From an uncultured SAR116 cluster alpha proteobacterium (GTDB lineage Bacteria > Pseudomonadota > Alphaproteobacteria > Puniceispirillales > Puniceispirillaceae), in NCBI GenBank assembly GCA_902583715.1, contig CACHXC010000001.1:83049-147048 (forward strand): a DNA stretch of 64,000 bases, given 5' to 3'. Shown one piece after another: positions 1 through 64,000 of the stretch; positions within the stretch are counted from its first letter, which is position 1, and every line of letters begins with the position of its first letter. The notes under the pieces are model-generated. The model saw only the letters and a list, made by a program, of their open reading frames with translations. It searched no databases and was not told the origin of the DNA. A program made the position numbers and the translations under genes.

Positions 1-626
1 TTAAAAATAATGAAGGTGCTAGACAATTAAAAGATTTGGTGATTGGGGCTGATATCTTCTCTCAAGGGTATAGACCTGATGCATTGAGTAAGCTTGGTTT
101 TGGTCCGGAGGAATTGAGTGAGATTCGCCCAGGCATTATTTATTTGTCAATTAATTGTTATGGCTTTGATGGACCATTCAGCAATAGGGGTGGTTGGGAA
201 CAGGTCGCACAAATCATGACAGGGTTGACGACTGAAGGCACTGGCCTGAACCAAATTAACGCGCCAAGTTTGCTGCCAGTTGCTGCAAATGATTATATTA
301 CTGGGTATCTCGGCGCATATGGTGCCCTTTTGGCGCTGGCTCGGCGAGCAAAAGAGGGTGGCAGCTATCATGTACGAGTATCACTTTGCCAGACTGCTAT
401 GATGATTTATCGAAATGGAAAAATTCAAAATGGAATAGCTCCTGAGGAGTTGTCTTCGAAAGAAATTGAAGAATTATCTATTCTTTCTAAAACACACTTG
501 GGCGAGGTAAAGCATCTAGCGCCGATATTATGTTTGTCTGAGACGCCACCGTTTTGGGAATTGTCGACCCCAAAATTAGGAGAAAACAGATGTGAATGGG
601 CGTCGAGCTTAACATTAAGTGGTTAA
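1..626 (+). CDS. Family III CoA-transferase (CaiB/BaiF), 3' part only
   Basis: The reading frame is open through the left edge, so the TTG at 36 in the ORF track is not the true start. The visible part matches the middle and end of family III CoA-transferases: the segment 'SQGYRPDALSKLGFG', then 'YLSINCYGFDGPF', and near the C-terminus the 'HLAPILCLSETPPFW' block usual for this family. These enzymes move CoA between carboxylic acids (carnitine/crotonobetaine type); the substrate cannot be named here. The catalytic Asp region lies around the retained central part and I cannot assign it with confidence. The DNA is visibly richer in A/T than the genes from 1 kb onward, and it ends about 230 bases before a tRNA 3' fragment, so it may belong to an integrated island. 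Confidence 0.8.
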   Translation, partial: KNNEGARQLKDLVIGADIFSQGYRPDALSKLGFGPEELSEIRPGIIYLSINCYGFDGPFSNRGGWEQVAQIMTGLTTEGTGLNQINAPSLLPVAANDYITGYLGAYGALLALARRAKEGGSYHVRVSLCQTAMMIYRNGKIQNGIAPEELSSKEIEELSILSKTHLGEVKHLAPILCLSETPPFWELSTPKLGENRCEWASSLTLSG

Positions 627-856
627 CGCTCAGCAAATTGTCCCAATTATATTCATTTATATTTCACATGATGGTGGCATACATGCCGATAGTGTTCAAA
701 AGATGATATGGAAACGCTTGATACGGAAATAGTGGCAAAAACAAAAAGTAGTGTTACCATTTTGTTACAACTTTTACCTGGGTATCTGACCTGATCCAAA
801 GCTACCTAAATCAGGAAAAGTGGCAGAAAACCTGCATAACAATCCCTATTCCATAA
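627..856. other. AT-rich intergenic stretch without a recognisable gene
   Basis: Between the CoA-transferase stop and the tRNA-like fragment I see no convincing coding sequence on either strand. The ORF called at 820-1008 runs straight through the tRNA-like fragment and is a chance frame. No integrase remnant could be recognised by eye, although this is where one might be expected if the tRNA fragment is an attachment site. Confidence 0.5.
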
Positions 857-902
857 ACTGGGGGTGTAAGGGTCGTAGGTTCGAATCACGCCGCTCAGAC
901 CA
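857..902 (+). other. 3' half of a tRNA-Pro(GGG) gene, candidate attachment (att) site scar
   Basis: The sequence from 'actggggg' through 'ggttcgaatc' to 'gctcagacca' reproduces the 3' half of an alphaproteobacterial tRNA-Pro with anticodon GGG: part of the anticodon loop and stem, the variable loop, the T arm and the acceptor strand with encoded CCA (900-902), followed by a T run at 904-910. The 5' half (acceptor strand, D arm) is absent upstream. The T stem pairs imperfectly (gtagg against cacgc, two mismatches), so the copy is not a working tRNA. Integrases of islands and phages often use the 3' end of tRNA genes, so this is most simply a leftover or distal att copy. The tRNA identity comes from remembered family sequence, not from a search. 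Confidence 0.65.
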
Positions 903-1055
903 ATTTTTTTCCCACATCGTGATATTACCAGCAGGTGTCTGGCCTACGTGTCCAGCGGTATTTTTTTCAATGTTTCTGATTATTTTGTTACCAATGCGCA
1001 CTGCCTAGGTGCAAAATAACAGATCAGGTTATGCGTATCGTTATGGAGTGCTATT

Positions 1056-1862
1056 ATGGATATCAGACTGGATAGAAGAACAGCAATTGTTACAGGCGGA
1101 AGCGCAGGTATTGGTAAAGCCATAGCGCAAAGTTTTATCCAGTCAGGTGCCAATGTTGTGATTGCGGCGCGCCGGCAACCCAACCTCAAACAGGCGGTGT
1201 CCGATATTGTGTCTGCTTGTGCAACCATTCCGGATTGTCAGTCTAAAATCAAAGCCATATCTGCCGATATTCGTTTGGCCGAGGATTGTGCCAAGGTAGC
1301 GGCCTTCGCGCAGGAAGAATTTGGCGGTATCGATATTTTGGTGAATAATGCGGGCACTTCGCAAAGAGGTGATTTTCTGGAGGTCAGTGATGCGCTTTGG
1401 CAAGAGGATCTAGATCTCAAATTATTCGCCGCTATTCGCTTATCAAGGCTGGTTATTCCGGGTATGCGGACCAGACAATGGGGCCGGATCATCAATGTGC
1501 TAAATTTAGGTGCCAAGGCACCAGCAGGTGGGAGCGCACCAACGGCCATTAGCCGCGCCGCTGGCATGGCTTTAATGAAGGTGCTATCCAAAGAAAATGC
1601 GGCTTATAACGTGCTGGTTAATGGCCTCTTGGTCGGGCGGATTGAGAGTGAACAATGGGAACGGCGACACGCCGCAGACGCCCGTCAATTGTCACTTGAA
1701 GACTGGTATGCAGAGGCGGCTGTACAGTTGGGCATAAGTATGGGCCGGTTTGGCACCGCACAGGAATTCGCTAATATTGCCACTTTTCTGGCGTCTGATG
1801 CCGGGTCCTATATTAATGGCACCGCCATTAACGTTGACGGTGGTCTTTGTCCAGTTGCGTAA
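1056..1862 (+). CDS. Short-chain dehydrogenase/reductase family protein with atypical active site
   Basis: This is a 268-residue SDR-fold protein. The nucleotide-binding motif TGGSAGIG is at residues 13-20 and NNAG at 97-100; the C-terminal 'INGTAINVDGG' block is typical of classical SDRs. The catalytic Ser-Tyr-Lys is not intact: the usual YxxxK position reads TAISR (163-167), with Thr for Tyr and Arg for Lys, and the preceding strand 'IINVLN' lacks the usual Ser. It may be a non-reductive SDR, one using other residues, or a binding protein; the substrate is unknown. A GGAG ribosome site lies 7 bases before the ATG. It stands alone, just right of the tRNA-Pro scar, and its stop codon is the start of a perfect AT-rich palindrome. 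Confidence 0.85.
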   Translation: MDIRLDRRTAIVTGGSAGIGKAIAQSFIQSGANVVIAARRQPNLKQAVSDIVSACATIPDCQSKIKAISADIRLAEDCAKVAAFAQEEFGGIDILVNNAGTSQRGDFLEVSDALWQEDLDLKLFAAIRLSRLVIPGMRTRQWGRIINVLNLGAKAPAGGSAPTAISRAAGMALMKVLSKENAAYNVLVNGLLVGRIESEQWERRHAADARQLSLEDWYAEAAVQLGISMGRFGTAQEFANIATFLASDAGSYINGTAINVDGGLCPVA

Positions 1863-1893
1863 TAATATCAATATTTTAAATATTGATATTATT
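1861..1893. terminator. Perfect 15-bp AT-rich inverted repeat at the end of the SDR gene
   Basis: The arms aataatatcaatatt and aatattgatattatt are exact reverse complements separated by three bases (tta). The repeat starts inside the SDR stop codon. It could form a 15-bp hairpin at the mRNA 3' end. It lacks the GC-rich stem and T tract of a classical intrinsic terminator, so it could instead be an mRNA-stabilising hairpin or a protein-binding palindrome. Confidence 0.5.
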
Positions 1894-1940
1894 AATTTGA
1901 ATTAACTTATACCAATAGATGTTTCAGGGTGTATTTTGCT

Positions 1941-2590
1941 GTGCTGACATTAACGCTCTATGAAATCGGGCTGTATCCACTGGCGCTTGCTTTGCTTTTT
2001 ATAACGCTGGGGCCCGTTTGGGGGGCGTTAATCGCCCACAGTTTAAAAAACGGTTTTAGCGGGGCATAGCCACTGGCGCTAAGGTGGCTTTTGGCGATGT
2101 TGTCTGGCCTGTACTGGCATTACTCACATTGGGCCAATTGGTGGCGGTGCATGTGGCCGTGCTGACTGGTCTTGAATATGTTGCGGTAATCGTATTTATG
2201 GTCATGGGGGTCGGGCTGATCATGGCCCGGGTTGATAAATTACAGGCTCCAGATCAATTAACCAGAGCTGGATTTTACTGGAGTTTATCGCTGGATTACT
2301 GGTCATTATAGGGAATCCACAGGGGATTTTATTTTACATTGGCGTGTTGCCCGGATTTTCTGATGTGACACGCGTGACCACGCCGAATATTTTGGTCGTG
2401 GGTCTGGTTTCGGTGGCTGTGCCCTTTTGCGGCAATGTCATTTTGGCGGTACTGCTTGACTGGGCCAGCCTGTTGATTGCATCGCAAAACGCGCGCCGCC
2501 ACTTTAATATCGTCACTGGCGTGGTGCTATTTATTGTAACTGGTCTTATTTTGATCATGCAGCGCTGGCCCAGACGAGGGCTACACGGCG
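1941..2590 (+). pseudogene. Decayed LysE/RhtB-family amino-acid exporter
   Basis: Three frames together spell one LysE-type exporter. The first piece, from GTG 1941, has 'LGPVWGALIAHSLKNGF' and ends at an in-frame TAG. The second continues from about 2080 with 'AFGDVVWPVLALL' and hydrophobic helices. The third resumes with 'IAGLLVIIGNPQGILFY', the conserved LysE block, then two more helices. I count one nonsense codon and two single-base frame changes, near 2078 and 2290. Several independent lesions outside long homopolymers argue for real decay, not sequencing error. Its 3' end overlaps the end of the minus-strand DMT transporter gene. A separate intact LysE gene lies at 8371-8982. Confidence 0.8.
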
Positions 2591-3576
2591 GCGGTTTTTA
2601 CTGGTTTTGTTTTTGATTCTTGTCGGTGTTCACGCCAAGCGGTGATCACACCGGCACTGGTAATCAAGATCATGCCGAGCCAGCCATTGGCCGTTGGCCA
2701 GCTATCAAAAATCACCTTGCCCCAAATGACCGCAAATAACAGGTAAGAAAAATCAAGCGGGGCAAGCCAACTACTATCGGCTGTTTGATAGGCACGTGTC
2801 AGCCCCAGATTGCCGAATAAATTCAGCACCGAACATAATGCCGCAAACCCTATGACCGCCATCCCTATTGCTGGCCAGCCAATCGCCACAAAGGGCATGG
2901 TGGACTGCAGGCCGAGTGAGAGCGGGGCAATGCTGAGGACCACGCTACCGGCAAGTCCTGAGGCAAAAAACATCACACCATTTGCAAAGGTTAGGGCAAG
3001 GGGGGTTTCCCCGCGGCAATAGCGCCGCAATATAATAATATTACAAGCATAAAAAAACCCGGCCGCGATCGGTAATAGCTGGGCCAAGGAAAACGCATCG
3101 GCCAGCGGGTTCAGCATTAAAAAAGCGCCAACTGCGCCCATCATCAAAGCCCCAATACGCCACTTCCCAACATACTCACCAAGCATGGGGGCGGCAAGCA
3201 AAGACACAAATAGCGGGTAGGTGTAAAGTCCGGCGGCCATCTGTGCGACACTCAAAAAAGGCGAGGCAGAAAAAAAACAAAACATACAGACAACCATGAC
3301 GAGACTGCGGGCGGCAACGGCCAGTCGGCGTTGTGGATAAATCAGTTTGAACCCACCGCTGATCAAGGCCAGACAAATAATCAGCGTCATATTTCCAGCA
3401 GAGCGCAGCGTTTGGATTTGCCAGAAAGAAGTGCTGTCAGAGATGAATTTGATCAGTGAATCCTGCAGTGCGAGCAAAGTCACACCTCCCAGCAACAACA
3501 TCAAAGCTGTCAAAGGATGATCGCCAGAAGGGGCCAATAATAAATTTGTTTTTTTTGACGGCAAACTCAGCTCCAC
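2581..3576 (-). CDS. DMT-superfamily (EamA) transporter
   Basis: This is a 331-residue hydrophobic protein with about ten predicted membrane helices in two EamA-like halves, the usual layout of drug/metabolite transporters of the inner membrane. The second half ends with 'LAPLDFSYLLFAVIWGKVIFD', typical of the family. The start is a GTG lying inside the last codons of the upstream flavoprotein gene (10-base overlap), so the two are very likely co-transcribed and translationally coupled. That context suggests transport of a methylated amine or of a product of its breakdown, but this is inference; EamA sequence alone does not give the substrate. Confidence 0.85.
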   Translation of the reverse strand: MELSLPSKKTNLLLAPSGDHPLTALMLLLGGVTLLALQDSLIKFISDSTSFWQIQTLRSAGNMTLIICLALISGGFKLIYPQRRLAVAARSLVMVVCMFCFFSASPFLSVAQMAAGLYTYPLFVSLLAAPMLGEYVGKWRIGALMMGAVGAFLMLNPLADAFSLAQLLPIAAGFFYACNIIILRRYCRGETPLALTFANGVMFFASGLAGSVVLSIAPLSLGLQSTMPFVAIGWPAIGMAVIGFAALCSVLNLFGNLGLTRAYQTADSSWLAPLDFSYLLFAVIWGKVIFDSWPTANGWLGMILITSAGVITAWREHRQESKTKPVKTAAV

Positions 3577-5996
3577 ACACGGCTGGCATTGGCATCAAAA
3601 AGCGGAAATTTCTGTTGCTTGGCGGCTAAATTTTCGCCAAGCAATTCAACCGACCAGCCAGTGTCTTCATTCGCAATTTCTTTTGGCACATAGCCTTGTG
3701 CCATGGATTGGCTGGCGGCGTGGGCATAGCCTCCGGATGTTACCCAACCAACAACCTGTCCATTATACGAAATTGGTTCGTCACCAATCACATCAGCATC
3801 CTTGGCCTCGATCACAAAGCTACATAAGCGCATGGTGCCGCCTGTTTCACGATCGGCCAAAGCGCCAGCCTTGCCAATAAAATCGGCTGGCTTGTCATAG
3901 GCAACAAATGCATCAAGTCCGGTTTCAACCGGGCCATAAACAGGCCGGTATTCGCGCCCCCATGACCCATAATTTTTCTCCAGCCTTAGGGCATTTAAGG
4001 CACGTGAACCAAATAGGCGGATGTTATAGGCCGCGCCCGCTGTCATCAAGTAATCAAACAAATTGTTGAGATAAGCCGGGGCAACCCATATTTCATAGCC
4101 AAGATCACCGGTATAGCTAACCCGCCCAACAATGGCTGGCACCATGCCAATATCCATCTTTTTGATCGCCATAAACCGCATGTTATCATGCGAGATGTCG
4201 GTATGGGTGCAAGATTGTAGCACCGCACGAGATTTTGGCCCGGCAAGTGTCAAGCCAACAAGATCCAATCCCAGTGAATCAATTTTTAGGTCATCAACGC
4301 CGGCGGCATGCGAGAGAAACCAACGCATATGATAGGATTCGGCGACACCAGAGCCAATGATTAAAAATTGATCATCGGCAAGCCGTGCCAATGAAAAATC
4401 GCCAATGATCTTGCCATCATCTTTGAGCATTGGTGCCAGCACCATGCGTCCGACAGGTGGCATTTTACAGGCTAGAATCCGGTCCAGCCAGTCCGCCGCC
4501 CCACCGCCAGACACGCGGTATTTTGCAAAACCAGATATGTCACCAAGGCCAACCGAGTCACGAACGGCCCGGGTTTCGTCACCAACATGATTAAAATCTG
4601 TTGATCGGCGCCATGAAAACACATCACTGACCCCATCTGGTGCGTACCACAACGGGATTTCCAGCCCATAGGCCGCACCAAATTGCGCGCCAGCTGCTTT
4701 TTGTTTGTGGTAAATCGGTGTTGTTAATAAGGGTCTTGCGGCCTGTAATTCTTCGTTTGGATACCGGATGGAAAACCGTCTGGCGTAATTTTCGCGCACA
4801 CGCGCATTAGTAAATTGCATTGTGGCATAATCACCAAATCGGCTGACATCCATGGCCCAGACATCAAATCCAGGATCACCATTAATGATCCAGTTGGCCA
4901 GCGACAAACCCACGCCACCGCCTTGGCTAAATCCAGCCATAACCGCACAAGCTGTCCAGTAATTTGTCATGCCCTTTACCGGCCCAACAAGTGGGTTGCC
5001 GTCAGGTGCAAAGGTGAAAGGCCCATTTATAACTTGTTTAATACCGGCCTTTTCAAATGCCGGAAAATGCGAAAAGCCAACTTCGAGGGACGGGGCGATC
5101 CGATCAATATCAGGTTCGAGAAGCTGATGTCCAAATTCCCATGACGTGTTTGTTTCTGACCATGGTTTACAGGCTTTTTCATAGGTGCCCATTAACATCC
5201 CGGCACGTTCCTGCCGCAGATAGATTTCACCGTCAAAATCAACCACGTGCAAAACCTCTGCACCCGTGTTGGCATTGATTTCGGCAACTTCTGGCATGTC
5301 TTCGGTCAGAAGATACATATGTTCCATCGCCAGTACTGGCAATTTCAGACCCACCATGTGCCCAACTTCACGTGCCCATAGTCCGGCCGCATTCACCACA
5401 TGTTCAGCCAAAATTGTGCCTTTGTTGGTGTGGACATGCCAACTGCCATCCGCCGTCTGTGACAGCGATTCGACCATCACATGCGTTTCATAGGATAAGC
5501 CATTTTTCCGGGCGGCCTTGGCATAAGCATGTGTAACGCCATAGGGGTCAACATGACCTTCGATTGGGTCATACATCGCCCCCACAAACTGATTATGGTC
5601 AATCAAAGGCATCAATTCATGGGCGCGTTTAGGCGTGATGATTTCCAGCTCATCCATACCTAGATATTTACCCTTTGCGCGCACAGATTTCAGCCAGTCA
5701 AAACGTTCTTCGGTTGCCGCCAGCATAATGCCACCAGTCATATGCAAGCCGATATCTTGCCCGGATAGCTGTTCAATCTCTTTGTATAATTCGATGGTGT
5801 ATTGCTGGAGTTTAGCAACATTAGGATCGCCATTAATGGTGTGCATGCCACCGGCGGCATGCCATGTCGAACCAGACGTCAGTTCTGACCGTTCGAGCAT
5901 AATGGCATCACTACAGCCAAGCTTGCTTAAATGATAGAGGATAGAGGCCCCGACAACGCCTCCACCAATAATGACGACCCTTGCTTGATCCTGCAT
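3567..5996 (-). CDS. Dimethylglycine/sarcosine dehydrogenase-like FAD enzyme with GcvT-type folate domains
   Basis: The 809-residue product has an N-terminal DAO-type FAD domain (VVIIGGGVVGAS close to the N-terminus), a middle FAO_M-like linker and a C-terminal GcvT-like tetrahydrofolate-binding half ('GDISGFAKYRVSG', 'VSYTGDLGYEIWV', 'LRLEKNYGSWGREY'). SGSTWHAAGG holds the His that in mitochondrial dimethylglycine and sarcosine dehydrogenases binds FAD covalently. Enzymes of this build oxidatively demethylate N-methyl glycines and pass the one-carbon unit to tetrahydrofolate. The exact substrate (dimethylglycine, sarcosine or another methylamine) is open. I chose ATG 5996 over GTG 6008 because GGAG lies six bases before it. 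It overlaps the downstream DMT transporter. Confidence 0.88.
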   Translation of the reverse strand: MQDQARVVIIGGGVVGASILYHLSKLGCSDAIMLERSELTSGSTWHAAGGMHTINGDPNVAKLQQYTIELYKEIEQLSGQDIGLHMTGGIMLAATEERFDWLKSVRAKGKYLGMDELEIITPKRAHELMPLIDHNQFVGAMYDPIEGHVDPYGVTHAYAKAARKNGLSYETHVMVESLSQTADGSWHVHTNKGTILAEHVVNAAGLWAREVGHMVGLKLPVLAMEHMYLLTEDMPEVAEINANTGAEVLHVVDFDGEIYLRQERAGMLMGTYEKACKPWSETNTSWEFGHQLLEPDIDRIAPSLEVGFSHFPAFEKAGIKQVINGPFTFAPDGNPLVGPVKGMTNYWTACAVMAGFSQGGGVGLSLANWIINGDPGFDVWAMDVSRFGDYATMQFTNARVRENYARRFSIRYPNEELQAARPLLTTPIYHKQKAAGAQFGAAYGLEIPLWYAPDGVSDVFSWRRSTDFNHVGDETRAVRDSVGLGDISGFAKYRVSGGGAADWLDRILACKMPPVGRMVLAPMLKDDGKIIGDFSLARLADDQFLIIGSGVAESYHMRWFLSHAAGVDDLKIDSLGLDLVGLTLAGPKSRAVLQSCTHTDISHDNMRFMAIKKMDIGMVPAIVGRVSYTGDLGYEIWVAPAYLNNLFDYLMTAGAAYNIRLFGSRALNALRLEKNYGSWGREYRPVYGPVETGLDAFVAYDKPADFIGKAGALADRETGGTMRLCSFVIEAKDADVIGDEPISYNGQVVGWVTSGGYAHAASQSMAQGYVPKEIANEDTGWSVELLGENLAAKQQKFPLFDANASRVWS

Positions 5997-6253
5997 GTAG
6001 TTCTCCACCGTTTAGTTCATTTGAAAACTAGACTATTGATTGTCGTCTGCCACTGTTCTGGATACGTCCTATGTGGGCGTGTTGGCGAATAGAGGTGACC
6101 ATGGTTTGGGTAATGTTTGTGACATCGCCCATTGTTTGGCATGACAATAGTATTTGTTTTTGATTGCGTTAAATTAATGGCATAAAATTTGATATATTTT
6201 TTTAAGATAGCTTTGCCGATGCTGGCAGAATGAAAATTGTAAATGGAGAGATT

Positions 6254-6481
6254 ATGTCGGACGAAAAGCAAGAACCACAATTAATGGCATTGCTGACGGA
6301 ATTGGTGAAACAATTTTCTGATTATGATCCACCACGTTTGCGCAAAGACGGCGATATTGTGATCCCGCTTGATGCTGTGTTGAAAAAAAACCGTGCGGCT
6401 CATCAAAATTTTGCTGAAGCGTTCAGTGAAATGATGCGCGATGATTTGGGGCCAAAACGCAGCTCCACGTGGGTGAAATAG
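6254..6481 (+). CDS. Small hypothetical protein (75 aa)
   Basis: I do not recognise a family. The ATG at 6254 is preceded by ggagag at good spacing and is preferred to the ATG at 6230. The product is short, charged and soluble, with no membrane segment or signal peptide; it contains 'YDPPRLRKDGDIVIP' and ends in a basic stretch. It stands alone between two minus-strand genes, which makes it a separate transcription unit with its promoter in the AT-rich 6010-6230 region. Being transcribed against its neighbours, with a clean ribosome site, supports a real gene. Confidence 0.6.
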   Translation: MSDEKQEPQLMALLTELVKQFSDYDPPRLRKDGDIVIPLDAVLKKNRAAHQNFAEAFSEMMRDDLGPKRSSTWVK

Positions 6482-6504
6482 CCGATCTTAATAGAGTTTT
6501 TTGG

Positions 6505-8286
6505 CTAGCGGCGTTTGTATAAAACGTCCAGCTGGTCTGCATAAGCGGCCCGGACAACATGACGCCTGACCTTCAATGTGGGCGTGAGCTGGCTGTTTTC
6601 AGTTGAAAAGGCCTCTTTTGCGATGACAAACCGCCGCACCCGTTCAATCTGTGACAGACGGGTATTGGCGCGGTCAACAGCTTCGGCAATAAGGATTTTT
6701 AAATCATTGTCTGAGGCAGCTTTGGCACGCGCTTCATCTGATGGCACAATCACGCCAGCCAGCCATGGCCGATGATCACCATCAACCATCACTTGTTCAA
6801 TTTCAGGTTCAATGGCGAGCAAGGCTTCAACCCGGCCGGGGGCGATATTTTCGCCGCCAGAATTTACGATAATATCTTTTTTGCGGCCAGTAATCGTGAC
6901 ATAGCCATCCTCATCGACGCTACCGAGATCTCCAGTACATAGCCAGCCATCTTTAATAACGCCAGCTGTTGTCGCCGGGTCGCGCCAATAGCCTTTCATC
7001 AGCATATCACCGCGAACTAAAATTTCACCATCTTCGGAAAGGCGCAATTCAACGCCGTCAACAGGTGGCCCGACAGTGTCTATTTTAATCAAATTTGGGC
7101 GGTTGGCTGAAATCAGCGGTGAGGCTTCGGTTTGGCCATAGCCCTGAAGTAATTTTACGCCAAGTGCCATGAAGAAACTGCCAACATCTGGGTTGAGGGG
7201 CGCCCCGCCTGAAATGAAATAGGCAAGCCGGCCACCTAGCCGCGCCCGGACCTTTTGTCTGACTATTTTTTCAAGGACAAGGTCCAAAATAAATTCATGC
7301 GGCAACAAATGGCGCCCGGCCAGTCGTTTCCGCCCCAGTCTGATGGTTTCATGAAACAGCTGTGCCGAGATGCCGCCTTTGCTGCGGACACCGCTCATGA
7401 TGCGTTCGTGTAGGACATCATAGAGGCGCGGCACGGCGGTCATCAATGTTGGCGACACATCTAGCAAATTAGCGGCGATTTGTTCGGCTGACTCGCTGTA
7501 CCAAACTTCTGATTTGGTTTGCAGCGGCAAATGCAAACCGGCAGTATGTTCATAGGAATGCGACAGTGGCAATAAAGATAAAAATCGCTGATCACTGGAT
7601 GCGTTGGCTTCTTCCAAAAGCATGATTGCGGCATCAATATTTGCCTGTATTGACCGGTGGGTCAGCATCACGCCTTTTGGCCGCCCACCAGTGCCAGAAG
7701 TGTAGATTAAACAGCAGGTATCATCAGCCTTTTGCGCATCAATGCTTTGGTCAATGGTGGTGAGTGGTTCAGCGGTCGCAACCGCATCATCCAACTGTTT
7801 CGTTTCAATGTTACTGTCAGGCAGTGCAATGGCTGTCGGGTCCATGAAAATCATGAGCCGCAGTTGTGGTGCGCGCGTGGCCGCCAGCATCATACGCGTG
7901 GCAAGCGCTCCGCCAGAGGTGATGGCAACAACAGCGCCCGAATGGTCCATAATGAAATGATGATCATCTTCGGTGTTAGTGGTGTAGGCAGGCACCACAA
8001 TCGCACCAATAGACATAATAGCCAGATCACAAATGGCCCATTCTGGACGATTTTCCGCGCTTATGATGACGCGGTCACCTGGCGACACGCCAGCAGCTAC
8101 CAAAACCGCGGCCAATTGACGTGTTTTGTGGTCAACTTCAGCCCAACTGAGTCCTGACCAACTGCCGTTGATCTTACGAAAAAATAGCGGTTTATCGCCA
8201 ACCGTTTTGGCAATGGAAAAAAACCGGCCTGCAAGATTGGCTTTGTTATCTGTTTGTTGTGCTGGCTGATGGGCTGGTTCAGGCAT
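6505..8286 (-). CDS. Long-chain acyl-CoA synthetase (AMP-forming)
   Basis: The 593-residue protein is an ANL-family adenylating enzyme. It shows the P-loop-like motif YTSGTGGRPKGVMLTH, the 'GYGQTEASPLIS' block and the C-terminal hinge 'TGRKKDIIVNSGGENIAP'. These are typical of the long-chain acyl-CoA synthetases (FadD15/ACSL-like, about 600 residues) that activate fatty acids with ATP and CoA on the cytoplasmic side. The first ATG fits the family length. It lies 84 bases downstream of the LysE exporter gene on the same strand, but with no functional link I can see. Chain-length preference cannot be read from the sequence. Confidence 0.88.
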   Translation of the reverse strand: MPEPAHQPAQQTDNKANLAGRFFSIAKTVGDKPLFFRKINGSWSGLSWAEVDHKTRQLAAVLVAAGVSPGDRVIISAENRPEWAICDLAIMSIGAIVVPAYTTNTEDDHHFIMDHSGAVVAITSGGALATRMMLAATRAPQLRLMIFMDPTAIALPDSNIETKQLDDAVATAEPLTTIDQSIDAQKADDTCCLIYTSGTGGRPKGVMLTHRSIQANIDAAIMLLEEANASSDQRFLSLLPLSHSYEHTAGLHLPLQTKSEVWYSESAEQIAANLLDVSPTLMTAVPRLYDVLHERIMSGVRSKGGISAQLFHETIRLGRKRLAGRHLLPHEFILDLVLEKIVRQKVRARLGGRLAYFISGGAPLNPDVGSFFMALGVKLLQGYGQTEASPLISANRPNLIKIDTVGPPVDGVELRLSEDGEILVRGDMLMKGYWRDPATTAGVIKDGWLCTGDLGSVDEDGYVTITGRKKDIIVNSGGENIAPGRVEALLAIEPEIEQVMVDGDHRPWLAGVIVPSDEARAKAASDNDLKILIAEAVDRANTRLSQIERVRRFVIAKEAFSTENSQLTPTLKVRRHVVRAAYADQLDVLYKRR

Positions 8287-8370
8287 AATGTCGCGTTTGT
8301 AGTTTGTTGTGTGCGCAACCAGCCTATCGAAAAAAAAAGCGAATGCAAATTTGCAATTGCCAAACGCGAT

Positions 8371-8982
8371 TTATTTCATCAAAGCGGGCTCTACGATAGA
8401 TGGTAGCAAGCTGGCTACAAGCAATAACGCCATAGTTACGTTGAATTGGCGCAGCCGAGTGTGGCTGGTAAGAAGTTGTGCGATGCCGGTGCCGAACACT
8501 GTCCAGGTGCAGGTTGCGCACAATGTGACTATGGCAAAGACAAACAATAAAATAGTGACCTCCGCACCAACATTCTCAGCTGTTGATGTATAGGCGCTGA
8601 CCGAACTAATGATCACCATAATGCCTTTTGGGTTTATCAGTTGAAAACTGGCGGCCTGCAAAAAATTTAGTGGTTTGTCTTTATCCTTGGTTGTGGTGCG
8701 GCCCGCACTGCCAATTTTCCACGCCAAATAAAGCAAAAATAAAAAACTGATAATTTTTAACAAATTATACAGCCATGGAAGTATGGCGAATAATGTTGCG
8801 AGGCCAAGTCCGGCAGCAAGCACCAAACTGCAAAACCCGACCAGAATGCCAAAAATATGAGGCAATGTCCGACGAAAGCCAAAATTCGCGCCTGATGCGG
8901 CCAACATGACATTATTTGGTCCCGGAGTAAACGCGTTGACCATGGCAAAGGTGGCCAATGAAATCAGTGTCGCACTATCCAT
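8371..8982 (-). CDS. LysE/RhtB-family amino-acid exporter
   Basis: The 203-residue form starting at ATG 8982 begins 'MDSATLISLATFAMVNAFTPGPNN', with the N-terminal TPGPNN motif characteristic of the LysE/RhtB family, and contains the 'INPKGIMVIISS' block before the C-terminal helices. About six membrane helices are visible. The longer ORF-track start adds 33 residues with no family character, so I prefer the internal ATG, although no strong ribosome site is visible there. The role is export of amino acids or related metabolites; the substrate is unknown. It is the intact counterpart of the decayed LysE gene at 1941-2590. Confidence 0.85.
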   Translation of the reverse strand: MDSATLISLATFAMVNAFTPGPNNVMLAASGANFGFRRTLPHIFGILVGFCSLVLAAGLGLATLFAILPWLYNLLKIISFLFLLYLAWKIGSAGRTTTKDKDKPLNFLQAASFQLINPKGIMVIISSVSAYTSTAENVGAEVTILLFVFAIVTLCATCTWTVFGTGIAQLLTSHTRLRQFNVTMALLLVASLLPSIVEPALMK

Positions 8983-9131
8983 AATTTGGTCAAAATCCGC
9001 TGAAACAAAAGGCGTTGAGATCCTCTGTTTATAAATCAGAAATGACAGCGCTCGGCAAGTTGAATGCGCGGTAAACTGCATGCTGGCCTGTTGCGTTTAG
9101 ATTTTCTGTCACGCCCATTTTATGGCATCGG

Positions 9132-10628
9132 TTAGCGGGTAAATCGCAAGGCTTCACCAGCTGCCCGAATCAATGCGCGTGCTTTGTTTTGGGTTTCTTC
9201 ATATTCAGCGTCCGGGTCACTGTCATAGACAATGCCGGCCCCAGCCTGAACATGCATGGTCTGGTCTTTCACAATCGCTGTGCGAAGCGCAATACAGGTA
9301 TCCAGATCGCCGGCCACTGAAATATAGCCAACTGCGCCGGCATAAGCACCGCGGCGGTCAGGCTCCAGTTCATCAATTAATTTCATCGCACGGATTTTTG
9401 GCGCACCCGACACTGTTCCGGCGGGAAATCCCGCAACAAGAGCATCAATGGCATCAAGATTGTCCCGGATACTGCCTTCAACTTGTGAAGCGATATGCAT
9501 GACATGGCTGTAATATTCTATTTCGTAATTTGATTTTACCTGGACTGTGCCCGGGCGTGACACCCGGCCAACGTCATTACGTCCCAGATCCAGTAGCATC
9601 AGGTGTTCGGCGCGCTCTTTTACATCTGCCATCAAATCGGCTGCATTGGCGGCGTCTTCTTCTGCGGTGGTCCCGCGTTTGCGCGTGCCAGCAACTGGCC
9701 GGATGGTGACCGTTTGGTCACGAAGCCTGACCAGAATTTCTGGACTTGACCCCACAACGGCCATTTTATCAAAATCAAAATAAAATAAGAAAGGCGAGGG
9801 GTTCAGGCGCCGTAAGGACCTATAGAGATTTATAGCCGGTAGGTGAAAGGGAATGGAAAAACGCTGTGACAACACAATCTGAAAAATATCACCAGCGCGT
9901 ATATAGTCTTTGGCTTTTTTAACCATCTCCAGAAAACTGGATTTGCTCATATTTGTGGTTGGTTCGGGCAAGGGGGCGGTGGCATCACCAACCTCTGTAT
10001 GCGGCAAAGGGCTGTCTAGACTGTTGATCGCCTGTGACAGCCGATCATGCGCATGCGCCCATGCGGTTTCGGCATTATCCCAGTCTTGGGGTCGGATTTG
10101 CGTTACCAAGGTGATGCTGTCTTTTAACCTGTCAAAGATCGCAATAAGTGATGGGCGCAGTAAAAGCGAATCATCCATATCTACAGCGGCGCTATTTTGA
10201 TCTGGTATGGTCTCTATTTGTCTAATCATGTCATAGCCGAAATAACCGAATAATCCAGCCGCCATGGGTGGCAAATCTCCGGTATCTTGCATCGCGCTTT
10301 CAGCCATTAACTGGCGTAATGATTGCAAGGGCGGCAGGGTGTCTGGTACGAAATTTTCAGGCAAAGCCGGTGTTCGGTTAATTTCGGCCTGATTATTGTG
10401 GCACCGCCAGATCAAATCAGGTTGTAGGCCAATGACGGAAAATCGCCCACGCACCTCGCCGCCTTCAACAGACTCAAGCAGGAAACAATTGGTTTGACCG
10501 TCGGCAAGTTTTAAAAAAGCAGATACCGGCGTTTGCGTGTCAGCAACAAGCACCCTGTGTACAAGCTGGATCGCACCGGCGTTAAACGTCTCGCTAAAAT
10601 GATCAAAAGCTGCAGACGTCGGCGCCAT
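9132..10628 (-). CDS. trpE: Anthranilate synthase component I
   Basis: The 498-residue chorismate-utilising enzyme catalyses the first step of tryptophan synthesis, making anthranilate from chorismate and ammonia supplied by the TrpG subunit. The N-terminal LLES motif (tryptophan feedback site) is present, as are the catalytic blocks 'PVAGTRKRG', 'LMLLDLGRNDVGR', 'FPAGTVSGAPK' and 'QAGAGIVYDSDP'. The start codon overlaps the stop of ppiD as TAATG, so the two are translationally coupled. In many relatives trpG, trpD and trpC follow; here the next gene downstream is an acyl-CoA-unrelated LysE exporter, and no other trp gene is in the window. Confidence 0.93.
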   Translation of the reverse strand: MAPTSAAFDHFSETFNAGAIQLVHRVLVADTQTPVSAFLKLADGQTNCFLLESVEGGEVRGRFSVIGLQPDLIWRCHNNQAEINRTPALPENFVPDTLPPLQSLRQLMAESAMQDTGDLPPMAAGLFGYFGYDMIRQIETIPDQNSAAVDMDDSLLLRPSLIAIFDRLKDSITLVTQIRPQDWDNAETAWAHAHDRLSQAINSLDSPLPHTEVGDATAPLPEPTTNMSKSSFLEMVKKAKDYIRAGDIFQIVLSQRFSIPFHLPAINLYRSLRRLNPSPFLFYFDFDKMAVVGSSPEILVRLRDQTVTIRPVAGTRKRGTTAEEDAANAADLMADVKERAEHLMLLDLGRNDVGRVSRPGTVQVKSNYEIEYYSHVMHIASQVEGSIRDNLDAIDALVAGFPAGTVSGAPKIRAMKLIDELEPDRRGAYAGAVGYISVAGDLDTCIALRTAIVKDQTMHVQAGAGIVYDSDPDAEYEETQNKARALIRAAGEALRFTR

Positions 10629-12493
10629 TATTGTGTGGTCCCTATCAAAAGCTGTTGGACAGCCACTGGATTTAACTGCAAATCATGTTTTTGCGACAAT
10701 GATATCAACAACAAATTTGTCATGTCGTCACGCATAGCGTTGTTCATCACGGTCAGCACTAGTTCAGTTGTTTCACTCAGCTCTTTTTCTGTGGCCGGAA
10801 TAATATCAATGGTTCGCACGGCAATCGCCTCGCGGCCTGTTTCAATAACTTGAATGTCACCACTTTTTTGGTTGAATGCGGCGTTGGCAATCAGCCCGGC
10901 GGCTTCATGGTCAAGGCCAATGCCGTTACGCCGGAATGCCAGGCTTGTTACGGTGTCTTGATCTGTTTGTGGGGTGGTTAAGACCGCATCTGCCGCCGCG
11001 CGCGCTGTTTTGACGGCTTCTACACGCTTAAAATCAGATATGACCAGTTTTTTAACCTCACCAAGTCGGCGCTCTCTTGGTTCGGTTTCGGCAGTGACAT
11101 TAACAACAAAAAATACATCATCACTGCCTTCTTGAATGACGCTCGCCTCATTTATCTCACTATCCCAAATCAGATCGAGAATAGCGCTATCTTGAAGCAA
11201 TTCGTTGGCCTCACCAGCTACTGGTAGGCCGTCGATTGTCTGTCCCTGCCGATTAATATCATTAGCAATGTTTAACCGACCGCCAGCTTTGCGAATGGCT
11301 TCTTCAATGGTTTCACCACTGCCAAGAACATCTTCCAGCATATTGACCTTGTCATAGAGCACATCTATCGCCCGTTCGGCACGCAAGGTAGAAACAATCT
11401 CATCACGCACATCTTCCAATTGTGTTACACCGCCGGCTGTGATTTTGTCGATTGACAAAAGATGAAATCCAAATGCCGTTTGCAAAGGCCCGACTATGGC
11501 ACCAGCGTCAGCGGCAAAAGCTGCGGTAGCAAGATTGCCATCAAGCGCCGCTTGGGTGACCGTGCCGAGATTGGTGTCTGCATCGGTCCAGTTCAATAAA
11601 GAGGAAGCGACCTCGGCAAAATTCTCACCATTGTTCAGCCGGTGACGCGCGGTTGCAGCAGTGGTTTCATCGTCAAATACCATCTGGCGGATGTCGCGAG
11701 TTTCAGGCGTTCTGAATTCATCGAGACGTTCATCAAAAGTGGTTTGGATCTCGGTATCACTGATGGTGATGGTCTCGGCAATGGCCGCGGCGGATAAGCT
11801 TCCAATAACGGCGCTACGCAAACGCGGTGCGGCATAGCTGGATTTGTTATCCTGAAAAAATTTGTTAATCACCGCATCATCTGGAGTGGGTACAGATTCT
11901 GGACGGACGGCATAGCTGGTTAATTTAACTGTTCGTTTTTCTAATTCATGGGCGGCGACAACGCTGGCCAATTCATTGCTATAGCGAAGACCCCCGGCAA
12001 GTGGTGCCATCAGTTGTTGGCGTTGCAAGACATTGTCAACGCGTTTGAGATAATCTGATTCCGAATAGCTCGCATTGGCGAGGGCTTGCATAAAGCGGCC
12101 TTCAGAAAACTGTCCTAATTCATCCTGAAAACTTGGTTCATTGGCAACGGCGTCACGTTGCATGGCACGGGTCACAGTCAAACCAAGGTCTTGATTTTCA
12201 GCGCGAAACAACAATTCACGCGACATTGTGCCAATCACTTCATTGAGTAACCCACCCTGGACAGCTTCTTCAGTTGTGGTGTTCGGAAGATAGGCGCGAC
12301 GTGTCCGGTCAAATTCAATAGCAACCTCACGGGGGGACAGGCTCTGTTCACCTGCCGATATAGCCTTATCACTGCCACCAATCAAACCGGTGGACCCGTC
12401 TCCAATGCCCCATAAAGCAAATCCCCCTGCCAGAAACAGCAGAAAAAATTTCATCAACGGAGATTTGGCGCCACTGCGCATCGCCTGTAACAT
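10628..12493 (-). CDS. ppiD: PpiD/SurA-type periplasmic peptidyl-prolyl isomerase, membrane-anchored
   Basis: The 621-residue protein starts with a short basic stretch and one membrane helix (about residues 15-32, 'FFLLFLAGGFALWGIG'), then a SurA_N-like helical region and a central parvulin-like rotamase region ('ETRDIRQMVFDDETTAATA', 'AFGFHLLSIDKI'), followed by a long C-terminal part. This is the layout of PpiD, an inner-membrane-anchored chaperone that helps outer-membrane and secreted proteins fold in the periplasm. The parvulin domain is divergent, so isomerase activity is not assured. It precedes trpE with a one-base overlap, an order seen in many alphaproteobacteria. Confidence 0.85.
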   Translation of the reverse strand: MLQAMRSGAKSPLMKFFLLFLAGGFALWGIGDGSTGLIGGSDKAISAGEQSLSPREVAIEFDRTRRAYLPNTTTEEAVQGGLLNEVIGTMSRELLFRAENQDLGLTVTRAMQRDAVANEPSFQDELGQFSEGRFMQALANASYSESDYLKRVDNVLQRQQLMAPLAGGLRYSNELASVVAAHELEKRTVKLTSYAVRPESVPTPDDAVINKFFQDNKSSYAAPRLRSAVIGSLSAAAIAETITISDTEIQTTFDERLDEFRTPETRDIRQMVFDDETTAATARHRLNNGENFAEVASSLLNWTDADTNLGTVTQAALDGNLATAAFAADAGAIVGPLQTAFGFHLLSIDKITAGGVTQLEDVRDEIVSTLRAERAIDVLYDKVNMLEDVLGSGETIEEAIRKAGGRLNIANDINRQGQTIDGLPVAGEANELLQDSAILDLIWDSEINEASVIQEGSDDVFFVVNVTAETEPRERRLGEVKKLVISDFKRVEAVKTARAAADAVLTTPQTDQDTVTSLAFRRNGIGLDHEAAGLIANAAFNQKSGDIQVIETGREAIAVRTIDIIPATEKELSETTELVLTVMNNAMRDDMTNLLLISLSQKHDLQLNPVAVQQLLIGTTQ

Positions 12494-12858
12494 AATGCTC
12501 TATCCATCATTTTTGTTGGTCTTACGGCCAAATTCCCTGAGTCACCCTGATGGGAATAATCTGCAAGACGGTAAGTTGCTCAACCAAGGTAATAATGCGT
12601 GGTGCCATTTGGGGCAACTTCAATATCCATAATTTGGAGTGAAACCGCTGCAAATTGGATTTTTTTTTAGTTGCACTTGCCGCATCGCCAAAATTATCGG
12701 CCTTTTAATGTCTTTCCGCCACTGTGATGGCGCGTCGGGCCGGTCGTATTTGTCTAGACGGTCTTCTTATCGAATATGACGCCTTGTTGGCAGGTGCAGT
12801 TTTTATTGCTAGACAGGCGTGTAGTAATGGGCATGTAAAAAAGAAAAGAGGCACTGAC
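12494..12858. other. Divergent intergenic region between ppiD and tpiA
   Basis: This 365-base stretch separates two divergently transcribed genes, so it must hold the promoters for both. An upstream extension of the tpiA frame (from 12724) reads through it but has no family similarity and is not taken as coding. A run of nine T sits at about 12660-12668. No structured RNA or clear operator was recognised. Confidence 0.5.
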
Positions 12859-13608
12859 ATGATTGTGGCCGCAAATTGGAAAATGAATCCAGCGTTGGAT
12901 CAGGCCGCGGTTTTGGCAACAGCTCTTGCCAGCCAGCCTTTTTCTGAAATCAAACGGATTTTATTCGTGCCACATCCCTATCTTGTGCCGATGTCGGTGC
13001 GATTAACTGGCGCGCCATTAAAGATCGGCGGGCAAGATTGTCATTTTGCCGATCACGGGGCCTATACCGGTGATGTATCTGCCGGCATGTTGTGTGATTG
13101 CGGTGCGTCCACCGTGTTGTTGGGCCATTCTGAGCGACGATCAGCTCATGGCGAAAGCAGTGATCTTGTTGCACAAAAAATAAGCGCGGCGTTGGCGCAA
13201 AATTTAGATGTTGTTTTATGTGTGGGAGAAACCAAGGCAGAACGGGATGACAAAAAAGCTGAACAGGTTGTGATTGACCAGTTGCAAGCCTCTATTCCTG
13301 ATAATACGCCGCCCACACGGCTAACGATTGCATATGAACCAGTATGGGCGATCGGGACCGGGGCCGTGGCATCTCCTGATGACATTGGCGCGATGCATCA
13401 TATCATTGCGTCCGTGCTTAGCGAACGATTTGGCGCCAACGCTCTGCCACCAATTTTATATGGCGGTTCGGTCAACGCTGAAAATGCTGGGTCAATATTT
13501 GCGGTGCCACTGGTTGGCGGGGCGCTGGTCGGCGGTGCCAGCCTTGATGCCGATGCCTTCGCCGCAATATGCACAGCAGCACAGCTTGCCAGTAGAAATG
13601 CAGGCTAA
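12859..13608 (+). CDS. tpiA: Triose-phosphate isomerase
   Basis: The 249-residue enzyme interconverts dihydroxyacetone phosphate and glyceraldehyde 3-phosphate. All key motifs are present: AANWKMN with the substrate-binding Lys at the very N-terminus, GHSERR with the catalytic His, YEPVWAIGTG with the catalytic Glu, and GGSV near the phosphate site. The length matches the family (about 250 residues). I chose ATG 12859 because AANWKMN follows directly, agagg lies eight bases upstream, and the 45-residue extension in the ORF track has no family similarity. It heads the run tpiA-secG-pyrG-kdsA-eno. Confidence 0.96.
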   Translation: MIVAANWKMNPALDQAAVLATALASQPFSEIKRILFVPHPYLVPMSVRLTGAPLKIGGQDCHFADHGAYTGDVSAGMLCDCGASTVLLGHSERRSAHGESSDLVAQKISAALAQNLDVVLCVGETKAERDDKKAEQVVIDQLQASIPDNTPPTRLTIAYEPVWAIGTGAVASPDDIGAMHHIIASVLSERFGANALPPILYGGSVNAENAGSIFAVPLVGGALVGGASLDADAFAAICTAAQLASRNAG

Positions 13609-13706
13609 TGTGTGATTTTGGAACCCAGCGCAACCATTTTGGTTGAAAAACCTAAAATATACCGATAAAAGCAACGCTTAATTTCAAATTTGTGAGATAG
13701 ATCTGC

Positions 13707-14018
13707 ATGGAAACGCTCGTCCTGACCATCCATATCCTGATTGCGCTTGCGCTTGTTGTGGTTGTGCTGTTGCAACGCAGCGAAGGTGGCGGGCTCGGTA
13801 TTGGCGGCGGTGGCAGTGGCGGCGGCTTCATGACAGCGCGCGGCACAGCAAGTTTTATGACCCGTGCAACAAGCGTTCTGGCGATTGGGTTTTTCACCAC
13901 GACGATTATTCTGGCAATTTTGGCGGGCTATACCACTGAACCGGCATCCATTGTGGATGAAGTGTTGCAACAAGCACCGGCACAGCCATCTGGCCCAAAT
14001 GTGCCAACAGATCAATAG
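13707..14018 (+). CDS. secG: Protein-export membrane protein SecG
   Basis: The 103-residue protein has the SecG layout: an N-terminal helix ('ILIALALVVVVLLQRSEGGG'), a glycine-rich loop with 'GGGGSGGGFMTARGTASFMTRAT', and a second helix (about residues 53-72). SecG is the small subunit of the SecYEG translocon in the inner membrane and aids protein export. The tpiA-secG-pyrG order is common in alphaproteobacteria and supports the call. A short hairpin (caacc...ggttg) lies in the tpiA-secG gap but is too weak to call a terminator. Confidence 0.93.
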   Translation: METLVLTIHILIALALVVVVLLQRSEGGGLGIGGGGSGGGFMTARGTASFMTRATSVLAIGFFTTTIILAILAGYTTEPASIVDEVLQQAPAQPSGPNVPTDQ

Positions 14019-14156
14019 CCACCGATCTAACGCTATTCATTTGACCGTGTGATCGCGCCTGAACGCCCGTCTGTTGGCATTGCTGGTGTTTTGCAATGTC
14101 AAGTGGATCAATTTTATTTTATTCGCGCATGAGCGCATTTTTGGACTTACCAATAG

Positions 14157-15812
<1,656 letters not shown>

Positions 15813-15839
15813 CGACGCAATGAAAAAGAGGTGAGAGCC

Positions 15840-16697
15840 GTGCAACAAATCGTCATTACAAATCAAAAATCCGGTTCTGGTAAACAAGTAGTTTGCGGTG
15901 GCGGGGCACCACTTATGCTTATCGCTGGGCCGTGTCAGATTGAAAGCTTGGATCACGCGCTGTTTTGTGCGGAAAAGCTCAAAACCATGGCGGCGCAAGC
16001 TGGCATGGGATTTGTCTATAAATCATCTTATGACAAAGCAAATCGTACCTCGGCGAAGACCGCTAGAGGTGTGGGGATTGATGCTGGTTTAGATATTCTA
16101 GCTCGTGTCAAGGCGGCATTAGATGTGCCGGTTTTGACCGATGTACATAGCGCAGACCAATGTTCTTTAGCCGCTGAAGTTGTTGATATTATTCAGATTC
16201 CAGCCTTTTTATGTCGTCAGACCGACTTGCTAGTTGCGGCGGCGCACACTAGGGCTGTAGTCAATATTAAAAAGGGCCAGTTTTTGGCGCCGTGGGACAT
16301 GGAACATGTTGCCGCCAAAGTGTCGGGTGCTGGCAATGACCGTATTTTGCTGACTGAACGGGGCACGTCATTTGGCTATAACACGCTGGTATCGGATATG
16401 CGGGGGTTGCCAACTATGGCGTCTTTCGGCTTTCCGGTGATTTTTGACGCCACTCATTCGGTTCAACAACCTGGCGGGCGCGGTGCTAGTTCAGGGGGAC
16501 AACGCGAATTTGTGCCGGTTTTGGCACGGGCGGCGGTGGCTGTTGGTGTTGATGGGTTGTTTATGGAAAGTCATGAAGACCCAGATAGTGCACCCTCAGA
16601 CGGGCCAAATATGGTACCGCTTGATGAAATGCCTAAAATTTTGCAAACACTGATGCGGATTGAATTTGCGCGTCAGGCTCAAGCCACTGATTTTTAG
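15840..16697 (+). CDS. kdsA: 3-deoxy-D-manno-octulosonate 8-phosphate synthase (KDO-8-P synthase)
   Basis: The roughly 285-residue enzyme condenses arabinose 5-phosphate with phosphoenolpyruvate to give KDO-8-phosphate, needed for lipopolysaccharide inner core; it implies a Gram-negative outer membrane. The motifs LIAGPCQIES, YKSSYDKANR, TDVHSADQC and 'FDATHSVQQPGG' are present. The ORF track starts at GTG 15831; I prefer GTG 15840, which has agaggtga at a normal distance, whereas the earlier GTG would sit inside that ribosome site. It follows pyrG by about 25 bases and is followed by a likely terminator. Confidence 0.95.
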   Translation: MQQIVITNQKSGSGKQVVCGGGAPLMLIAGPCQIESLDHALFCAEKLKTMAAQAGMGFVYKSSYDKANRTSAKTARGVGIDAGLDILARVKAALDVPVLTDVHSADQCSLAAEVVDIIQIPAFLCRQTDLLVAAAHTRAVVNIKKGQFLAPWDMEHVAAKVSGAGNDRILLTERGTSFGYNTLVSDMRGLPTMASFGFPVIFDATHSVQQPGGRGASSGGQREFVPVLARAAVAVGVDGLFMESHEDPDSAPSDGPNMVPLDEMPKILQTLMRIEFARQAQATDF

Positions 16698-16702
16698 ATT
16701 AA

Positions 16703-18070
<1,368 letters not shown>

Positions 18071-18085
18071 AAATCCAATCTATCC

Positions 18086-18120
18086 GGCGATTCGCTTTTC
18101 GCTTGACGATGCGAATCGTC
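18086..18120. other. Long-looped inverted repeat between eno and ftsB
   Basis: cgattcgc at 18088-18095 pairs perfectly with gcgaatcg at 18111-18118, extended by a G-T and a G-C pair, with a 15-base loop. There is no T tract right after it, so it is not a clear terminator. It may be an mRNA-processing or attenuation element in the eno-ftsB transcript. Confidence 0.4.
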
Positions 18121-18189
18121 TCTGATTCACTATGTCTATTCTACGTCGTTAGCGCCGATCAGCGTCAATTGGCGCAGGGGAGACAAGTG

Positions 18190-18513
18190 ATGACAGCCAT
18201 GACCCGCAAACCCATGACATTCTTTGTCAGTTTTGCACTCATATCGGCGATCATCAGTTTTTTTGGGTTTCATATTGTCAGCGGTGAACGCGGGTTGATG
18301 GCCCGTCCCGGCCTTGAATTAAAAATTGTGCAGGCTGAAGAAAAGCTGGCATTGCTGAATAAGCATCAGCGGTTTTTGCAACAGCGCATTTCTTTATTGC
18401 ATAGCGGGTCAGTTGATGCGGATATATTGGCGGAAACAGCCCGGTCTGAATTAGGTTTGTATGGGCCGAATGATGTGATTATTTCAATTGATATGTCAGA
18501 TTTGAAATTTTAG
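18190..18513 (+). CDS. ftsB: FtsB/DivIC-type cell-division protein
   Basis: The 107-residue form begins with a single membrane helix ('FFVSFALISAIISFFGF', about residues 11-27), followed by a heptad-like coiled coil ('LELKIVQAEEKLALLNKHQRFLQ') and a short C-terminal 'ILAETARSELGL' segment. This is the pattern of FtsB, which bridges FtsL and FtsQ in the divisome on the periplasmic side. The ATG at 18190 follows a GGGGAGA ribosome site; the longer ORF-track version adds residues without family character. Position between eno and pdhA matches other alphaproteobacteria. Confidence 0.85.
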   Translation: MTAMTRKPMTFFVSFALISAIISFFGFHIVSGERGLMARPGLELKIVQAEEKLALLNKHQRFLQQRISLLHSGSVDADILAETARSELGLYGPNDVIISIDMSDLKF

Positions 18514-18766
18514 GCAATAATGCGCAGTCTGTTTAATTAACTAAATTTTAGTTTATATTTATATTTTTCAATAAAAACAATAAAATATAATTGTTGCAAA
18601 AATAAAAAATTCTTTCAATTCTATAGCTGTTGTTGGCAGTCAGTGGCGGTTTCGCGTGCTGAATGTGCGAACTGCCTGCGGTTTTAAACAAAATCGTGGG
18701 GTGGATGGTGTAAGGCCAGCCATAAAAAAGGCCGATCGCATCAGAGGGAAAATGAGGAACGCGCGC
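18514..18766. other. AT-rich leader region before the pyruvate dehydrogenase genes
   Basis: This 253-base gap is very A/T-rich from 18535 to 18620. It holds a small palindrome (aactaaa-t-tttagtt, 18539-18553) followed by a T-rich stretch, which could be a weak terminator for ftsB, and presumably the promoter of pdhABC. The upstream extension of the pdhA frame (from 18656) is not supported as coding. No riboswitch or operator was recognised. Confidence 0.4.
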
Positions 18767-19834
18767 ATGGTTGCAAAAACCGAGACCAAACGCAAAAAAG
18801 GGCCGGGCAGGCCGCCAAAATCAGTTGCGGGCAAAATAAATGACACGCCGCCGACCGATGATTTACTTGCCATTTACAAGGACATGTTGCTGATCAGACG
18901 TTTTGAAGAGAAAGCGGGTCAGCTCTACGGTATGGGGCAAATTGGCGGGTTCTGCCATTTATATATCGGTCAAGAAGCGGTGGTTGTTGGGTTGCAATCT
19001 GCGTCAAAGCCCGGCGATACGGTGGTGACATCGTACCGCGATCACGGTCATATGCTGGCTTGCGGCATGGCGGCTGATGGGGTGATGGCTGAATTAACCG
19101 GGCGGGCTGGCGGCTATTCACGCGGTAAAGGCGGTTCGATGCATATGTTCAGCCGCGAAAAAAAGTTTTTTGGTGGGCATGGCATTGTTGGTGCGCAGGT
19201 GCCGATTGGTGTCGGTCTGGCCTTTTCGCATAAATATAAAGATGAGCCGAATGTTTGTTTGACCTATCTTGGCGATGGCGCTGTGAATCAAGGGCAGGTG
19301 TATGAGAGCTTTAATATGGCGGCACTGTGGCGCTTGCCATGCCTGTTTATTATTGAAAACAACCAATATGGTATGGGCACCGCAGTGACCCGCGCGGCGG
19401 CTGGCCGTGCCCTTGCTGACCGTGGTCTTGCTTATGGGATCCCGGGCAAGCAAGTTGATGGTATGGATGTTCTGGCGGTGCGCAGTGCCGCGCTTGAGGC
19501 GCTTGCTCACTGCCGCGACGGCCATGGTCCCTACATTTTAGAGATGAAAACCTATCGTTATCGTGGCCATTCCATGTCAGATCCGGCAAAATACCGCACC
19601 CGCGAGGAGGTCGATGCGATGCGCAAACAGCATGACCCTATCGACCAGATGCGAGAGGTGCTTAAAAACCAAAATATTACTGATGAACAACTCAAATCCA
19701 TTGATTCTGACGTCAAGGTCATTGTGACCAAAGCGACTGAATTTGCGCAAACAAGTCCAGAACCAGATGTGGCGGAATTATTTACTGATATTTTACTGCC
19801 GGTAGATGATGGCAGCCAACTGGCAAAGGTGTGA
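18767..19834 (+). CDS. pdhA: Pyruvate dehydrogenase E1 component, alpha subunit
   Basis: The roughly 355-residue subunit binds thiamine diphosphate and, with PdhB, decarboxylates pyruvate. The TPP motif GDGAVNQGQVYESFNMAALW ends in 'IIENNQYGMGT', and 'SYRDHGHMLACG' and 'YRYRGHSMSDPAKYR' (phosphorylation-loop region of the family) are present. I prefer ATG 18767 (gagga eight bases upstream) to ATG 18752. The N-terminus before the E1 domain is unusually basic and contains KRKKGPGRPPKS, which resembles an AT-hook (GRP core). PdhB starts three bases after its stop. Confidence 0.95.
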   Translation: MVAKTETKRKKGPGRPPKSVAGKINDTPPTDDLLAIYKDMLLIRRFEEKAGQLYGMGQIGGFCHLYIGQEAVVVGLQSASKPGDTVVTSYRDHGHMLACGMAADGVMAELTGRAGGYSRGKGGSMHMFSREKKFFGGHGIVGAQVPIGVGLAFSHKYKDEPNVCLTYLGDGAVNQGQVYESFNMAALWRLPCLFIIENNQYGMGTAVTRAAAGRALADRGLAYGIPGKQVDGMDVLAVRSAALEALAHCRDGHGPYILEMKTYRYRGHSMSDPAKYRTREEVDAMRKQHDPIDQMREVLKNQNITDEQLKSIDSDVKVIVTKATEFAQTSPEPDVAELFTDILLPVDDGSQLAKV

Positions 19835-19837
19835 TCC

Positions 19838-21187
19838 ATGGCTAGTGAAATCAAAATGCCGGCTTTATCGCCGACGATGGAAAGTGGCACATTGGCCAAA
19901 TGGCTTGTTGCAGAGGGCGATCAGGTGCGGTCCGGGGATATCATTGCCGAGATTGAGACTGATAAAACAACAATGGAAGTCGAAACCATTGAAGATGGTA
20001 TTATTGGCAAATTATTGGTGCCAGCCGGGGCTGAAAACGTTGCGGTCAATACAACAATCGCGATTTTGATTGATGACGCTGCTGATGCTATTCCTGACGT
20101 TGCATCAGCAGACCCAGCGGCGCCCGCTGAACAGCCTGCTGTGAGCGTGCCGGCCCCGCAAGCACTCGCCGGAGCTGCAACAGTGGTAACGGGGGCGTCA
20201 ACATCGTTGACAGTGCGCGAGTCACTGCGCGATGCCATGGCAGAAGAGATGCGGCGCGATGACCGGGTGTTTGTCATGGGCGAAGAAGTTGCCGAATATC
20301 AAGGGGCCTATAAAGTGACGCAGGGCCTGCTTGATGAATTTGGCGCAAAACGCGTTATTGATACACCGATAACTGAACAAGGCTTTGCCGGGTTAGGGGT
20401 TGGCGCCGCCTTTGGTGAATTGCGACCAGTGATTGAATTTATGACATTTAATTTTGCCATGCAGGCGATTGATCAGATCATTAATTCAGCGGCCAAAACT
20501 CTGTATATGTCAGGTGGACAAATGGGGTGCCCGATCGTGTTTCGCGGCCCCAACGGGGCGGCCAGCCGGGTCGGGGCACAACATTCGCAATGCTATGCCA
20601 GCTGGTACGCGCATTGCCCAGGTTTGAAAGTGGTGTCGCCCTATTCAGCGGCTGATGCCAAAGGCTTGCTAAAATCAGCGATCCGTGACCCTAACCCGGT
20701 TATTTTCCTTGAAAATGAAGTGATGTATGGGCAGAGTTTTGACGTGCCGGATGATGATGACTGGCTCGTGCCAATTGGTAAAGCGAACATCGTGCGCAGT
20801 GGCACAGATGTCACCATCACAGCATTTTCCATTATGGTGGGACGGGCCTTGCAAGCGGCCGATCTGCTGGGTGAGCAAGGCATCAGTGCAGAAGTCATTG
20901 ATTTGCGGACAATTCGACCGCTAGATTGTGATACCATTGTTGGATCAGTGAAAAAGACGTCGCGGCTGATCACCTGTGAAGAAGGGTTCCCTTTTGCTGG
21001 TATCGGCGCCGAGATTGCGATGCAGGTTATGGAACAGGCATTTGACTGGCTGGATGCGCCGGTTGCCCGGGCAACTGGCAAGGATGTGCCAATGCCATAT
21101 GCAGAAAATCTAGAAAAGCTGGCTTTGCCGCAGGTTGAAGATATTGTGGCGACAGCCCAAGCTGTTTGTGACGGGTTCAGGGGGTAA
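19838..21187 (+). CDS. pdhB: Pyruvate dehydrogenase E1 component, beta subunit, with N-terminal lipoyl domain
   Basis: The 449-residue protein joins an N-terminal lipoyl domain (about residues 1-80, lipoyl-Lys in [10 protein letters not shown]) through an Ala/Pro-rich linker (about 85-120) to the E1-beta domain ('[23 protein letters not shown]', '[16 protein letters not shown]'). E1-beta subunits with their own lipoyl domain are known in alphaproteobacteria such as rhizobia. The lipoyl group must be made by LipA, encoded about 3 kb downstream. It lies three bases after pdhA and three before pdhC, so the three are one operon. Confidence 0.95.
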
Positions 21188-21190
21188 TCC

Positions 21191-22498
21191 ATGCCAGTGA
21201 TTGTAACCATGCCCGCCCTATCACCGACCATGACGACTGGCACGCTTGCCAAATGGACGATCGCAGTTGGTGAAGCAGTGCATGCTGGCGATGTGATTGC
21301 GGAAATAGAAACTGATAAAGCCACGATGGAGGTTGAGGCCATCGAAGATGGGGTTGTAGCGCAGATTCTTGTCGAAGCGGGCAGTGAAAATGTAGCGGTT
21401 GGCACTGTCATTGCGGTGCTGGCAGAAGCGGGTGAGTCTGTTGATGAGGTTCCATCAACGGCTGTGGCATCGGTGCAAAGTGATGATACCGTCCCACCTG
21501 CCACAAAAACACCTGCCGACCCGGTGACAGATGCTGTGTCAGAAAAACCAGCAGACCAGCCAACAGAAACGTCAACTGAACCGCCAACTAAACCGCTAGT
21601 CGAAACAGAAACGTCACCGCAAAAAAAATCGCGTATTTTTGCGACACCATTGGCACGGCGTATTGCGGCTGATCGCGGCATCGCAATTGATCGCCTTACC
21701 GGTAGTGGGCCGCATGGTCGGATTTTAAGGCGAGATGTTGAGGCTGCGCCAGCCTTATCACCTCAAGCCGCGCCAGTATCTGTAAGCGCTACAAATGTGC
21801 CGGTTGGCGCTGGTGCCAGTGAATTGGTAGTGAATAGCCAGATGCGAAAATCAATTGCCTCACGGCTACAAGAATCAAAGCAACAGGCACCGCATTTTTA
21901 TCTCACAATTGATTGTCAAATTGATGAATTGTTGCGTGCACGCCGCGCGCTTAATGACAAGGCCGCCGAGGGGGTAAAAATTTCCCTTAATGATCTCGTG
22001 ATCCGCGCCGCTGCCATGGCGCTGATGGAAGTGCCAGATGCCAATGTGTCTTGGGAGCATGAACATACACGGCGCTTTCAACATGCGGATATCGCCATGG
22101 CCGTGGCCATTGATGGTGGGCTGTTGACGCCAATTATATGGGCGGCTGAAACCTTGGGCCTTGCTGCATTGTCCCAAACGACGGCAGATTTGGCTGAACG
22201 TGCCAGACATGGTCAGTTACGTGCTGCTGAATATAGCGGTGGCAGTTTTACCATCTCTAATCTCGGTATGTTTGGCATTCGTGAATTTGCCGCTGTCATC
22301 AATCCGCCGCAAGGCGCCATTTTAGCCGTTGGGGCGGGTGAGCAGCGGCCGGTTGTTGTTGATGGTGCTTTGGCTGTTGCCACGGTAATGACAGTGACAT
22401 TATCGGCTGACCACCGGGTTGTTGATGGTGCGGTTGGGGCGAGCTGGCTACAATCATTCAAAGATTTTATTGAACATCCGGTAACCATGCTTTTATGA
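21191..22498 (+). CDS. pdhC: Pyruvate dehydrogenase E2, dihydrolipoamide acetyltransferase
   Basis: The 435-residue core subunit has an N-terminal lipoyl domain (Lys in ETDKATMEVE), a Pro/Thr/Glu-rich linker (about 85-145), a peripheral-subunit-binding domain ('ATPLARRIAADRGIAIDRL ...GRILRRDV') and a catalytic domain ending with the DHRVVDGAVGA active-site His motif. It moves the acetyl group to CoA and forms the core of the complex. The linker is rich in short Pro-Thr-Glu units, giving a flexible swinging arm. Gene order pdhA-pdhB-pdhC is tight; lpd follows after 59 bases with its own strong ribosome site. Confidence 0.95.
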   Translation: MPVIVTMPALSPTMTTGTLAKWTIAVGEAVHAGDVIAEIETDKATMEVEAIEDGVVAQILVEAGSENVAVGTVIAVLAEAGESVDEVPSTAVASVQSDDTVPPATKTPADPVTDAVSEKPADQPTETSTEPPTKPLVETETSPQKKSRIFATPLARRIAADRGIAIDRLTGSGPHGRILRRDVEAAPALSPQAAPVSVSATNVPVGAGASELVVNSQMRKSIASRLQESKQQAPHFYLTIDCQIDELLRARRALNDKAAEGVKISLNDLVIRAAAMALMEVPDANVSWEHEHTRRFQHADIAMAVAIDGGLLTPIIWAAETLGLAALSQTTADLAERARHGQLRAAEYSGGSFTISNLGMFGIREFAAVINPPQGAILAVGAGEQRPVVVDGALAVATVMTVTLSADHRVVDGAVGASWLQSFKDFIEHPVTMLL

Positions 22499-22557
22499 TT
22501 TATTTCAGTTTATTATAGGATGATATTAATTTTAAAAATTAGATTTGGAGGCCCTGC

Positions 22558-23952
22558 ATGACCACAACGCATTATGATATCGCTGTGATTGGCGGTGGTC
22601 CGGGCGGCTATGTGGCGGCTATTCGTGCGGCGCAGTTAGGCTTAATTGCCGTGGTGGTAGAGCGCGAGCATCTTGGTGGTATTTGCCTGAATTGGGGATG
22701 TATTCCAACCAAAGCCTTATTGCGTGCGGCAGAATTACGCCATTCGATTGACGAGATGAAATCGTTCGGCATTACAGTTGGCGAGGTCACAGTTGACGTA
22801 ACAGCATTGGTTCAAAGATCGCGCAAGGTGGCGTCACGCCTGTCATCGGGGGTTACGCATCTTCTCAAAAAAAACAAAATATCGGTGATTGAGGCCACTG
22901 CCACCATCGGGAAAAAATTGAAAAACGGCCGTGAGGTGCTGTTATCAGATGGCACCAGCATTAGCGCGGATCATGTGATTATTGCCACAGGTGCCCGTGC
23001 CAGATCATTGCCGGGAATTGTGCCGGACGGCACCGCTATCTTGACGTACCGCGAGGCCATGGTGCCGCAGGATATGCCGAAATCACTGATCATTATTGGT
23101 TCTGGTGCCATTGGGGCTGAATTTGCCTCATTTTATAACGATATGGGCGTTGAGGTGACGTTAATCGAAGCGCTTGATCGCATCTTGCCGGTGGAAGATG
23201 AGGAGGTGTCAGCCTTTGTTGCTAAATCATTTGAAAAGCGCGGCATGAAAATCATGACCAAGGTGAAATTGCAATCAGTTGTCGCCGGCCCAGATGGGGT
23301 GACGGCAACGCTTGCAGGCGGTGATGAAGAGCTGAGAGCCGAACGTATGATTTTGGCGGTGGGGATTACCGGCAATGTTGAAGATTTGGGGTTGGACGGC
23401 ACCGCGGTTAAAATTGACCGTGGTCATATCGTAACAGATGGGTTTGGGGCGACAGACGAACCCCGCATCTATGCTATTGGTGATGTGACTGGACCACCAT
23501 GGTTAGCGCATAAGGCGAGCCATGAAGGCATTATTTGTGTTGAAAAAATTGCCGGGGTTGGTGACGGCCACGCGATTGCTGACGGTGCCGTGCCCGGATG
23601 CACCTATTGCCGTCCGCAAGTGGCGTCTGTCGGCATGACCGAGGCGGCCGCAAAAAAAGCGGGCCACACAATCAAAGTGGGACAATTTCCGTTTGCCGGC
23701 AATGGAAAGGCGATTGCCCTTGGTGATGATGCTGGTTTTGTCAAAACGATTTTTGATGCCGCTACAGGTGAGTTGCTAGGGGCGCATATGGTTGGCCCGG
23801 AAGTGACCGAACTCATTCAAGGCTTTGCCATTGCGCGTAGCCTTGAAGCCACAGAGGCTGAATTGATGACGACCATTTTTCCTCATCCAACCTTGTCTGA
23901 AGCGATGCATGAAACGGTTCTTGACGCCTATGATCGTGCGATCCATTTCTAA
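22558..23952 (+). CDS. lpdA: Dihydrolipoyl dehydrogenase (E3)
   Basis: The 464-residue flavoprotein re-oxidises dihydrolipoamide and reduces NAD. It has the FAD motif 'IGGGPGGYVAAIRAAQLG' near the N-terminus, the redox-active disulfide in GGICLNWGCIPTKALLR, the NAD motif 'IIGSGAIGAEFASF' and the C-terminal catalytic His-Glu in HPTLSEAMHE. An unusual pair of cysteines (CTYCRPQ) occurs in the interface region, as in some PDH-linked E3 proteins. A TTGGAGG ribosome site precedes the ATG. As the last structural gene of the PDH cluster it is likely the E3 of that complex and possibly of others. Confidence 0.95.
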   Translation: MTTTHYDIAVIGGGPGGYVAAIRAAQLGLIAVVVEREHLGGICLNWGCIPTKALLRAAELRHSIDEMKSFGITVGEVTVDVTALVQRSRKVASRLSSGVTHLLKKNKISVIEATATIGKKLKNGREVLLSDGTSISADHVIIATGARARSLPGIVPDGTAILTYREAMVPQDMPKSLIIIGSGAIGAEFASFYNDMGVEVTLIEALDRILPVEDEEVSAFVAKSFEKRGMKIMTKVKLQSVVAGPDGVTATLAGGDEELRAERMILAVGITGNVEDLGLDGTAVKIDRGHIVTDGFGATDEPRIYAIGDVTGPPWLAHKASHEGIICVEKIAGVGDGHAIADGAVPGCTYCRPQVASVGMTEAAAKKAGHTIKVGQFPFAGNGKAIALGDDAGFVKTIFDAATGELLGAHMVGPEVTELIQGFAIARSLEATEAELMTTIFPHPTLSEAMHETVLDAYDRAIHF

Positions 23953-24036
23953 CTGTCATAACGCCTATGGGTTGGCGGCATGAACGGACCATTTGCCTAG
24001 TTGTTTTTCACCACCAGTCTCTGCTAAGACACAATC

Positions 24037-24990
24037 ATGCCTCAGATTAATACCCGCAAAGGCGCCGAACGGCACCCAGAAAAGCAAAAAAATCCAGACC
24101 GTCCGCAACCGCGCCGGCCGGACTGGTTGCGCGTCAAAGCACCGGTATCCAGAGCCTATAATGAAACACGCAAATTGATGCGTACACATAATCTGGTGAC
24201 AGTGTGTGAGGAGGCGGCTTGCCCAAATATTGGCGAATGTTGGTCGCAAAAACATGCGACCATGATGATTTTGGGCTCAGTGTGTACGCGGGCATGCGCG
24301 TTTTGCAACGTCGCCACCGGTCGGCCTGATCTGCTTGACCCGCATGAACCGGAAAATGTTGGTAGGGCGGTAGCGACATTGGAGCTAAAGCATGTGGTGA
24401 TCACCTCGGTTGATCGAGACGATCTAGATGATGGCGGAGCCCAGCATTTTGCCGATACCATCAATGCGATTCGTACGCAGGCACCCACCACGACGATCGA
24501 AGTTCTGACGCCGGATTTTCTGCGCAAGGAAGGGGCCGTCGAAATTGTTGTCGCCGCTCGTCCAGATGTGTTTAACCATAATATGGAGACAGTACCGCGG
24601 CTTTACCCGTCAGTTCGGCCGGGGGCGCGTTATTTGCATTCGCTGACGGTGCTGCAAAAGGTGAAAACACTTGATCCGTCAATTTTTACCAAATCCGGCA
24701 TTATGGTGGGGCTGGGTGAGACTGATGAAGAGGTTGGTCAATTAATGGATGATTTGCGCAGTGCTGAGGTGGATTTCATGACTATTGGGCAGTATCTTCA
24801 GCCAACGCCAAAACATGCCGAGGTGGCCCGTTTCGTGACCCCTGACATCTTCACGTGTTACAGCAAAATGGGCCAGGCCAAGGGCTTTTTGTTAATTTCG
24901 GCAACGCCGCTGACCAGATCCAGTTACCATGCAGATCAGGATTTTGCCGATTTGCAGGCAGCACGCTGGGACATGTTGCAAACCCAATGA
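24037..24990 (+). CDS. lipA: Lipoyl synthase
   Basis: The 317-residue radical-SAM enzyme inserts two sulfur atoms into octanoyl groups on lipoyl domains. The auxiliary-cluster cysteines lie in [13 protein letters not shown] and the radical-SAM cluster in [10 protein letters not shown]; '[18 protein letters not shown]' and the C-terminal '[10 protein letters not shown]' (serine ligand region) are also present. Being next to the PDH genes, whose PdhB and PdhC both carry lipoyl domains, fits its role. Its stop overlaps the ratA start as ATGA, so the two are coupled; lipA-ratA adjacency is common in alphaproteobacteria. Confidence 0.96.
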
Positions 24991-25430
24991 CAAAACATGC
25001 GGAAAGACGGGTTATTCATCATCGCCCGCAAGATTTATATCAGCTTGTTGCCAATGTGCGCGCCTATCCTGAATTTCTGCCATGGTGTCTGGCTGCACGT
25101 ATCCGCTATGAAACTGACCATGAATTAGAAGCTGATCTGATTATCGGGTTTAACATGTTCAGAGAACGTTTTACATCTTATGTAAAACTGGACCCAGATG
25201 CGTTGGAAATCAACGTGGCCTATGCCGAAGGCCCGTTTAAATATTTGCTCAACCAATGGGTGTTTCATCCGCATCCAGATGGGTGCGAGATTGAATTTTA
25301 CGTTGATTTTGAATTCAATTCCCGGCTGTTACAATCGGTGATTGAAACTTTGTTCACCGAGGCGGTCAAACGCATGGTACGGGCTTTTGAAACACGGGCG
25401 GATGCGCTGTACGGCCCGGCTGGTCGCTAA
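24987..25430 (+). CDS. RatA/Coq10-family START-domain protein
   Basis: The 147-residue protein belongs to the polyketide-cyclase/START superfamily close to Coq10 and RatA. It opens with '[34 protein letters not shown]', the family's characteristic N-terminus, and ends in an amphipathic helix. Homologs bind ubiquinone (Coq10, respiration) or ribosomes (RatA toxin of E. coli); in alphaproteobacteria the ubiquinone-linked role is usually assumed. I start at ATG 24987, overlapping the lipA stop, instead of the ORF-track start inside lipA. Its stop codon overlaps the stop of the convergent cinA-like gene. Confidence 0.85.
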
Positions 25431-25930
25431 GCTAACGCCCTATCAATCATCAATAATGCAGTTTTCACCGCTTGATAGCGCACCATGTGCCGGTCGCCAG
25501 AAAATATATGTCTGGCGTGGATTTGCGGCATGCCGCGGCGCTGGCAGGAAAAATGCACCAGTCCAACCGGTTTGTCTGGGCCGCCACCTGCCGGGCCGGC
25601 AATGCCGGTAACAGATAATGCCACATCAGCCAAAGGGGCGGCGTTTAATGTGCCGTCGACCATAGCGCGCGCGGTCTTTTCAGACACCGCGCCATGATGG
25701 TCCAGTGTGGTGTTCTTAACGCCCAAAATATCTATTTTGGCGTGATTGCTATAAGTGACAAAACCCCGGTCAAGAACCGCCGATGACCCGGAAATATCGG
25801 TGAGGGCAGCGGCAATCATGCCGCCAGTACAAGACTCAGCCAGCGCGACCATCATGGTTTTGTGCCGCGCTTTATCGACTATGTTTTGCGCCAAGAGCCT
25901 GATGTCTTGCTGGATGATTTCATGGGTCAT
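25427..25930 (-). CDS. CinA C-terminal-domain protein (nicotinamide-nucleotide amidohydrolase type)
   Basis: The 167-residue protein is the stand-alone CinA/PncC domain: 'ALAESCTGGMIAAALTDISGSS' near the N-terminus, then 'SVTGIAGPAGGGPDKPVG' and 'HARHIFSGDR'. Members hydrolyse nicotinamide mononucleotide to nicotinate mononucleotide, recycling NAD. The start at 25930 (MTHEI) overlaps the stop of pgpA as ATGA; the ORF-track start 33 bases upstream lies in pgpA. The set ispDF-pgpA-cinA is chained by ATGA overlaps, so it is one translationally coupled operon. Confidence 0.88.
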   Translation of the reverse strand: MTHEIIQQDIRLLAQNIVDKARHKTMMVALAESCTGGMIAAALTDISGSSAVLDRGFVTYSNHAKIDILGVKNTTLDHHGAVSEKTARAMVDGTLNAAPLADVALSVTGIAGPAGGGPDKPVGLVHFSCQRRGMPQIHARHIFSGDRHMVRYQAVKTALLMIDRALA

Positions 25931-26397
25931 CGCGCATATCCCATGCTGATGGCGCCCACCCATAAAAACACTGCAGCCAAAATGCCCGCCACCAGATCAT
26001 CTGCCATAACGCCAACGCCGCCGGTGAAATTTTCGGCATGACCAACTGGGCCTATTTTGCTGATATCAAAAAACCTAAATAGCAGAAACGCCGCGACATA
26101 CCATTCCACTTCGAGCGGAATAATGACCAACGGAATCCATTGGCCGGCAACCTCGTCAATGATGACCTCTGATGCATCTTTTTTGCCCGTGCGCTGACCA
26201 TAGCGCTCGGCGGCAAACACTCCTAAAATGGCAACGACTAAAATGGCCGCAACGAGCACGCCAAGGCTGAAGCTGGCAATCATGTAGCCAGTGCCAAGCG
26301 CCACCAGAGACCCGATTGTCCCTGGGGCTGGTCGCACATACCCAATTGGGCCCAGCGTTGCCAGATTACATAACAGGATGTTTGCAATTTTGGTCAT
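25927..26397 (-). CDS. pgpA: Phosphatidylglycerophosphatase A
   Basis: The 156-residue membrane protein dephosphorylates phosphatidylglycerol phosphate to phosphatidylglycerol. Hallmarks are the N-terminal '[20 protein letters not shown]' and the acidic '[15 protein letters not shown]' segment, plus '[13 protein letters not shown]' and '[13 protein letters not shown]' with conserved Asp residues; several membrane helices separate them. It is coupled on both sides by ATGA overlaps with ispDF (upstream) and the cinA-like gene (downstream), the same order as in other alphaproteobacteria. Confidence 0.92.
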
Positions 26398-27701
26398 GAT
26401 AACGTGTCGGGGGCAGGTGAAAAATTAACTGTATCATCCGGCAGAATAACGGATGCTGTTGCTTGCGCCGCAATGCCTTCTCCCCGTCCGGTGAAGCCCA
26501 GCTTTTCCGAAGTTGTGGCTTTCACCGCGATACGGCCCAGTTGCAGTCCGGTGATGGCTGCAATACGGGCACGCATTTTATCACGCAACGGGCTGATTTT
26601 AGGCGTCTCGCAAATGATGGTGAGGTCAAGATTCATGATCTGTCCGCCGCGTGCGCGCACCCGGTCTGTCGCAAATTTTAAGAACAAAGAACTGTCCGCC
26701 GCTTGCCATTGTGCGTCTGATGGCGGAAAATGATGCCCGATATCACCGTCTGCTAGCGCCCCGAAAATAGCATCGCAAAGGGCGTGCAAAGCTACATCTC
26801 CATCTGAATGCGCCAGTATTCCGCGGCGGCTTTCTACGCTGATGCCAGCCAGCATTATTGGGCCGGGCGTATCGGCAAATTTATGCACATCAAAGCCATT
26901 TCCAATCCGTATATCCGGCATGCCATGTCCTGCTGGTAGTGAAGTGCTATCCGCGGCGTTACAGTAAGTTTGTAGCATAGCGTAATCCTGCGGCTGCGTC
27001 AGCTTTAGCAGTTGGTGCGTGCCGGTTACTGTCGCTATGGCATGACCAGCGGCAAGTGCCAGACCGCAATCATCAGTAAAATTTGTGTAATCAGCATAAT
27101 TTTTGTGCAGGTCTGTGATCAGCTCACGCCAGAATAGCTGTGGTGTTTGTAGCGCCCGTATCGGGGTACGATCAATGATGCGGTCTATGGTTTGCTGTGC
27201 GTTAATACATGACAAGGTGTCGGCAATTGGCAGGGCGGGGGCGACCCCCGCAACGTCATTACTGATGGTCGCCAGCATGGTGCTGAGCAGGGCTGGCGGC
27301 AACAATGGCCGAGCGGCATCATGGATAGCGACAAAGCGGGCGGCTGGTTCAATATCTGCAGCGGCCTTCAGGCCGGCATGGACTGATTGCTGGCGGGTTG
27401 CACCGCCTGCAATAATAGAACAGTCTGGTTCATCAAAATCTGATCTGACGCGCTCGATGTTATGCGGCGCCGTCACAATGATTATGGCTTTGACACGGGG
27501 GTGCGTTCGAAATATGTCAACTGAATGGGCTAACACCGATTTGCCGGCTAGCGGCCAGAATTGCTTTTCCAGCTTGATTTCTGAAGCTTGATGAATGGTA
27601 TCATGATGTGGCGCTGGCCCCGCACGATTGCCACCGCCGGCGGCCACAATAATGGCGATGCAATCAGCTGTATCAGTGTCAGGCGCGGCAGATGTCATCA
27701 T
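26394..27701 (-). CDS. ispDF: Bifunctional IspD/IspF isoprenoid-precursor enzyme
   Basis: The protein fuses IspD (MEP cytidylyltransferase, N-terminal half) and IspF (MEcPP synthase, from about residue 275, '[12 protein letters not shown] ... [27 protein letters not shown] ... [12 protein letters not shown]'). DVH and the HSDGD metal site are intact. It supplies the non-mevalonate isoprenoid pathway. The IspD nucleotide loop is odd: after AAGGGNRAG come about 15 extra residues before [11 protein letters not shown], where most IspDs have PKQ within a few residues. I start at ATG 27701 (435 residues); the ORF-track TTG at 27758 would add 19 residues lacking family character. Confidence 0.92.
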
Positions 27702-27910
27702 GGCTTGAGTTATGGTCAATGCTGAGGCATTTGTCCAACTGATATTTCGTGTCAGCAAGTTTGCCCGTGGCGCGTCAGCATGAAACCATGGCCGTATGCT
27801 ATGAATACCAGCTTAAGTGATGGATTTTTGAGCATTTACTGCCTATTATATGGGCTTTGATCATCCGCGGTGTAGACTATTTTTTGCGGATAACAAGGGT
27901 GTAAATCTGT

Positions 27911-28924
27911 ATGGCTAACCATAGCCCGATAAATCCACCATTGGTGGTCGCTGGTATCACTTTGCCGCATGCCGCCATTCTAGCCCCTATGTCAGGTGTG
28001 ACTGATCTGCCTTTTAGGCGTGCCGTACGGAGTTGTGGGGGCGGGTTGGTCGTGACCGAAATGGTGGCTAGTGCGGCCGTTTTGCAACAGGTGCGCGGCG
28101 AGATGCGCAAGCTGAAAACGGCGGCGCTTGAAGAAGCCCCGCTATCCATTCAACTGGCTGGTTGGGACCCTCAGATCATGGCTGAAGCCGCTAAATTATG
28201 CGAAGGGTTGGGGGCCAGTTTTATTGATATCAACATGGGGTGTCCGGCTAAAAAGGTGACCGGTAAATTATCTGGGTCGGCCCTAATGCGTGATCCGCGC
28301 CTCGCCGCGGCAATTATGCAGGCAGTCAAATCAGCCGTTCAGGTGCCGGTGACATTGAAAATGCGGCTTGGCTGGGATGATCACAACCTGAATGCGGCTG
28401 AATTTGGCCGGATTGCCGAAGATGCCGGTTTGTCGATGCTGGCGGTGCATGGCCGCACACGTTGTCAGATGTATAATGGCGATGCAGACTGGCACAAAAT
28501 TGCCGCTGTTGTTGATGCGGTGTCTATTCCGGTGATTGCGAATGGCGATATCCGGTGCGTCGATACAGCCAAGCAAGCAATGGCGGCAAGTGGTGCGGCA
28601 GGTGTGATGGTGGGAAGAGGCGCCCAAGGGCGGCCATGGCTATTAGCGCAGATCGGCGATGTTTTGGCTGGCCGTCAAATGCGTGCCACACCATCTATCC
28701 GGGTCCGGCATGCATGTATGCGCGCGCATCTTGATGATATGATTACGCATTATGGGCCGGCGGCCATGCGTTTAGCGCGCAAACATATCGCTTGGTATGC
28801 CTATGGACTGCCGGGGGCCGCAGAATTGCGCGATACCGCCAATAATACCAGTGACGCGGCGACTGTATTTGCCGCGGTTGATCAGTTTTTTCACAAGCTT
28901 TATGACCAGGCTGAGGCTGCGTGA
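27911..28924 (+). CDS. dusB: tRNA-dihydrouridine synthase B
   Basis: The 337-residue FMN enzyme reduces uridine to dihydrouridine in tRNA D loops. It shows 'APMSGVTDLPFRR' at the start, the catalytic Cys in NMGCPAKKV, 'LAVHGRTRCQMYNG' and 'IPVIANGDI'. In alphaproteobacteria this gene (formerly nifR3) commonly heads the ntrBC operon, exactly as here: its stop overlaps the ntrB start as TGATG. The 209-base gap upstream, divergent from ispDF, should hold the promoter for the dusB-ntr operon. Confidence 0.95.
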   Translation: MANHSPINPPLVVAGITLPHAAILAPMSGVTDLPFRRAVRSCGGGLVVTEMVASAAVLQQVRGEMRKLKTAALEEAPLSIQLAGWDPQIMAEAAKLCEGLGASFIDINMGCPAKKVTGKLSGSALMRDPRLAAAIMQAVKSAVQVPVTLKMRLGWDDHNLNAAEFGRIAEDAGLSMLAVHGRTRCQMYNGDADWHKIAAVVDAVSIPVIANGDIRCVDTAKQAMAASGAAGVMVGRGAQGRPWLLAQIGDVLAGRQMRATPSIRVRHACMRAHLDDMITHYGPAAMRLARKHIAWYAYGLPGAAELRDTANNTSDAATVFAAVDQFFHKLYDQAEAA

Positions 28925-30069
28925 TGGCCACATCTGCATCATCAACTGGCGTGGCGCCTGTGGCTATGGGTGAAAATTCTGATGTAACAGAATCACAGAT
29001 TTTTGCGGCTTTGCCCAATCCGGTATTTGTGTTGGATCGCGAAGATCGATTTATTTATCTCAACCAAGCTGCGGAAATTTTTTTCCAATCCAGTCGGATG
29101 ATGCTGCTCGGAATACCGCTAACTAGCATTATGCCGGCTGATTCTAATTTCTTTTCGATGGTCAGCCGCGCGCGGGCGCAATCAATATCCGTTGGTGATC
29201 AGGGCGTTGAACTTGCTGGCCCCAAAATAGGGTTAAAGCTGATCAATGTGCAAATCACCCCCTTTGGTGACCGTGAACCGCGTCTCTTGATTACAATTCA
29301 AGAACGGGCATTGGCCGAGCGATTGCGTGGTCAATCATTATTTCGCGGCGCCGCAAGATCAATTGTGGCAATGGCGGCGCTGTTGGCGCATGAGGTTAAA
29401 AACCCCCTTGCCGGCATCAAAGGGGCAGCGCAATTACTAGAGGCTGACCTCGATGCTGAAGGCCAAAGCCTTACTCGCATGATTGTTGACGAAAGTGACC
29501 GGGTAGCAGCGCTTCTTGACCGTATGGAGGGGTTTGCTGGCGGAGCCAATTTGGCACTGGCACCGGTGAATATTCATGAAATTCTGGATCATTGTCTGAA
29601 TGTGGCGCAAGCATCCTATGGTGCCCATATGAAAATAAATCGGTCTTACGACCCGTCTTTGCCGTTGGTCAATGGCCACCGTGATTTGCTGATCCAGGCA
29701 TTTATAAATATAATTAAAAATGCTTCTGAAGCTACTGAATTAAATAGTGAAATTACGATAAAAACATCCTATTCCCAAGGACGACGGCTTACATTTGCCG
29801 CTGTGAATGGCGGCAGCTATGCGCCGGTTCAGGTTGAGGTCATTGATAATGGTCGGGGCATCAGCGAAGAGTTGCGTGATCATATTTTTGATCCTTTTGT
29901 TTCGGGTCGGTCTGGGGGTAGTGGTCTTGGTTTGACCATGGTGGCGAGTGTCATCGCTGACCATGGGGCGATGATTGATGTTGAGTCGGTGCCGGGTCAA
30001 ACAGTGTTTCGGATGAATTTTCCGGTGGCACCAGAATTTGAACAAGCCGAGGAAGAGGCGGAACAATGA
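28924..30069 (+). CDS. ntrB: Nitrogen regulation sensor kinase NtrB
   Basis: The roughly 381-residue cytoplasmic kinase has an N-terminal PAS domain ('IFAALPNPVFVLDREDRFIYLN') followed by an HisKA region with the phosphorylated His in ALLAHEVKNPLAGIKGAA and an ATPase domain with NIIKNASEA (N box), VIDNGRGI (G1) and GGSGLGLTM (G2). It has no membrane segment, as expected of NtrB, which phosphorylates NtrC under nitrogen limitation with PII protein control. The ATG at 28924 overlaps the dusB stop (TGATG); the ntrC ATG overlaps its own stop (ATGA). Confidence 0.93.
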   Translation: MATSASSTGVAPVAMGENSDVTESQIFAALPNPVFVLDREDRFIYLNQAAEIFFQSSRMMLLGIPLTSIMPADSNFFSMVSRARAQSISVGDQGVELAGPKIGLKLINVQITPFGDREPRLLITIQERALAERLRGQSLFRGAARSIVAMAALLAHEVKNPLAGIKGAAQLLEADLDAEGQSLTRMIVDESDRVAALLDRMEGFAGGANLALAPVNIHEILDHCLNVAQASYGAHMKINRSYDPSLPLVNGHRDLLIQAFINIIKNASEATELNSEITIKTSYSQGRRLTFAAVNGGSYAPVQVEVIDNGRGISEELRDHIFDPFVSGRSGGSGLGLTMVASVIADHGAMIDVESVPGQTVFRMNFPVAPEFEQAEEEAEQ

Positions 30070-31493
30070 GCGATAAGCCGCCAGTTATTCTTGTTGCAGA
30101 GGATGATAAGTCGGTACGGCTTGTCGTTCAGCAAGCCTTGTCGCGTCAGGGATATAATGTGCAGGCGAGTGGTAATGCCGCCGGGCTATGGAAGCTAATT
30201 GAGTCAGGGCGCGGCGATGTATTAATTACTGATGTGGCTTTACCTGATGGTGATGCGCTGGATCTATTGCCACGCATTAAAGAGCGACGTCCAGATTTGC
30301 CGGTGATTGTGATGAGTGCGCGGTCAACATTGTTAACGGCTGTCAAAACCCAGCAAATCGGTGTTTTTGAATATCTGCCAAAGCCATTTGAACTGCGCAG
30401 TCTTATCGAGGTCACAGATCGTGCCTTAAAGACGAATGACAATACGCCGGCACCGACTGCGCATGCAAAAATTGAAGAGGGCGGCCCGATCATTGGCCGG
30501 TCTCGTCCCATGCAGGACGTTTTTAAGGCGATGGCCCGCGTGGTCAATACCGACCTGACGGTGCTTATCAGTGGCGATAGTGGTACCGGCAAGGAATTGG
30601 TGGCGCATGCGCTCCATGATCTGGGTAGCCGTCGTGATCATCCATTTGTTGCGGTCAATCTGGCGGCGTTGCCGCATGAATTTGTTGAGTCCGAACTATT
30701 TGGCCGGTCGATGACGCTGTCTGCTGATACCGCATCGGTGCCGCCCAAGTTCCGGCCTGGTAAATTTGAAATGGCGGAGGGCGGGACGTTATTTCTGGAT
30801 GAAATTGGTGATATGCCGGCCGACGCCCAGACCCGGTTATTACGTGTGTTGCAAGATGGCGAATATCTATCGATTGCCGGGAATGGTAAGGTGCGGGCCA
30901 ATGTAAGGATTATCGCCGCAACCAATCGCAATTTGCATCATCTCATGCAGCAAGGCCTGTTCCGAGAGGATTTATTTTACCGGCTCAATGTGGTGCCTTT
31001 AAGATTGCCGCCCTTACGTGAAAGAACCGAGGATATTGCCCCCTTGGTCGCGCATTTTTTGACGCAGGGCCGAGAGGACGGTCTGCCGGTCAAGAGTTTT
31101 GCGCCAGACGCGATTAAAACATTAAAAGGATGGCATTGGCCGGGCAATGTCCGTGAACTTGAAAATTTGGTGCGTCGATTAGCTGTGTTGCATGATGAGA
31201 CGATTATCTTGGCTGAGGCTGTCGAGGCAGAATTATCTGCTGATGCGCCAAAAAATACGGTGCAGGCGGATAGTTTGTCGGTATCTGTTGAAGCGCATAT
31301 CAAACGTTATTTTGATGCCCTGAATGGTGACATGCCGCCGCCCGGTCTGTATGGGCGGGTGTTGCGAGAGGTTGAAGAGCCATTAATTGTTGCCACTTTG
31401 GCCATCACCCGAGGCAACCAATTGCGGGCGGCAGATATTCTGGGGCTAAATCGCAATACGTTACGCAAAAAAATCAAAGAGTTGAATATTTAG
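30066..31493 (+). CDS. ntrC: Nitrogen regulation response regulator NtrC, lacking the GAFTGA motif
   Basis: The 475-residue protein has a receiver domain (phospho-acceptor D56 in DVLITDVALP), an AAA+ domain with Walker A GDSGTGKE (about 170-177) and Walker B LFLDEIGDM, and a C-terminal Fis-type helix-turn-helix ('RAADILGLNRNTLRKKIKEL'). The L1 loop between ESELFG and GKFEMAEGG reads RSMTLSADTASVPPKF, so the GAFTGA motif that contacts sigma-54 is replaced, not merely mutated. NtrC of Rhodobacter capsulatus is known to lack GAFTGA and to work with the sigma-70 type polymerase; the same is inferred here. ATGA overlap with ntrB. Confidence 0.93.
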   Translation: MSDKPPVILVAEDDKSVRLVVQQALSRQGYNVQASGNAAGLWKLIESGRGDVLITDVALPDGDALDLLPRIKERRPDLPVIVMSARSTLLTAVKTQQIGVFEYLPKPFELRSLIEVTDRALKTNDNTPAPTAHAKIEEGGPIIGRSRPMQDVFKAMARVVNTDLTVLISGDSGTGKELVAHALHDLGSRRDHPFVAVNLAALPHEFVESELFGRSMTLSADTASVPPKFRPGKFEMAEGGTLFLDEIGDMPADAQTRLLRVLQDGEYLSIAGNGKVRANVRIIAATNRNLHHLMQQGLFREDLFYRLNVVPLRLPPLRERTEDIAPLVAHFLTQGREDGLPVKSFAPDAIKTLKGWHWPGNVRELENLVRRLAVLHDETIILAEAVEAELSADAPKNTVQADSLSVSVEAHIKRYFDALNGDMPPPGLYGRVLREVEEPLIVATLAITRGNQLRAADILGLNRNTLRKKIKELNI

Positions 31494-31506
31494 GCTGGTC
31501 GGTAAG

Positions 31507-33693
31507 ATGCGCGGTGAATCCTCTAAATCTGTGACTCTTTTTAGCCAAATGAAAGGTTGGGTTAGCGGTGATCGACTGGCCTATCTTCTGATCTTGTTCA
31601 CGCTGGCGATGGGGGCAATCACCGCCTATGTATTAGCCAGTGTTGATTTTGTGTCTGGTGATACTGATTTTTTGGTGCCGCTACTTGGCGTTGATGTTTT
31701 GGCGCTGGCGGTATTAGCGTTTTTGGTTGGGCGCCAGTTTTGGCGGTTGTGGGTTGAACGCCGGCGCCGGCTGGCCGGGCATCAACTCCATTGGCGGCTT
31801 GCGTTGCTGTTTGGTGGGTTAACTACCCTGCCAGCGATTATTGTGACTTTATTTGCCTTGTTTGTTGTTGATTATTCGTTGCGGGGCTGGTTTGCCGATC
31901 GGATTTCAACAGCGGTCAACGAGTCAGTGACCGTGGCTGAGTCCTATTTTGATGAACATGCGCGGTCAATTTCTGGTGAGTCACTGGCCATGGCTAACGA
32001 CATTAATCGCGAGGCGTATCGTCTGTCTGGTAATCGCAATTTGATGGACCGCTATTTGTCTGATCAGGCCAGTTTACGAAACCTGTCCGATGCGATTATT
32101 TTTGACAGCACTGGTCAGGTTCTTGCCAAATCACGCTTTGCCTTTGCCATCACATTTGCCAATTTGAAAAATGCATGGCTTGAACAAGCGCGTGGCGGTG
32201 AAGTGGTGATTTTGCGCGCTGATGAAACCAATAAATTGCGTGCCATCATCAAGCTAAACAGTTTTGTTGATGCCTATCTTCTTGTTGGCAGATTCATCGA
32301 TATCAAAGTGTTGCAGGCCATGGATAGTACAAGCTTGGCGGCTTTGGATTACCAGCAATTAGGCTTTAAACAGCTTGATCTTCAGATCAGTTTTGCCGCG
32401 TTGTTCAGTTTTATTTTGCTGCTGTTACTGATTTCCGCCTTGTGGTTTGGGTTGAATTTGGCGACAGCGATTGTGGGGCCGCTTGGTGCGGTGATACAAG
32501 TGGCTGAACAGGTGCGCGGTGGTAATTTGTCGCCGCGTGTCCCGGATAATCTGAGTGTTGAGGAAATTGCCCAGCTTGGCGGGTCGTTCAACAGGATGCT
32601 GGATGAGCTAGCCCGAAGCCGGAAACAGCTGGTGCAAGCCAATTTGCAACTGGATCAGCGTCGTGAATTTACTGAAGCGGTATTGGGCGGTGTCTCTTCT
32701 GGTGTGATTGGGCTTGATGCAGATGGCAAGGTGACGTTGCCAAATGCATCGGCGCGGGCGTTGCTTGGCAAAACAGACCAAGAATTGATTGGTCATAATT
32801 TTGTTTATGTTGTGCCGGAATTTTCCGGGTTAATGGGCATGACAAAAAAAGCAACACGCCGGTTTGCTGAGGATCAGATTACCCTTGTGCGCGATACGAG
32901 GCGTACGATTCTGCGTGCCAGAGTGGTGAGTGAACGTATTGAAGGGCGGATTATTGGGTTTGTTGTGACATTTGATGATGTGACCGATTTGTTGAGCGCA
33001 CAGCGCAAGGCGGCGTGGTCAGATATTGCCCGGCGCATTGCGCATGAAATCAAAAACCCACTGACCCCCATTCAGTTAGCATCAGACCGGCTAAGGAAAA
33101 AATTTAAACCAAAATCAGCGGCTGATTCTGAACGGTTTGAAGAATATGTTGATATTATTTCGCGGCAAGTTGACGATATCGGCCGTATGGTCGATGAATT
33201 TTCGGCGTTCGCGCGTATGCCGCAACCGGTGATGGAGGCTGGATCACTTTATGATCTCGTGTCTGGCCAGATCACGCTTTTTGAGTCCAAAAAACTTCAA
33301 ATCTCGTTGGAAGTTGATAATGGTCAAAGTGACTATGTGATTATTTGTGATCCCGGGTTGTTGCGCCAAGCCATAACAAATTTGTTGCAGAATGCGCGGG
33401 AAAGTCTGCTTGAAAATAACGTAAAATCAGCTCATATCACTCTGCTCTTGCAGGAAAATGATGAAGACACAATTTTGACCATTAGCGATAATGGGCCGGG
33501 CTTTCCTGATATGGATATCGTACAGCTTCTGGAGCCTTATGTGACAACGCGGCAAAAAGGCACTGGCCTAGGACTTGCCATTGTCAGTAAAATCATGGAT
33601 GACCATGCAGGGCGGATGGAACTTGGTGCGGCAGAGTCCGGTGGTGCCAGCGTCAAACTGTGGTTCAAACGCCCACAATCGGACAAGGCATAA
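31507..33693 (+). CDS. ntrY: Membrane sensor kinase NtrY
   Basis: The 728-residue kinase has four membrane helices: two in the first 80 residues, one near 100-125 and one near 295-320, bracketing a periplasmic sensor region. A HAMP domain ('LATAIVGPLGAVIQVAEQVRGGNL'), a PAS domain, the phospho-His motif IARRIAHEIKNPLTPIQLA and an ATPase domain with LLQNARESL, ISDNGPGFP and KGTGLGLAI follow. NtrY pairs with NtrX and is tied to nitrogen metabolism and redox or oxygen response in alphaproteobacteria. It starts 13 bases after ntrC and is followed three bases later by ntrX. Confidence 0.94.
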   Translation: MRGESSKSVTLFSQMKGWVSGDRLAYLLILFTLAMGAITAYVLASVDFVSGDTDFLVPLLGVDVLALAVLAFLVGRQFWRLWVERRRRLAGHQLHWRLALLFGGLTTLPAIIVTLFALFVVDYSLRGWFADRISTAVNESVTVAESYFDEHARSISGESLAMANDINREAYRLSGNRNLMDRYLSDQASLRNLSDAIIFDSTGQVLAKSRFAFAITFANLKNAWLEQARGGEVVILRADETNKLRAIIKLNSFVDAYLLVGRFIDIKVLQAMDSTSLAALDYQQLGFKQLDLQISFAALFSFILLLLLISALWFGLNLATAIVGPLGAVIQVAEQVRGGNLSPRVPDNLSVEEIAQLGGSFNRMLDELARSRKQLVQANLQLDQRREFTEAVLGGVSSGVIGLDADGKVTLPNASARALLGKTDQELIGHNFVYVVPEFSGLMGMTKKATRRFAEDQITLVRDTRRTILRARVVSERIEGRIIGFVVTFDDVTDLLSAQRKAAWSDIARRIAHEIKNPLTPIQLASDRLRKKFKPKSAADSERFEEYVDIISRQVDDIGRMVDEFSAFARMPQPVMEAGSLYDLVSGQITLFESKKLQISLEVDNGQSDYVIICDPGLLRQAITNLLQNARESLLENNVKSAHITLLLQENDEDTILTISDNGPGFPDMDIVQLLEPYVTTRQKGTGLGLAIVSKIMDDHAGRMELGAAESGGASVKLWFKRPQSDKA

Positions 33694-33696
33694 ACC

Positions 33697-35097
33697 ATGG
33701 CGAGAGACATTTTAATCGTCGATGACGAGCGTGACATCCGGTCATTGATCAGCATGACGCTTGAAGATGAGGGCTTTGCGACAAAACAGGCGGCGGGCGC
33801 CGCTGAGGCGCGGAATTTGTTGCTGTCAGAACCGCCAAAACTGGCCATTTTGGATATCTGGATGCGTGATTCTGATATGGATGGGCTGGAATTGCTCGAA
33901 TGGACGAAATCCATATACCCAGATTTGCCAATCTTGATGATTTCCGGACATGGCACCATTGAAACCGCCGTTCAGGCGATCCGCAATGGCGCTTATGATT
34001 TTATCGAAAAGCCGTTTAAGGAAGAACGGTTGTTGATGATGGTGGCGCGCGCGCTTGAGAGTGCAAAATTAGCGCGTGAAAACAACGAATTAAGGGAAAA
34101 GATGACCGATGGTGTGGCCCCGGAATTGGTCGGCAAATCAGCGGTGATGCGAGGTATCCGTCAATCAATTGATAAAATTGCACCAACGGCAAGCCGGGTG
34201 CTTGTGAATGGGCCAAGTGGCAGTGGCAAAGAATTGGCCGCACGTTGTATTCACAATAAGTCAGACCGTCGAGATGAGCGGTTTGTTGTGGCAAATTGTG
34301 CGCGTCTGGCGTCAGAACGGGTGGATGCTGAATTATTTGGTTCAGAAAGCCTGCAGAGCCATCGCCGGGTCGTTGGGCTTTTTGAGCAGGCACATAAAGG
34401 CACCTTATATTTTGACGAGATATGCGATTTGCCGCTTGAGACGCAGGGTAAAATTGTGCGTACGGTCAATGAACAACGGTTCCGCCGGGTTGGTGGCAAT
34501 ACCGAAGTGGTTGTTGATGTTCGGGTGATTTCAGCATCAAGCCGTGATTTTGGCGCTGAAATAAGCGCCGGGCGTCTGCGTGAGGATCTTTATTACCGGC
34601 TTGGCGTTGTGCCATTGACAATGCCCCCACTGGCACAACGCCGCGAGGATATTCCGCTTCTTGCCAAGCATTTCACCGCATTGGTGGCAAAGCGGCTTGG
34701 GGTCTTGCCGTTTAAAATAAGCGACGAGGTTTTGGCCGCGATGCAGGGCTATAGCTGGCCGGGCAATGTCCGTCAGATCCATAACGTGATTGAAACTATG
34801 CTCATCTTGGCGCCGAATGACCGCAATGAGCCAATTGATCTGGATTTGCTGCCAGCAGAAATACACAACGTGACGCGGTCTGGCGACGAGACTGAAATGG
34901 ATACGCTGATGGGGCTGCCATTGCGCGGGGCGCGTGAAGAATTTGAACGGGCCTATCTGGTCACGCAATTGCATAGATTTGACGGTAATGTATCGCGCGT
35001 GGCAAGTTTTATTGGCATGGAGCGTTCCGCCTTGCACCGCAAATTAAAAGCGCTGAATATCGCCTCGGATTATCAGGAAGGGGAGCGTAAGGAATGA
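33697..35097 (+). CDS. ntrX: Response regulator NtrX, lacking the GAFTGA motif
   Basis: The 466-residue protein has a receiver domain (D53 in AILDIWMRDSD), an AAA+ domain with Walker A GPSGSGKE (about 172-179) and Walker B LYFDEICDLP, and a C-terminal Fis-type helix ('VASFIGMERSALHRKLKAL'). After AELFG the L1 segment reads SESLQSHRRVVGLFE, with no GAFTGA, so it should not be able to engage sigma-54. Several alphaproteobacterial NtrX proteins lack the motif and act with other sigma factors. Start overlap: the trkA ATG overlaps its stop (ATGA). Confidence 0.93.
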   Translation: MARDILIVDDERDIRSLISMTLEDEGFATKQAAGAAEARNLLLSEPPKLAILDIWMRDSDMDGLELLEWTKSIYPDLPILMISGHGTIETAVQAIRNGAYDFIEKPFKEERLLMMVARALESAKLARENNELREKMTDGVAPELVGKSAVMRGIRQSIDKIAPTASRVLVNGPSGSGKELAARCIHNKSDRRDERFVVANCARLASERVDAELFGSESLQSHRRVVGLFEQAHKGTLYFDEICDLPLETQGKIVRTVNEQRFRRVGGNTEVVVDVRVISASSRDFGAEISAGRLREDLYYRLGVVPLTMPPLAQRREDIPLLAKHFTALVAKRLGVLPFKISDEVLAAMQGYSWPGNVRQIHNVIETMLILAPNDRNEPIDLDLLPAEIHNVTRSGDETEMDTLMGLPLRGAREEFERAYLVTQLHRFDGNVSRVASFIGMERSALHRKLKALNIASDYQEGERKE

Positions 35098-36473
35098 AAA
35101 TTGTAATTTGTGGCGCCGGACTTGTCGGCAGTGCCATAGCCTCGCACTTGGCCGAAGAACATAATGATGTGACAGTAATTGATGCTTCAGCCGAGAATAT
35201 TCAACGCATCACTGATCATTACGACGTGCATGGTGTTGTTGGTGTGGCCTCACATCCGGACCGGCTAGCCGAAGCTGGCGTGCGAGATGCCGAGCTATTA
35301 ATTGCTGTGACCGAATCTGATGAAGTGAACATGGTGGCGTGTCAGATCAGCCACAGCATTTTTAACACCCCGGTCAAAATTGCGCGGATCCGCAATAACG
35401 CCTATCTCGATACTGCCTATGCGGCATTATATGGTGACGACAATTTGCCCATCGACCATATCATTTCGCCAGAAGCAGAAGTATCGGCGTCAATCAGCAA
35501 CCAATTGCGCGTGCCGGGGGCATTTGATGTCAAAAATATGTGTGATGGCAAAATGAACCTTGTCGGGGTGTTGTGTACAGCTGATAGCCCAACGGTCGGC
35601 ACACCATTGCGGCATTTGACTAGCCTGTTTCCGGACTTGGCGCTGACTGTTTTGGCAATCATTCGCGATGGCGCGGTTATTCTGCCGAGATCGGGTGCAG
35701 AGGCCATGCAAATCGGTGACCGGGTATATTTTGTTTGTGACAGTGCCCATCTTGAGCGGGCTATGGCCAGCTTTGGTCATGAGGAAGATGAAGCACGTTC
35801 GGTGGTGATTGCCGGTGGAGGCAGTATCGGCATGATGCTGTCACGCGAAATTGAAGCGCATTTTTCCAATACCCACAACCGGATCATTGAGCTTGACCCG
35901 ACCCGCGCCCGTTATTTGGCGCAGGAGTTGGAAAATACCGATATCATTAATGGAGACGCGCTAGACAGCGCTATTTTGCGCGAAGCCAGTGTGCATGCGA
36001 CCGAGACATTTGTTGCCGTTACTGAAGATGATGAGGTTAATATTTTGTCAGCATTGCTGGCGAAAAGAACTGGGGCTAAACATGCGGTGGCGCTGGTGAA
36101 TATTCCGGGCTTTATTCCGCTTGTTGGGACGCTTGGCGTAGACGCCGTCATTAACCCGTCACAAATCACCGTTTCATCGATTCTTGAGCATGTACGGCGG
36201 GGCCGTATTCGTGATGTGCATCCGATTGTTGAGGACCTTGGTGAAGTGCTAGAAGCCGAGGCGTTGCCGTCATCCTCGCTTGTTGGTAAGCCGTTGCGAA
36301 CAGCAAAAATTCCGAAAGGGGTAGCCATCGGCGGCATTTTACGTGATGGTACTGTGATGGCTGTTCGCGGTGATACGGTAATCGAAGCCGGTGATACAGT
36401 GATTATTTTTGTGACGCGTGGCAAAATTGCGCAGGTTGAGAAATTATTGTCAGTGCGGCTTGATTTTTTCTAG
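35094..36473 (+). CDS. trkA: Trk-type potassium transporter regulatory subunit TrkA
   Basis: The 459-residue cytoplasmic protein consists of two tandem RCK modules: 'IVICGAGLVGSAIASHLAEEHNDVTVID' begins the first NAD-binding fold and 'VVIAGGGSIGMMLSREIEAHF' (about residue 232) the second, each followed by a TrkA_C domain. TrkA gates the TrkH/TrkG potassium channel in response to nucleotides. The membrane subunit is not in the window. trkA next to ntrYX and hfq is the usual alphaproteobacterial order. Confidence 0.94.
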   Translation: MKIVICGAGLVGSAIASHLAEEHNDVTVIDASAENIQRITDHYDVHGVVGVASHPDRLAEAGVRDAELLIAVTESDEVNMVACQISHSIFNTPVKIARIRNNAYLDTAYAALYGDDNLPIDHIISPEAEVSASISNQLRVPGAFDVKNMCDGKMNLVGVLCTADSPTVGTPLRHLTSLFPDLALTVLAIIRDGAVILPRSGAEAMQIGDRVYFVCDSAHLERAMASFGHEEDEARSVVIAGGGSIGMMLSREIEAHFSNTHNRIIELDPTRARYLAQELENTDIINGDALDSAILREASVHATETFVAVTEDDEVNILSALLAKRTGAKHAVALVNIPGFIPLVGTLGVDAVINPSQITVSSILEHVRRGRIRDVHPIVEDLGEVLEAEALPSSSLVGKPLRTAKIPKGVAIGGILRDGTVMAVRGDTVIEAGDTVIIFVTRGKIAQVEKLLSVRLDFF

Positions 36474-36536
36474 ATAATGGCGGGTAAGAGCCTGTCCATG
36501 ATAGGGGGGGCCGTGGTGATGAGTGGGGAGGACGAA

Positions 36537-36797
36537 ATGGCCAGTGATAAGAGCCGTAATCTACAAGAAGTGTTTTTGAACAACGTCAGAAAATCGCATG
36601 TGGCGGTCACAGTATTTCTGGTAAATGGTGTTAAATTACAAGGCATTATCACCTGGTTTGATAATTTCTCTATTTTGCTGAAACGTGACCAGCATGTCCA
36701 ACTAGTCTATAAACACGCGATTTCGACAATTATGCCGGTCTCATCAGTTCAGTTGCAGGAATTTGATGAAGAGGATTTAACTCAAGACGGTGAGTGA
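36537..36797 (+). CDS. hfq: RNA-binding protein Hfq
   Basis: The 86-residue Sm-like hexamer subunit pairs small RNAs with mRNAs. It has the Sm1 motif ('[29 protein letters not shown]') and the Sm2 motif with [13 protein letters not shown] 36537 is preferred since GGGGAGG lies five bases upstream and [10 protein letters not shown] is the family N-terminus; the ORF-track extension adds 20 unrelated residues. The C-terminal tail is short and acidic ([12 protein letters not shown]). In many relatives hflX follows; here an inositol-monophosphatase-like gene follows with an 8-base overlap. Confidence 0.95.
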
Positions 36798-37644
36798 TGT
36801 GGCCGGGGGTGAACCGATAGGATTGCCTGCGGTCGATGACGCGTTGCGACCGCTTGTTGCTGATTACATTCAAGGCGCCGCAGAGACGTTCATTCTGCCC
36901 AAATTTGGTAATTTGCAGAGCGCTGACATTGGCGTTAAGACCGGGCCCCATGACCTTGTGACTGTGGCTGACAAAAATGCCGAGTCTTGGTTGGCACCGC
37001 GGTTACAGGACTTGCAAGCGGGGCATTGTATTGGTGAAGAGGCGGTCGCAGAAACACCTGTATTGAGGCAATATGCTGGTGATGGTTATGCTTGGGCCAT
37101 TGATCCAATCGATGGCACAAATAATTTTGTAAATGGGGTACCAGATTTTTGTAGCATGGTTGCCTTGATGTGGAATGGCGTGCCATTGCAATGCTGGATT
37201 TGGTTGCCGATCGAAAAAGCACTCTATTACGCGGCGGCTGGATCTGGTGCGTATTGTTATCGAGACATAACTAAGACCCCCCTCAAAATCAGCCAACCGC
37301 CGGTTGACCCGCTTGTCATGCGCGGGTCGGGCAATACAAAAGGGCTGGAAGAACCCGTTAAAAGCGCGGTGCTGACCCGTATGCGCACGATTGCTGGGCG
37401 GCACTATATTGGCAGTGCCGGCGTGTTAGCGACACGTATCGCAGAAGGCACAGAGGATTTTTTGATGCATGGCCGTGCGACCCCATGGGATCATGCCCCG
37501 GTTGATTTATTATGCCGTGAGGCCGGTGGGCATGCGGCGATGGTCACCGGTGCCAAACCATTTAATGCAGTTGATGACGGCCCGATTATGGCGGCGTCTA
37601 GCCTTGTTGGTTGGCAAAATCTTCACCGCCACATATGGGCATGA
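36790..37644 (+). CDS. Inositol-monophosphatase family phosphatase
   Basis: The 284-residue protein has the metal and substrate motifs of the IMPase superfamily: IGEEAV (GEE), the signature [14 protein letters not shown], and [17 protein letters not shown], where the usual WDxAAG is WDHAPV. Members hydrolyse inositol phosphates, histidinol phosphate, PAPS or fructose bisphosphate; the exact substrate cannot be chosen. The GTG start at 36790 overlaps the hfq stop region. It converges with mazG, whose stop is only 30 bases away. Confidence 0.87.
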
Positions 37645-37673
37645 AAAGCGATAGCAAACCGATTTTGCAACTG

Positions 37674-38471
37674 TTAGCGTTTGGCTGTTTTTGCGTCCTG
37701 CCACAGATCTTCCATGTCTTCAAGTGTTGATTCAGAGATTGATTTTCCATATAAATCAAGTTGTTGTTCTATATAATTAAACCGTTCTTCGAACTTCTTA
37801 TTACAGCCAATCAAAGCCGTTTCTGGATCAACCCCAGCCTTGCGCGCCAAATTCACGGCGACAAATAAAAGATCGCCAACTTCGTCGCTCAGACGTTGTT
37901 CGTTTTGCGGTGTGGCTTCAAGTTCAGCGGTCAGTTCGGCGGCTTCTTCATGCATTTTATCGATAATTTGTGCAATGTCAGGCCAGTCAAACCCGACGCT
38001 GGCGGCACGTTTTTGCAATTTCAAAGCCCGTTGCATCGGTGGCATGCCAACTGGTATGCCGCCCAAAACGCCATTTTGCCCTTTCGCCGCGCGTTCGGCT
38101 TTTTTGATGTCTTCCCATAATTGGCGTTGCTCGTTGACTTTGGGCATTTTGTCGTCACCAAACACATGCGGGTGGCGGTTAATCATTTTGTTAGAAATCG
38201 ATTTGGCCACATCGGCAAGCGTAAAACTGCCTTCTTCTTCGGCGATGCGGGCGTGAAACACAACCTGCAACAACAAATCGCCTAACTCATCGCAAAGGGC
38301 TTCACGATCGCCGCTTTCAATTGCATCAGCAACCTCATAGGCTTCTTCTATGGTGTAGGGTGCTATGCTGGCAAAATCCTGTTTCGCATCCCACGGACAC
38401 CCGGTTTCTGGGTCACGTAACTTGGCCATGATGGTGATGATGTTTTGAAGTTGTTGAACTGTATCTGACAT
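37674..38471 (-). CDS. mazG: Nucleoside triphosphate pyrophosphohydrolase MazG
   Basis: The 265-residue protein has two MazG domains. The first carries the metal-binding EEAYEVADAI ... ALCDELGDLLLQVVFHARIAEEE, the second EEAAELTAEL ... LSDEVGDLLFVAVNLARK. MazG hydrolyses dNTPs/NTPs to monophosphates and pyrophosphate, removing damaged nucleotides and influencing ppGpp-related stress. I start at ATG 38471 (MSDTVQQLQNI); the ORF-track start adds 27 hydrophobic residues with no family match. The first domain's 'CPWDAKQDFASIAPYTIEEA' is the standard MazG opening. Confidence 0.93.
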   Translation of the reverse strand: MSDTVQQLQNIITIMAKLRDPETGCPWDAKQDFASIAPYTIEEAYEVADAIESGDREALCDELGDLLLQVVFHARIAEEEGSFTLADVAKSISNKMINRHPHVFGDDKMPKVNEQRQLWEDIKKAERAAKGQNGVLGGIPVGMPPMQRALKLQKRAASVGFDWPDIAQIIDKMHEEAAELTAELEATPQNEQRLSDEVGDLLFVAVNLARKAGVDPETALIGCNKKFEERFNYIEQQLDLYGKSISESTLEDMEDLWQDAKTAKR

Positions 38472-38673
38472 GTGATGGATGCTAGCAAAAATGACCGTCA
38501 CAGGAAACGAAATTCGGCTGATAATGCGGTTTGAAAAACAACATAATGTCATCTGGAAAACGATATCGCTAGCTATTGAAAGCGAATGCTAAATTGGTGT
38601 AAACAGAGCAAATACAGCGTGCGGATGTTGTAAACCAAGCGCTTGTACCATCATCCATAGGACCGCGAGCCCG

Positions 38674-39498
38674 ATGACACAGATAGATAACACACATAAC
38701 GTCTCAAAGCCGGGCCTGTTTGGCCGTATTCGTGCGTGGTTTTTTACCGGGTTACTGGTCACTGCGCCGGTATTGCTGACGGTCTATATCACCTGGGCGG
38801 CTATTGAACTGATTGACTCGCAGGTCAGCAAGCTTTTGCCAGGCTTCGAAACATCCATTTTGGGCAATGTGCCGGGTATTGGGCTGGTCATTGGTGCGGT
38901 TCTGATCACCTTGATTGGTGCCATCGCGGCGGGTTTTCTTGGGCGCTATATCATCCGGCTTGGCGAAGCGATATTAAACAAAATGCCAGTGGTTCGGTCA
39001 ATTTACGGTGCGATCAAACAAATTTTGGAAACGGTAATTTCGACCCAATCTGATGCGTTTCGTGAAGTTGTTTTGGTCGAATATCCACGCAAAAAATTGT
39101 GGGTGATCGGCTTTGTGACCGGCAATACAAAAGGCGAAGTTGCCGGCCGTATTCCATCGTCAATGGTCAATGTGTTTGTGCCAACAACGCCAAACCCAAC
39201 CTCTGGTTTTTTATTATTCTGTCCACGTGAAGACGTTATTTTTCTTAAAATGACAGTTGAGGAGGCGGTCAAGCTGGTGGTGTCTGGCGGTATTGTGACC
39301 CCGCCTGATCGTAGCCAGTCTGCAACGTCGGCACCTCCTGTGGCGGCTAAAAATAGTGCGGCTAAAAAGTCTGCTGTGAAAAAAATGGACGCAAAAAAAG
39401 CGGTATCAAAAAAAATAGCAACTAAAAAGCCAGCCGCAAAAAAGACAGTCGCCAAAAAATCGGCTATAAAAACAATACAGGCACGAAAAAAATCATAG
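38674..39498 (+). CDS. DUF502 membrane protein with a lysine/alanine-rich histone-H1-like tail
   Basis: Residues 1-210 form a DUF502-family membrane protein: two membrane helices (about 23-43 and 69-90) followed by 'LNKMPVVRSIYGAIKQILETV' and a soluble domain ('VVLVEYPRKKLWVIGFVTG', 'FVPTTPNPTSGFLLF'). The function of the family is unknown. Residues 211-274 are a low-complexity tail of repeated AAKK/SKK/TKK units ending KTIQARKKS, very like bacterial histone-H1-type tails. I do not know of this as a standard DUF502 feature. The tail should be cytoplasmic and strongly positive, so it may bind DNA, RNA or acidic lipids. Confidence 0.88.
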   Translation: MTQIDNTHNVSKPGLFGRIRAWFFTGLLVTAPVLLTVYITWAAIELIDSQVSKLLPGFETSILGNVPGIGLVIGAVLITLIGAIAAGFLGRYIIRLGEAILNKMPVVRSIYGAIKQILETVISTQSDAFREVVLVEYPRKKLWVIGFVTGNTKGEVAGRIPSSMVNVFVPTTPNPTSGFLLFCPREDVIFLKMTVEEAVKLVVSGGIVTPPDRSQSATSAPPVAAKNSAAKKSAVKKMDAKKAVSKKIATKKPAAKKTVAKKSAIKTIQARKKS

Positions 39499-39521
39499 CT
39501 CTTTTTTCGCTAATGGTCGGC

Positions 39522-41702
39522 CTAGCCGGCCGTCAAAAATTTTACCGCGCTGTCACGTTCAAACAGGCTAAGCAACAAATTGATGTGGTGCATGCCGTTG
39601 CCCGCCAACATTATTTGTGCCTGTTCACGTGCAATGGCCAGCAGATCACGGTGGGCGGCAAGATCAGCCAACACAAATTCGGGCACCCCAGATTGACGTT
39701 GACCCAAAAATTCGCCGGGGCCACGCAAATTCAGGTCTTCTTCAGCGATCACGAACCCATCATTTGTGCCACGCATGACCGACAGTCTTTTGTTGGCAGT
39801 CTCGCTTAATGGGGGTTGATAGACAAGCAGGCAGCTGCTCTGGGCTGTGCTGCGGCCCACCCGGCCGCGAAGCTGGTGCAGTTGCGCCAGACCAAAACGT
39901 TCTGCATGTTCGATGACAATTATGCTGGCCTCTGGTACGTCGACGCCCACCTCGACCACGGTTGTTGCCACAAGAAGCTGGGCTTGTCCTGTTCTGAATG
40001 CCTGCATGGCGGCGTCGCGTTCAGCGGCTTTCATCTTACCATGCGCCAACGCTACACCAATGCCGGCAAGCGCGTGGGTAAGCGCGGTGAAACGATCTTC
40101 GGCGGCGGCAATATCCAGCTTGTCTGATTCATCGACAAGGGGGCAGATCCAATAGGCGCGCTTGCCGTCATGTAGGGCCCGCCGCAAGCTATTAACAATC
40201 TCGTTCAGTCTGTCTTTGGCCATGGCCCGTGTGTCAATTGGCGAACGGCCAACAGGTTTTTCATCGAGCCGCGAATGATCAAGATCGCCATAAGCTGTCA
40301 TGGCCAAACTGCGCGGGATAGGGGTGGCGGTCATCACCAACACATCTACATCACGCCCTTTTTCACCAAGTAAAATGCGCTGGCGGACGCCGAATCTGTG
40401 CTGTTCATCGATGACGGCTAGCCCTAAATCGTGAAAAATGGCTGTGTCAGATAACAAGGCATGCGTGCCAACAACCAGCGAAATTGTTCCATCTGCCATA
40501 GCGGCCAAGGTATCTTTGCGGGTGCGTGGGGCATAATTGATGCCGTTTGGCAACGCATCATCAGCGGCAGCATTGCTTGTGCGTCCCTGCCCTAAAAGCA
40601 GTCCGACCTCCATTTTTAATGGGCGAAGCAGGGCATTGAGGCTTGCGTGATGCTGGCGTGCCAGCACTCCGGTTGGCGCCAGAAGTGCCGCTTGCGCACC
40701 AGTTTCAGCAACAGTGAGCATAGCCGCAAGTGCCACTAGCGTTTTGCCAGACCCGACATCGCCCTGTAGCATTCGAAGCATGCGCTTTGGGGTGGCTTGA
40801 TCAGCCGTAATTTCGCCAATCGCAGCGTGTTGCGCGGCCGTCATTTCAAAGGGTAGGTCAGCTGTTAACGCCCTAAGAAGCTGGCCTTGCGGCGCAAAAC
40901 AACGGCCGGGCGCGGTATCGCTCGCCTGTCGGCGCACCATAGATAATGCCAGTTGGTTGGCGAGCAATTCATCAAAGGCAAGGCGGGCACGGGCAGGGCT
41001 GGTTGGCAGAAGATCGGTTTCGGCTTGTGGCGCATGAACGGCCCGCATGGCATCGGCAAAATTTGGCCAGTTGTGTTCGGCCATGATCGGAGCCGGTATC
41101 CATTCGGGCAGATCAGGGATACGCTTGAGTGCATCAGCAATCGCACGCCGCAATATTTTGGGAGTCAGTCCGGCTGTTAACGGATAGACAGGTTCCAACA
41201 GGGGCATACTGGCGCTATGTTCCAGCACCACGATATGATCTGGGTGCGCCATCTGCACGCGCCCTTGAAATAATTCAACACGCCCGCTGACAATGCGGCG
41301 TTCACCAATTGGCAATTGTTTGGCGATATAGTCGTTATGTGCATGAAAAAATACCAATTCCAGTTCGCCTGTATCATTCTGGCAAAAGACACGGTACGGG
41401 CGGCGTGTGCCGCGTGGCGGTCGGTCATGCTTAATGACCAAGATCTCAATGGTGGCCATACTGCCATCAACGATGGCGTCCAATGCCGGGCGTTGCCGCC
41501 TGTCAATGAGGCCGATTGGCAGATGCCGCAACACATCAATCACATAACTGCCAACCCGTTTTTCAAGAACGCCGGCAAGTTTTGCACCAACACCGGCCAG
41601 GCTTGTTGTAGCGGCAAATAGTTGAAAGATTTCAGGCGGTCTTTTTGGGTGCACTGGGTTGGCTTTCACATCGGCTCTGGGATCATATTGTTTGGGCCCC
41701 AC
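39522..41702 (-). CDS. recG: ATP-dependent DNA helicase RecG
   Basis: The 726-residue helicase remodels stalled replication forks and Holliday junctions. It has an N-terminal wedge/OB region ('SLAGVGAKLAGVLEKRVG'), Walker A GDVGSGKTLVAL, Walker B VIDEQHRFGV (DEQH), 'TATPIPRSLAMTAYGDLD' and the C-terminal 'FGLAQLHQLRGRVGRS' motif VI plus the LNLRGPGEFLGQRQSG block. The start is a GTG at 41702; the first about 25 residues precede the usual family start. It converges with the DUF502 gene. Confidence 0.96.
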   Translation of the reverse strand: MGPKQYDPRADVKANPVHPKRPPEIFQLFAATTSLAGVGAKLAGVLEKRVGSYVIDVLRHLPIGLIDRRQRPALDAIVDGSMATIEILVIKHDRPPRGTRRPYRVFCQNDTGELELVFFHAHNDYIAKQLPIGERRIVSGRVELFQGRVQMAHPDHIVVLEHSASMPLLEPVYPLTAGLTPKILRRAIADALKRIPDLPEWIPAPIMAEHNWPNFADAMRAVHAPQAETDLLPTSPARARLAFDELLANQLALSMVRRQASDTAPGRCFAPQGQLLRALTADLPFEMTAAQHAAIGEITADQATPKRMLRMLQGDVGSGKTLVALAAMLTVAETGAQAALLAPTGVLARQHHASLNALLRPLKMEVGLLLGQGRTSNAAADDALPNGINYAPRTRKDTLAAMADGTISLVVGTHALLSDTAIFHDLGLAVIDEQHRFGVRQRILLGEKGRDVDVLVMTATPIPRSLAMTAYGDLDHSRLDEKPVGRSPIDTRAMAKDRLNEIVNSLRRALHDGKRAYWICPLVDESDKLDIAAAEDRFTALTHALAGIGVALAHGKMKAAERDAAMQAFRTGQAQLLVATTVVEVGVDVPEASIIVIEHAERFGLAQLHQLRGRVGRSTAQSSCLLVYQPPLSETANKRLSVMRGTNDGFVIAEEDLNLRGPGEFLGQRQSGVPEFVLADLAAHRDLLAIAREQAQIMLAGNGMHHINLLLSLFERDSAVKFLTAG

Positions 41703-41872
41703 TTGTTTTATAGCCTAGCAAATATTTGTTCCGATTGGCCAAAAAATCTAGCATTGGCTTAAATGTGATCAAAATTGTTTTGTCGCCATATCGCTAGGCA
41801 GGCTGGTTGGTTTCTGCTATGTGATGCCACTCATAAAACCGCCTGTAATCACCACTGCCAAGGATTATTGTC

Positions 41873-42157
41873 ATGTCGTCATCACTATCGGACACGCCGC
41901 CTGTACTGTCGGATCGGGTGCGGCGGCTGATTTATCAGGCAAGCTATACCGGCATGAAGGAAACGGATCTTTTGCTTGGGCATTTTGCCAAATCCTATTT
42001 GGCTGACTTGAGTGATGATGATTTGACTGATTTTGAAAATTTACTCGCCGCTGGTGACCATTGGATCTATGTGTGGGTGACTGGAAATGAGGAGGTGCCT
42101 GATGCCTATAATACACCTGTTTTTAAATTAATAAAAAAATTTAAAGACAGCAATTAA
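41873..42157 (+). CDS. sdhE: SdhE-family FAD assembly factor (DUF339)
   Basis: The 94-residue protein matches SdhE/SDH5, which helps attach FAD covalently to succinate dehydrogenase. The family motif RGxxE is altered: residues 26-30 read TGMKE, with Thr in place of Arg, while Gly and Glu are kept; 'LLLGHFAKSYLADLSDDDL' and 'DHWIYVWVTGNEEVP' follow as expected. The gene directly precedes mfd (three bases), and this sdhE-mfd pairing next to recG is common in alphaproteobacteria. The Gly and Glu are the residues best tied to activity, so function may be kept. Confidence 0.88.
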   Translation: MSSSLSDTPPVLSDRVRRLIYQASYTGMKETDLLLGHFAKSYLADLSDDDLTDFENLLAAGDHWIYVWVTGNEEVPDAYNTPVFKLIKKFKDSN

Positions 42158-42160
42158 CAA

Positions 42161-45100
42161 ATGGAATTTATTAGTAATATTAAAAATAATGGGGATGTTT
42201 GGGGGGCGCCGGATGGGGCCCTTTCTTTGGTGCTTGCCGCGGCCGCCCAAACGCAAGCGCCGATCATTTTTGTGGCACGAGATGATGCCAGATTGGCGGC
42301 TGTAGAGGCCGGCTTGACATGCATTGCTCCTCAGCTTGACCGATGGGTTTTGCCAGCGTGGGATTGTTTGCCTTATGACCGGTTGTCGCCGCAAGGTGGG
42401 TTAGTTGGGCGGCGCATTGAGACGCTCGCCCGCTTATGCGCTGGCGAGGTGCCGGCAATTTTGCTCACCACAATCAATGCAATTATGCAAAAACTGCCAC
42501 CGGCTGATTATTTTACCGATAGTAGTCTGGTGATCACCCCAGCAGCTGCGCATAGCCCGGCCAGCCTTGCTGAATTTCTGTCTAATCACGCCTATTTGCG
42601 GACTGACACGGTCCGTGAAACGGGTGAATTTTCCATTCGCGGTGGTATTTTAGACGTTTTCCCACCGGGCCAAAGTGATCCGGTCCGCTTGGATTTTTTT
42701 GGTGATGAAATAGAAACCATGCGGGTTTTTGATGCCGCCACCCAACGCAGTACTGGGCGGCTTGATCGGTTGATTTTACGGCCCGTTGCAGAATTTATGT
42801 TGACCGATACCAGTATCAGCCGTTTTCGAACGCGCTATCTACAGGCATTCGGCGCGAGTGCTAGCCGTGACGCGCTTTATGAGTCGGTGTCGGCTGGGCG
42901 CATGCATCCGGGCATTGAACATTGGTTGCCATTATTTCACGACCAGCTTGCAACCTTGGCCGATTATTGCCCGGGGTGGCCATTGTTTTTGGACCATGAG
43001 GGGGATGCGGCATCCGCTGCGCGGCAAGTCCAAATCCAAGATTTTTTCGACGCTCGGAACCAGCATGATCAAGATGATGCCGCGCCCTACCGGCCATTAC
43101 CCACCGATCAGCTCTATCTAAATGAACAACAAATTGAAACAGTGCTTACAGGGGCGTCGACACGGCGGCTTTTTGCGTTTGCTGCGCCCGAAACCGCCGC
43201 GCCAGAGGCGTCTGAACAGGGGCAGACTGATGCAGGCGGCCGCGCCGGTATCCGATTGGCGGCATCCGGTGCCACAAGTGCCGTTGCTGACTGCGTGGCG
43301 GCCATTACATCTGAACGACAAGGACAAAATCGGCCGGTCGTATTGGCCTGTAGTTCAGCTGGGGCGGCCAGCCGTTTGACGGATTTGCTGGAACAACAGA
43401 TAGGCGTTGGCATCGTGCAAGCCGTTTCATCCTTGTCCGAGGTCAAAAAAGCGGGCCTCTATATCACCCAATGGCCATTGGAAACCGGGTTTCAAACGGA
43501 TCATCTACTGGTATTTGCTGAGCCGGATATTTTTGGCCAGCGGCTGTCGCGTCCGCAATCAAAACGTGGCCGTGGTGATGATTTCCTGCGTGAAGTCAGC
43601 GCGCTGGAAACGGGCGATTTGGTTGTGCATGCCGAACATGGTATTGGCCGCTATGAAGGGCTGGTCATCATTAATAGTGCGGGCGGCGACCATGATTGCT
43701 TGCATTTGGTCTATGCGAGTGGTGACAAGCTGTATCTGCCAGTTGAAAATATCGAATTGCTGAGCCGCTACGGCAGTGGCGATAGCGATGCACAGCTAGA
43801 CCGGCTTGGCGGTGCGGCATGGCAGGCACGGGTTGCCCGTATTAAAGGGCGGGTTCGCATCATGGCCGAACAATTGATTAAGATCGCGGCATCGCGCCAA
43901 CGCGCCAGAGCTGAACCTCTGATGGCTGAAGATGGTAGTTTTGCCGAATTTTGTGGTCGTTTTGCGTTCAGTGAAACAGATGACCAATTACATGCCATCG
44001 CTGATGTCGTTGACGATCTTGCATCGGGCAAGGCGAGTGACAGGCTGATTTGTGGTGATGTGGGATTTGGCAAAACCGAAGTGGCATTGCGCGCCGCTTT
44101 TATTGCGGCAATGGCCGGCTATCAGGTCGCAGTGGTGGCACCAACAACATTATTGGCGCGCCAACATGGCAAGGTGTTTACCGAACGATTTAACGGGTTT
44201 CCGGTGAAAATAGGCGTGTTGTCGCGGATGACACCAACGCACGAGGCAAGAGACATACGCGAAGGCATTGCGTCTGGGGATGTGCAGATTGCTATTGGTA
44301 CCCATGCGCTGTTGGCCAAAACAATTAACTTTAACCATCTTGGCTTGCTGATCATTGATGAAGAACAGCATTTTGGCGTTGGGCAAAAGGAGCGTCTGAA
44401 AGAATTGCGCGGTGATATTCATGTGTTGACGTTATCGGCAACACCGATCCCACGCACCCTGCAAATGGCCTTGTCCGGCGTGCGCGACATGTCGCTGATC
44501 GCAACGCCGCCGGTTGACCGCTTGGCTGTACGCACGTTTGTGGGCCCATGGGATGGGGTGGTTTTACGTGAAGCCATTCAACGCGAGATGTTTCGTGGTG
44601 GCCAAGTTTTCGTTGTCTGTCCGCGCATTGATGACATGCAGCGTGTCTATGACCGGGTAATGGCGCTGGTGCCAGACGCGCGGATATTATCAGCACATGG
44701 GCGCATGGCGCCAAATGAGCTGGATACGGTGATGACACGTTTTGCTGATGGCGAGGCGGATATTCTGCTTTCAACCAATATTGTAGAGTCAGGCATTGAT
44801 ATCCCGTCAGCCAATACCATGATCATTCATCGCGCGGATATGTTTGGCCTGTCACAATTATATCAATTGCGCGGTCGGGTGGGACGGGGGCGGCAACGTG
44901 CATATGCCTATTTGACCTCTGATCCAAAACGTCTGTTAAGCCCGCATGCCCGCCGCCGTTTGGAAGTGATGCAAACGCTAGATACATTGGGCGCTGGGTT
45001 TACCTTGGCATCTTATGATATGGATATTCGCGGTGCTGGGAATTTGCTTGGTGATGAACAATCGGGCCATGTGCGCGAGGTCGGTGTTGAGCTATATCAG

Positions 45101-45619
45101 GAAATGCTACGTCAGGCTGTCGAAGCGGCAAAAACCGGAAAAGCTGACGATGATGAAGCATCTGCTGAAACTGTCTGGACACCGCAAATCAACCTTGGCA
45201 TTGAAGTGCGCATTCCAGAAACTTATGTGCCTGATCTGAATGTGCGTTTGTCGATCTATCGCCGTATTGGTGATCTTGGCGATCCACAAGCGATTGATCA
45301 CATGATTGCTGAACTTGTTGACCGGTTTGGCCCATTGCCAGATTCTGTGCGTAACCTGTTTGCATTTATCGATCTAAAACAGCTTTGCCGAAGTGCGAAT
45401 GTTGAAAAAATTGATGTGGGTCCCAAAGGCATATCTCTATCATTCCGTGATGATCAATTTGCGCGGCCAGAACAGTTGATTGGCTGGATTGCCGGGCAGG
45501 GCGGGCGGGTACAATTGCGCCCTGACCACCGGCTATTTGTCAAAGCCCCATTAGAAAAATCAGATATGCAAGTGCCGGCATGCCGCGAGGTGATACAGCA
45601 ATTGATCAGCTTGCTGTAA
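42161..45619 (+). CDS. mfd: Transcription-repair coupling factor Mfd
   Basis: The 1152-residue translocase removes stalled RNA polymerase and recruits UvrA. It has the UvrB-like N-terminus ('VLPAWDCLPYDRLSPQ', 'GEFSIRGGILDVFPPG'), an RNA-polymerase-interacting domain ('GDLVVHAEHGIGRYEGL'), the RecG-like motor (Walker A GDVGFGKTEVALRAA, Walker B LIIDEEQHFGV, 'ATPIPRTLQMALSGVRDMS', 'QLYQLRGRVGRG') and the C-terminal TRCF domain ('PEAYVP'-like 'IPETYVPDLNVRLSIYRRI'). The N-terminal region carries a Gln/Ala-rich insert near residues 335-365. It ends 18 bases from the convergent frnE-like gene. Confidence 0.97.
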   Translation: MEFISNIKNNGDVWGAPDGALSLVLAAAAQTQAPIIFVARDDARLAAVEAGLTCIAPQLDRWVLPAWDCLPYDRLSPQGGLVGRRIETLARLCAGEVPAILLTTINAIMQKLPPADYFTDSSLVITPAAAHSPASLAEFLSNHAYLRTDTVRETGEFSIRGGILDVFPPGQSDPVRLDFFGDEIETMRVFDAATQRSTGRLDRLILRPVAEFMLTDTSISRFRTRYLQAFGASASRDALYESVSAGRMHPGIEHWLPLFHDQLATLADYCPGWPLFLDHEGDAASAARQVQIQDFFDARNQHDQDDAAPYRPLPTDQLYLNEQQIETVLTGASTRRLFAFAAPETAAPEASEQGQTDAGGRAGIRLAASGATSAVADCVAAITSERQGQNRPVVLACSSAGAASRLTDLLEQQIGVGIVQAVSSLSEVKKAGLYITQWPLETGFQTDHLLVFAEPDIFGQRLSRPQSKRGRGDDFLREVSALETGDLVVHAEHGIGRYEGLVIINSAGGDHDCLHLVYASGDKLYLPVENIELLSRYGSGDSDAQLDRLGGAAWQARVARIKGRVRIMAEQLIKIAASRQRARAEPLMAEDGSFAEFCGRFAFSETDDQLHAIADVVDDLASGKASDRLICGDVGFGKTEVALRAAFIAAMAGYQVAVVAPTTLLARQHGKVFTERFNGFPVKIGVLSRMTPTHEARDIREGIASGDVQIAIGTHALLAKTINFNHLGLLIIDEEQHFGVGQKERLKELRGDIHVLTLSATPIPRTLQMALSGVRDMSLIATPPVDRLAVRTFVGPWDGVVLREAIQREMFRGGQVFVVCPRIDDMQRVYDRVMALVPDARILSAHGRMAPNELDTVMTRFADGEADILLSTNIVESGIDIPSANTMIIHRADMFGLSQLYQLRGRVGRGRQRAYAYLTSDPKRLLSPHARRRLEVMQTLDTLGAGFTLASYDMDIRGAGNLLGDEQSGHVREVGVELYQEMLRQAVEAAKTGKADDDEASAETVWTPQINLGIEVRIPETYVPDLNVRLSIYRRIGDLGDPQAIDHMIAELVDRFGPLPDSVRNLFAFIDLKQLCRSANVEKIDVGPKGISLSFRDDQFARPEQLIGWIAGQGGRVQLRPDHRLFVKAPLEKSDMQVPACREVIQQLISLL

Positions 45620-45637
45620 GACCGCATATGACCTGTG

Positions 45638-46264
45638 TTAAGCTGTGGCCGCGTCAATCACAGGCAGAAAATGTTCAGATAAATGCGCCCCGGCGACAGC
45701 ATATTGTTCGGCAAAAATAAAATAGGGAACGCCGTCAAGCTGAAGTTGCCGCGCCATAAACAAATCTTGTTCAAGCTGGCGCTGTGTTGCGGTGCTATGG
45801 ACTGTGTCTAAGTCAATATCCACGCCAGCTTCATCAATGATAGCCGCTATGATATCAGGGTCGCCAATATCCTTGCCCTCAATGAAATAGGCCTGATAGA
45901 ACGCTTCGCTTAAAATTTCGACATTATTTTTCGCAGATAATAGCACGTGATGTACGCCGCGGCTATCTGGTGTGCGAGTGATTTTGTCAAAATTAAAGGC
46001 AATGCCACTATCCAGTCCGGCGGCGGCGATACGTCCGTAAACAGCAGCGGCGGCGCTACCAAATTTATTATGCAGATAGGCTTGCCGGTCCATACCCTCA
46101 GCCGGCATCCCGGGGTTCAGCAAAAATCCACGCCAAATATAGCGGGGGGTCACATGGCGACGTGCCGCAAAGGCCGCATCAAGCCGCTTTTTACCAATGT
46201 AACACCAAGGGCAGATGATATCGGCGTAAATTTCTACATTGACGATTTTGTTGGTGGCTGACAT
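45638..46264 (-). CDS. DsbA-family (FrnE-like) oxidoreductase
   Basis: The roughly 208-residue protein has a thioredoxin-fold DsbA domain of the FrnE type with CPWC redox motif in 'IYADIICPWCYIGKKRL', 'RGFLLNPGMPAEGMDR' and the late 'GVPYFIFAEQYAVAGA' with the cis-Pro loop (VP). No signal peptide is visible, so it is cytoplasmic, like FrnE, whose members are linked to oxidative stress tolerance and isomerase functions. I use ATG 46264 (MSATNK) in place of the upstream ATG 46294. It is convergent with mfd. Confidence 0.88.
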   Translation of the reverse strand: MSATNKIVNVEIYADIICPWCYIGKKRLDAAFAARRHVTPRYIWRGFLLNPGMPAEGMDRQAYLHNKFGSAAAAVYGRIAAAGLDSGIAFNFDKITRTPDSRGVHHVLLSAKNNVEILSEAFYQAYFIEGKDIGDPDIIAAIIDEAGVDIDLDTVHSTATQRQLEQDLFMARQLQLDGVPYFIFAEQYAVAGAHLSEHFLPVIDAATA

Positions 46265-46438
46265 CTGGGCTGTATTGGCGTTGTTAACATGCAATAGCGA
46301 CAGGAATAGGGAAGCCTATTCATCTCTTTTTGACAAGGCGTGTTGGCAAAAAGTCACCCGAATAGTTCACGTTTCCGATCAGATGTTGTAAAACACGACA
46401 ATTGTTTCGCGGGCGAGGGGCATAACAAGGTACGGCCA

Positions 46439-46958
46439 ATGGATGCAATAACAGATTATGAGACTTCGTCTGGTATGTCCAAGGCCACTATTGTGGCGGC
46501 GCGTGATACGCTGTTGGCGCAAAAATCACTTACTATTGCGGTTTTTGATGATAGCGCTGTTCCTGATCTGGGCATATCTCCCTTTATCCGCCGACATGAC
46601 GGTCTTTATATCTACACCAGTCACCTAGCTGGTCACGTGCAGGCGCTTTTAGCGCAAAACCGTGCCAGCTTCATCATCGCGCTTGATGAAGCCGCCACAT
46701 CTAATATCTGGGCGCGGCACCGGCTGAAATTTGGGGGGGGCTGTTGCAGAGGTGCCGCGAGACGATGCAGAATTTCGGGCTCTTTGTGATGATTTTGCCG
46801 CGGCGCATGGCAACACTATGCGTTTGATCAGGGATTTTACCGATTTCCATATGTTGCGTATCACGCCAGATAATGGGGTGTTGGTGTTGGGGTTTGCCAG
46901 AGCCTTTTGTGTAAAAGGAGCCAGCTTTGATATAGTCGCGCATCTCGCGCGCGGTTGA
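46439..46958 (+). pseudogene. HugZ-like (PNPOx-fold) heme-utilisation protein gene, frameshifted in a G8 tract
   Basis: Two frames together give one 172-residue protein of the pyridoxamine-phosphate-oxidase-like split-barrel family, closest by eye to HugZ/HutZ heme proteins: 'LTIAVFDDSAVPDLGISPFIRRHDGLYIYTS' then 'AEVPRDDAEFRALCDDF' and 'DFHMLRITPDNGVLVLGFARAFCV'. The break is at a run of eight G (46733-46740); seven G would restore the reading 'LKFGGAVAEVP'. The other sites look intact, so the gene may be freshly broken, phase-variable, or a homopolymer sequencing error. The GST gene follows four bases after its stop. Confidence 0.75.
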
Positions 46959-46962
46959 CGGT

Positions 46963-47631
46963 ATGCGGAACGTGCAACAACAGCCATATCCAGTGTTGTG
47001 GAGTTTCCGGCGTTGTCCCTATGCCATGCGCGCCCGTCTAGCGATTCATGCCAGCCAGCATCTTGTCTATTTGCGCGAAATTAAGCTACGCGATAAGCCA
47101 GCAGAATTTCTTGCTGCCGCGAAAAAGGCAACGGTGCCGGTCTTGGTGCTAACGAACGGTCAGGTTATTGATGAAAGCCGCGATATCATGTTGTGGGCAT
47201 TGCAACAATCTGATCCGCACGGTTGGTTAAATCTGTGGCAGGCTGACCCGGATTTTTGTCATGCGTTTTTTGACCGATTGGATGGGCCATTTAAACAACA
47301 GCTTGATCACTATAAATATGCCAGCCGGTTTGAAGCAGATGTTGGGCAACAAAATCGCGCTGATGCAGGTGTGTTTTTGACCGAGATTGACCAGCGGCTT
47401 GGGTCCGCTACAGGCTATCTATCAGGGGCAAATTATGGCGTTCTTGATGCCGCCGCCTTGCCTTTTGTGCGCCAGTTTCGCGGTGTTGACGAAATCTGGT
47501 TTGACGCGCAACCATGGCCGCATCTGCATCGCTGGCTAGGCGTGTTTTTGGCATCAGCAGAGTTTGCCGCGGTCATGCAGAAATATCCACCATGGCAACC
47601 AGCCGATAAAGCAATTTTATTTCCGGCATAA
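46963..47631 (+). CDS. Glutathione S-transferase-like protein
   Basis: The 222-residue protein has an N-terminal thioredoxin-fold GST domain ('VLWSFRRCPYAMRARLAIHAS', with the CPYA motif of the GrxB/omega-like type, then 'KKATVPVLVLTNGQVIDES') and an all-helical C-terminal domain with 'FLTEIDQRLGSATGYLSGANYGVLDAA'. Such proteins act as glutathione-dependent reductases or transferases; substrate unknown. It starts four bases after the HugZ-like gene, so it is probably co-transcribed and would be affected if translation of that gene ends early at the frameshift. Confidence 0.87.
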   Translation: MRNVQQQPYPVLWSFRRCPYAMRARLAIHASQHLVYLREIKLRDKPAEFLAAAKKATVPVLVLTNGQVIDESRDIMLWALQQSDPHGWLNLWQADPDFCHAFFDRLDGPFKQQLDHYKYASRFEADVGQQNRADAGVFLTEIDQRLGSATGYLSGANYGVLDAAALPFVRQFRGVDEIWFDAQPWPHLHRWLGVFLASAEFAAVMQKYPPWQPADKAILFPA

Positions 47632-47714
47632 GCGTTGTGGGCGTCGGTGTTGCGTTATTCTAGGCCGGTAGGCGATGTCATAAATCCGTAACAAAATGGC
47701 GTTAGAAATGCGGC

Positions 47715-49478
47715 ATGGATGGACAAATAACAGGGATAAAAGCACTTCGGCAAAACAAGCCGATTGACACTGGTGCGGTGTTGCTGGCGCAGGTGCCGCG
47801 GCTTTCAGCCTATCCGGCACCGGTAAGGCAAGGCCTTGTATATGCGTTACAAAAACTTGTCTGTGAAGACCGTATAAATGAGTTTTTGATCGAAAACGCG
47901 ACGGTGCAAGATTTCCAATTTATCGATCAGGTGTTCAGCCATCTTAAAATTGACTTTATCGCCGGCGATCAAGACATCGAACATATCCCGCCAAAGGGCC
48001 GGGTGATCATTGTGGCCAACCATCCGCTTGGGGGGTTGGATGGTTTGGCACTGCTTCGGCTGGTAGCATCTGTGCGCCGTGATGTGCGTATTGTTGTGAA
48101 TGAATTATTGTTGTATATCAATCAATTAAACAATCTATTGTTTCCTGTTGATGTAATGGGCGGCGAAACAAAAAAGGCCGATATTTATCGGATCAAACAA
48201 GCGCTTTTTAATGATGAAGCGGTGATTATTTTTCCGGCTGGTGAAGTGTCGCGGGCTGGGGCAAAAGGCATTCGCGACAGAAATTGGTTGCCTGGGTTTA
48301 TCCAGCTTGCCAAATCCACCAGATCGCCAGTTTTGCCGGTCCATATCAAGGCCAGAAATTCTGCGTTATTTTATGCGGTTTCACGGCTTAGCCAGCCCCT
48401 GTCCATGTTGATGTTGCCGCGTGAAATGCTTGGCTTTAAGGGCAAGATTAAATTTACCATCGGCCAGCCAATTGCCCCGGGCGTAATCGAGGGACTGCCA
48501 TTGTCCCGTAAAAAACAAGCCGGGCTTGTCAGCACCCATCTGCGGCGTATTGGGTCTGGTAAAACGCCGCTATTTGCAACCCAGTCACAGCTCATCGACA
48601 AGCTTGACCGGCAGATCATTCAGGCTGAATTAGCACAAGCCGAAATATTGGGTCAGACATCTGATAAAAAGACGATTTTCTTGCTTGATGGCGGGGATCA
48701 TTTCAATGTTTTGGAGGAAATTGGGCGACTGCGAGAGCGTACATTCCGCTTCGTGGGTGAGGGCACCGGCCATTGCAAGGATATCGACGATTTTGATCGG
48801 TATTATCGTCATCTTATTTTGTGGGATGAGACTGATCTTGAAATTGTGGGGGCTTACCGACTTGGTGAAATCTGGAAATGGCCGCAACAAGATAGCCATT
48901 TGCTCTACAGTGCGACGTTGTTTGATTACGCAAAAGACGCGGCCCCCATTTTTACGGCTGGGCTTGAGTTGGGGCGTAGTTTTGTTCAGCCCGAATATTG
49001 GGGCAAGCGCAGTCTAGATTATTTATGGCAGGGGCTCGGTGCCTATTTGGCACGGCATCCGCAAGTGAACTATCTATTCGGACCGGTATCATTGTCGCAA
49101 AATTTGCCGAAAAAGGCACGCGATCTGCTGGTTACGCATTATGGCAATTATTACCCAGACCCGCAAAATCTTGCCCGGGCGAAAAGCCCCTATATTTGCG
49201 ATGGTGAAACGGCAACATTAATTGCTGGGCAGGCAACGGGTGATGATGTCGACACTGCATTTGCGACGTTAAAATCACAGCTTGCCTTTATGGGGGTGAA
49301 AATTCCAACGCTCTATAAACAATATACTGATTTATGCCTGCCAGGCGGCACGCGGTTTTGTGGCTTTAACATTGATGAAAATTTTGGTCATTGTGTTGAT
49401 GGCCTTGTTGTTGTCGATCTTGGACTTGTGAAGGCAAAAAAACGTGCCCGGTATATAACACAACATAAAATGACTTAG
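47715..49478 (+). CDS. OlsF-like bifunctional acyltransferase (ornithine-type aminolipid synthesis)
   Basis: The 587-residue protein joins two acyltransferase modules. The N-terminal half is PlsC-like, with NHPLGGLDG (about 102-110; the catalytic His-Asp spacing is the expanded form seen in OlsA-like enzymes) and 'IIFPAGEVSRAG'. The C-terminal half (about 320-500) is GNAT-like as in OlsB: 'LRERTFRFVGEG', 'DFDRYYRHLILWD', 'VGAYRLGE', 'LELGRSFVQPEYWGKRSLDYLWQGLGAYL' and 'YLFGPVSLS'. Fused enzymes of this kind (OlsF, from Serratia and others) make ornithine lipid in one protein, the C-terminal part adding the first and the N-terminal part the second acyl chain. Ornithine is assumed; other amino acids are possible. 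Confidence 0.82.
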   Translation: MDGQITGIKALRQNKPIDTGAVLLAQVPRLSAYPAPVRQGLVYALQKLVCEDRINEFLIENATVQDFQFIDQVFSHLKIDFIAGDQDIEHIPPKGRVIIVANHPLGGLDGLALLRLVASVRRDVRIVVNELLLYINQLNNLLFPVDVMGGETKKADIYRIKQALFNDEAVIIFPAGEVSRAGAKGIRDRNWLPGFIQLAKSTRSPVLPVHIKARNSALFYAVSRLSQPLSMLMLPREMLGFKGKIKFTIGQPIAPGVIEGLPLSRKKQAGLVSTHLRRIGSGKTPLFATQSQLIDKLDRQIIQAELAQAEILGQTSDKKTIFLLDGGDHFNVLEEIGRLRERTFRFVGEGTGHCKDIDDFDRYYRHLILWDETDLEIVGAYRLGEIWKWPQQDSHLLYSATLFDYAKDAAPIFTAGLELGRSFVQPEYWGKRSLDYLWQGLGAYLARHPQVNYLFGPVSLSQNLPKKARDLLVTHYGNYYPDPQNLARAKSPYICDGETATLIAGQATGDDVDTAFATLKSQLAFMGVKIPTLYKQYTDLCLPGGTRFCGFNIDENFGHCVDGLVVVDLGLVKAKKRARYITQHKMT

Positions 49479-49521
49479 CCCATTAAGTCGTTTAGATTAA
49501 TCGCTTGTTATGGTTGCTTTA

Positions 49522-49537
49522 TTGGCATGGTGTTTGC
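49522..49537 (+). promoter_or_regulatory. Near-consensus sigma-54 (-24/-12) promoter candidate
   Basis: The sequence tggcatggtgtttgca matches the sigma-54 consensus TGGCACG-N4-TTGCA in all but one base (T for C), and the invariant GG and GC pairs are ten bases apart as required. Transcription would start about 12 bases downstream (near 49548), leaving a short leader with gaaggagg (49558-49565) ahead of the ATG at 49572. The position is ideal for a promoter of the small orphan gene. It is a motif match only; no activator site was identified. Confidence 0.5.
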
Positions 49538-49571
49538 ATCTCACCTTCTGGAGCTTTTGAAGGAGGCGTAG

Positions 49572-49838
49572 ATGTCAAAAAAAACTGATACCGATGTAAT
49601 GGTAGAAGTGGTCGAGGCCACAATCCGGATTTTAATGGATCATGGCTTTACACGTGATGAGGCGTTGCAACTTATGCTGAGCCAAATTGCCGTGCAGGTC
49701 AGTCCAGAGATAATGCGGCTTGGCGTCACGTTGAGCGAAAACCACCACGAAGATTTTGCCAAGGCAGAATGGGCTGGCGGTGACGAGGCTGTGCAACAAA
49801 AAATTGGTTCCGTTGAATATGCCTTGGGGCCGCTGTAA
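49572..49838 (+). CDS. Small hypothetical protein (88 aa) behind a sigma-54-like promoter
   Basis: I do not recognise a family. The start has a textbook ribosome site (gaaggagg, six bases upstream). The protein is predicted soluble and mostly helical, acidic overall, with 'MVEVVEATIRILMDHGFTRDEALQLMLSQIAVQVSPEIMRLGVTL' as a helical core; no membrane segment or signal peptide. It is a single-gene unit: the OlsF-like gene ends 93 bases upstream and the AcnX pair converges on it from the right. The combination of a near-consensus -24/-12 promoter and a strong ribosome site suggests conditional, high-level expression. Confidence 0.75.
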   Translation: MSKKTDTDVMVEVVEATIRILMDHGFTRDEALQLMLSQIAVQVSPEIMRLGVTLSENHHEDFAKAEWAGGDEAVQQKIGSVEYALGPL

Positions 49839-49848
49839 ATAGGACTGA

Positions 49849-50262
49849 TTAATCAGAAAGCACTCGCACAATACCAACCTTTGGGTCAATTTCTAGCTGT
49901 TGCCCGGTTGTGATAAGCGTGGTGATATCACCATCTTCAAACCGGTCACACATGGTGATGTTGGCCAGCGCTGCACCCTGTACCAAAATTGTGTTGGCCT
50001 GATTAAATAAAATGGCTTTCGGCACAATGTTGCGTGCCGCCATCTCATGCAACATCCAAGCTGTCGCCACACCGCCTTTGGCGGTATTAAGAACCAAAAT
50101 TTTATCCTTGTAAGATTGACCGGCCAGTTTGTGTTGTGGCCGTGAAAATACGCCTTTGATGCGGTCAAGGTCATAGCGTGCTGAAAAATTATCATCAGCA
50201 ACCAGGGCGATGCCGGTTACCTTTGGGCCAACCCCTGTATGGCATTTCAATTCCCTAGTCAT
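49849..50262 (-). CDS. AcnX-type dehydratase, small subunit (DUF126)
   Basis: The 137-residue protein is the DUF126 'swivelling' domain of the AcnX branch of the aconitase superfamily, with 'ALVADDNFSARYDLDRIKGVFSRPQHKLAGQSYKDKILVLNTAKGGVATAWML'. It forms a two-part enzyme with the DUF521 protein encoded just upstream; the two overlap as ATGA. AcnX enzymes characterised so far are cis-3-hydroxy-L-proline dehydratases in bacteria and mevalonate-5-phosphate dehydratases in archaea. The bacterial role is favoured but no proline-metabolism genes lie nearby. Confidence 0.85.
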   Translation of the reverse strand: MTRELKCHTGVGPKVTGIALVADDNFSARYDLDRIKGVFSRPQHKLAGQSYKDKILVLNTAKGGVATAWMLHEMAARNIVPKAILFNQANTILVQGAALANITMCDRFEDGDITTLITTGQQLEIDPKVGIVRVLSD

Positions 50263-51491
50263 TGGATCACCCCCTCAATCGCTGACGCGACACAATCTTC
50301 CATAGTGGCGAGCGCTGGCTTATATCCATAGCCGCCTAAAATATTGACAATTTTTGCCGAATTGCTGAGCAAGCGCACCCAACCATTTGCCTCGCTGATT
50401 TCACGGGCATATTGGTTATAGAAACAGGTGCCCTCCAAAATAGTGCCGCCCGCCGCCTCGATTTGCGCGGCAAACCCCATACGGCGCGCATCACCAATGA
50501 CTTGCGGGGCAGTGCACACAATCACCGGCACTTTAAATGTGGCACCGCGGCACAAACCGGCAAGTTGTTGCATCTCAACGATTGATAGTTGCGGTGCGGC
50601 AAACACGACCACGTCAAGCTTATCGCCGCGACCACTAAAGCCGTCGCTAAGCCGGCTTATATCATCGGCTGTAATTGTTTCGGGACGACATTTATCGCCA
50701 CCGCAATCGGCTAAATTTTGTGCTTCAGGGGTGATGCCGACAAGGTGAAATAACGGCGTTGAACCATAGCTGGCCATCGCCGCACCAAAATGCTTAACTT
50801 CATCCGAGGTTGGACTGCTCTCAATGCCCTCGATCACTGGCACTTCCCAATAGGTTCCGGATTTTTTGCCGATAACGGCACCTAGAATACCCCAGTCGGT
50901 CAGATTTTTTGGCTGTATGGTGACCTGAAAGCGGCGAGTGGCACGCCGATAGCTGTCGAGATGCAAGCCATAGCGCGGTGTTCGCCCAGTCAAGCCGGCA
51001 GCGAGGGCCGATGGTCCGCCCTCAAAATTTGATCGCGCCCCACATACGCTATTGGCATAGATCACCACACCGGTATCTCCAAAGGCCAGATGGTCACCAC
51101 GTACAGGCGGCATGATTGTTTGGTAATTGATACAGGTATTGGTCATCATAATGCCAATGGCCTCGCAAGCGGCTATAAACCGACGTTCAAGTGATGCCAT
51201 CTCTTCGGTCTGGCCAAGTGGTTGGTAATAGGCAAGATCAACACCACGCGGATCCGTGATCATCGGGATCATCACTTTTGTATTGTGGCTGGCTAACCCC
51301 TCGACAAAGGCAACCCCCGCTTCGCCAACAGATTCTGGATCCGCCATCATATGCGCTTGGCTTACCGGTACCATGTCAATCGCGTCAAAAAATGAACCAA
51401 CTTGAATTTGATGGTTGATCGCCCATTGTTGGGCCAGGCCAAAATCGCCATTACGCATGGCGCATTCTTCATCACTGAGTTTCATAACCAT
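50259..51491 (-). CDS. AcnX-type dehydratase, large subunit (DUF521)
   Basis: The 410-residue protein is the DUF521 catalytic part of AcnX, with 'MKLSDEECAMRNGDFGLAQQWAI' at the start, conserved Cys residues for the iron-sulfur cluster ('TCINYQTIMPPVRGDHLAFGD', 'SVCGARSNFEGGPSA') and 'LSDGFSGRGDKLDVVVFAAPQLSI'. In bacteria the best-known member dehydrates cis-3-hydroxy-L-proline to a pyrroline, letting cells use collagen- or plankton-derived hydroxyproline. Two nearby start codons (51491 and 51485) are possible; I keep the first. Coupled to the small subunit by an ATGA overlap. Confidence 0.85.
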   Translation of the reverse strand: MVMKLSDEECAMRNGDFGLAQQWAINHQIQVGSFFDAIDMVPVSQAHMMADPESVGEAGVAFVEGLASHNTKVMIPMITDPRGVDLAYYQPLGQTEEMASLERRFIAACEAIGIMMTNTCINYQTIMPPVRGDHLAFGDTGVVIYANSVCGARSNFEGGPSALAAGLTGRTPRYGLHLDSYRRATRRFQVTIQPKNLTDWGILGAVIGKKSGTYWEVPVIEGIESSPTSDEVKHFGAAMASYGSTPLFHLVGITPEAQNLADCGGDKCRPETITADDISRLSDGFSGRGDKLDVVVFAAPQLSIVEMQQLAGLCRGATFKVPVIVCTAPQVIGDARRMGFAAQIEAAGGTILEGTCFYNQYAREISEANGWVRLLSNSAKIVNILGGYGYKPALATMEDCVASAIEGVIQ

Positions 51492-51661
51492 TCTTTTTTA
51501 ACGCAAATTTTCTCCAGATTAGCGTGATCATTGATTGTGTCACCATAAAACTCTGCTTGTGTGTCCGGCTTCGGTTTTAATGCATGTTATGCTTGATATT
51601 TTTAATCTGCGACCCACCTAATACAAGGCGAGGCACGCTATTATTGAGACCGGAAAACACC

Positions 51662-52033
51662 ATGCTAACAGTTTATTTTGATGGGAAATGCGGGTTATGC
51701 CGCCGTGAAATCGAATATTACAAGCGTGTCGCCCCAGCGGATAGATTTTTATGGTGTGATATTGCCCATGATCCCGCTTCTCTCGCTGATATTAATATTT
51801 CGCAGGCTGATGCATTGCGGCGGCTTCACGCTCGCGATTCTGCTGGCACCCTGTACGTAGGCGTGGCCGCTTTTATTGCGATTTGGCAGCGTTTGAGTTA
51901 TTGGCGGTATCTGGCATTGATCATCAAATCACCATTGTTGCAACCGTTGGCGGCGTTTCTCTATGATCGGTTTGCTGATTACCGTTTTTCGCGTCTTACC
52001 CATTGCCAGATTGCAGCCAGAACAGCCAAATAA
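51662..52033 (+). CDS. DCC-family thiol-disulfide oxidoreductase-like protein (DUF393)
   Basis: The 123-residue protein opens with 'MLTVYFDGKCGLCRREIEYYKR', the DxxCxxC motif that defines the DCC/DUF393 family of predicted thioredoxin-like redox proteins, and has 'GVAAFIAIWQRLSYWRYLA', typical of the family's second half. The biochemical role is not known. I start at ATG 51662, not the ORF-track start, since the family N-terminus begins there. It lies 89 bases before the alpha/beta hydrolase gene on the same strand and may share a transcript. Confidence 0.85.
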   Translation: MLTVYFDGKCGLCRREIEYYKRVAPADRFLWCDIAHDPASLADINISQADALRRLHARDSAGTLYVGVAAFIAIWQRLSYWRYLALIIKSPLLQPLAAFLYDRFADYRFSRLTHCQIAARTAK

Positions 52034-52122
52034 CCAGCTTCTCGCTTGGGGGGCGTCGGTTGGCGGCCATCCACAATACCGTATTGGTGACTGGTATGAA
52101 GATTTAAAGGAGATGGGACACG

Positions 52123-52938
52123 ATGTCGACAATCCAGCCAGGGTATGAAATAGCACCTGATGGCACCGCCTATGAGTATTTGCGCAAACCCAATGCACCA
52201 GTCGTGGTGTTAATCCACGGCTTGGGGTTATGCCGGCATATGTGGCGTGACCATATTGCCGATTTTGCAGCAGATTATCAGGTGTTGAGTTATGATCTTG
52301 TCGGCCATGGTGACAGTGCGGCACCAACCGCGACCACTGATTTATCTCTTTATGCACGGCAATTGCTAGGCTTGCTGGACCATCTGCAAGTTGACACAGC
52401 AGCGGTGGTCGGGTTTTCGATTGGCGGTATGATCAATCGCCGCTTTGCTCTTGATTTTCCAAATCGTTTATTGGCGCTGGCAATTTTGAATTCACCACAT
52501 GACCGCGGCGACAAAGCGCAAGCACTTGTTGAAGAACGCGCCGTGGCAGTGCGGTCAGACGGGGCGATGGCGACGATGGAAGCCGCACTTCAACGTTGGT
52601 TCACCGATGATTTTAGAACATCAAACCCAGATTTTATGGAAACGGTGCGCCAATGGCGCCGGCAAGTTGACCCACAAAGCTATGCAGAAGCGGCGTGGGT
52701 GTTGGCCACTGGTGTGAAAGAGCTCACGCGCCCGGCCACACTGGTGCGCGTGCCAACCATTGTGATCACCAGTGAAAATGACAGTGGAAGCACGCCTGAT
52801 ATGGCCGCAACTATCGCCGCTGAAATTGATCAGGCCGCTATCTGTATTGTGCCTGAATTAAAGCATTTAGGTCTGATCGAACAACCGCAATCATTCACCC
52901 TGCCGGTAATAAATTTTTTTAGAAAGTTAGCATTATGA
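52123..52938 (+). CDS. Alpha/beta hydrolase
   Basis: The 271-residue protein has the alpha/beta-hydrolase fold: oxyanion segment 'VVLIHGLGLCRHMW', nucleophile Ser in GFSIGG, and a late catalytic His in 'PELKHLGLIEQP'. It resembles 3-oxoadipate enol-lactonase-type hydrolases, but that similarity is broad. A ribosome-site-like aaggag lies about ten bases upstream. Its stop overlaps the start of the TPP-enzyme gene as ATGA, so the two act in one operon and possibly one pathway (hydrolysis of an ester, lactone or thioester feeding or following the TPP step). Confidence 0.85.
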   Translation: MSTIQPGYEIAPDGTAYEYLRKPNAPVVVLIHGLGLCRHMWRDHIADFAADYQVLSYDLVGHGDSAAPTATTDLSLYARQLLGLLDHLQVDTAAVVGFSIGGMINRRFALDFPNRLLALAILNSPHDRGDKAQALVEERAVAVRSDGAMATMEAALQRWFTDDFRTSNPDFMETVRQWRRQVDPQSYAEAAWVLATGVKELTRPATLVRVPTIVITSENDSGSTPDMAATIAAEIDQAAICIVPELKHLGLIEQPQSFTLPVINFFRKLAL

Positions 52939-54635
52939 CGTCAGCAACAAAACAAACGCTCTCGGGCGGTCAGGCCGCTGTTGAGGCTTTGAGAAATGAG
53001 AAAACCGAATATGTATTTGGTTTGATTGGCTCTGCCACAATGGAAATGTTTGATGCGTTGTATGATGCGGATGATATTAAATTTATCGGCATCCACGATG
53101 AACGTACCGGCACACATATGGCCGATGGATATGCCCGTGCAAGTGGCAAGGCTGGGGTTGTGCTTGCAGGGCAAAATGGCCCAGGCGCGACAAATTTGGT
53201 AACAGGTTTGGCGCAGGCAAAAGCGGCCTATTCACCGGTAGTGTCAATCGCTGGGGCGCTGTCTTCGGGACATATCTACCGTGATGCGTTCCAGGAAGTG
53301 GATCAACAAGCACTATTTGCCCCGATCACAAAAAAGACATGGACGGTACCGTCACCTGACCGGGTTCCGGAAATTTTCCGTGAGGCCTTTCGCACGGCCT
53401 TAGCACCGCGCCGAGGTCCGGTGCAGATTAATTTGCCACGTGATGCGTTATCTGGTCAGGCGGAATTTGATCGTGACTCACACCCCGAAAATTATCGTAA
53501 TATGAGCCTGCCACAAGCTGGGAGTGAACAGATTGAACAGGCCGCAGCGCTTTTGGCTGGGGCAGACCGCCCAGTGATTGTCGCCGGCGGCGGCATTAAA
53601 AACACAAATGGCGATCACGCCGCTATTGTGCTGGCTGAAAGTTTGAACGCGCCGATCGTGACCTCACCGGGGCATGGCGATGCAATACCGTTCGGACACC
53701 CACTGAATGCCGGGCAGATGGGGCCACGCGGAAATGTGGTTGCGTCGCGTTTGGTAAAGGAAGCTGACGTCATTTTGGCGTTGGGCACGCGCCTTGGGTT
53801 TAATTCAACCTTTTACAGCTATGATAATATCAACAAGGATGCGGCGATCATTCAAATCGAAATTGAACCGACAGCTATTGGCAGATTTTTCCCGGTTGCG
53901 CTTGGTATTTGGGGGGATGCGCCGGGGGCGGCGTGGGCCCTTGCCGCATCCCTTGAAAAAATCCAAAGACGGGCTGCCGCTGATGCATGGACGGAAAGCT
54001 ATAAGGGCGAACGAGCGGCGTTTCTTGCCAAACGTGATGAAGATGCAGTTGAAACTGATCCGATACAGCCATCTGGCCTTTTTAAGGCGTTTCGCCAAGT
54101 GTTCCCAGATGATGCCGCTGTCACATTTGATGCTGGTACATTATGCCTGCAAGGTACGGATGCGCTGCGCTATGTCGGGCCTAAAAGCCTGTTTTCACCG
54201 CTGGATTTTGGCCTTGTTGGTTTCTCCTTTGCCTGTGGACTAGGGGTCAAGCTCGCCATGCCAGAACGGCCAGTGATCAGCCTGATGGGTGATGGCGGGT
54301 TTGGTATGACTGTGTCAGAACTTAGCACCGCCGTTGACTACAATATCAACACCGTGACCGTTGTGATGAATAATGGCTGTTGGGGCGCGGAAAAAGCCTA
54401 TCAACGTGATTTCTTCAACGGCCGCTACATGGGGGCTGATGTGTCCAGTCCGCCATTTGATAAGCTTGCTGAACTCTATGGCGCGGCGGGTTATCGCGCT
54501 GAAAAACTGGTCGACGTACCGGGCGCTATCGAAGCGGCGCTGGCATGTGGAAAACCAGCTGTTGTGGATGTTGCTGTTGATCCGAACGCTTTGTTTAGTT
54601 TCCGCCGCGACAGTTTTAAGCACCGTGGAGGCTGA
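52935..54635 (+). CDS. Thiamine-diphosphate enzyme, Xsc (sulfoacetaldehyde acetyltransferase)-like
   Basis: The 566-residue enzyme has the three TPP-enzyme domains. The N-terminal catalytic Glu lies in HDERTGTHMADGYAR; 'GQNGPGATNLVTG' and 'FQEVDQQALF' follow; the C-terminal TPP motif is MGDGGFGM ... MNNGCWGAEK. The block NNGCWGAEKAYQRDFFNGRY closely resembles the WGAEKKNQVDFYNRRF region I associate with Xsc, which splits sulfoacetaldehyde to sulfite and acetyl phosphate in taurine and isethionate use. No phosphotransacetylase or sulfite-handling gene is adjacent, so acetolactate-synthase-like or other functions remain possible. Coupled to the upstream hydrolase by ATGA. Confidence 0.8.
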   Translation: MTSATKQTLSGGQAAVEALRNEKTEYVFGLIGSATMEMFDALYDADDIKFIGIHDERTGTHMADGYARASGKAGVVLAGQNGPGATNLVTGLAQAKAAYSPVVSIAGALSSGHIYRDAFQEVDQQALFAPITKKTWTVPSPDRVPEIFREAFRTALAPRRGPVQINLPRDALSGQAEFDRDSHPENYRNMSLPQAGSEQIEQAAALLAGADRPVIVAGGGIKNTNGDHAAIVLAESLNAPIVTSPGHGDAIPFGHPLNAGQMGPRGNVVASRLVKEADVILALGTRLGFNSTFYSYDNINKDAAIIQIEIEPTAIGRFFPVALGIWGDAPGAAWALAASLEKIQRRAAADAWTESYKGERAAFLAKRDEDAVETDPIQPSGLFKAFRQVFPDDAAVTFDAGTLCLQGTDALRYVGPKSLFSPLDFGLVGFSFACGLGVKLAMPERPVISLMGDGGFGMTVSELSTAVDYNINTVTVVMNNGCWGAEKAYQRDFFNGRYMGADVSSPPFDKLAELYGAAGYRAEKLVDVPGAIEAALACGKPAVVDVAVDPNALFSFRRDSFKHRGG

Positions 54636-54639
54636 TCGC

Positions 54640-54981
54640 ATGCTGACATGATACGCACTCTTTGAAGGCCGCGTCCGCCCCGGTATGGATAGTGAAATGG
54701 GTGCCTACGTAAATGATGTGCTGGCACCGTTATGTTGGCAACTTGACGGCGCGCAGACGGAGAGGGTTGTGTTTAGTGAAGAATAAGACCTGAATGGCCC
54801 CAGCTACCCGCTTATACTGGCCATCACCTATTCTGATGCGGCGGCGATGGCGCGCGGTTTGGCCAGCCCCGCACGCTATAAGTCACGCGATTTATTGCCC
54901 AATTTTTTTGCCAAATATATTGACAGAAAATTACTACATTATATAATGGAAACAGATAGTTTTATACCAAATCAACACTAA
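54640..54981 (+). pseudogene. Decayed small gene (about 113 codons, two in-frame stops) after the TPP enzyme
   Basis: One frame starting at ATG 54640 stays protein-like to TAA 54979-54981 but is broken by TGA at codon 4 and TAA near codon 50. It reads 'YALFEGRVRPGMDSEMGAYVNDVLAPLCWQL' and then 'YPLILAITYSDAAAMARGLASPARYKSR'. The pattern resembles small ferredoxin-like-fold (EthD/Dabb-type) proteins, but I cannot assign the family firmly. It begins four bases after the TPP-enzyme stop, where a third gene of that operon would lie, so the operon appears to have lost a component. Confidence 0.55.
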
Positions 54982-55009
54982 AATATAAGCATAAATTTGA
55001 CTGTCTTTT

Positions 55010-55459
55010 CTAGCCGCGACCGCGGTATCCAGCAACGCCTTGTTCAGGCACCCATGTCCCAGCTGGTATCTCGCCATATTGCCAGAATACATCAATTGGC
55101 ATGCCGCCGCGCGGGTACCAATATCCGCCGATCCGAAGCCAGCGCGGGGCCAACAACTCAACAAGCTGTTTGCCAATGCCAACCGTGCAAGCCTCATGAA
55201 ATGACTGATGATTACGAAAACTATTTAAATATAGTTTCAGCGATTTTGACTCGACCATCCATTGGTCGGGCACATAATCAATTACAAGATGTGCAAAATC
55301 TGGTTGGGCTGTCACCGGGCATAGCGAAGTAAATTCAGGTTGCACAAAACGCGCGACAAAATTCGTGTCTGAGTGAGGGTTCGGTACCCGCTCAAGTTCG
55401 GCGTCTTCTGGCCGTTGTGGCTGTTGCGACGCTTTGCCAAGTGCTTTTAAATTTTCCAT
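55010..55459 (-). CDS. queF: NADPH-dependent 7-cyano-7-deazaguanine reductase QueF
   Basis: The 149-residue enzyme reduces preQ0 to preQ1 in queuosine synthesis. It has the catalytic Cys in [14 protein letters not shown] with the following Asp, and the QueF NADPH motif ESKSLKLY, then '[37 protein letters not shown]' with the family His/Glu. The length fits the short, unimodular QueF. No other queuosine genes are nearby. It is convergent with the decayed operon to its left and divergent from the flavin oxidoreductase to its right. Confidence 0.95.
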
Positions 55460-55729
55460 CTTGCCACCCGTTTCGTGCTGCTGTTGATGTGCCTGATGAA
55501 GGCCTCGGTTTTTCTACACGTTAAATATGTGCATTCCAAGTACCGATCAATGGCCGGACGATTAATTGGGGCACCACAGGCGGTAATGATGTTGTTTGCC
55601 GGCTCGTTTCCACCTAGACTAGCGCCTTGTTATTGGCTGGGCGTTTCTAACCAACCAATGGTGGGATCGCTTTGGTCATCTGCACTATATCTATCATCAA
55701 TGCCAGCCTTACATGTTCAGGAGTTGTTA

Positions 55730-56800
55730 ATGTCTAGTCTTTTGTTTGAACCCATCACTCTGGCCGGCATGACACTGCCAAACCGCATAGTGGTGGCGCC
55801 AATGTGTCAATATTCGGCTGACAATGGCACGATGAATGAGTGGCATATCGCTAATGCTGGATCATTTGCCCGAAGCGGGCCGGGGTTGATCATTTTAGAG
55901 GCAAGTGGTGTCGAAGCGGCTGGCCGCATCACGCATGGATGTGCGGGTCTCTATTCTGATGAAAATGAAGCGGCAATGGCGCGTGTAGTGGCGCTCTGCA
56001 AATCGGTTGGGCATAGTAAAATTGGTGTTCAGTTGGCGCATGCGGGCCGTAAAGCCTCGACACAGCGGCCATGGGAAGGTGGGTCTGCACTATCTGATGG
56101 GGCATGGCAAACATTTGCGCCTTCGGCCATTGCCTTTGATCCTGCATGGCATACGCCGCAAGCCCTTGATGATGATGGTTTGGCACGAATCAAGCAGGCT
56201 TTCGTTACGGCGGCTGAACGTGCGTTAAGAATTGATATGGATGTCATAGAATTACATGCCGCGCATGGCTATTTGCTGCATCAGTTTTTATCGCCACTCA
56301 GCAATCAGCGTGACGATTCTTATGGGGGGTCGCTGGAAAACCGCATGCGGTATCCGTTGGAGATTTTTGATGCCGTGCGCGCGGTGTGGCCACAAGACCG
56401 GCCGTTACTTGTTCGGGTATCTGCAAGCGACTGGGTTGAAGGCGGCTGGGATGTCGAACAAACCGCGTCATTTGCTGAAGCGTTGCAAGACCGGGGGTGT
56501 TCAGCCCTTCATGTGAGCAGTGGTGGCAATTCCCCCTTGCAACAAATTGATATAGGGCCGGGGTATCAGGTTGGATTTGCCGATTTTATCCGGCAACGTG
56601 TCGACATGCCGGTGATCGCTGTTGGCATGATCACTGACCCGTTTCAGGCGGAAACGATTATTCGGGCAGGGCAGGCTGATATGGTGGCCCTGGCACGCGA
56701 ATTTTTGCGTGACCCGCATTGGGTCTGGCGTGCGGCAAAGGCATTGCGTGCAACTAGTTCGGTGCCTCAACAATATCAACGGGCAGTGTCATTTGATTAG
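55730..56800 (+). CDS. Old-yellow-enzyme family NADH:flavin oxidoreductase (YqjM-like)
   Basis: The 356-residue TIM-barrel FMN enzyme has 'LPNRIVVAPMCQYSADNGTMNEWH' with the Cys that tunes the flavin in YqjM-like ('thermophilic-like') enzymes, 'GVQLAHAGRKAST', 'ELHAAHGYLLHQFLSPLSNQRDDSYGGS' and 'MVALAREFLRDPHW'. Such enzymes reduce activated C=C bonds in enals and enones. I start at ATG 55730, with caggag six bases upstream; the ORF-track extension of 85 residues has no family similarity. It stands alone. Confidence 0.92.
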   Translation: MSSLLFEPITLAGMTLPNRIVVAPMCQYSADNGTMNEWHIANAGSFARSGPGLIILEASGVEAAGRITHGCAGLYSDENEAAMARVVALCKSVGHSKIGVQLAHAGRKASTQRPWEGGSALSDGAWQTFAPSAIAFDPAWHTPQALDDDGLARIKQAFVTAAERALRIDMDVIELHAAHGYLLHQFLSPLSNQRDDSYGGSLENRMRYPLEIFDAVRAVWPQDRPLLVRVSASDWVEGGWDVEQTASFAEALQDRGCSALHVSSGGNSPLQQIDIGPGYQVGFADFIRQRVDMPVIAVGMITDPFQAETIIRAGQADMVALAREFLRDPHWVWRAAKALRATSSVPQQYQRAVSFD

Positions 56801-56897
56801 CGGTGTAGATAACTATTTATAGCGAGTAAAAACGTTTGGGGGCGCCAACACCGTTGCCTGAATAGGCTGACAAAAAGACTGCTGGGTAGGGTTTGTC

Positions 56898-58220
56898 TTG
56901 GATGATGCAAAATCATTTGCCGTTTTGTGCCGCGATTGTGGGTCTGCCGGGTTTGTTGGTGCCCCGGACCCGCCTTATGATTGTGTTGTGTGTCACAGCC
57001 GGAATATCCGGTGCCACGCTGAATTATTCGGTTTGACAATTGCGCATATCGATTGCGACGCGTTTTATGCGTCAATTGAAAAGCGTGATAATCCGGATCT
57101 GCTGAACAAACCGGTGATTGTCGGTGGGGGGGACCGCGGCGTTGTTGCTGCCGCCTGTTATATCGCAAGGCAATATGGAGTGCGCTCTGCTATGCCAGCC
57201 TGGCAGGCTTTAAAACGCTGTCCTGATGCGGTTGTGATTAAACCGCGGATGGCACATTACACAAAAATTAGCCGGCAGGTTCGCGACCATATGCTGTCAT
57301 TAACCCCGCTTGTCCAGCCTCTGTCGATTGATGAGGCATTTCTGGATTTGTCCGGCACGCAAAAATACCATAAATGTAGCCCTGCCGAGGCCCTTATCCG
57401 CTTGCAAAAACATATTAATGCCGATGTTGGCATCACCGTTTCGATTGGTCTTGGGCCAAATAAATCGCTCGCCAAAATGGCGTCTGACCGGGATAAACCA
57501 GACGGGTTTTTTGTGATCGGCGCGGCTGAGGCTGAAGCTTGGCTCGCCCCACAACCGGTGTCTGTTCTCTTTGGCATTGGCAAAGCCACGCTGAAAAAAT
57601 TACATGCCGCTGGCTATCACAGCTGTGCTGATCTTGGTGCCGCCGATGAACGTCAATTGACCAAGGTACTGGGAAGTCAGGCGGGGCGGATCATAGCGCT
57701 GGCAAAGGGAATTGACCCACGCCCGGTGACGCCTGAACGCGCCGCTAAATCAGTGTCGAATGAAACGACATTTTCGTGTGATTTGACAGAATTTTCAGAA
57801 TTAGAAGCCGTTTTAGAGAGGTTATGCGGTAAATTAGCGAAACGATTAAAATCTAGCCAGCTCACCGGGGCGACAGTGACCTTGAAGCTGAAGCGATCAG
57901 ATCACCGGATCATCACCCGCGCGCATAGTCTTGAGACACCGACCGATAAGGCGCATATCTTATTTGATATTGGCCGTAGGCTTCTTGTACCGGAAACGCA
58001 AAAATTTATACCGTACAGGCTGTTAGGCATAGGTGTTAGTCATTTAAATCAGGCTAGTTCTAGCTTGTTCCTTGATTTGAATGATGAGGTGAATGACAAG
58101 CGAAACCGGTTAGAAGCGGCGATGGATCATTTGCAAGGCAAACTTGGCGACAGAATCATTCAATCCGGTCGACAATTTTCCCGCCACCGCACCGGCACGC
58201 AAAATGATGATACCGCCTAA
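56898..58220 (+). CDS. dinB: DNA polymerase IV (DinB) with an N-terminal CxxC-CxxC extension
   Basis: The 440-residue Y-family polymerase performs translesion synthesis. The catalytic region has AHIDCDAFYASIE, 'VAAACYIARQYGVRSAMP', 'LSIDEAFLDLSG' and 'VSIGLGPNKSLAKMASDRDKPDGF'. Ahead of it, residues 1-40 carry CRDC (11-14) and CVVC (29-32), a spacing typical of a small zinc ribbon. The start is a TTG at 56898; no ATG or GTG is available upstream before a stop at 56868. The stop codon overlaps the stop of the convergent VOC gene. Confidence 0.93.
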   Translation: MDDAKSFAVLCRDCGSAGFVGAPDPPYDCVVCHSRNIRCHAELFGLTIAHIDCDAFYASIEKRDNPDLLNKPVIVGGGDRGVVAAACYIARQYGVRSAMPAWQALKRCPDAVVIKPRMAHYTKISRQVRDHMLSLTPLVQPLSIDEAFLDLSGTQKYHKCSPAEALIRLQKHINADVGITVSIGLGPNKSLAKMASDRDKPDGFFVIGAAEAEAWLAPQPVSVLFGIGKATLKKLHAAGYHSCADLGAADERQLTKVLGSQAGRIIALAKGIDPRPVTPERAAKSVSNETTFSCDLTEFSELEAVLERLCGKLAKRLKSSQLTGATVTLKLKRSDHRIITRAHSLETPTDKAHILFDIGRRLLVPETQKFIPYRLLGIGVSHLNQASSSLFLDLNDEVNDKRNRLEAAMDHLQGKLGDRIIQSGRQFSRHRTGTQNDDTA

Positions 58221-58798
58221 TAAGGGTGTTTTGGCTTGCGGTCGCTGGATAATGATTGCTGGCGTTGTTGACAAAGCCATTCAATGGCATCAGCCAGATG
58301 AATTTGATCGATATGATCGTCACCACGCGCAACGCGCAGGCGGTGCGCCTCGATTAACACATCTGCATGTGTGGTTCCAACCGGGGGTTCAAACCGGTAC
58401 GCCGCCAACTCTATCAGCATACCAAGCGGATCCCTGAAATAAATTGAATCCATAAAGCCGCGATCTTTTGGGCCGGAATGGGTAATGCCGCGTTCGTCCA
58501 AACGTTCAACGGTCTGGGCAAATGTCGCCTGGCTAACGGTAATGGCCAGATGATGCAGATGCCCGGCGCCTTGCGGTGGGCGCCGCTTTTCCGCTTTTCG
58601 GGTTTCATCGGTAAATACCGTGATTAAACGCCCATCGCCGGGATCAAAATAAACATGGCCTTCATCCGGGTTGTCCAGATTAGGCTGGTCAAAAACGAAT
58701 GGCATACCCAGAACACCCTCCCAGAAATCGATAGAGGTCTGGCGATCAGCCCCGATGATGGTGATATGGTGAATGCCTTGCGCCTGAATTTTTCGCAT
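58217..58798 (-). CDS. Glyoxalase/extradiol-dioxygenase (VOC) family protein
   Basis: The 193-residue protein has two VOC modules: 'GIHHITIIGADRQTSIDFWEGVLGMPFVFDQ' opens the first, and 'GHLHHLAITVSQATFAQTVERLDERG' with 'RDPLGMLIELAAY' the second, giving the His/Glu metal ligands expected of a metalloenzyme. Substrate unknown; ring-cleavage dioxygenase-like or isomerase functions are possible. I use ATG 58798, preceded by GGAG nine bases upstream, instead of the TTG start at 58852. Lies just downstream of the pirin gene on the same strand, so they are probably co-transcribed. Confidence 0.82.
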   Translation of the reverse strand: MRKIQAQGIHHITIIGADRQTSIDFWEGVLGMPFVFDQPNLDNPDEGHVYFDPGDGRLITVFTDETRKAEKRRPPQGAGHLHHLAITVSQATFAQTVERLDERGITHSGPKDRGFMDSIYFRDPLGMLIELAAYRFEPPVGTTHADVLIEAHRLRVARGDDHIDQIHLADAIEWLCQQRQQSLSSDRKPKHPY

Positions 58799-58845
58799 AG
58801 ATCGTTGCTCCACAAAATCTGCTAGTGATGGGTAATTTGCTGTAT

Positions 58846-59766
58846 CTACCAACCGGCGGCGCCGGTTTTAATGAAGGTACCGTTATTCAACTCGCGCATG
58901 GCTTGTTGCAATTCAGCCTGTGTGTTCATAACAATTGGGCCATGCCATGCCACAGGCTCTTTTAACGGTGCACCAGAGATCAACAAAAACCGCACCCCCT
59001 GTTCGCCAGAGGTGACAGCCACCTCATCACCATCACCAAACAAAACCAATGTCCGGTTGCCTGATAGATCACGAATTTCAATCTCTTCTCCGCCAAATTC
59101 CTTTTCAACTTTCACCCCAAAAGGCGACGAGGCGTTGCTGAAAGACGCGCTACCCTCAAAAATATAAGCAAATCCCTGACGCCGCGTGTCAAATGGAAAG
59201 ACTTTGAAACAGTTGGGGGGCAGGGTGATGTCGAGATATTGGGGTTCGGCGGCGATGCCATCAACCGGCCCTTGATAGCCGCGATAGTTACCCGCAATGA
59301 TACGAATGCGGCTGTCATCATCATCGTGAAGTTCGGTTATTTCGTTCGACTTGATATCCTGATAGCGCGGCGTGGTCATTTTTTGGCTTGCTGGCAAATT
59401 TGCCCATAATTGAAAGCCGTGCATCTCGCCAGCTGCGTTGCCATGCGGCATTTCCTGATGAATGATGCCTGATCCGGCTGTCATCCATTGGACGTCACCA
59501 CCGCTCAACGTGCCCTGATTACCAAGGCTGTCCCCATGATCAACGGTGCCCTTTAACACATATGTGATGGTTTCGATGCCGCGATGTGGGTGCCATGGAA
59601 AGCCATTTTTGTAATGTGCCGGGTTATCATTACGAAAATCATCCATCATCAAAAATGGATCAAACGGCGTGGTATCACCAAAACCGAAAACCCGGTGCAG
59701 ATGAACCCCAGCGCCTTCCATTGTCGGACGTGACTGGCTGGACATTTTAACTGGCCTGATTGACAT
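58846..59766 (-). CDS. Pirin-family cupin protein
   Basis: The 306-residue protein is a bicupin of the pirin family: 'TMEGAGVHLHRVFGFGDTTPFDPFLMMDDFRNDNP', 'FPWHPHRGIETITYVLKGTVDHGDSLGN' and 'MTAGSGIIHQEMPHG' carry the three His and one Glu metal ligands. Bacterial pirins include quercetin 2,3-dioxygenase (YhhW) and redox-sensing regulators. The gene lies upstream of the VOC gene; a shared role in aromatic or flavonoid breakdown is possible but not shown. Confidence 0.92.
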   Translation of the reverse strand: MSIRPVKMSSQSRPTMEGAGVHLHRVFGFGDTTPFDPFLMMDDFRNDNPAHYKNGFPWHPHRGIETITYVLKGTVDHGDSLGNQGTLSGGDVQWMTAGSGIIHQEMPHGNAAGEMHGFQLWANLPASQKMTTPRYQDIKSNEITELHDDDDSRIRIIAGNYRGYQGPVDGIAAEPQYLDITLPPNCFKVFPFDTRRQGFAYIFEGSASFSNASSPFGVKVEKEFGGEEIEIRDLSGNRTLVLFGDGDEVAVTSGEQGVRFLLISGAPLKEPVAWHGPIVMNTQAELQQAMRELNNGTFIKTGAAGW

Positions 59767-60015
59767 GTGCCGTCTCCAATAAAAAACTAAATGATATTGT
59801 ATTACGGTCCAGGGCGAGGTGATGAATTACCTCGGTGCCGCACCGTGGTCATTGGGCTAATATAGTGAAGCTTACGGTTTTTTGCATATCTGTTTTCAAT
59901 GAAGAACTTTTGCCAAATGCGAAATAAATTGAGGTAAATTTTCTGTAATGGTCAAAGGCGACATTTTCATTTGATGACATAAATGCTACTGGGTCCAATC
60001 GGGCTAGTTGGTTGG

Positions 60016-60894
60016 CTAGCGCGCGGTCTTGGTGGCTGGTCTTTGGCTGGCGACAGTCATCGTTACCACTGCCGCCAAAGTGATGGCCCCGCCAATAATT
60101 TCCAATTTTGATAGGGACTCGCCCAAAAACACCCACGGCCATAGCGGGCCAAGAACGCTTTCAATCAGCACCAGCAAACTGACTTCGGCAGCGGGAAGAT
60201 ATCCTGTGCCGGTTGTTACCAAGGCAATGCCAAGGCCGATGGTAAATGCCCCCATAAACAGAATAATCAGCATGTCGCTTTGCTTTATGGCGAGCCCGCC
60301 ATCCAGCAGAAAAGCGGCGACACCACCCGATATTGCGCTGAAAACACCGGCCATAAATGTGCCGCCTAAAACATCACTCTTGCGGCTACGCCGTGCAATT
60401 ACCAGCATGATCGCAAAGCATCCCGCCGAAACAAATGCGCTTAAATTTCCAAGCGAATAGCCAAGTGATGCCCCGTCATATACCATCAGACCAACGCCAA
60501 AAATCGCGATCATCATGGTCGGCCATGTCACCAGATGCGGTATTTCACCAATCCATTTCCACGCAATAATGGCCGCTAAAAACGGAACAATGGTTAAAAT
60601 AAGCAGGGTTGAGGCCACCGAAGTATGAAGCATCGAAAAAATATAACTGGTGAACGCAAGTGCCAGCCAAGCGCCCATCCACAGATCATGCCGGTCGATT
60701 GATCGCAACACAGTTTTGGGTGGGCAACGGCGCCGGACGCAAATCACCATCAACACCATTAGGGTTAGGCTAAGGGAACGGTAAAATAATATCTGAAACC
60801 CAGTGGCATCGTCCAACAGGCGCATTAAAACGCCAACAAAGCTCATGAAAGATGCGCCGCCAAGAACGAACATCATGGCAATGGGTCGTGTCAT
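60016..60894 (-). CDS. DMT-superfamily (EamA) transporter
   Basis: The 292-residue membrane protein has about ten helices in two EamA halves, beginning 'MMFVLGGASFMSFVGVLMRLLDDATGFQILFYRSLSLTLMV' and ending with 'LVLIESVLGPLWPWVFLGESLSKLEIIGGAITLAAVV', typical of the family. Substrate unknown. It is not closely similar by eye to the other EamA gene at 2581-3576. It follows the MFS gene on the same strand by 18 bases, so the two may be co-transcribed. Confidence 0.88.
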   Translation of the reverse strand: MTRPIAMMFVLGGASFMSFVGVLMRLLDDATGFQILFYRSLSLTLMVLMVICVRRRCPPKTVLRSIDRHDLWMGAWLALAFTSYIFSMLHTSVASTLLILTIVPFLAAIIAWKWIGEIPHLVTWPTMMIAIFGVGLMVYDGASLGYSLGNLSAFVSAGCFAIMLVIARRSRKSDVLGGTFMAGVFSAISGGVAAFLLDGGLAIKQSDMLIILFMGAFTIGLGIALVTTGTGYLPAAEVSLLVLIESVLGPLWPWVFLGESLSKLEIIGGAITLAAVVTMTVASQRPATKTAR

Positions 60895-60912
60895 TAAACA
60901 CCTTAGATTTAT

Positions 60913-62505
60913 TTAGTCAGTGGTTCTGAACCGACTATGCTGAATGATAATCACCGTGCCAATAGGTAAAATGAGGGCAATGCCGGCAACGGTGATTAAC
61001 AATAGGCCCAATTCTGAATAATCGGCAGTTGTGACAATGTCATTGGTGATTTTGTCTTTGACTTCACGCGTCACAATAAAGACTTGGTTGAGATATTTTG
61101 TACCAAGTGCGCTGGCCGATAATGCGAGATTGGTAAAGGAGGCAAATACCGCAAAAAATGTGGCCTTTAGATGTGCTGGGGCATTTTTGGCGATCCAAGC
61201 GAGCAACGGGATCATTGAGACCTGTCCAAGCGGCGATTCAACCGCCGTATTGATGATGGCAATGAATCTGGCGTCGACAACGCCGCTAGTGATGCTGGCT
61301 GTCCAGTGATGCATCCCGTAATACATACCGATGCTTGGTAGAAATAATACAGCCCCAGCAATGGACAAGATGACAATGATTTTGGCCATAGAGTTCTGCG
61401 CCATGAAGGGGCGCAATAAGATGATGCCGAGCAGTGTCAGGATTGAAGCGATCAAAGACAGAACCGAAAAAAACTGTTCATCAAACAATAATTCGTCAAT
61501 TTCAAACCATGTGAGGCCCGGCCCCGGGCTTGGCATAGCCCGAAACATAAAAATAATAATGGCGGTGCCAATGATCATCAGCCGCTGGTTGTACGGTAAA
61601 ATGGCGACTAAGCGGCTCATTAAAAATAAAATAATGCCAACCGATCCGGCAAACACAATTTCTTGCGCATAGGCAAAATTGCTGAGGCCAAGGCTGACTG
61701 AAAACACCACAAACACCAAACTGCCAAGAAGAATGCTCCAATTGACATCGGGGTGCCGGTCGGTGCTGATCACCCCGCCGGACATAACATCAGCCTGATT
61801 TGACCTGTTCGTAATGCCTGCCAAAATGACACCAAGCACCGAAAGTGCCGGGATCATCAGCGCATATAAATAAATTTTGGCGTAGAGCTGTATTTTTGCG
61901 TCTTCCCCCAGACTGTTGGCACCATCAAATAAAATGACATTGGCAAGTGCGACTAATACCGTGCCGCCAATGATGGCAAAGCGTCCTAATGTCTGCATGG
62001 TTGTATGCATGTTTTTTAATTCAGCATCACTATGGGCAACGCCATCTTGATCATATTCTGGAACGGCTTCTACCGTCATCGCATCGGCGACAACATCCTG
62101 AACAACAAATCCCACAGGCGCCAGAATGACACTCATCACATACCAGCTTTCTACTGGCAGAATGCTGGCCATGCTGGCGGTATGTGCGATCAGGCCATGC
62201 ATGATCAAGAGGCTGGCGGCGATCACCCCAGCCCCAAAAAACACCATGTAATTCTTATGTTTCCAGATCAGGTCAACAAGATGGCCAAGCGGCATTTTCA
62301 ACGCCCATGGCAAACCCGCCCAAAACCCAAGGCTGGCCAAAAAACCAGCAGATAAATTGAGATAGTCTTTCACGAAAAACGTACCAACAATCGCGGTAAG
62401 GCCAGAAATGCCGGCGGCCAGATAGACCATCAAAGGTGGCACATAGCTCCAGCGGAACTGCCGTGGCAATTCAGTCAAAATCATCATTATACGCCGTGCC
62501 ATCAT
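60913..62505 (-). CDS. MFS transporter, folate/biopterin (BT1)-like
   Basis: The roughly 530-residue protein has about twelve membrane helices in an MFS arrangement: 'YVPPLMVYLAAGISGLTAIVGTFFVKDYLNLSAGFLASLGFWAGLPWALKMPLGHLVDL' at the start resembles the folate-biopterin transporter (BT1) branch. The substrate is uncertain. I start at ATG 62505 since the longer ORF-track version would overlap the upstream gene and adds a hydrophilic, Cys-rich stretch lacking family character. It is encoded between the EamA gene and the multi-rhodanese gene, all on the minus strand. Confidence 0.8.
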   Translation of the reverse strand: MMARRIMMILTELPRQFRWSYVPPLMVYLAAGISGLTAIVGTFFVKDYLNLSAGFLASLGFWAGLPWALKMPLGHLVDLIWKHKNYMVFFGAGVIAASLLIMHGLIAHTASMASILPVESWYVMSVILAPVGFVVQDVVADAMTVEAVPEYDQDGVAHSDAELKNMHTTMQTLGRFAIIGGTVLVALANVILFDGANSLGEDAKIQLYAKIYLYALMIPALSVLGVILAGITNRSNQADVMSGGVISTDRHPDVNWSILLGSLVFVVFSVSLGLSNFAYAQEIVFAGSVGIILFLMSRLVAILPYNQRLMIIGTAIIIFMFRAMPSPGPGLTWFEIDELLFDEQFFSVLSLIASILTLLGIILLRPFMAQNSMAKIIVILSIAGAVLFLPSIGMYYGMHHWTASITSGVVDARFIAIINTAVESPLGQVSMIPLLAWIAKNAPAHLKATFFAVFASFTNLALSASALGTKYLNQVFIVTREVKDKITNDIVTTADYSELGLLLITVAGIALILPIGTVIIIQHSRFRTTD

Positions 62506-62542
62506 GCATGACACAATATGACAGCCAGAGGATATGCGGCAA

Positions 62543-64000
62543 TCACTTATTTGTTTGCGCCAGCCGGTCATGCCACATATTTATGATGACAGGCGGTATC
62601 TGGTCGGGCAAATCTTCTTCCCATGCCAGATAATCTTCGGCATCTTTTAAAACCCCAAAATGCCGGCCGGCAAAAAGCGCACTTCGGTCTATCGGTATAT
62701 TATTTTGATCAAAGCCAGCGGTCGAAGATGTCAGGGTTTTCGAGTCAAGCGGCTGGTCTTGCCACACAAAAATACCGTCGATCTTCCATCCGATTTTGGT
62801 CAATATATGCGCGATCATGTCACCAGTTTCGTGGCATGGCGCGACAATCCCGATGGCAGCCGTATCTGGTTTTTGATCAAGCATAAGGCTTATATTGCAC
62901 CATTGGCTGGCGGCAATATGGCCTGATGCAAATTCAGATGACAGCCGAAAATCAAAAATTGGCGTAGCGTTCGACAGCCAATTTTCAATTAACTGCGGAT
63001 CAGATCTTTCGCCAAGCGTATCATTTTGTGGGGGGGAGGTATGAAGATGATCTGTCTCAACCATAACGATCTCAACATCAAATCCCATACGTGACAGCCA
63101 ATAGGCGGCAAAAGCCGCGCGACTTCCAGAGGCGATGTCAAGCAATAGGATGGGCACATGATATCTGGCGATTGACCGGTCAGTTTGTTGCACAAGGTTG
63201 GTGCCAGATATCTTAATGAGGCGCGATCCAACGAGATACCCGTTGGCGGCGTCATCGGATACATCAAACATAAGGTGGCTGGTGTTGGCTTCAATAAATG
63301 TCTGTAATGTGGCCGGATGAATATATGTGGTTGCAATATGCCATCTGTTCAGAAAATCAGTGACAGGTAATGACAATTCAGTTTCAGCCGCCATTGTTTT
63401 GGTGGCGCCGTGTTCGCGGGTGAAGCCATCAAGTTCCCATGCCTGTGTGCCGCCGCGAAAAATGCCAAAATTTTGGTTATATCCGGCAGCTTTCAGGGTG
63501 TGGGCACCGATGATTGATCGGGTACGGCCAGCACAATGCAACAACACCATATCCACTTGATCATGCAGCCGGTCGATATTTGCCAAAAGCAGACTGTTCG
63601 GCAGGTTGATTGAGCCGGGCAGGGTGAATCTGTTATATTCACCAGCAGGTCTGACATCGACAAGCTGGGCATGTTGATAGTCAGTCACATAGTCTTGTGG
63701 TGTGATTTCCAAAATATCTGACTGGTGCGCCACCACCTCGCCAAATGCTTTTGACCAAACATATTCCCCTTGAACGTAACCGATCACTGGGTTTGTGGGC
63801 GTTGTGGTTTTATGCGGCGTGACATTCCGGTATCCAAGCCTGTCTATATAGTCCATAGCGAAAGTGCTGGCCGAATCTTCCCAATATAGAAAATGAATGG
63901 GAAAATCCCGGTCTGGACATAAAAAGGGCAGGCGGGTTGGCAGAATGGATAGGGGAATATTGGTGCTACCAAACCAATGGCCTTGCACATAGTCACGGCG
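62543..64000 (-). CDS. Multi-domain rhodanese-like protein, 5' end beyond the window
   Basis: The frame is open to the right edge ('RRDYVQGHWFGSTNIP' continues past the GTG used in the ORF track), so the N-terminus is missing. At least four rhodanese-type repeats are visible. The second has a canonical active loop CAGRTRS; the first has WEDSAST and the third DIASGSR at that position, so they lack the Cys; the fourth has 'VAPCHETGD', with a Cys but an unusual loop. Rhodaneses move sulfane sulfur; here one active domain among inactive ones suggests a scaffold or relay. It precedes the MFS gene on the same strand. Confidence 0.8.
   Translation of the reverse strand, partial: RRDYVQGHWFGSTNIPLSILPTRLPFLCPDRDFPIHFLYWEDSASTFAMDYIDRLGYRNVTPHKTTTPTNPVIGYVQGEYVWSKAFGEVVAHQSDILEITPQDYVTDYQHAQLVDVRPAGEYNRFTLPGSINLPNSLLLANIDRLHDQVDMVLLHCAGRTRSIIGAHTLKAAGYNQNFGIFRGGTQAWELDGFTREHGATKTMAAETELSLPVTDFLNRWHIATTYIHPATLQTFIEANTSHLMFDVSDDAANGYLVGSRLIKISGTNLVQQTDRSIARYHVPILLLDIASGSRAAFAAYWLSRMGFDVEIVMVETDHLHTSPPQNDTLGERSDPQLIENWLSNATPIFDFRLSSEFASGHIAASQWCNISLMLDQKPDTAAIGIVAPCHETGDMIAHILTKIGWKIDGIFVWQDQPLDSKTLTSSTAGFDQNNIPIDRSALFAGRHFGVLKDAEDYLAWEEDLPDQIPPVIINMWHDRLAQTNK

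Follow-up and report, generated by a model that had tools for sequence, protein, structure and literature searches.

Islands inserted into tRNA or tmRNA genes by tyrosine integrases have a rebuilt tRNA gene at one end, a displaced 3' fragment of that gene at the opposite end, and an integrase near an end (Islander, PMC4383910). At the ssrA gene of Dehalococcoides, tandem islands are bounded by repeats of the 3' end of the gene, and some of these islands have no integration genes and are possibly cis-mobilizable (PMC3146451). The CIMEs of Streptococcus, known from site-specific accretion, are flanked by att copies, lack integration genes and stand in tandem with an integrase-bearing element (PMC5704250). 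Tycheposons, described in Prochlorococcus and also in Methylophilaceae, have a quoted size of 4 to 200 kb (PMC10872708).

The locus described here reaches into the left end of a 64,000-nucleotide stretch of DNA from an uncultured SAR116 cluster alphaproteobacterium (C1:83049-147048 of the source genome), the whole of which is called the window. It is bounded by an intact tRNA-Pro(GGG) gene on the left and by a displaced 3' fragment of that gene on the right, and four segments, E1 to E4, lie between the two. The rebuilt tRNA, the fragment opposite it and the integrase at the end of E1 are all shared with the Islander-type islands, from which the locus differs in having four segments in tandem and no integrase in three of these. 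The Dehalococcoides islands are likewise tandem at one RNA gene, bounded by 3'-end repeats and in part devoid of integration genes, but there the target is tmRNA, the repeat is 20 bp and the enzyme is a serine recombinase, whereas the present target is tRNA-Pro, the repeat measures about 50 bp and the recombinase is of the tyrosine type. By analogy, E2 to E4 may work like CIME remnants beside an integrase-bearing element; unlike in CIMEs, however, the presumed arm repeats of E1 (CTCCGTCAA, 12-bp period) do not resemble those of E2 to E4 (GTCTCC/GTTACC, 11-bp period). The likeness to tycheposons is one of layout only, namely aquatic bacteria, tRNA-flanked cargo, a tyrosine recombinase and nutrient-type cargo (the ABC transporter of E3), and E2 to E4 fall below, or at the low edge of, the tycheposon size range.

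A lone tRNA half and a tandem array

The right-hand end of the array lies in the window, where the features, in window coordinates, are as follows.

1..626, + strand: 3' part of a CoA-transferase family III gene (whole gene C1:82190-83674), cargo of E4 (PF02515, E=1.4e-55)
1..852, no strand: right-hand part of E4, about 41% GC; tRNA 3'-half copies lie on both sides of the segment
753..852, + strand: right terminus of E4, with an identity of about 83% to its counterparts in E2 and E3 by blastn and alignment; the GTTACCATTTT GTTACAACTTTT repeats at 753-775 are candidate arm sites for an integrase
853..902, + strand: displaced 3' half of tRNA-Pro(GGG), almost certainly the attachment-site copy that closes the tandem array on its outer side; 43 of its 50 bases agree with the 3' end of the intact gene
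903..1055, no strand: core DNA that would have followed the tRNA gene directly before insertion; aligns with the post-scar sequence of the sister species G002
1056..1862, + strand: first core gene flanking the scar, an SDR-family oxidoreductase by inspection of its sequence; 87% identical to G002:C17:6704-7504

The original prediction had placed a 3' half of tRNA-Pro(GGG) without its 5' half at 857-902. Such a half is present and slightly longer, and its 50 bases contain the anticodon arm with GGG, the variable loop, the T arm, the 3' acceptor strand and the encoded CCA (E of about 1e-10 in a whole-genome search of its own genome). The 5' half is absent, and an overlooked full cloverleaf was ruled out by ARAGORN, which called no tRNA gene in the window or in L008. 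A mispaired T stem, also foreseen, appears on comparison with the intact gene (GTAGG..CACGC against GTGGG..CCCGC): two T-stem pairs and one acceptor base are broken in the window copy. The expected passage from AT-rich to core-like DNA is seen as a rise in GC content from about 0.42 on the left of the copy to about 0.48 to 0.52 on its right. The stretch is a real displaced tRNA 3' half.

The intact tRNA-Pro(GGG) gene anticipated by the prediction lies to the left, at C1:61264-61340 (L007 1264-1340), 22.6 kb from the window copy. Upstream of it are genes for a short MerR-type protein, as judged from its sequence, and an IHF-like protein, both kept beside the tRNA in relatives. The shared direct repeat is also there: about 50 bases recur five times between the intact gene and the window, as the gene itself and four 3'-half copies that end at C1:74212, 76199, 80809 and 83950, the last being the window copy. 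All four copies start at nearly the same point of the tRNA and run to CCA-A. The segments between them measure 12.9 kb (E1), 2.0 kb (E2), 4.6 kb (E3) and 3.1 kb (E4, C1:80811-83950, with its right end in the window), and have a GC content of 41 to 42%, compared with 51% on the left of the array and 49% on the right. The source genome is a 60% complete assembly, in which 50-bp repeats could in principle cause mis-joins. From the inner to the outer copy, 50, 49, 44 and 43 of 50 bases match the working tRNA; we read the window copy as the oldest because the match falls with distance in this way, although the gradient is not a clock and some of the divergence of the two outer copies may go back to tRNA 3' halves that differed from the start.

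The scar had been read as the edge of an integrated island, with the left end of the window as the possible inner end of that island. The island-edge reading stands, but in place of a single island there is a stack of four segments. The left end of the window falls within E4, which is the outermost, is probably the oldest and has no integrase of its own.

Integrase, cargo and segment ends

An integrase to the left, the remaining element of the original prediction, was found in E1. This tyrosine recombinase (C1:72740-74020) has Phage_integrase (PF00589) and Arm-DNA-bind_3 (PF13356) domains and lies about 140 bp from the outer copy of E1, the only segment with an integrase near its end. A six-frame profile search with stops read through gave no PF00589 domain in E2 to E4, and no transfer gene was named among their searched ORFs; these three segments are CIME-like, being flanked by tRNA copies and devoid of integration and transfer genes in these searches. 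No autonomous partner of E2 to E4, which are themselves without an integrase, was found.

E1 also encodes a small helix-turn-helix protein. At C1:67003-70920 (L007 7003-10920) it has clustered genes for a proteasome-like subunit, a transglutaminase, an Alpha-E protein and a circularly permuted ATP-grasp protein, which together make up the set known from the Anbu operon (PMC5666114); here an Anbu-type gene set seems to be carried by a tRNA-integrated element. E3 encodes an ABC transporter, whose binding protein is NMT1-like, and an alpha/beta hydrolase, and E4 has a DUF1330 protein and the CoA-transferase. In E2 a GAF-domain protein is paired with one of 106 residues (C1:74475-75652). Relatives of this pair are common in the family (34 of 61 genomes), and no tRNA-Pro fragment lay beside them at the 8 loci checked, all of which are short, so that the pair does not serve as proof of a mobile cassette. 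G029 and G053 have the pair directly right of their scar. Together with the source genome, this makes three genomes in which a tRNA-Pro scar lies immediately left of the pair (C1:74475-75652, L064 3077-4245 and L068 14121-15289).

The ends of E2 to E4 resemble each other, with about 50 to 90 bases in common on the left and about 110 bases preceding the tRNA copy in common on the right, at identities of 76 to 91%. Both ends have tandem repeats of an 11-base period, GTCTCCATTTT or GTTACCATTTT (GTCTCC/GTTACC), present only as a diverged form at the left end of E4. E1 instead has CTCCGTCAA at a 12-base period, two per end. Within 30 kb the CTCCGTCA tandem repeats are confined to the two ends of E1, two at each, and their 8-mer core is found nowhere else there. 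Repeats in the attP arms are what arm-binding integrases recognise, and the end repeats of E1 and of E2 to E4 look like integrase arm sites. When the repeats at both ends were compared with shuffles, the score of E2 was reached by 0 of 150 and that of E1 by 3 of 150. No excess over shuffles was seen individually for E3, E4, the islands of G013 and G029, and others, so that the arm repeats of E3 and E4 rest on their likeness to E2. The repeats of E1 differ from those of E2 to E4, and therefore the E1 integrase probably did not move these three segments. The right terminus of E2 to E4 matched none of 136 genomes of the order except the window's own, its exact pattern was absent from the viral contigs, and the arm-repeat pattern occurs in its own genome only.

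A hairpin and T run stand directly after the intact tRNA, at the left end of E1, and again at the left end of E2 (z of -3.0 and -2.3), and the counterpart stretches of E3 and E4 are no more stable when folded than shuffled sequence. These terminator-like hairpins, at C1:61341-61400 and 74214-74285, occupy the tRNA-proximal ends of E1 and E2. It is as if each element came with a terminator of its own for the tRNA that it rebuilds, and the poor folding in E3 and E4 fits with selection lost once these ends had been displaced.

The same tRNA in the sister species and the order

The sister species casp15-mb.96 (G002, JAQCEA01) has the same junction. A tRNA 3'-half copy (52 bp, 98%) lies directly before its orthologue of the SDR gene, the DNA between the two aligns with the window, and an integrase 63% identical to that of E1 is found about 150 bp left of the scar. 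The relative that shares the sequence therefore has an island integrase on its left, as the prediction needs. Synteny is disrupted between the two genomes: an E1-like element occupies the junction in the sister species and the E2-E4 terminus is absent. The intact tRNA of G002 is located at a contig end. In both genomes the T loop is TTCAAAT in the working tRNA and TTCGAAT in the outermost copy, a split that would be expected if the working 3' half were element-derived and the host half displaced. No relative of the E1 integrase was found in viral contigs, and in genome contigs only the G002 record was. To the right of the scar, two short ORFs at window 2084-2616 correspond to two parts of a 212-residue ORF of G002 (C17 7576-8211), and by this comparison the gene looks broken in the source genome.

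Elsewhere in the order, many genomes likewise carry a further, partial copy 1.5 to 22 kb downstream of tRNA-Pro. An intact tRNA-Pro is followed by such a copy after 12.5 kb in G004, 10.2 kb in G011, 1.8 kb in G013 and about 21.7 kb in G020, and further partial copies lie downstream of the intact gene at 1.7 kb in G029, 8.6 kb in G031, 1.6 kb in G045 and 12.8 kb in G053. Integrase domains are found near the tRNA in G001, G004 and G005. The outer copy of G020 is followed by relatives of the window core genes at 2581-3576 and 6505-8286, and G022 has a relative of the 6505-8286 gene within 6 kb of its intact tRNA; we therefore consider that the tRNA and the window core were adjacent before the insertions. 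An empty site, with the tRNA followed directly by the equivalent of window position 903, was not found among the relatives.

The islands at this tRNA in G013 (L060), G029 (L064) and G045 (L066) are 1.5 to 1.8 kb long and have no integrase. Each has about one cargo gene, which by inspection of the sequences encodes a zinc-ribbon repeat protein, an FkbM-like methyltransferase and a SixA-like phosphatase, respectively.

Successive insertions and other readings

The window copy is almost certainly an outer attachment-site copy left by site-specific integrations into the 3' end of tRNA-Pro(GGG), at least four of them in turn. The five-fold repeat, the segment limits, the lone integrase, the decay gradient and the matching junction in the sister species are observed, and from them we infer both the mechanism and the order of these events. 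A tyrosine recombinase would cross the tRNA gene with an element attP that itself includes the 3' half of the tRNA; the working tRNA would then be completed by the copy of the element, and the host 3' half would be shifted to the far end of the element. With each element a fresh 3' half, and apparently a fresh terminator, would be supplied and the earlier half pushed outward, in at least four successive insertions at one site that began with E4 and ended with E1. The window copy would have been displaced first and, free of selection, would be the most decayed. The integrase that moved E2 to E4 would have come from elsewhere or have been lost later.

It is conceivable, and we offer it tentatively, that E2 to E4, rather than being decayed islands, are a family of small (2 to 4.6 kb) cargo cassettes that never had an integrase, kept their arm-repeat ends and were inserted in trans. 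Such cassettes can be likened to MITEs, which rely on a transposase as E2 to E4 would rely on a recombinase encoded elsewhere. The 1.5- to 1.8-kb islands of G013, G029 and G045 may follow the same strategy.

Fewer events would be needed if E2 to E4 had been stacked elsewhere and had arrived as a composite block in one integration, followed by E1. The common termini of these segments and their GC content of 41 to 42% agree with such a history, and conjugative transfer of CIME-ICE tandems is on record (PMC5704250), but the copies have decayed unequally (49, 44 and 43 of 50) and the terminator-like stems of E2 to E4 differ too. Separate ages fit both observations better, and we regard a single arrival as unlikely. 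That the copies arose by duplication of the tRNA gene and loss of the 5' halves, without a mobile element, is very improbable: tRNA genes are known to duplicate and decay, but here four copies have a uniform start position, end at CCA-A and each border AT-rich DNA, the DNA left of the E2-E4 copies is common to them, an arm-binding integrase lies beside one copy, and the same site has been used again and again across the order. A chance likeness of some 50 bases to a tRNA can be dismissed in view of the E value in its own genome and the conserved element terminus directly to the left, and is refuted by the orthologous junction of G002.

Read as successive insertions, the locus is a clear fresh example of a well-known process; the event is ordinary bacterial biology, unusually legible here. 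Repeated insertion at a single tRNA can be read off the locus, in which the copies decay outward and the 3' half of the working tRNA seems to be borrowed from an element. The same junction in the sister species is filled by a different stack, and tRNA-Pro(GGG) is marked as a recurrent integration hotspot in the order. The locus is also a place to ask whether cassettes without an integrase move in trans.
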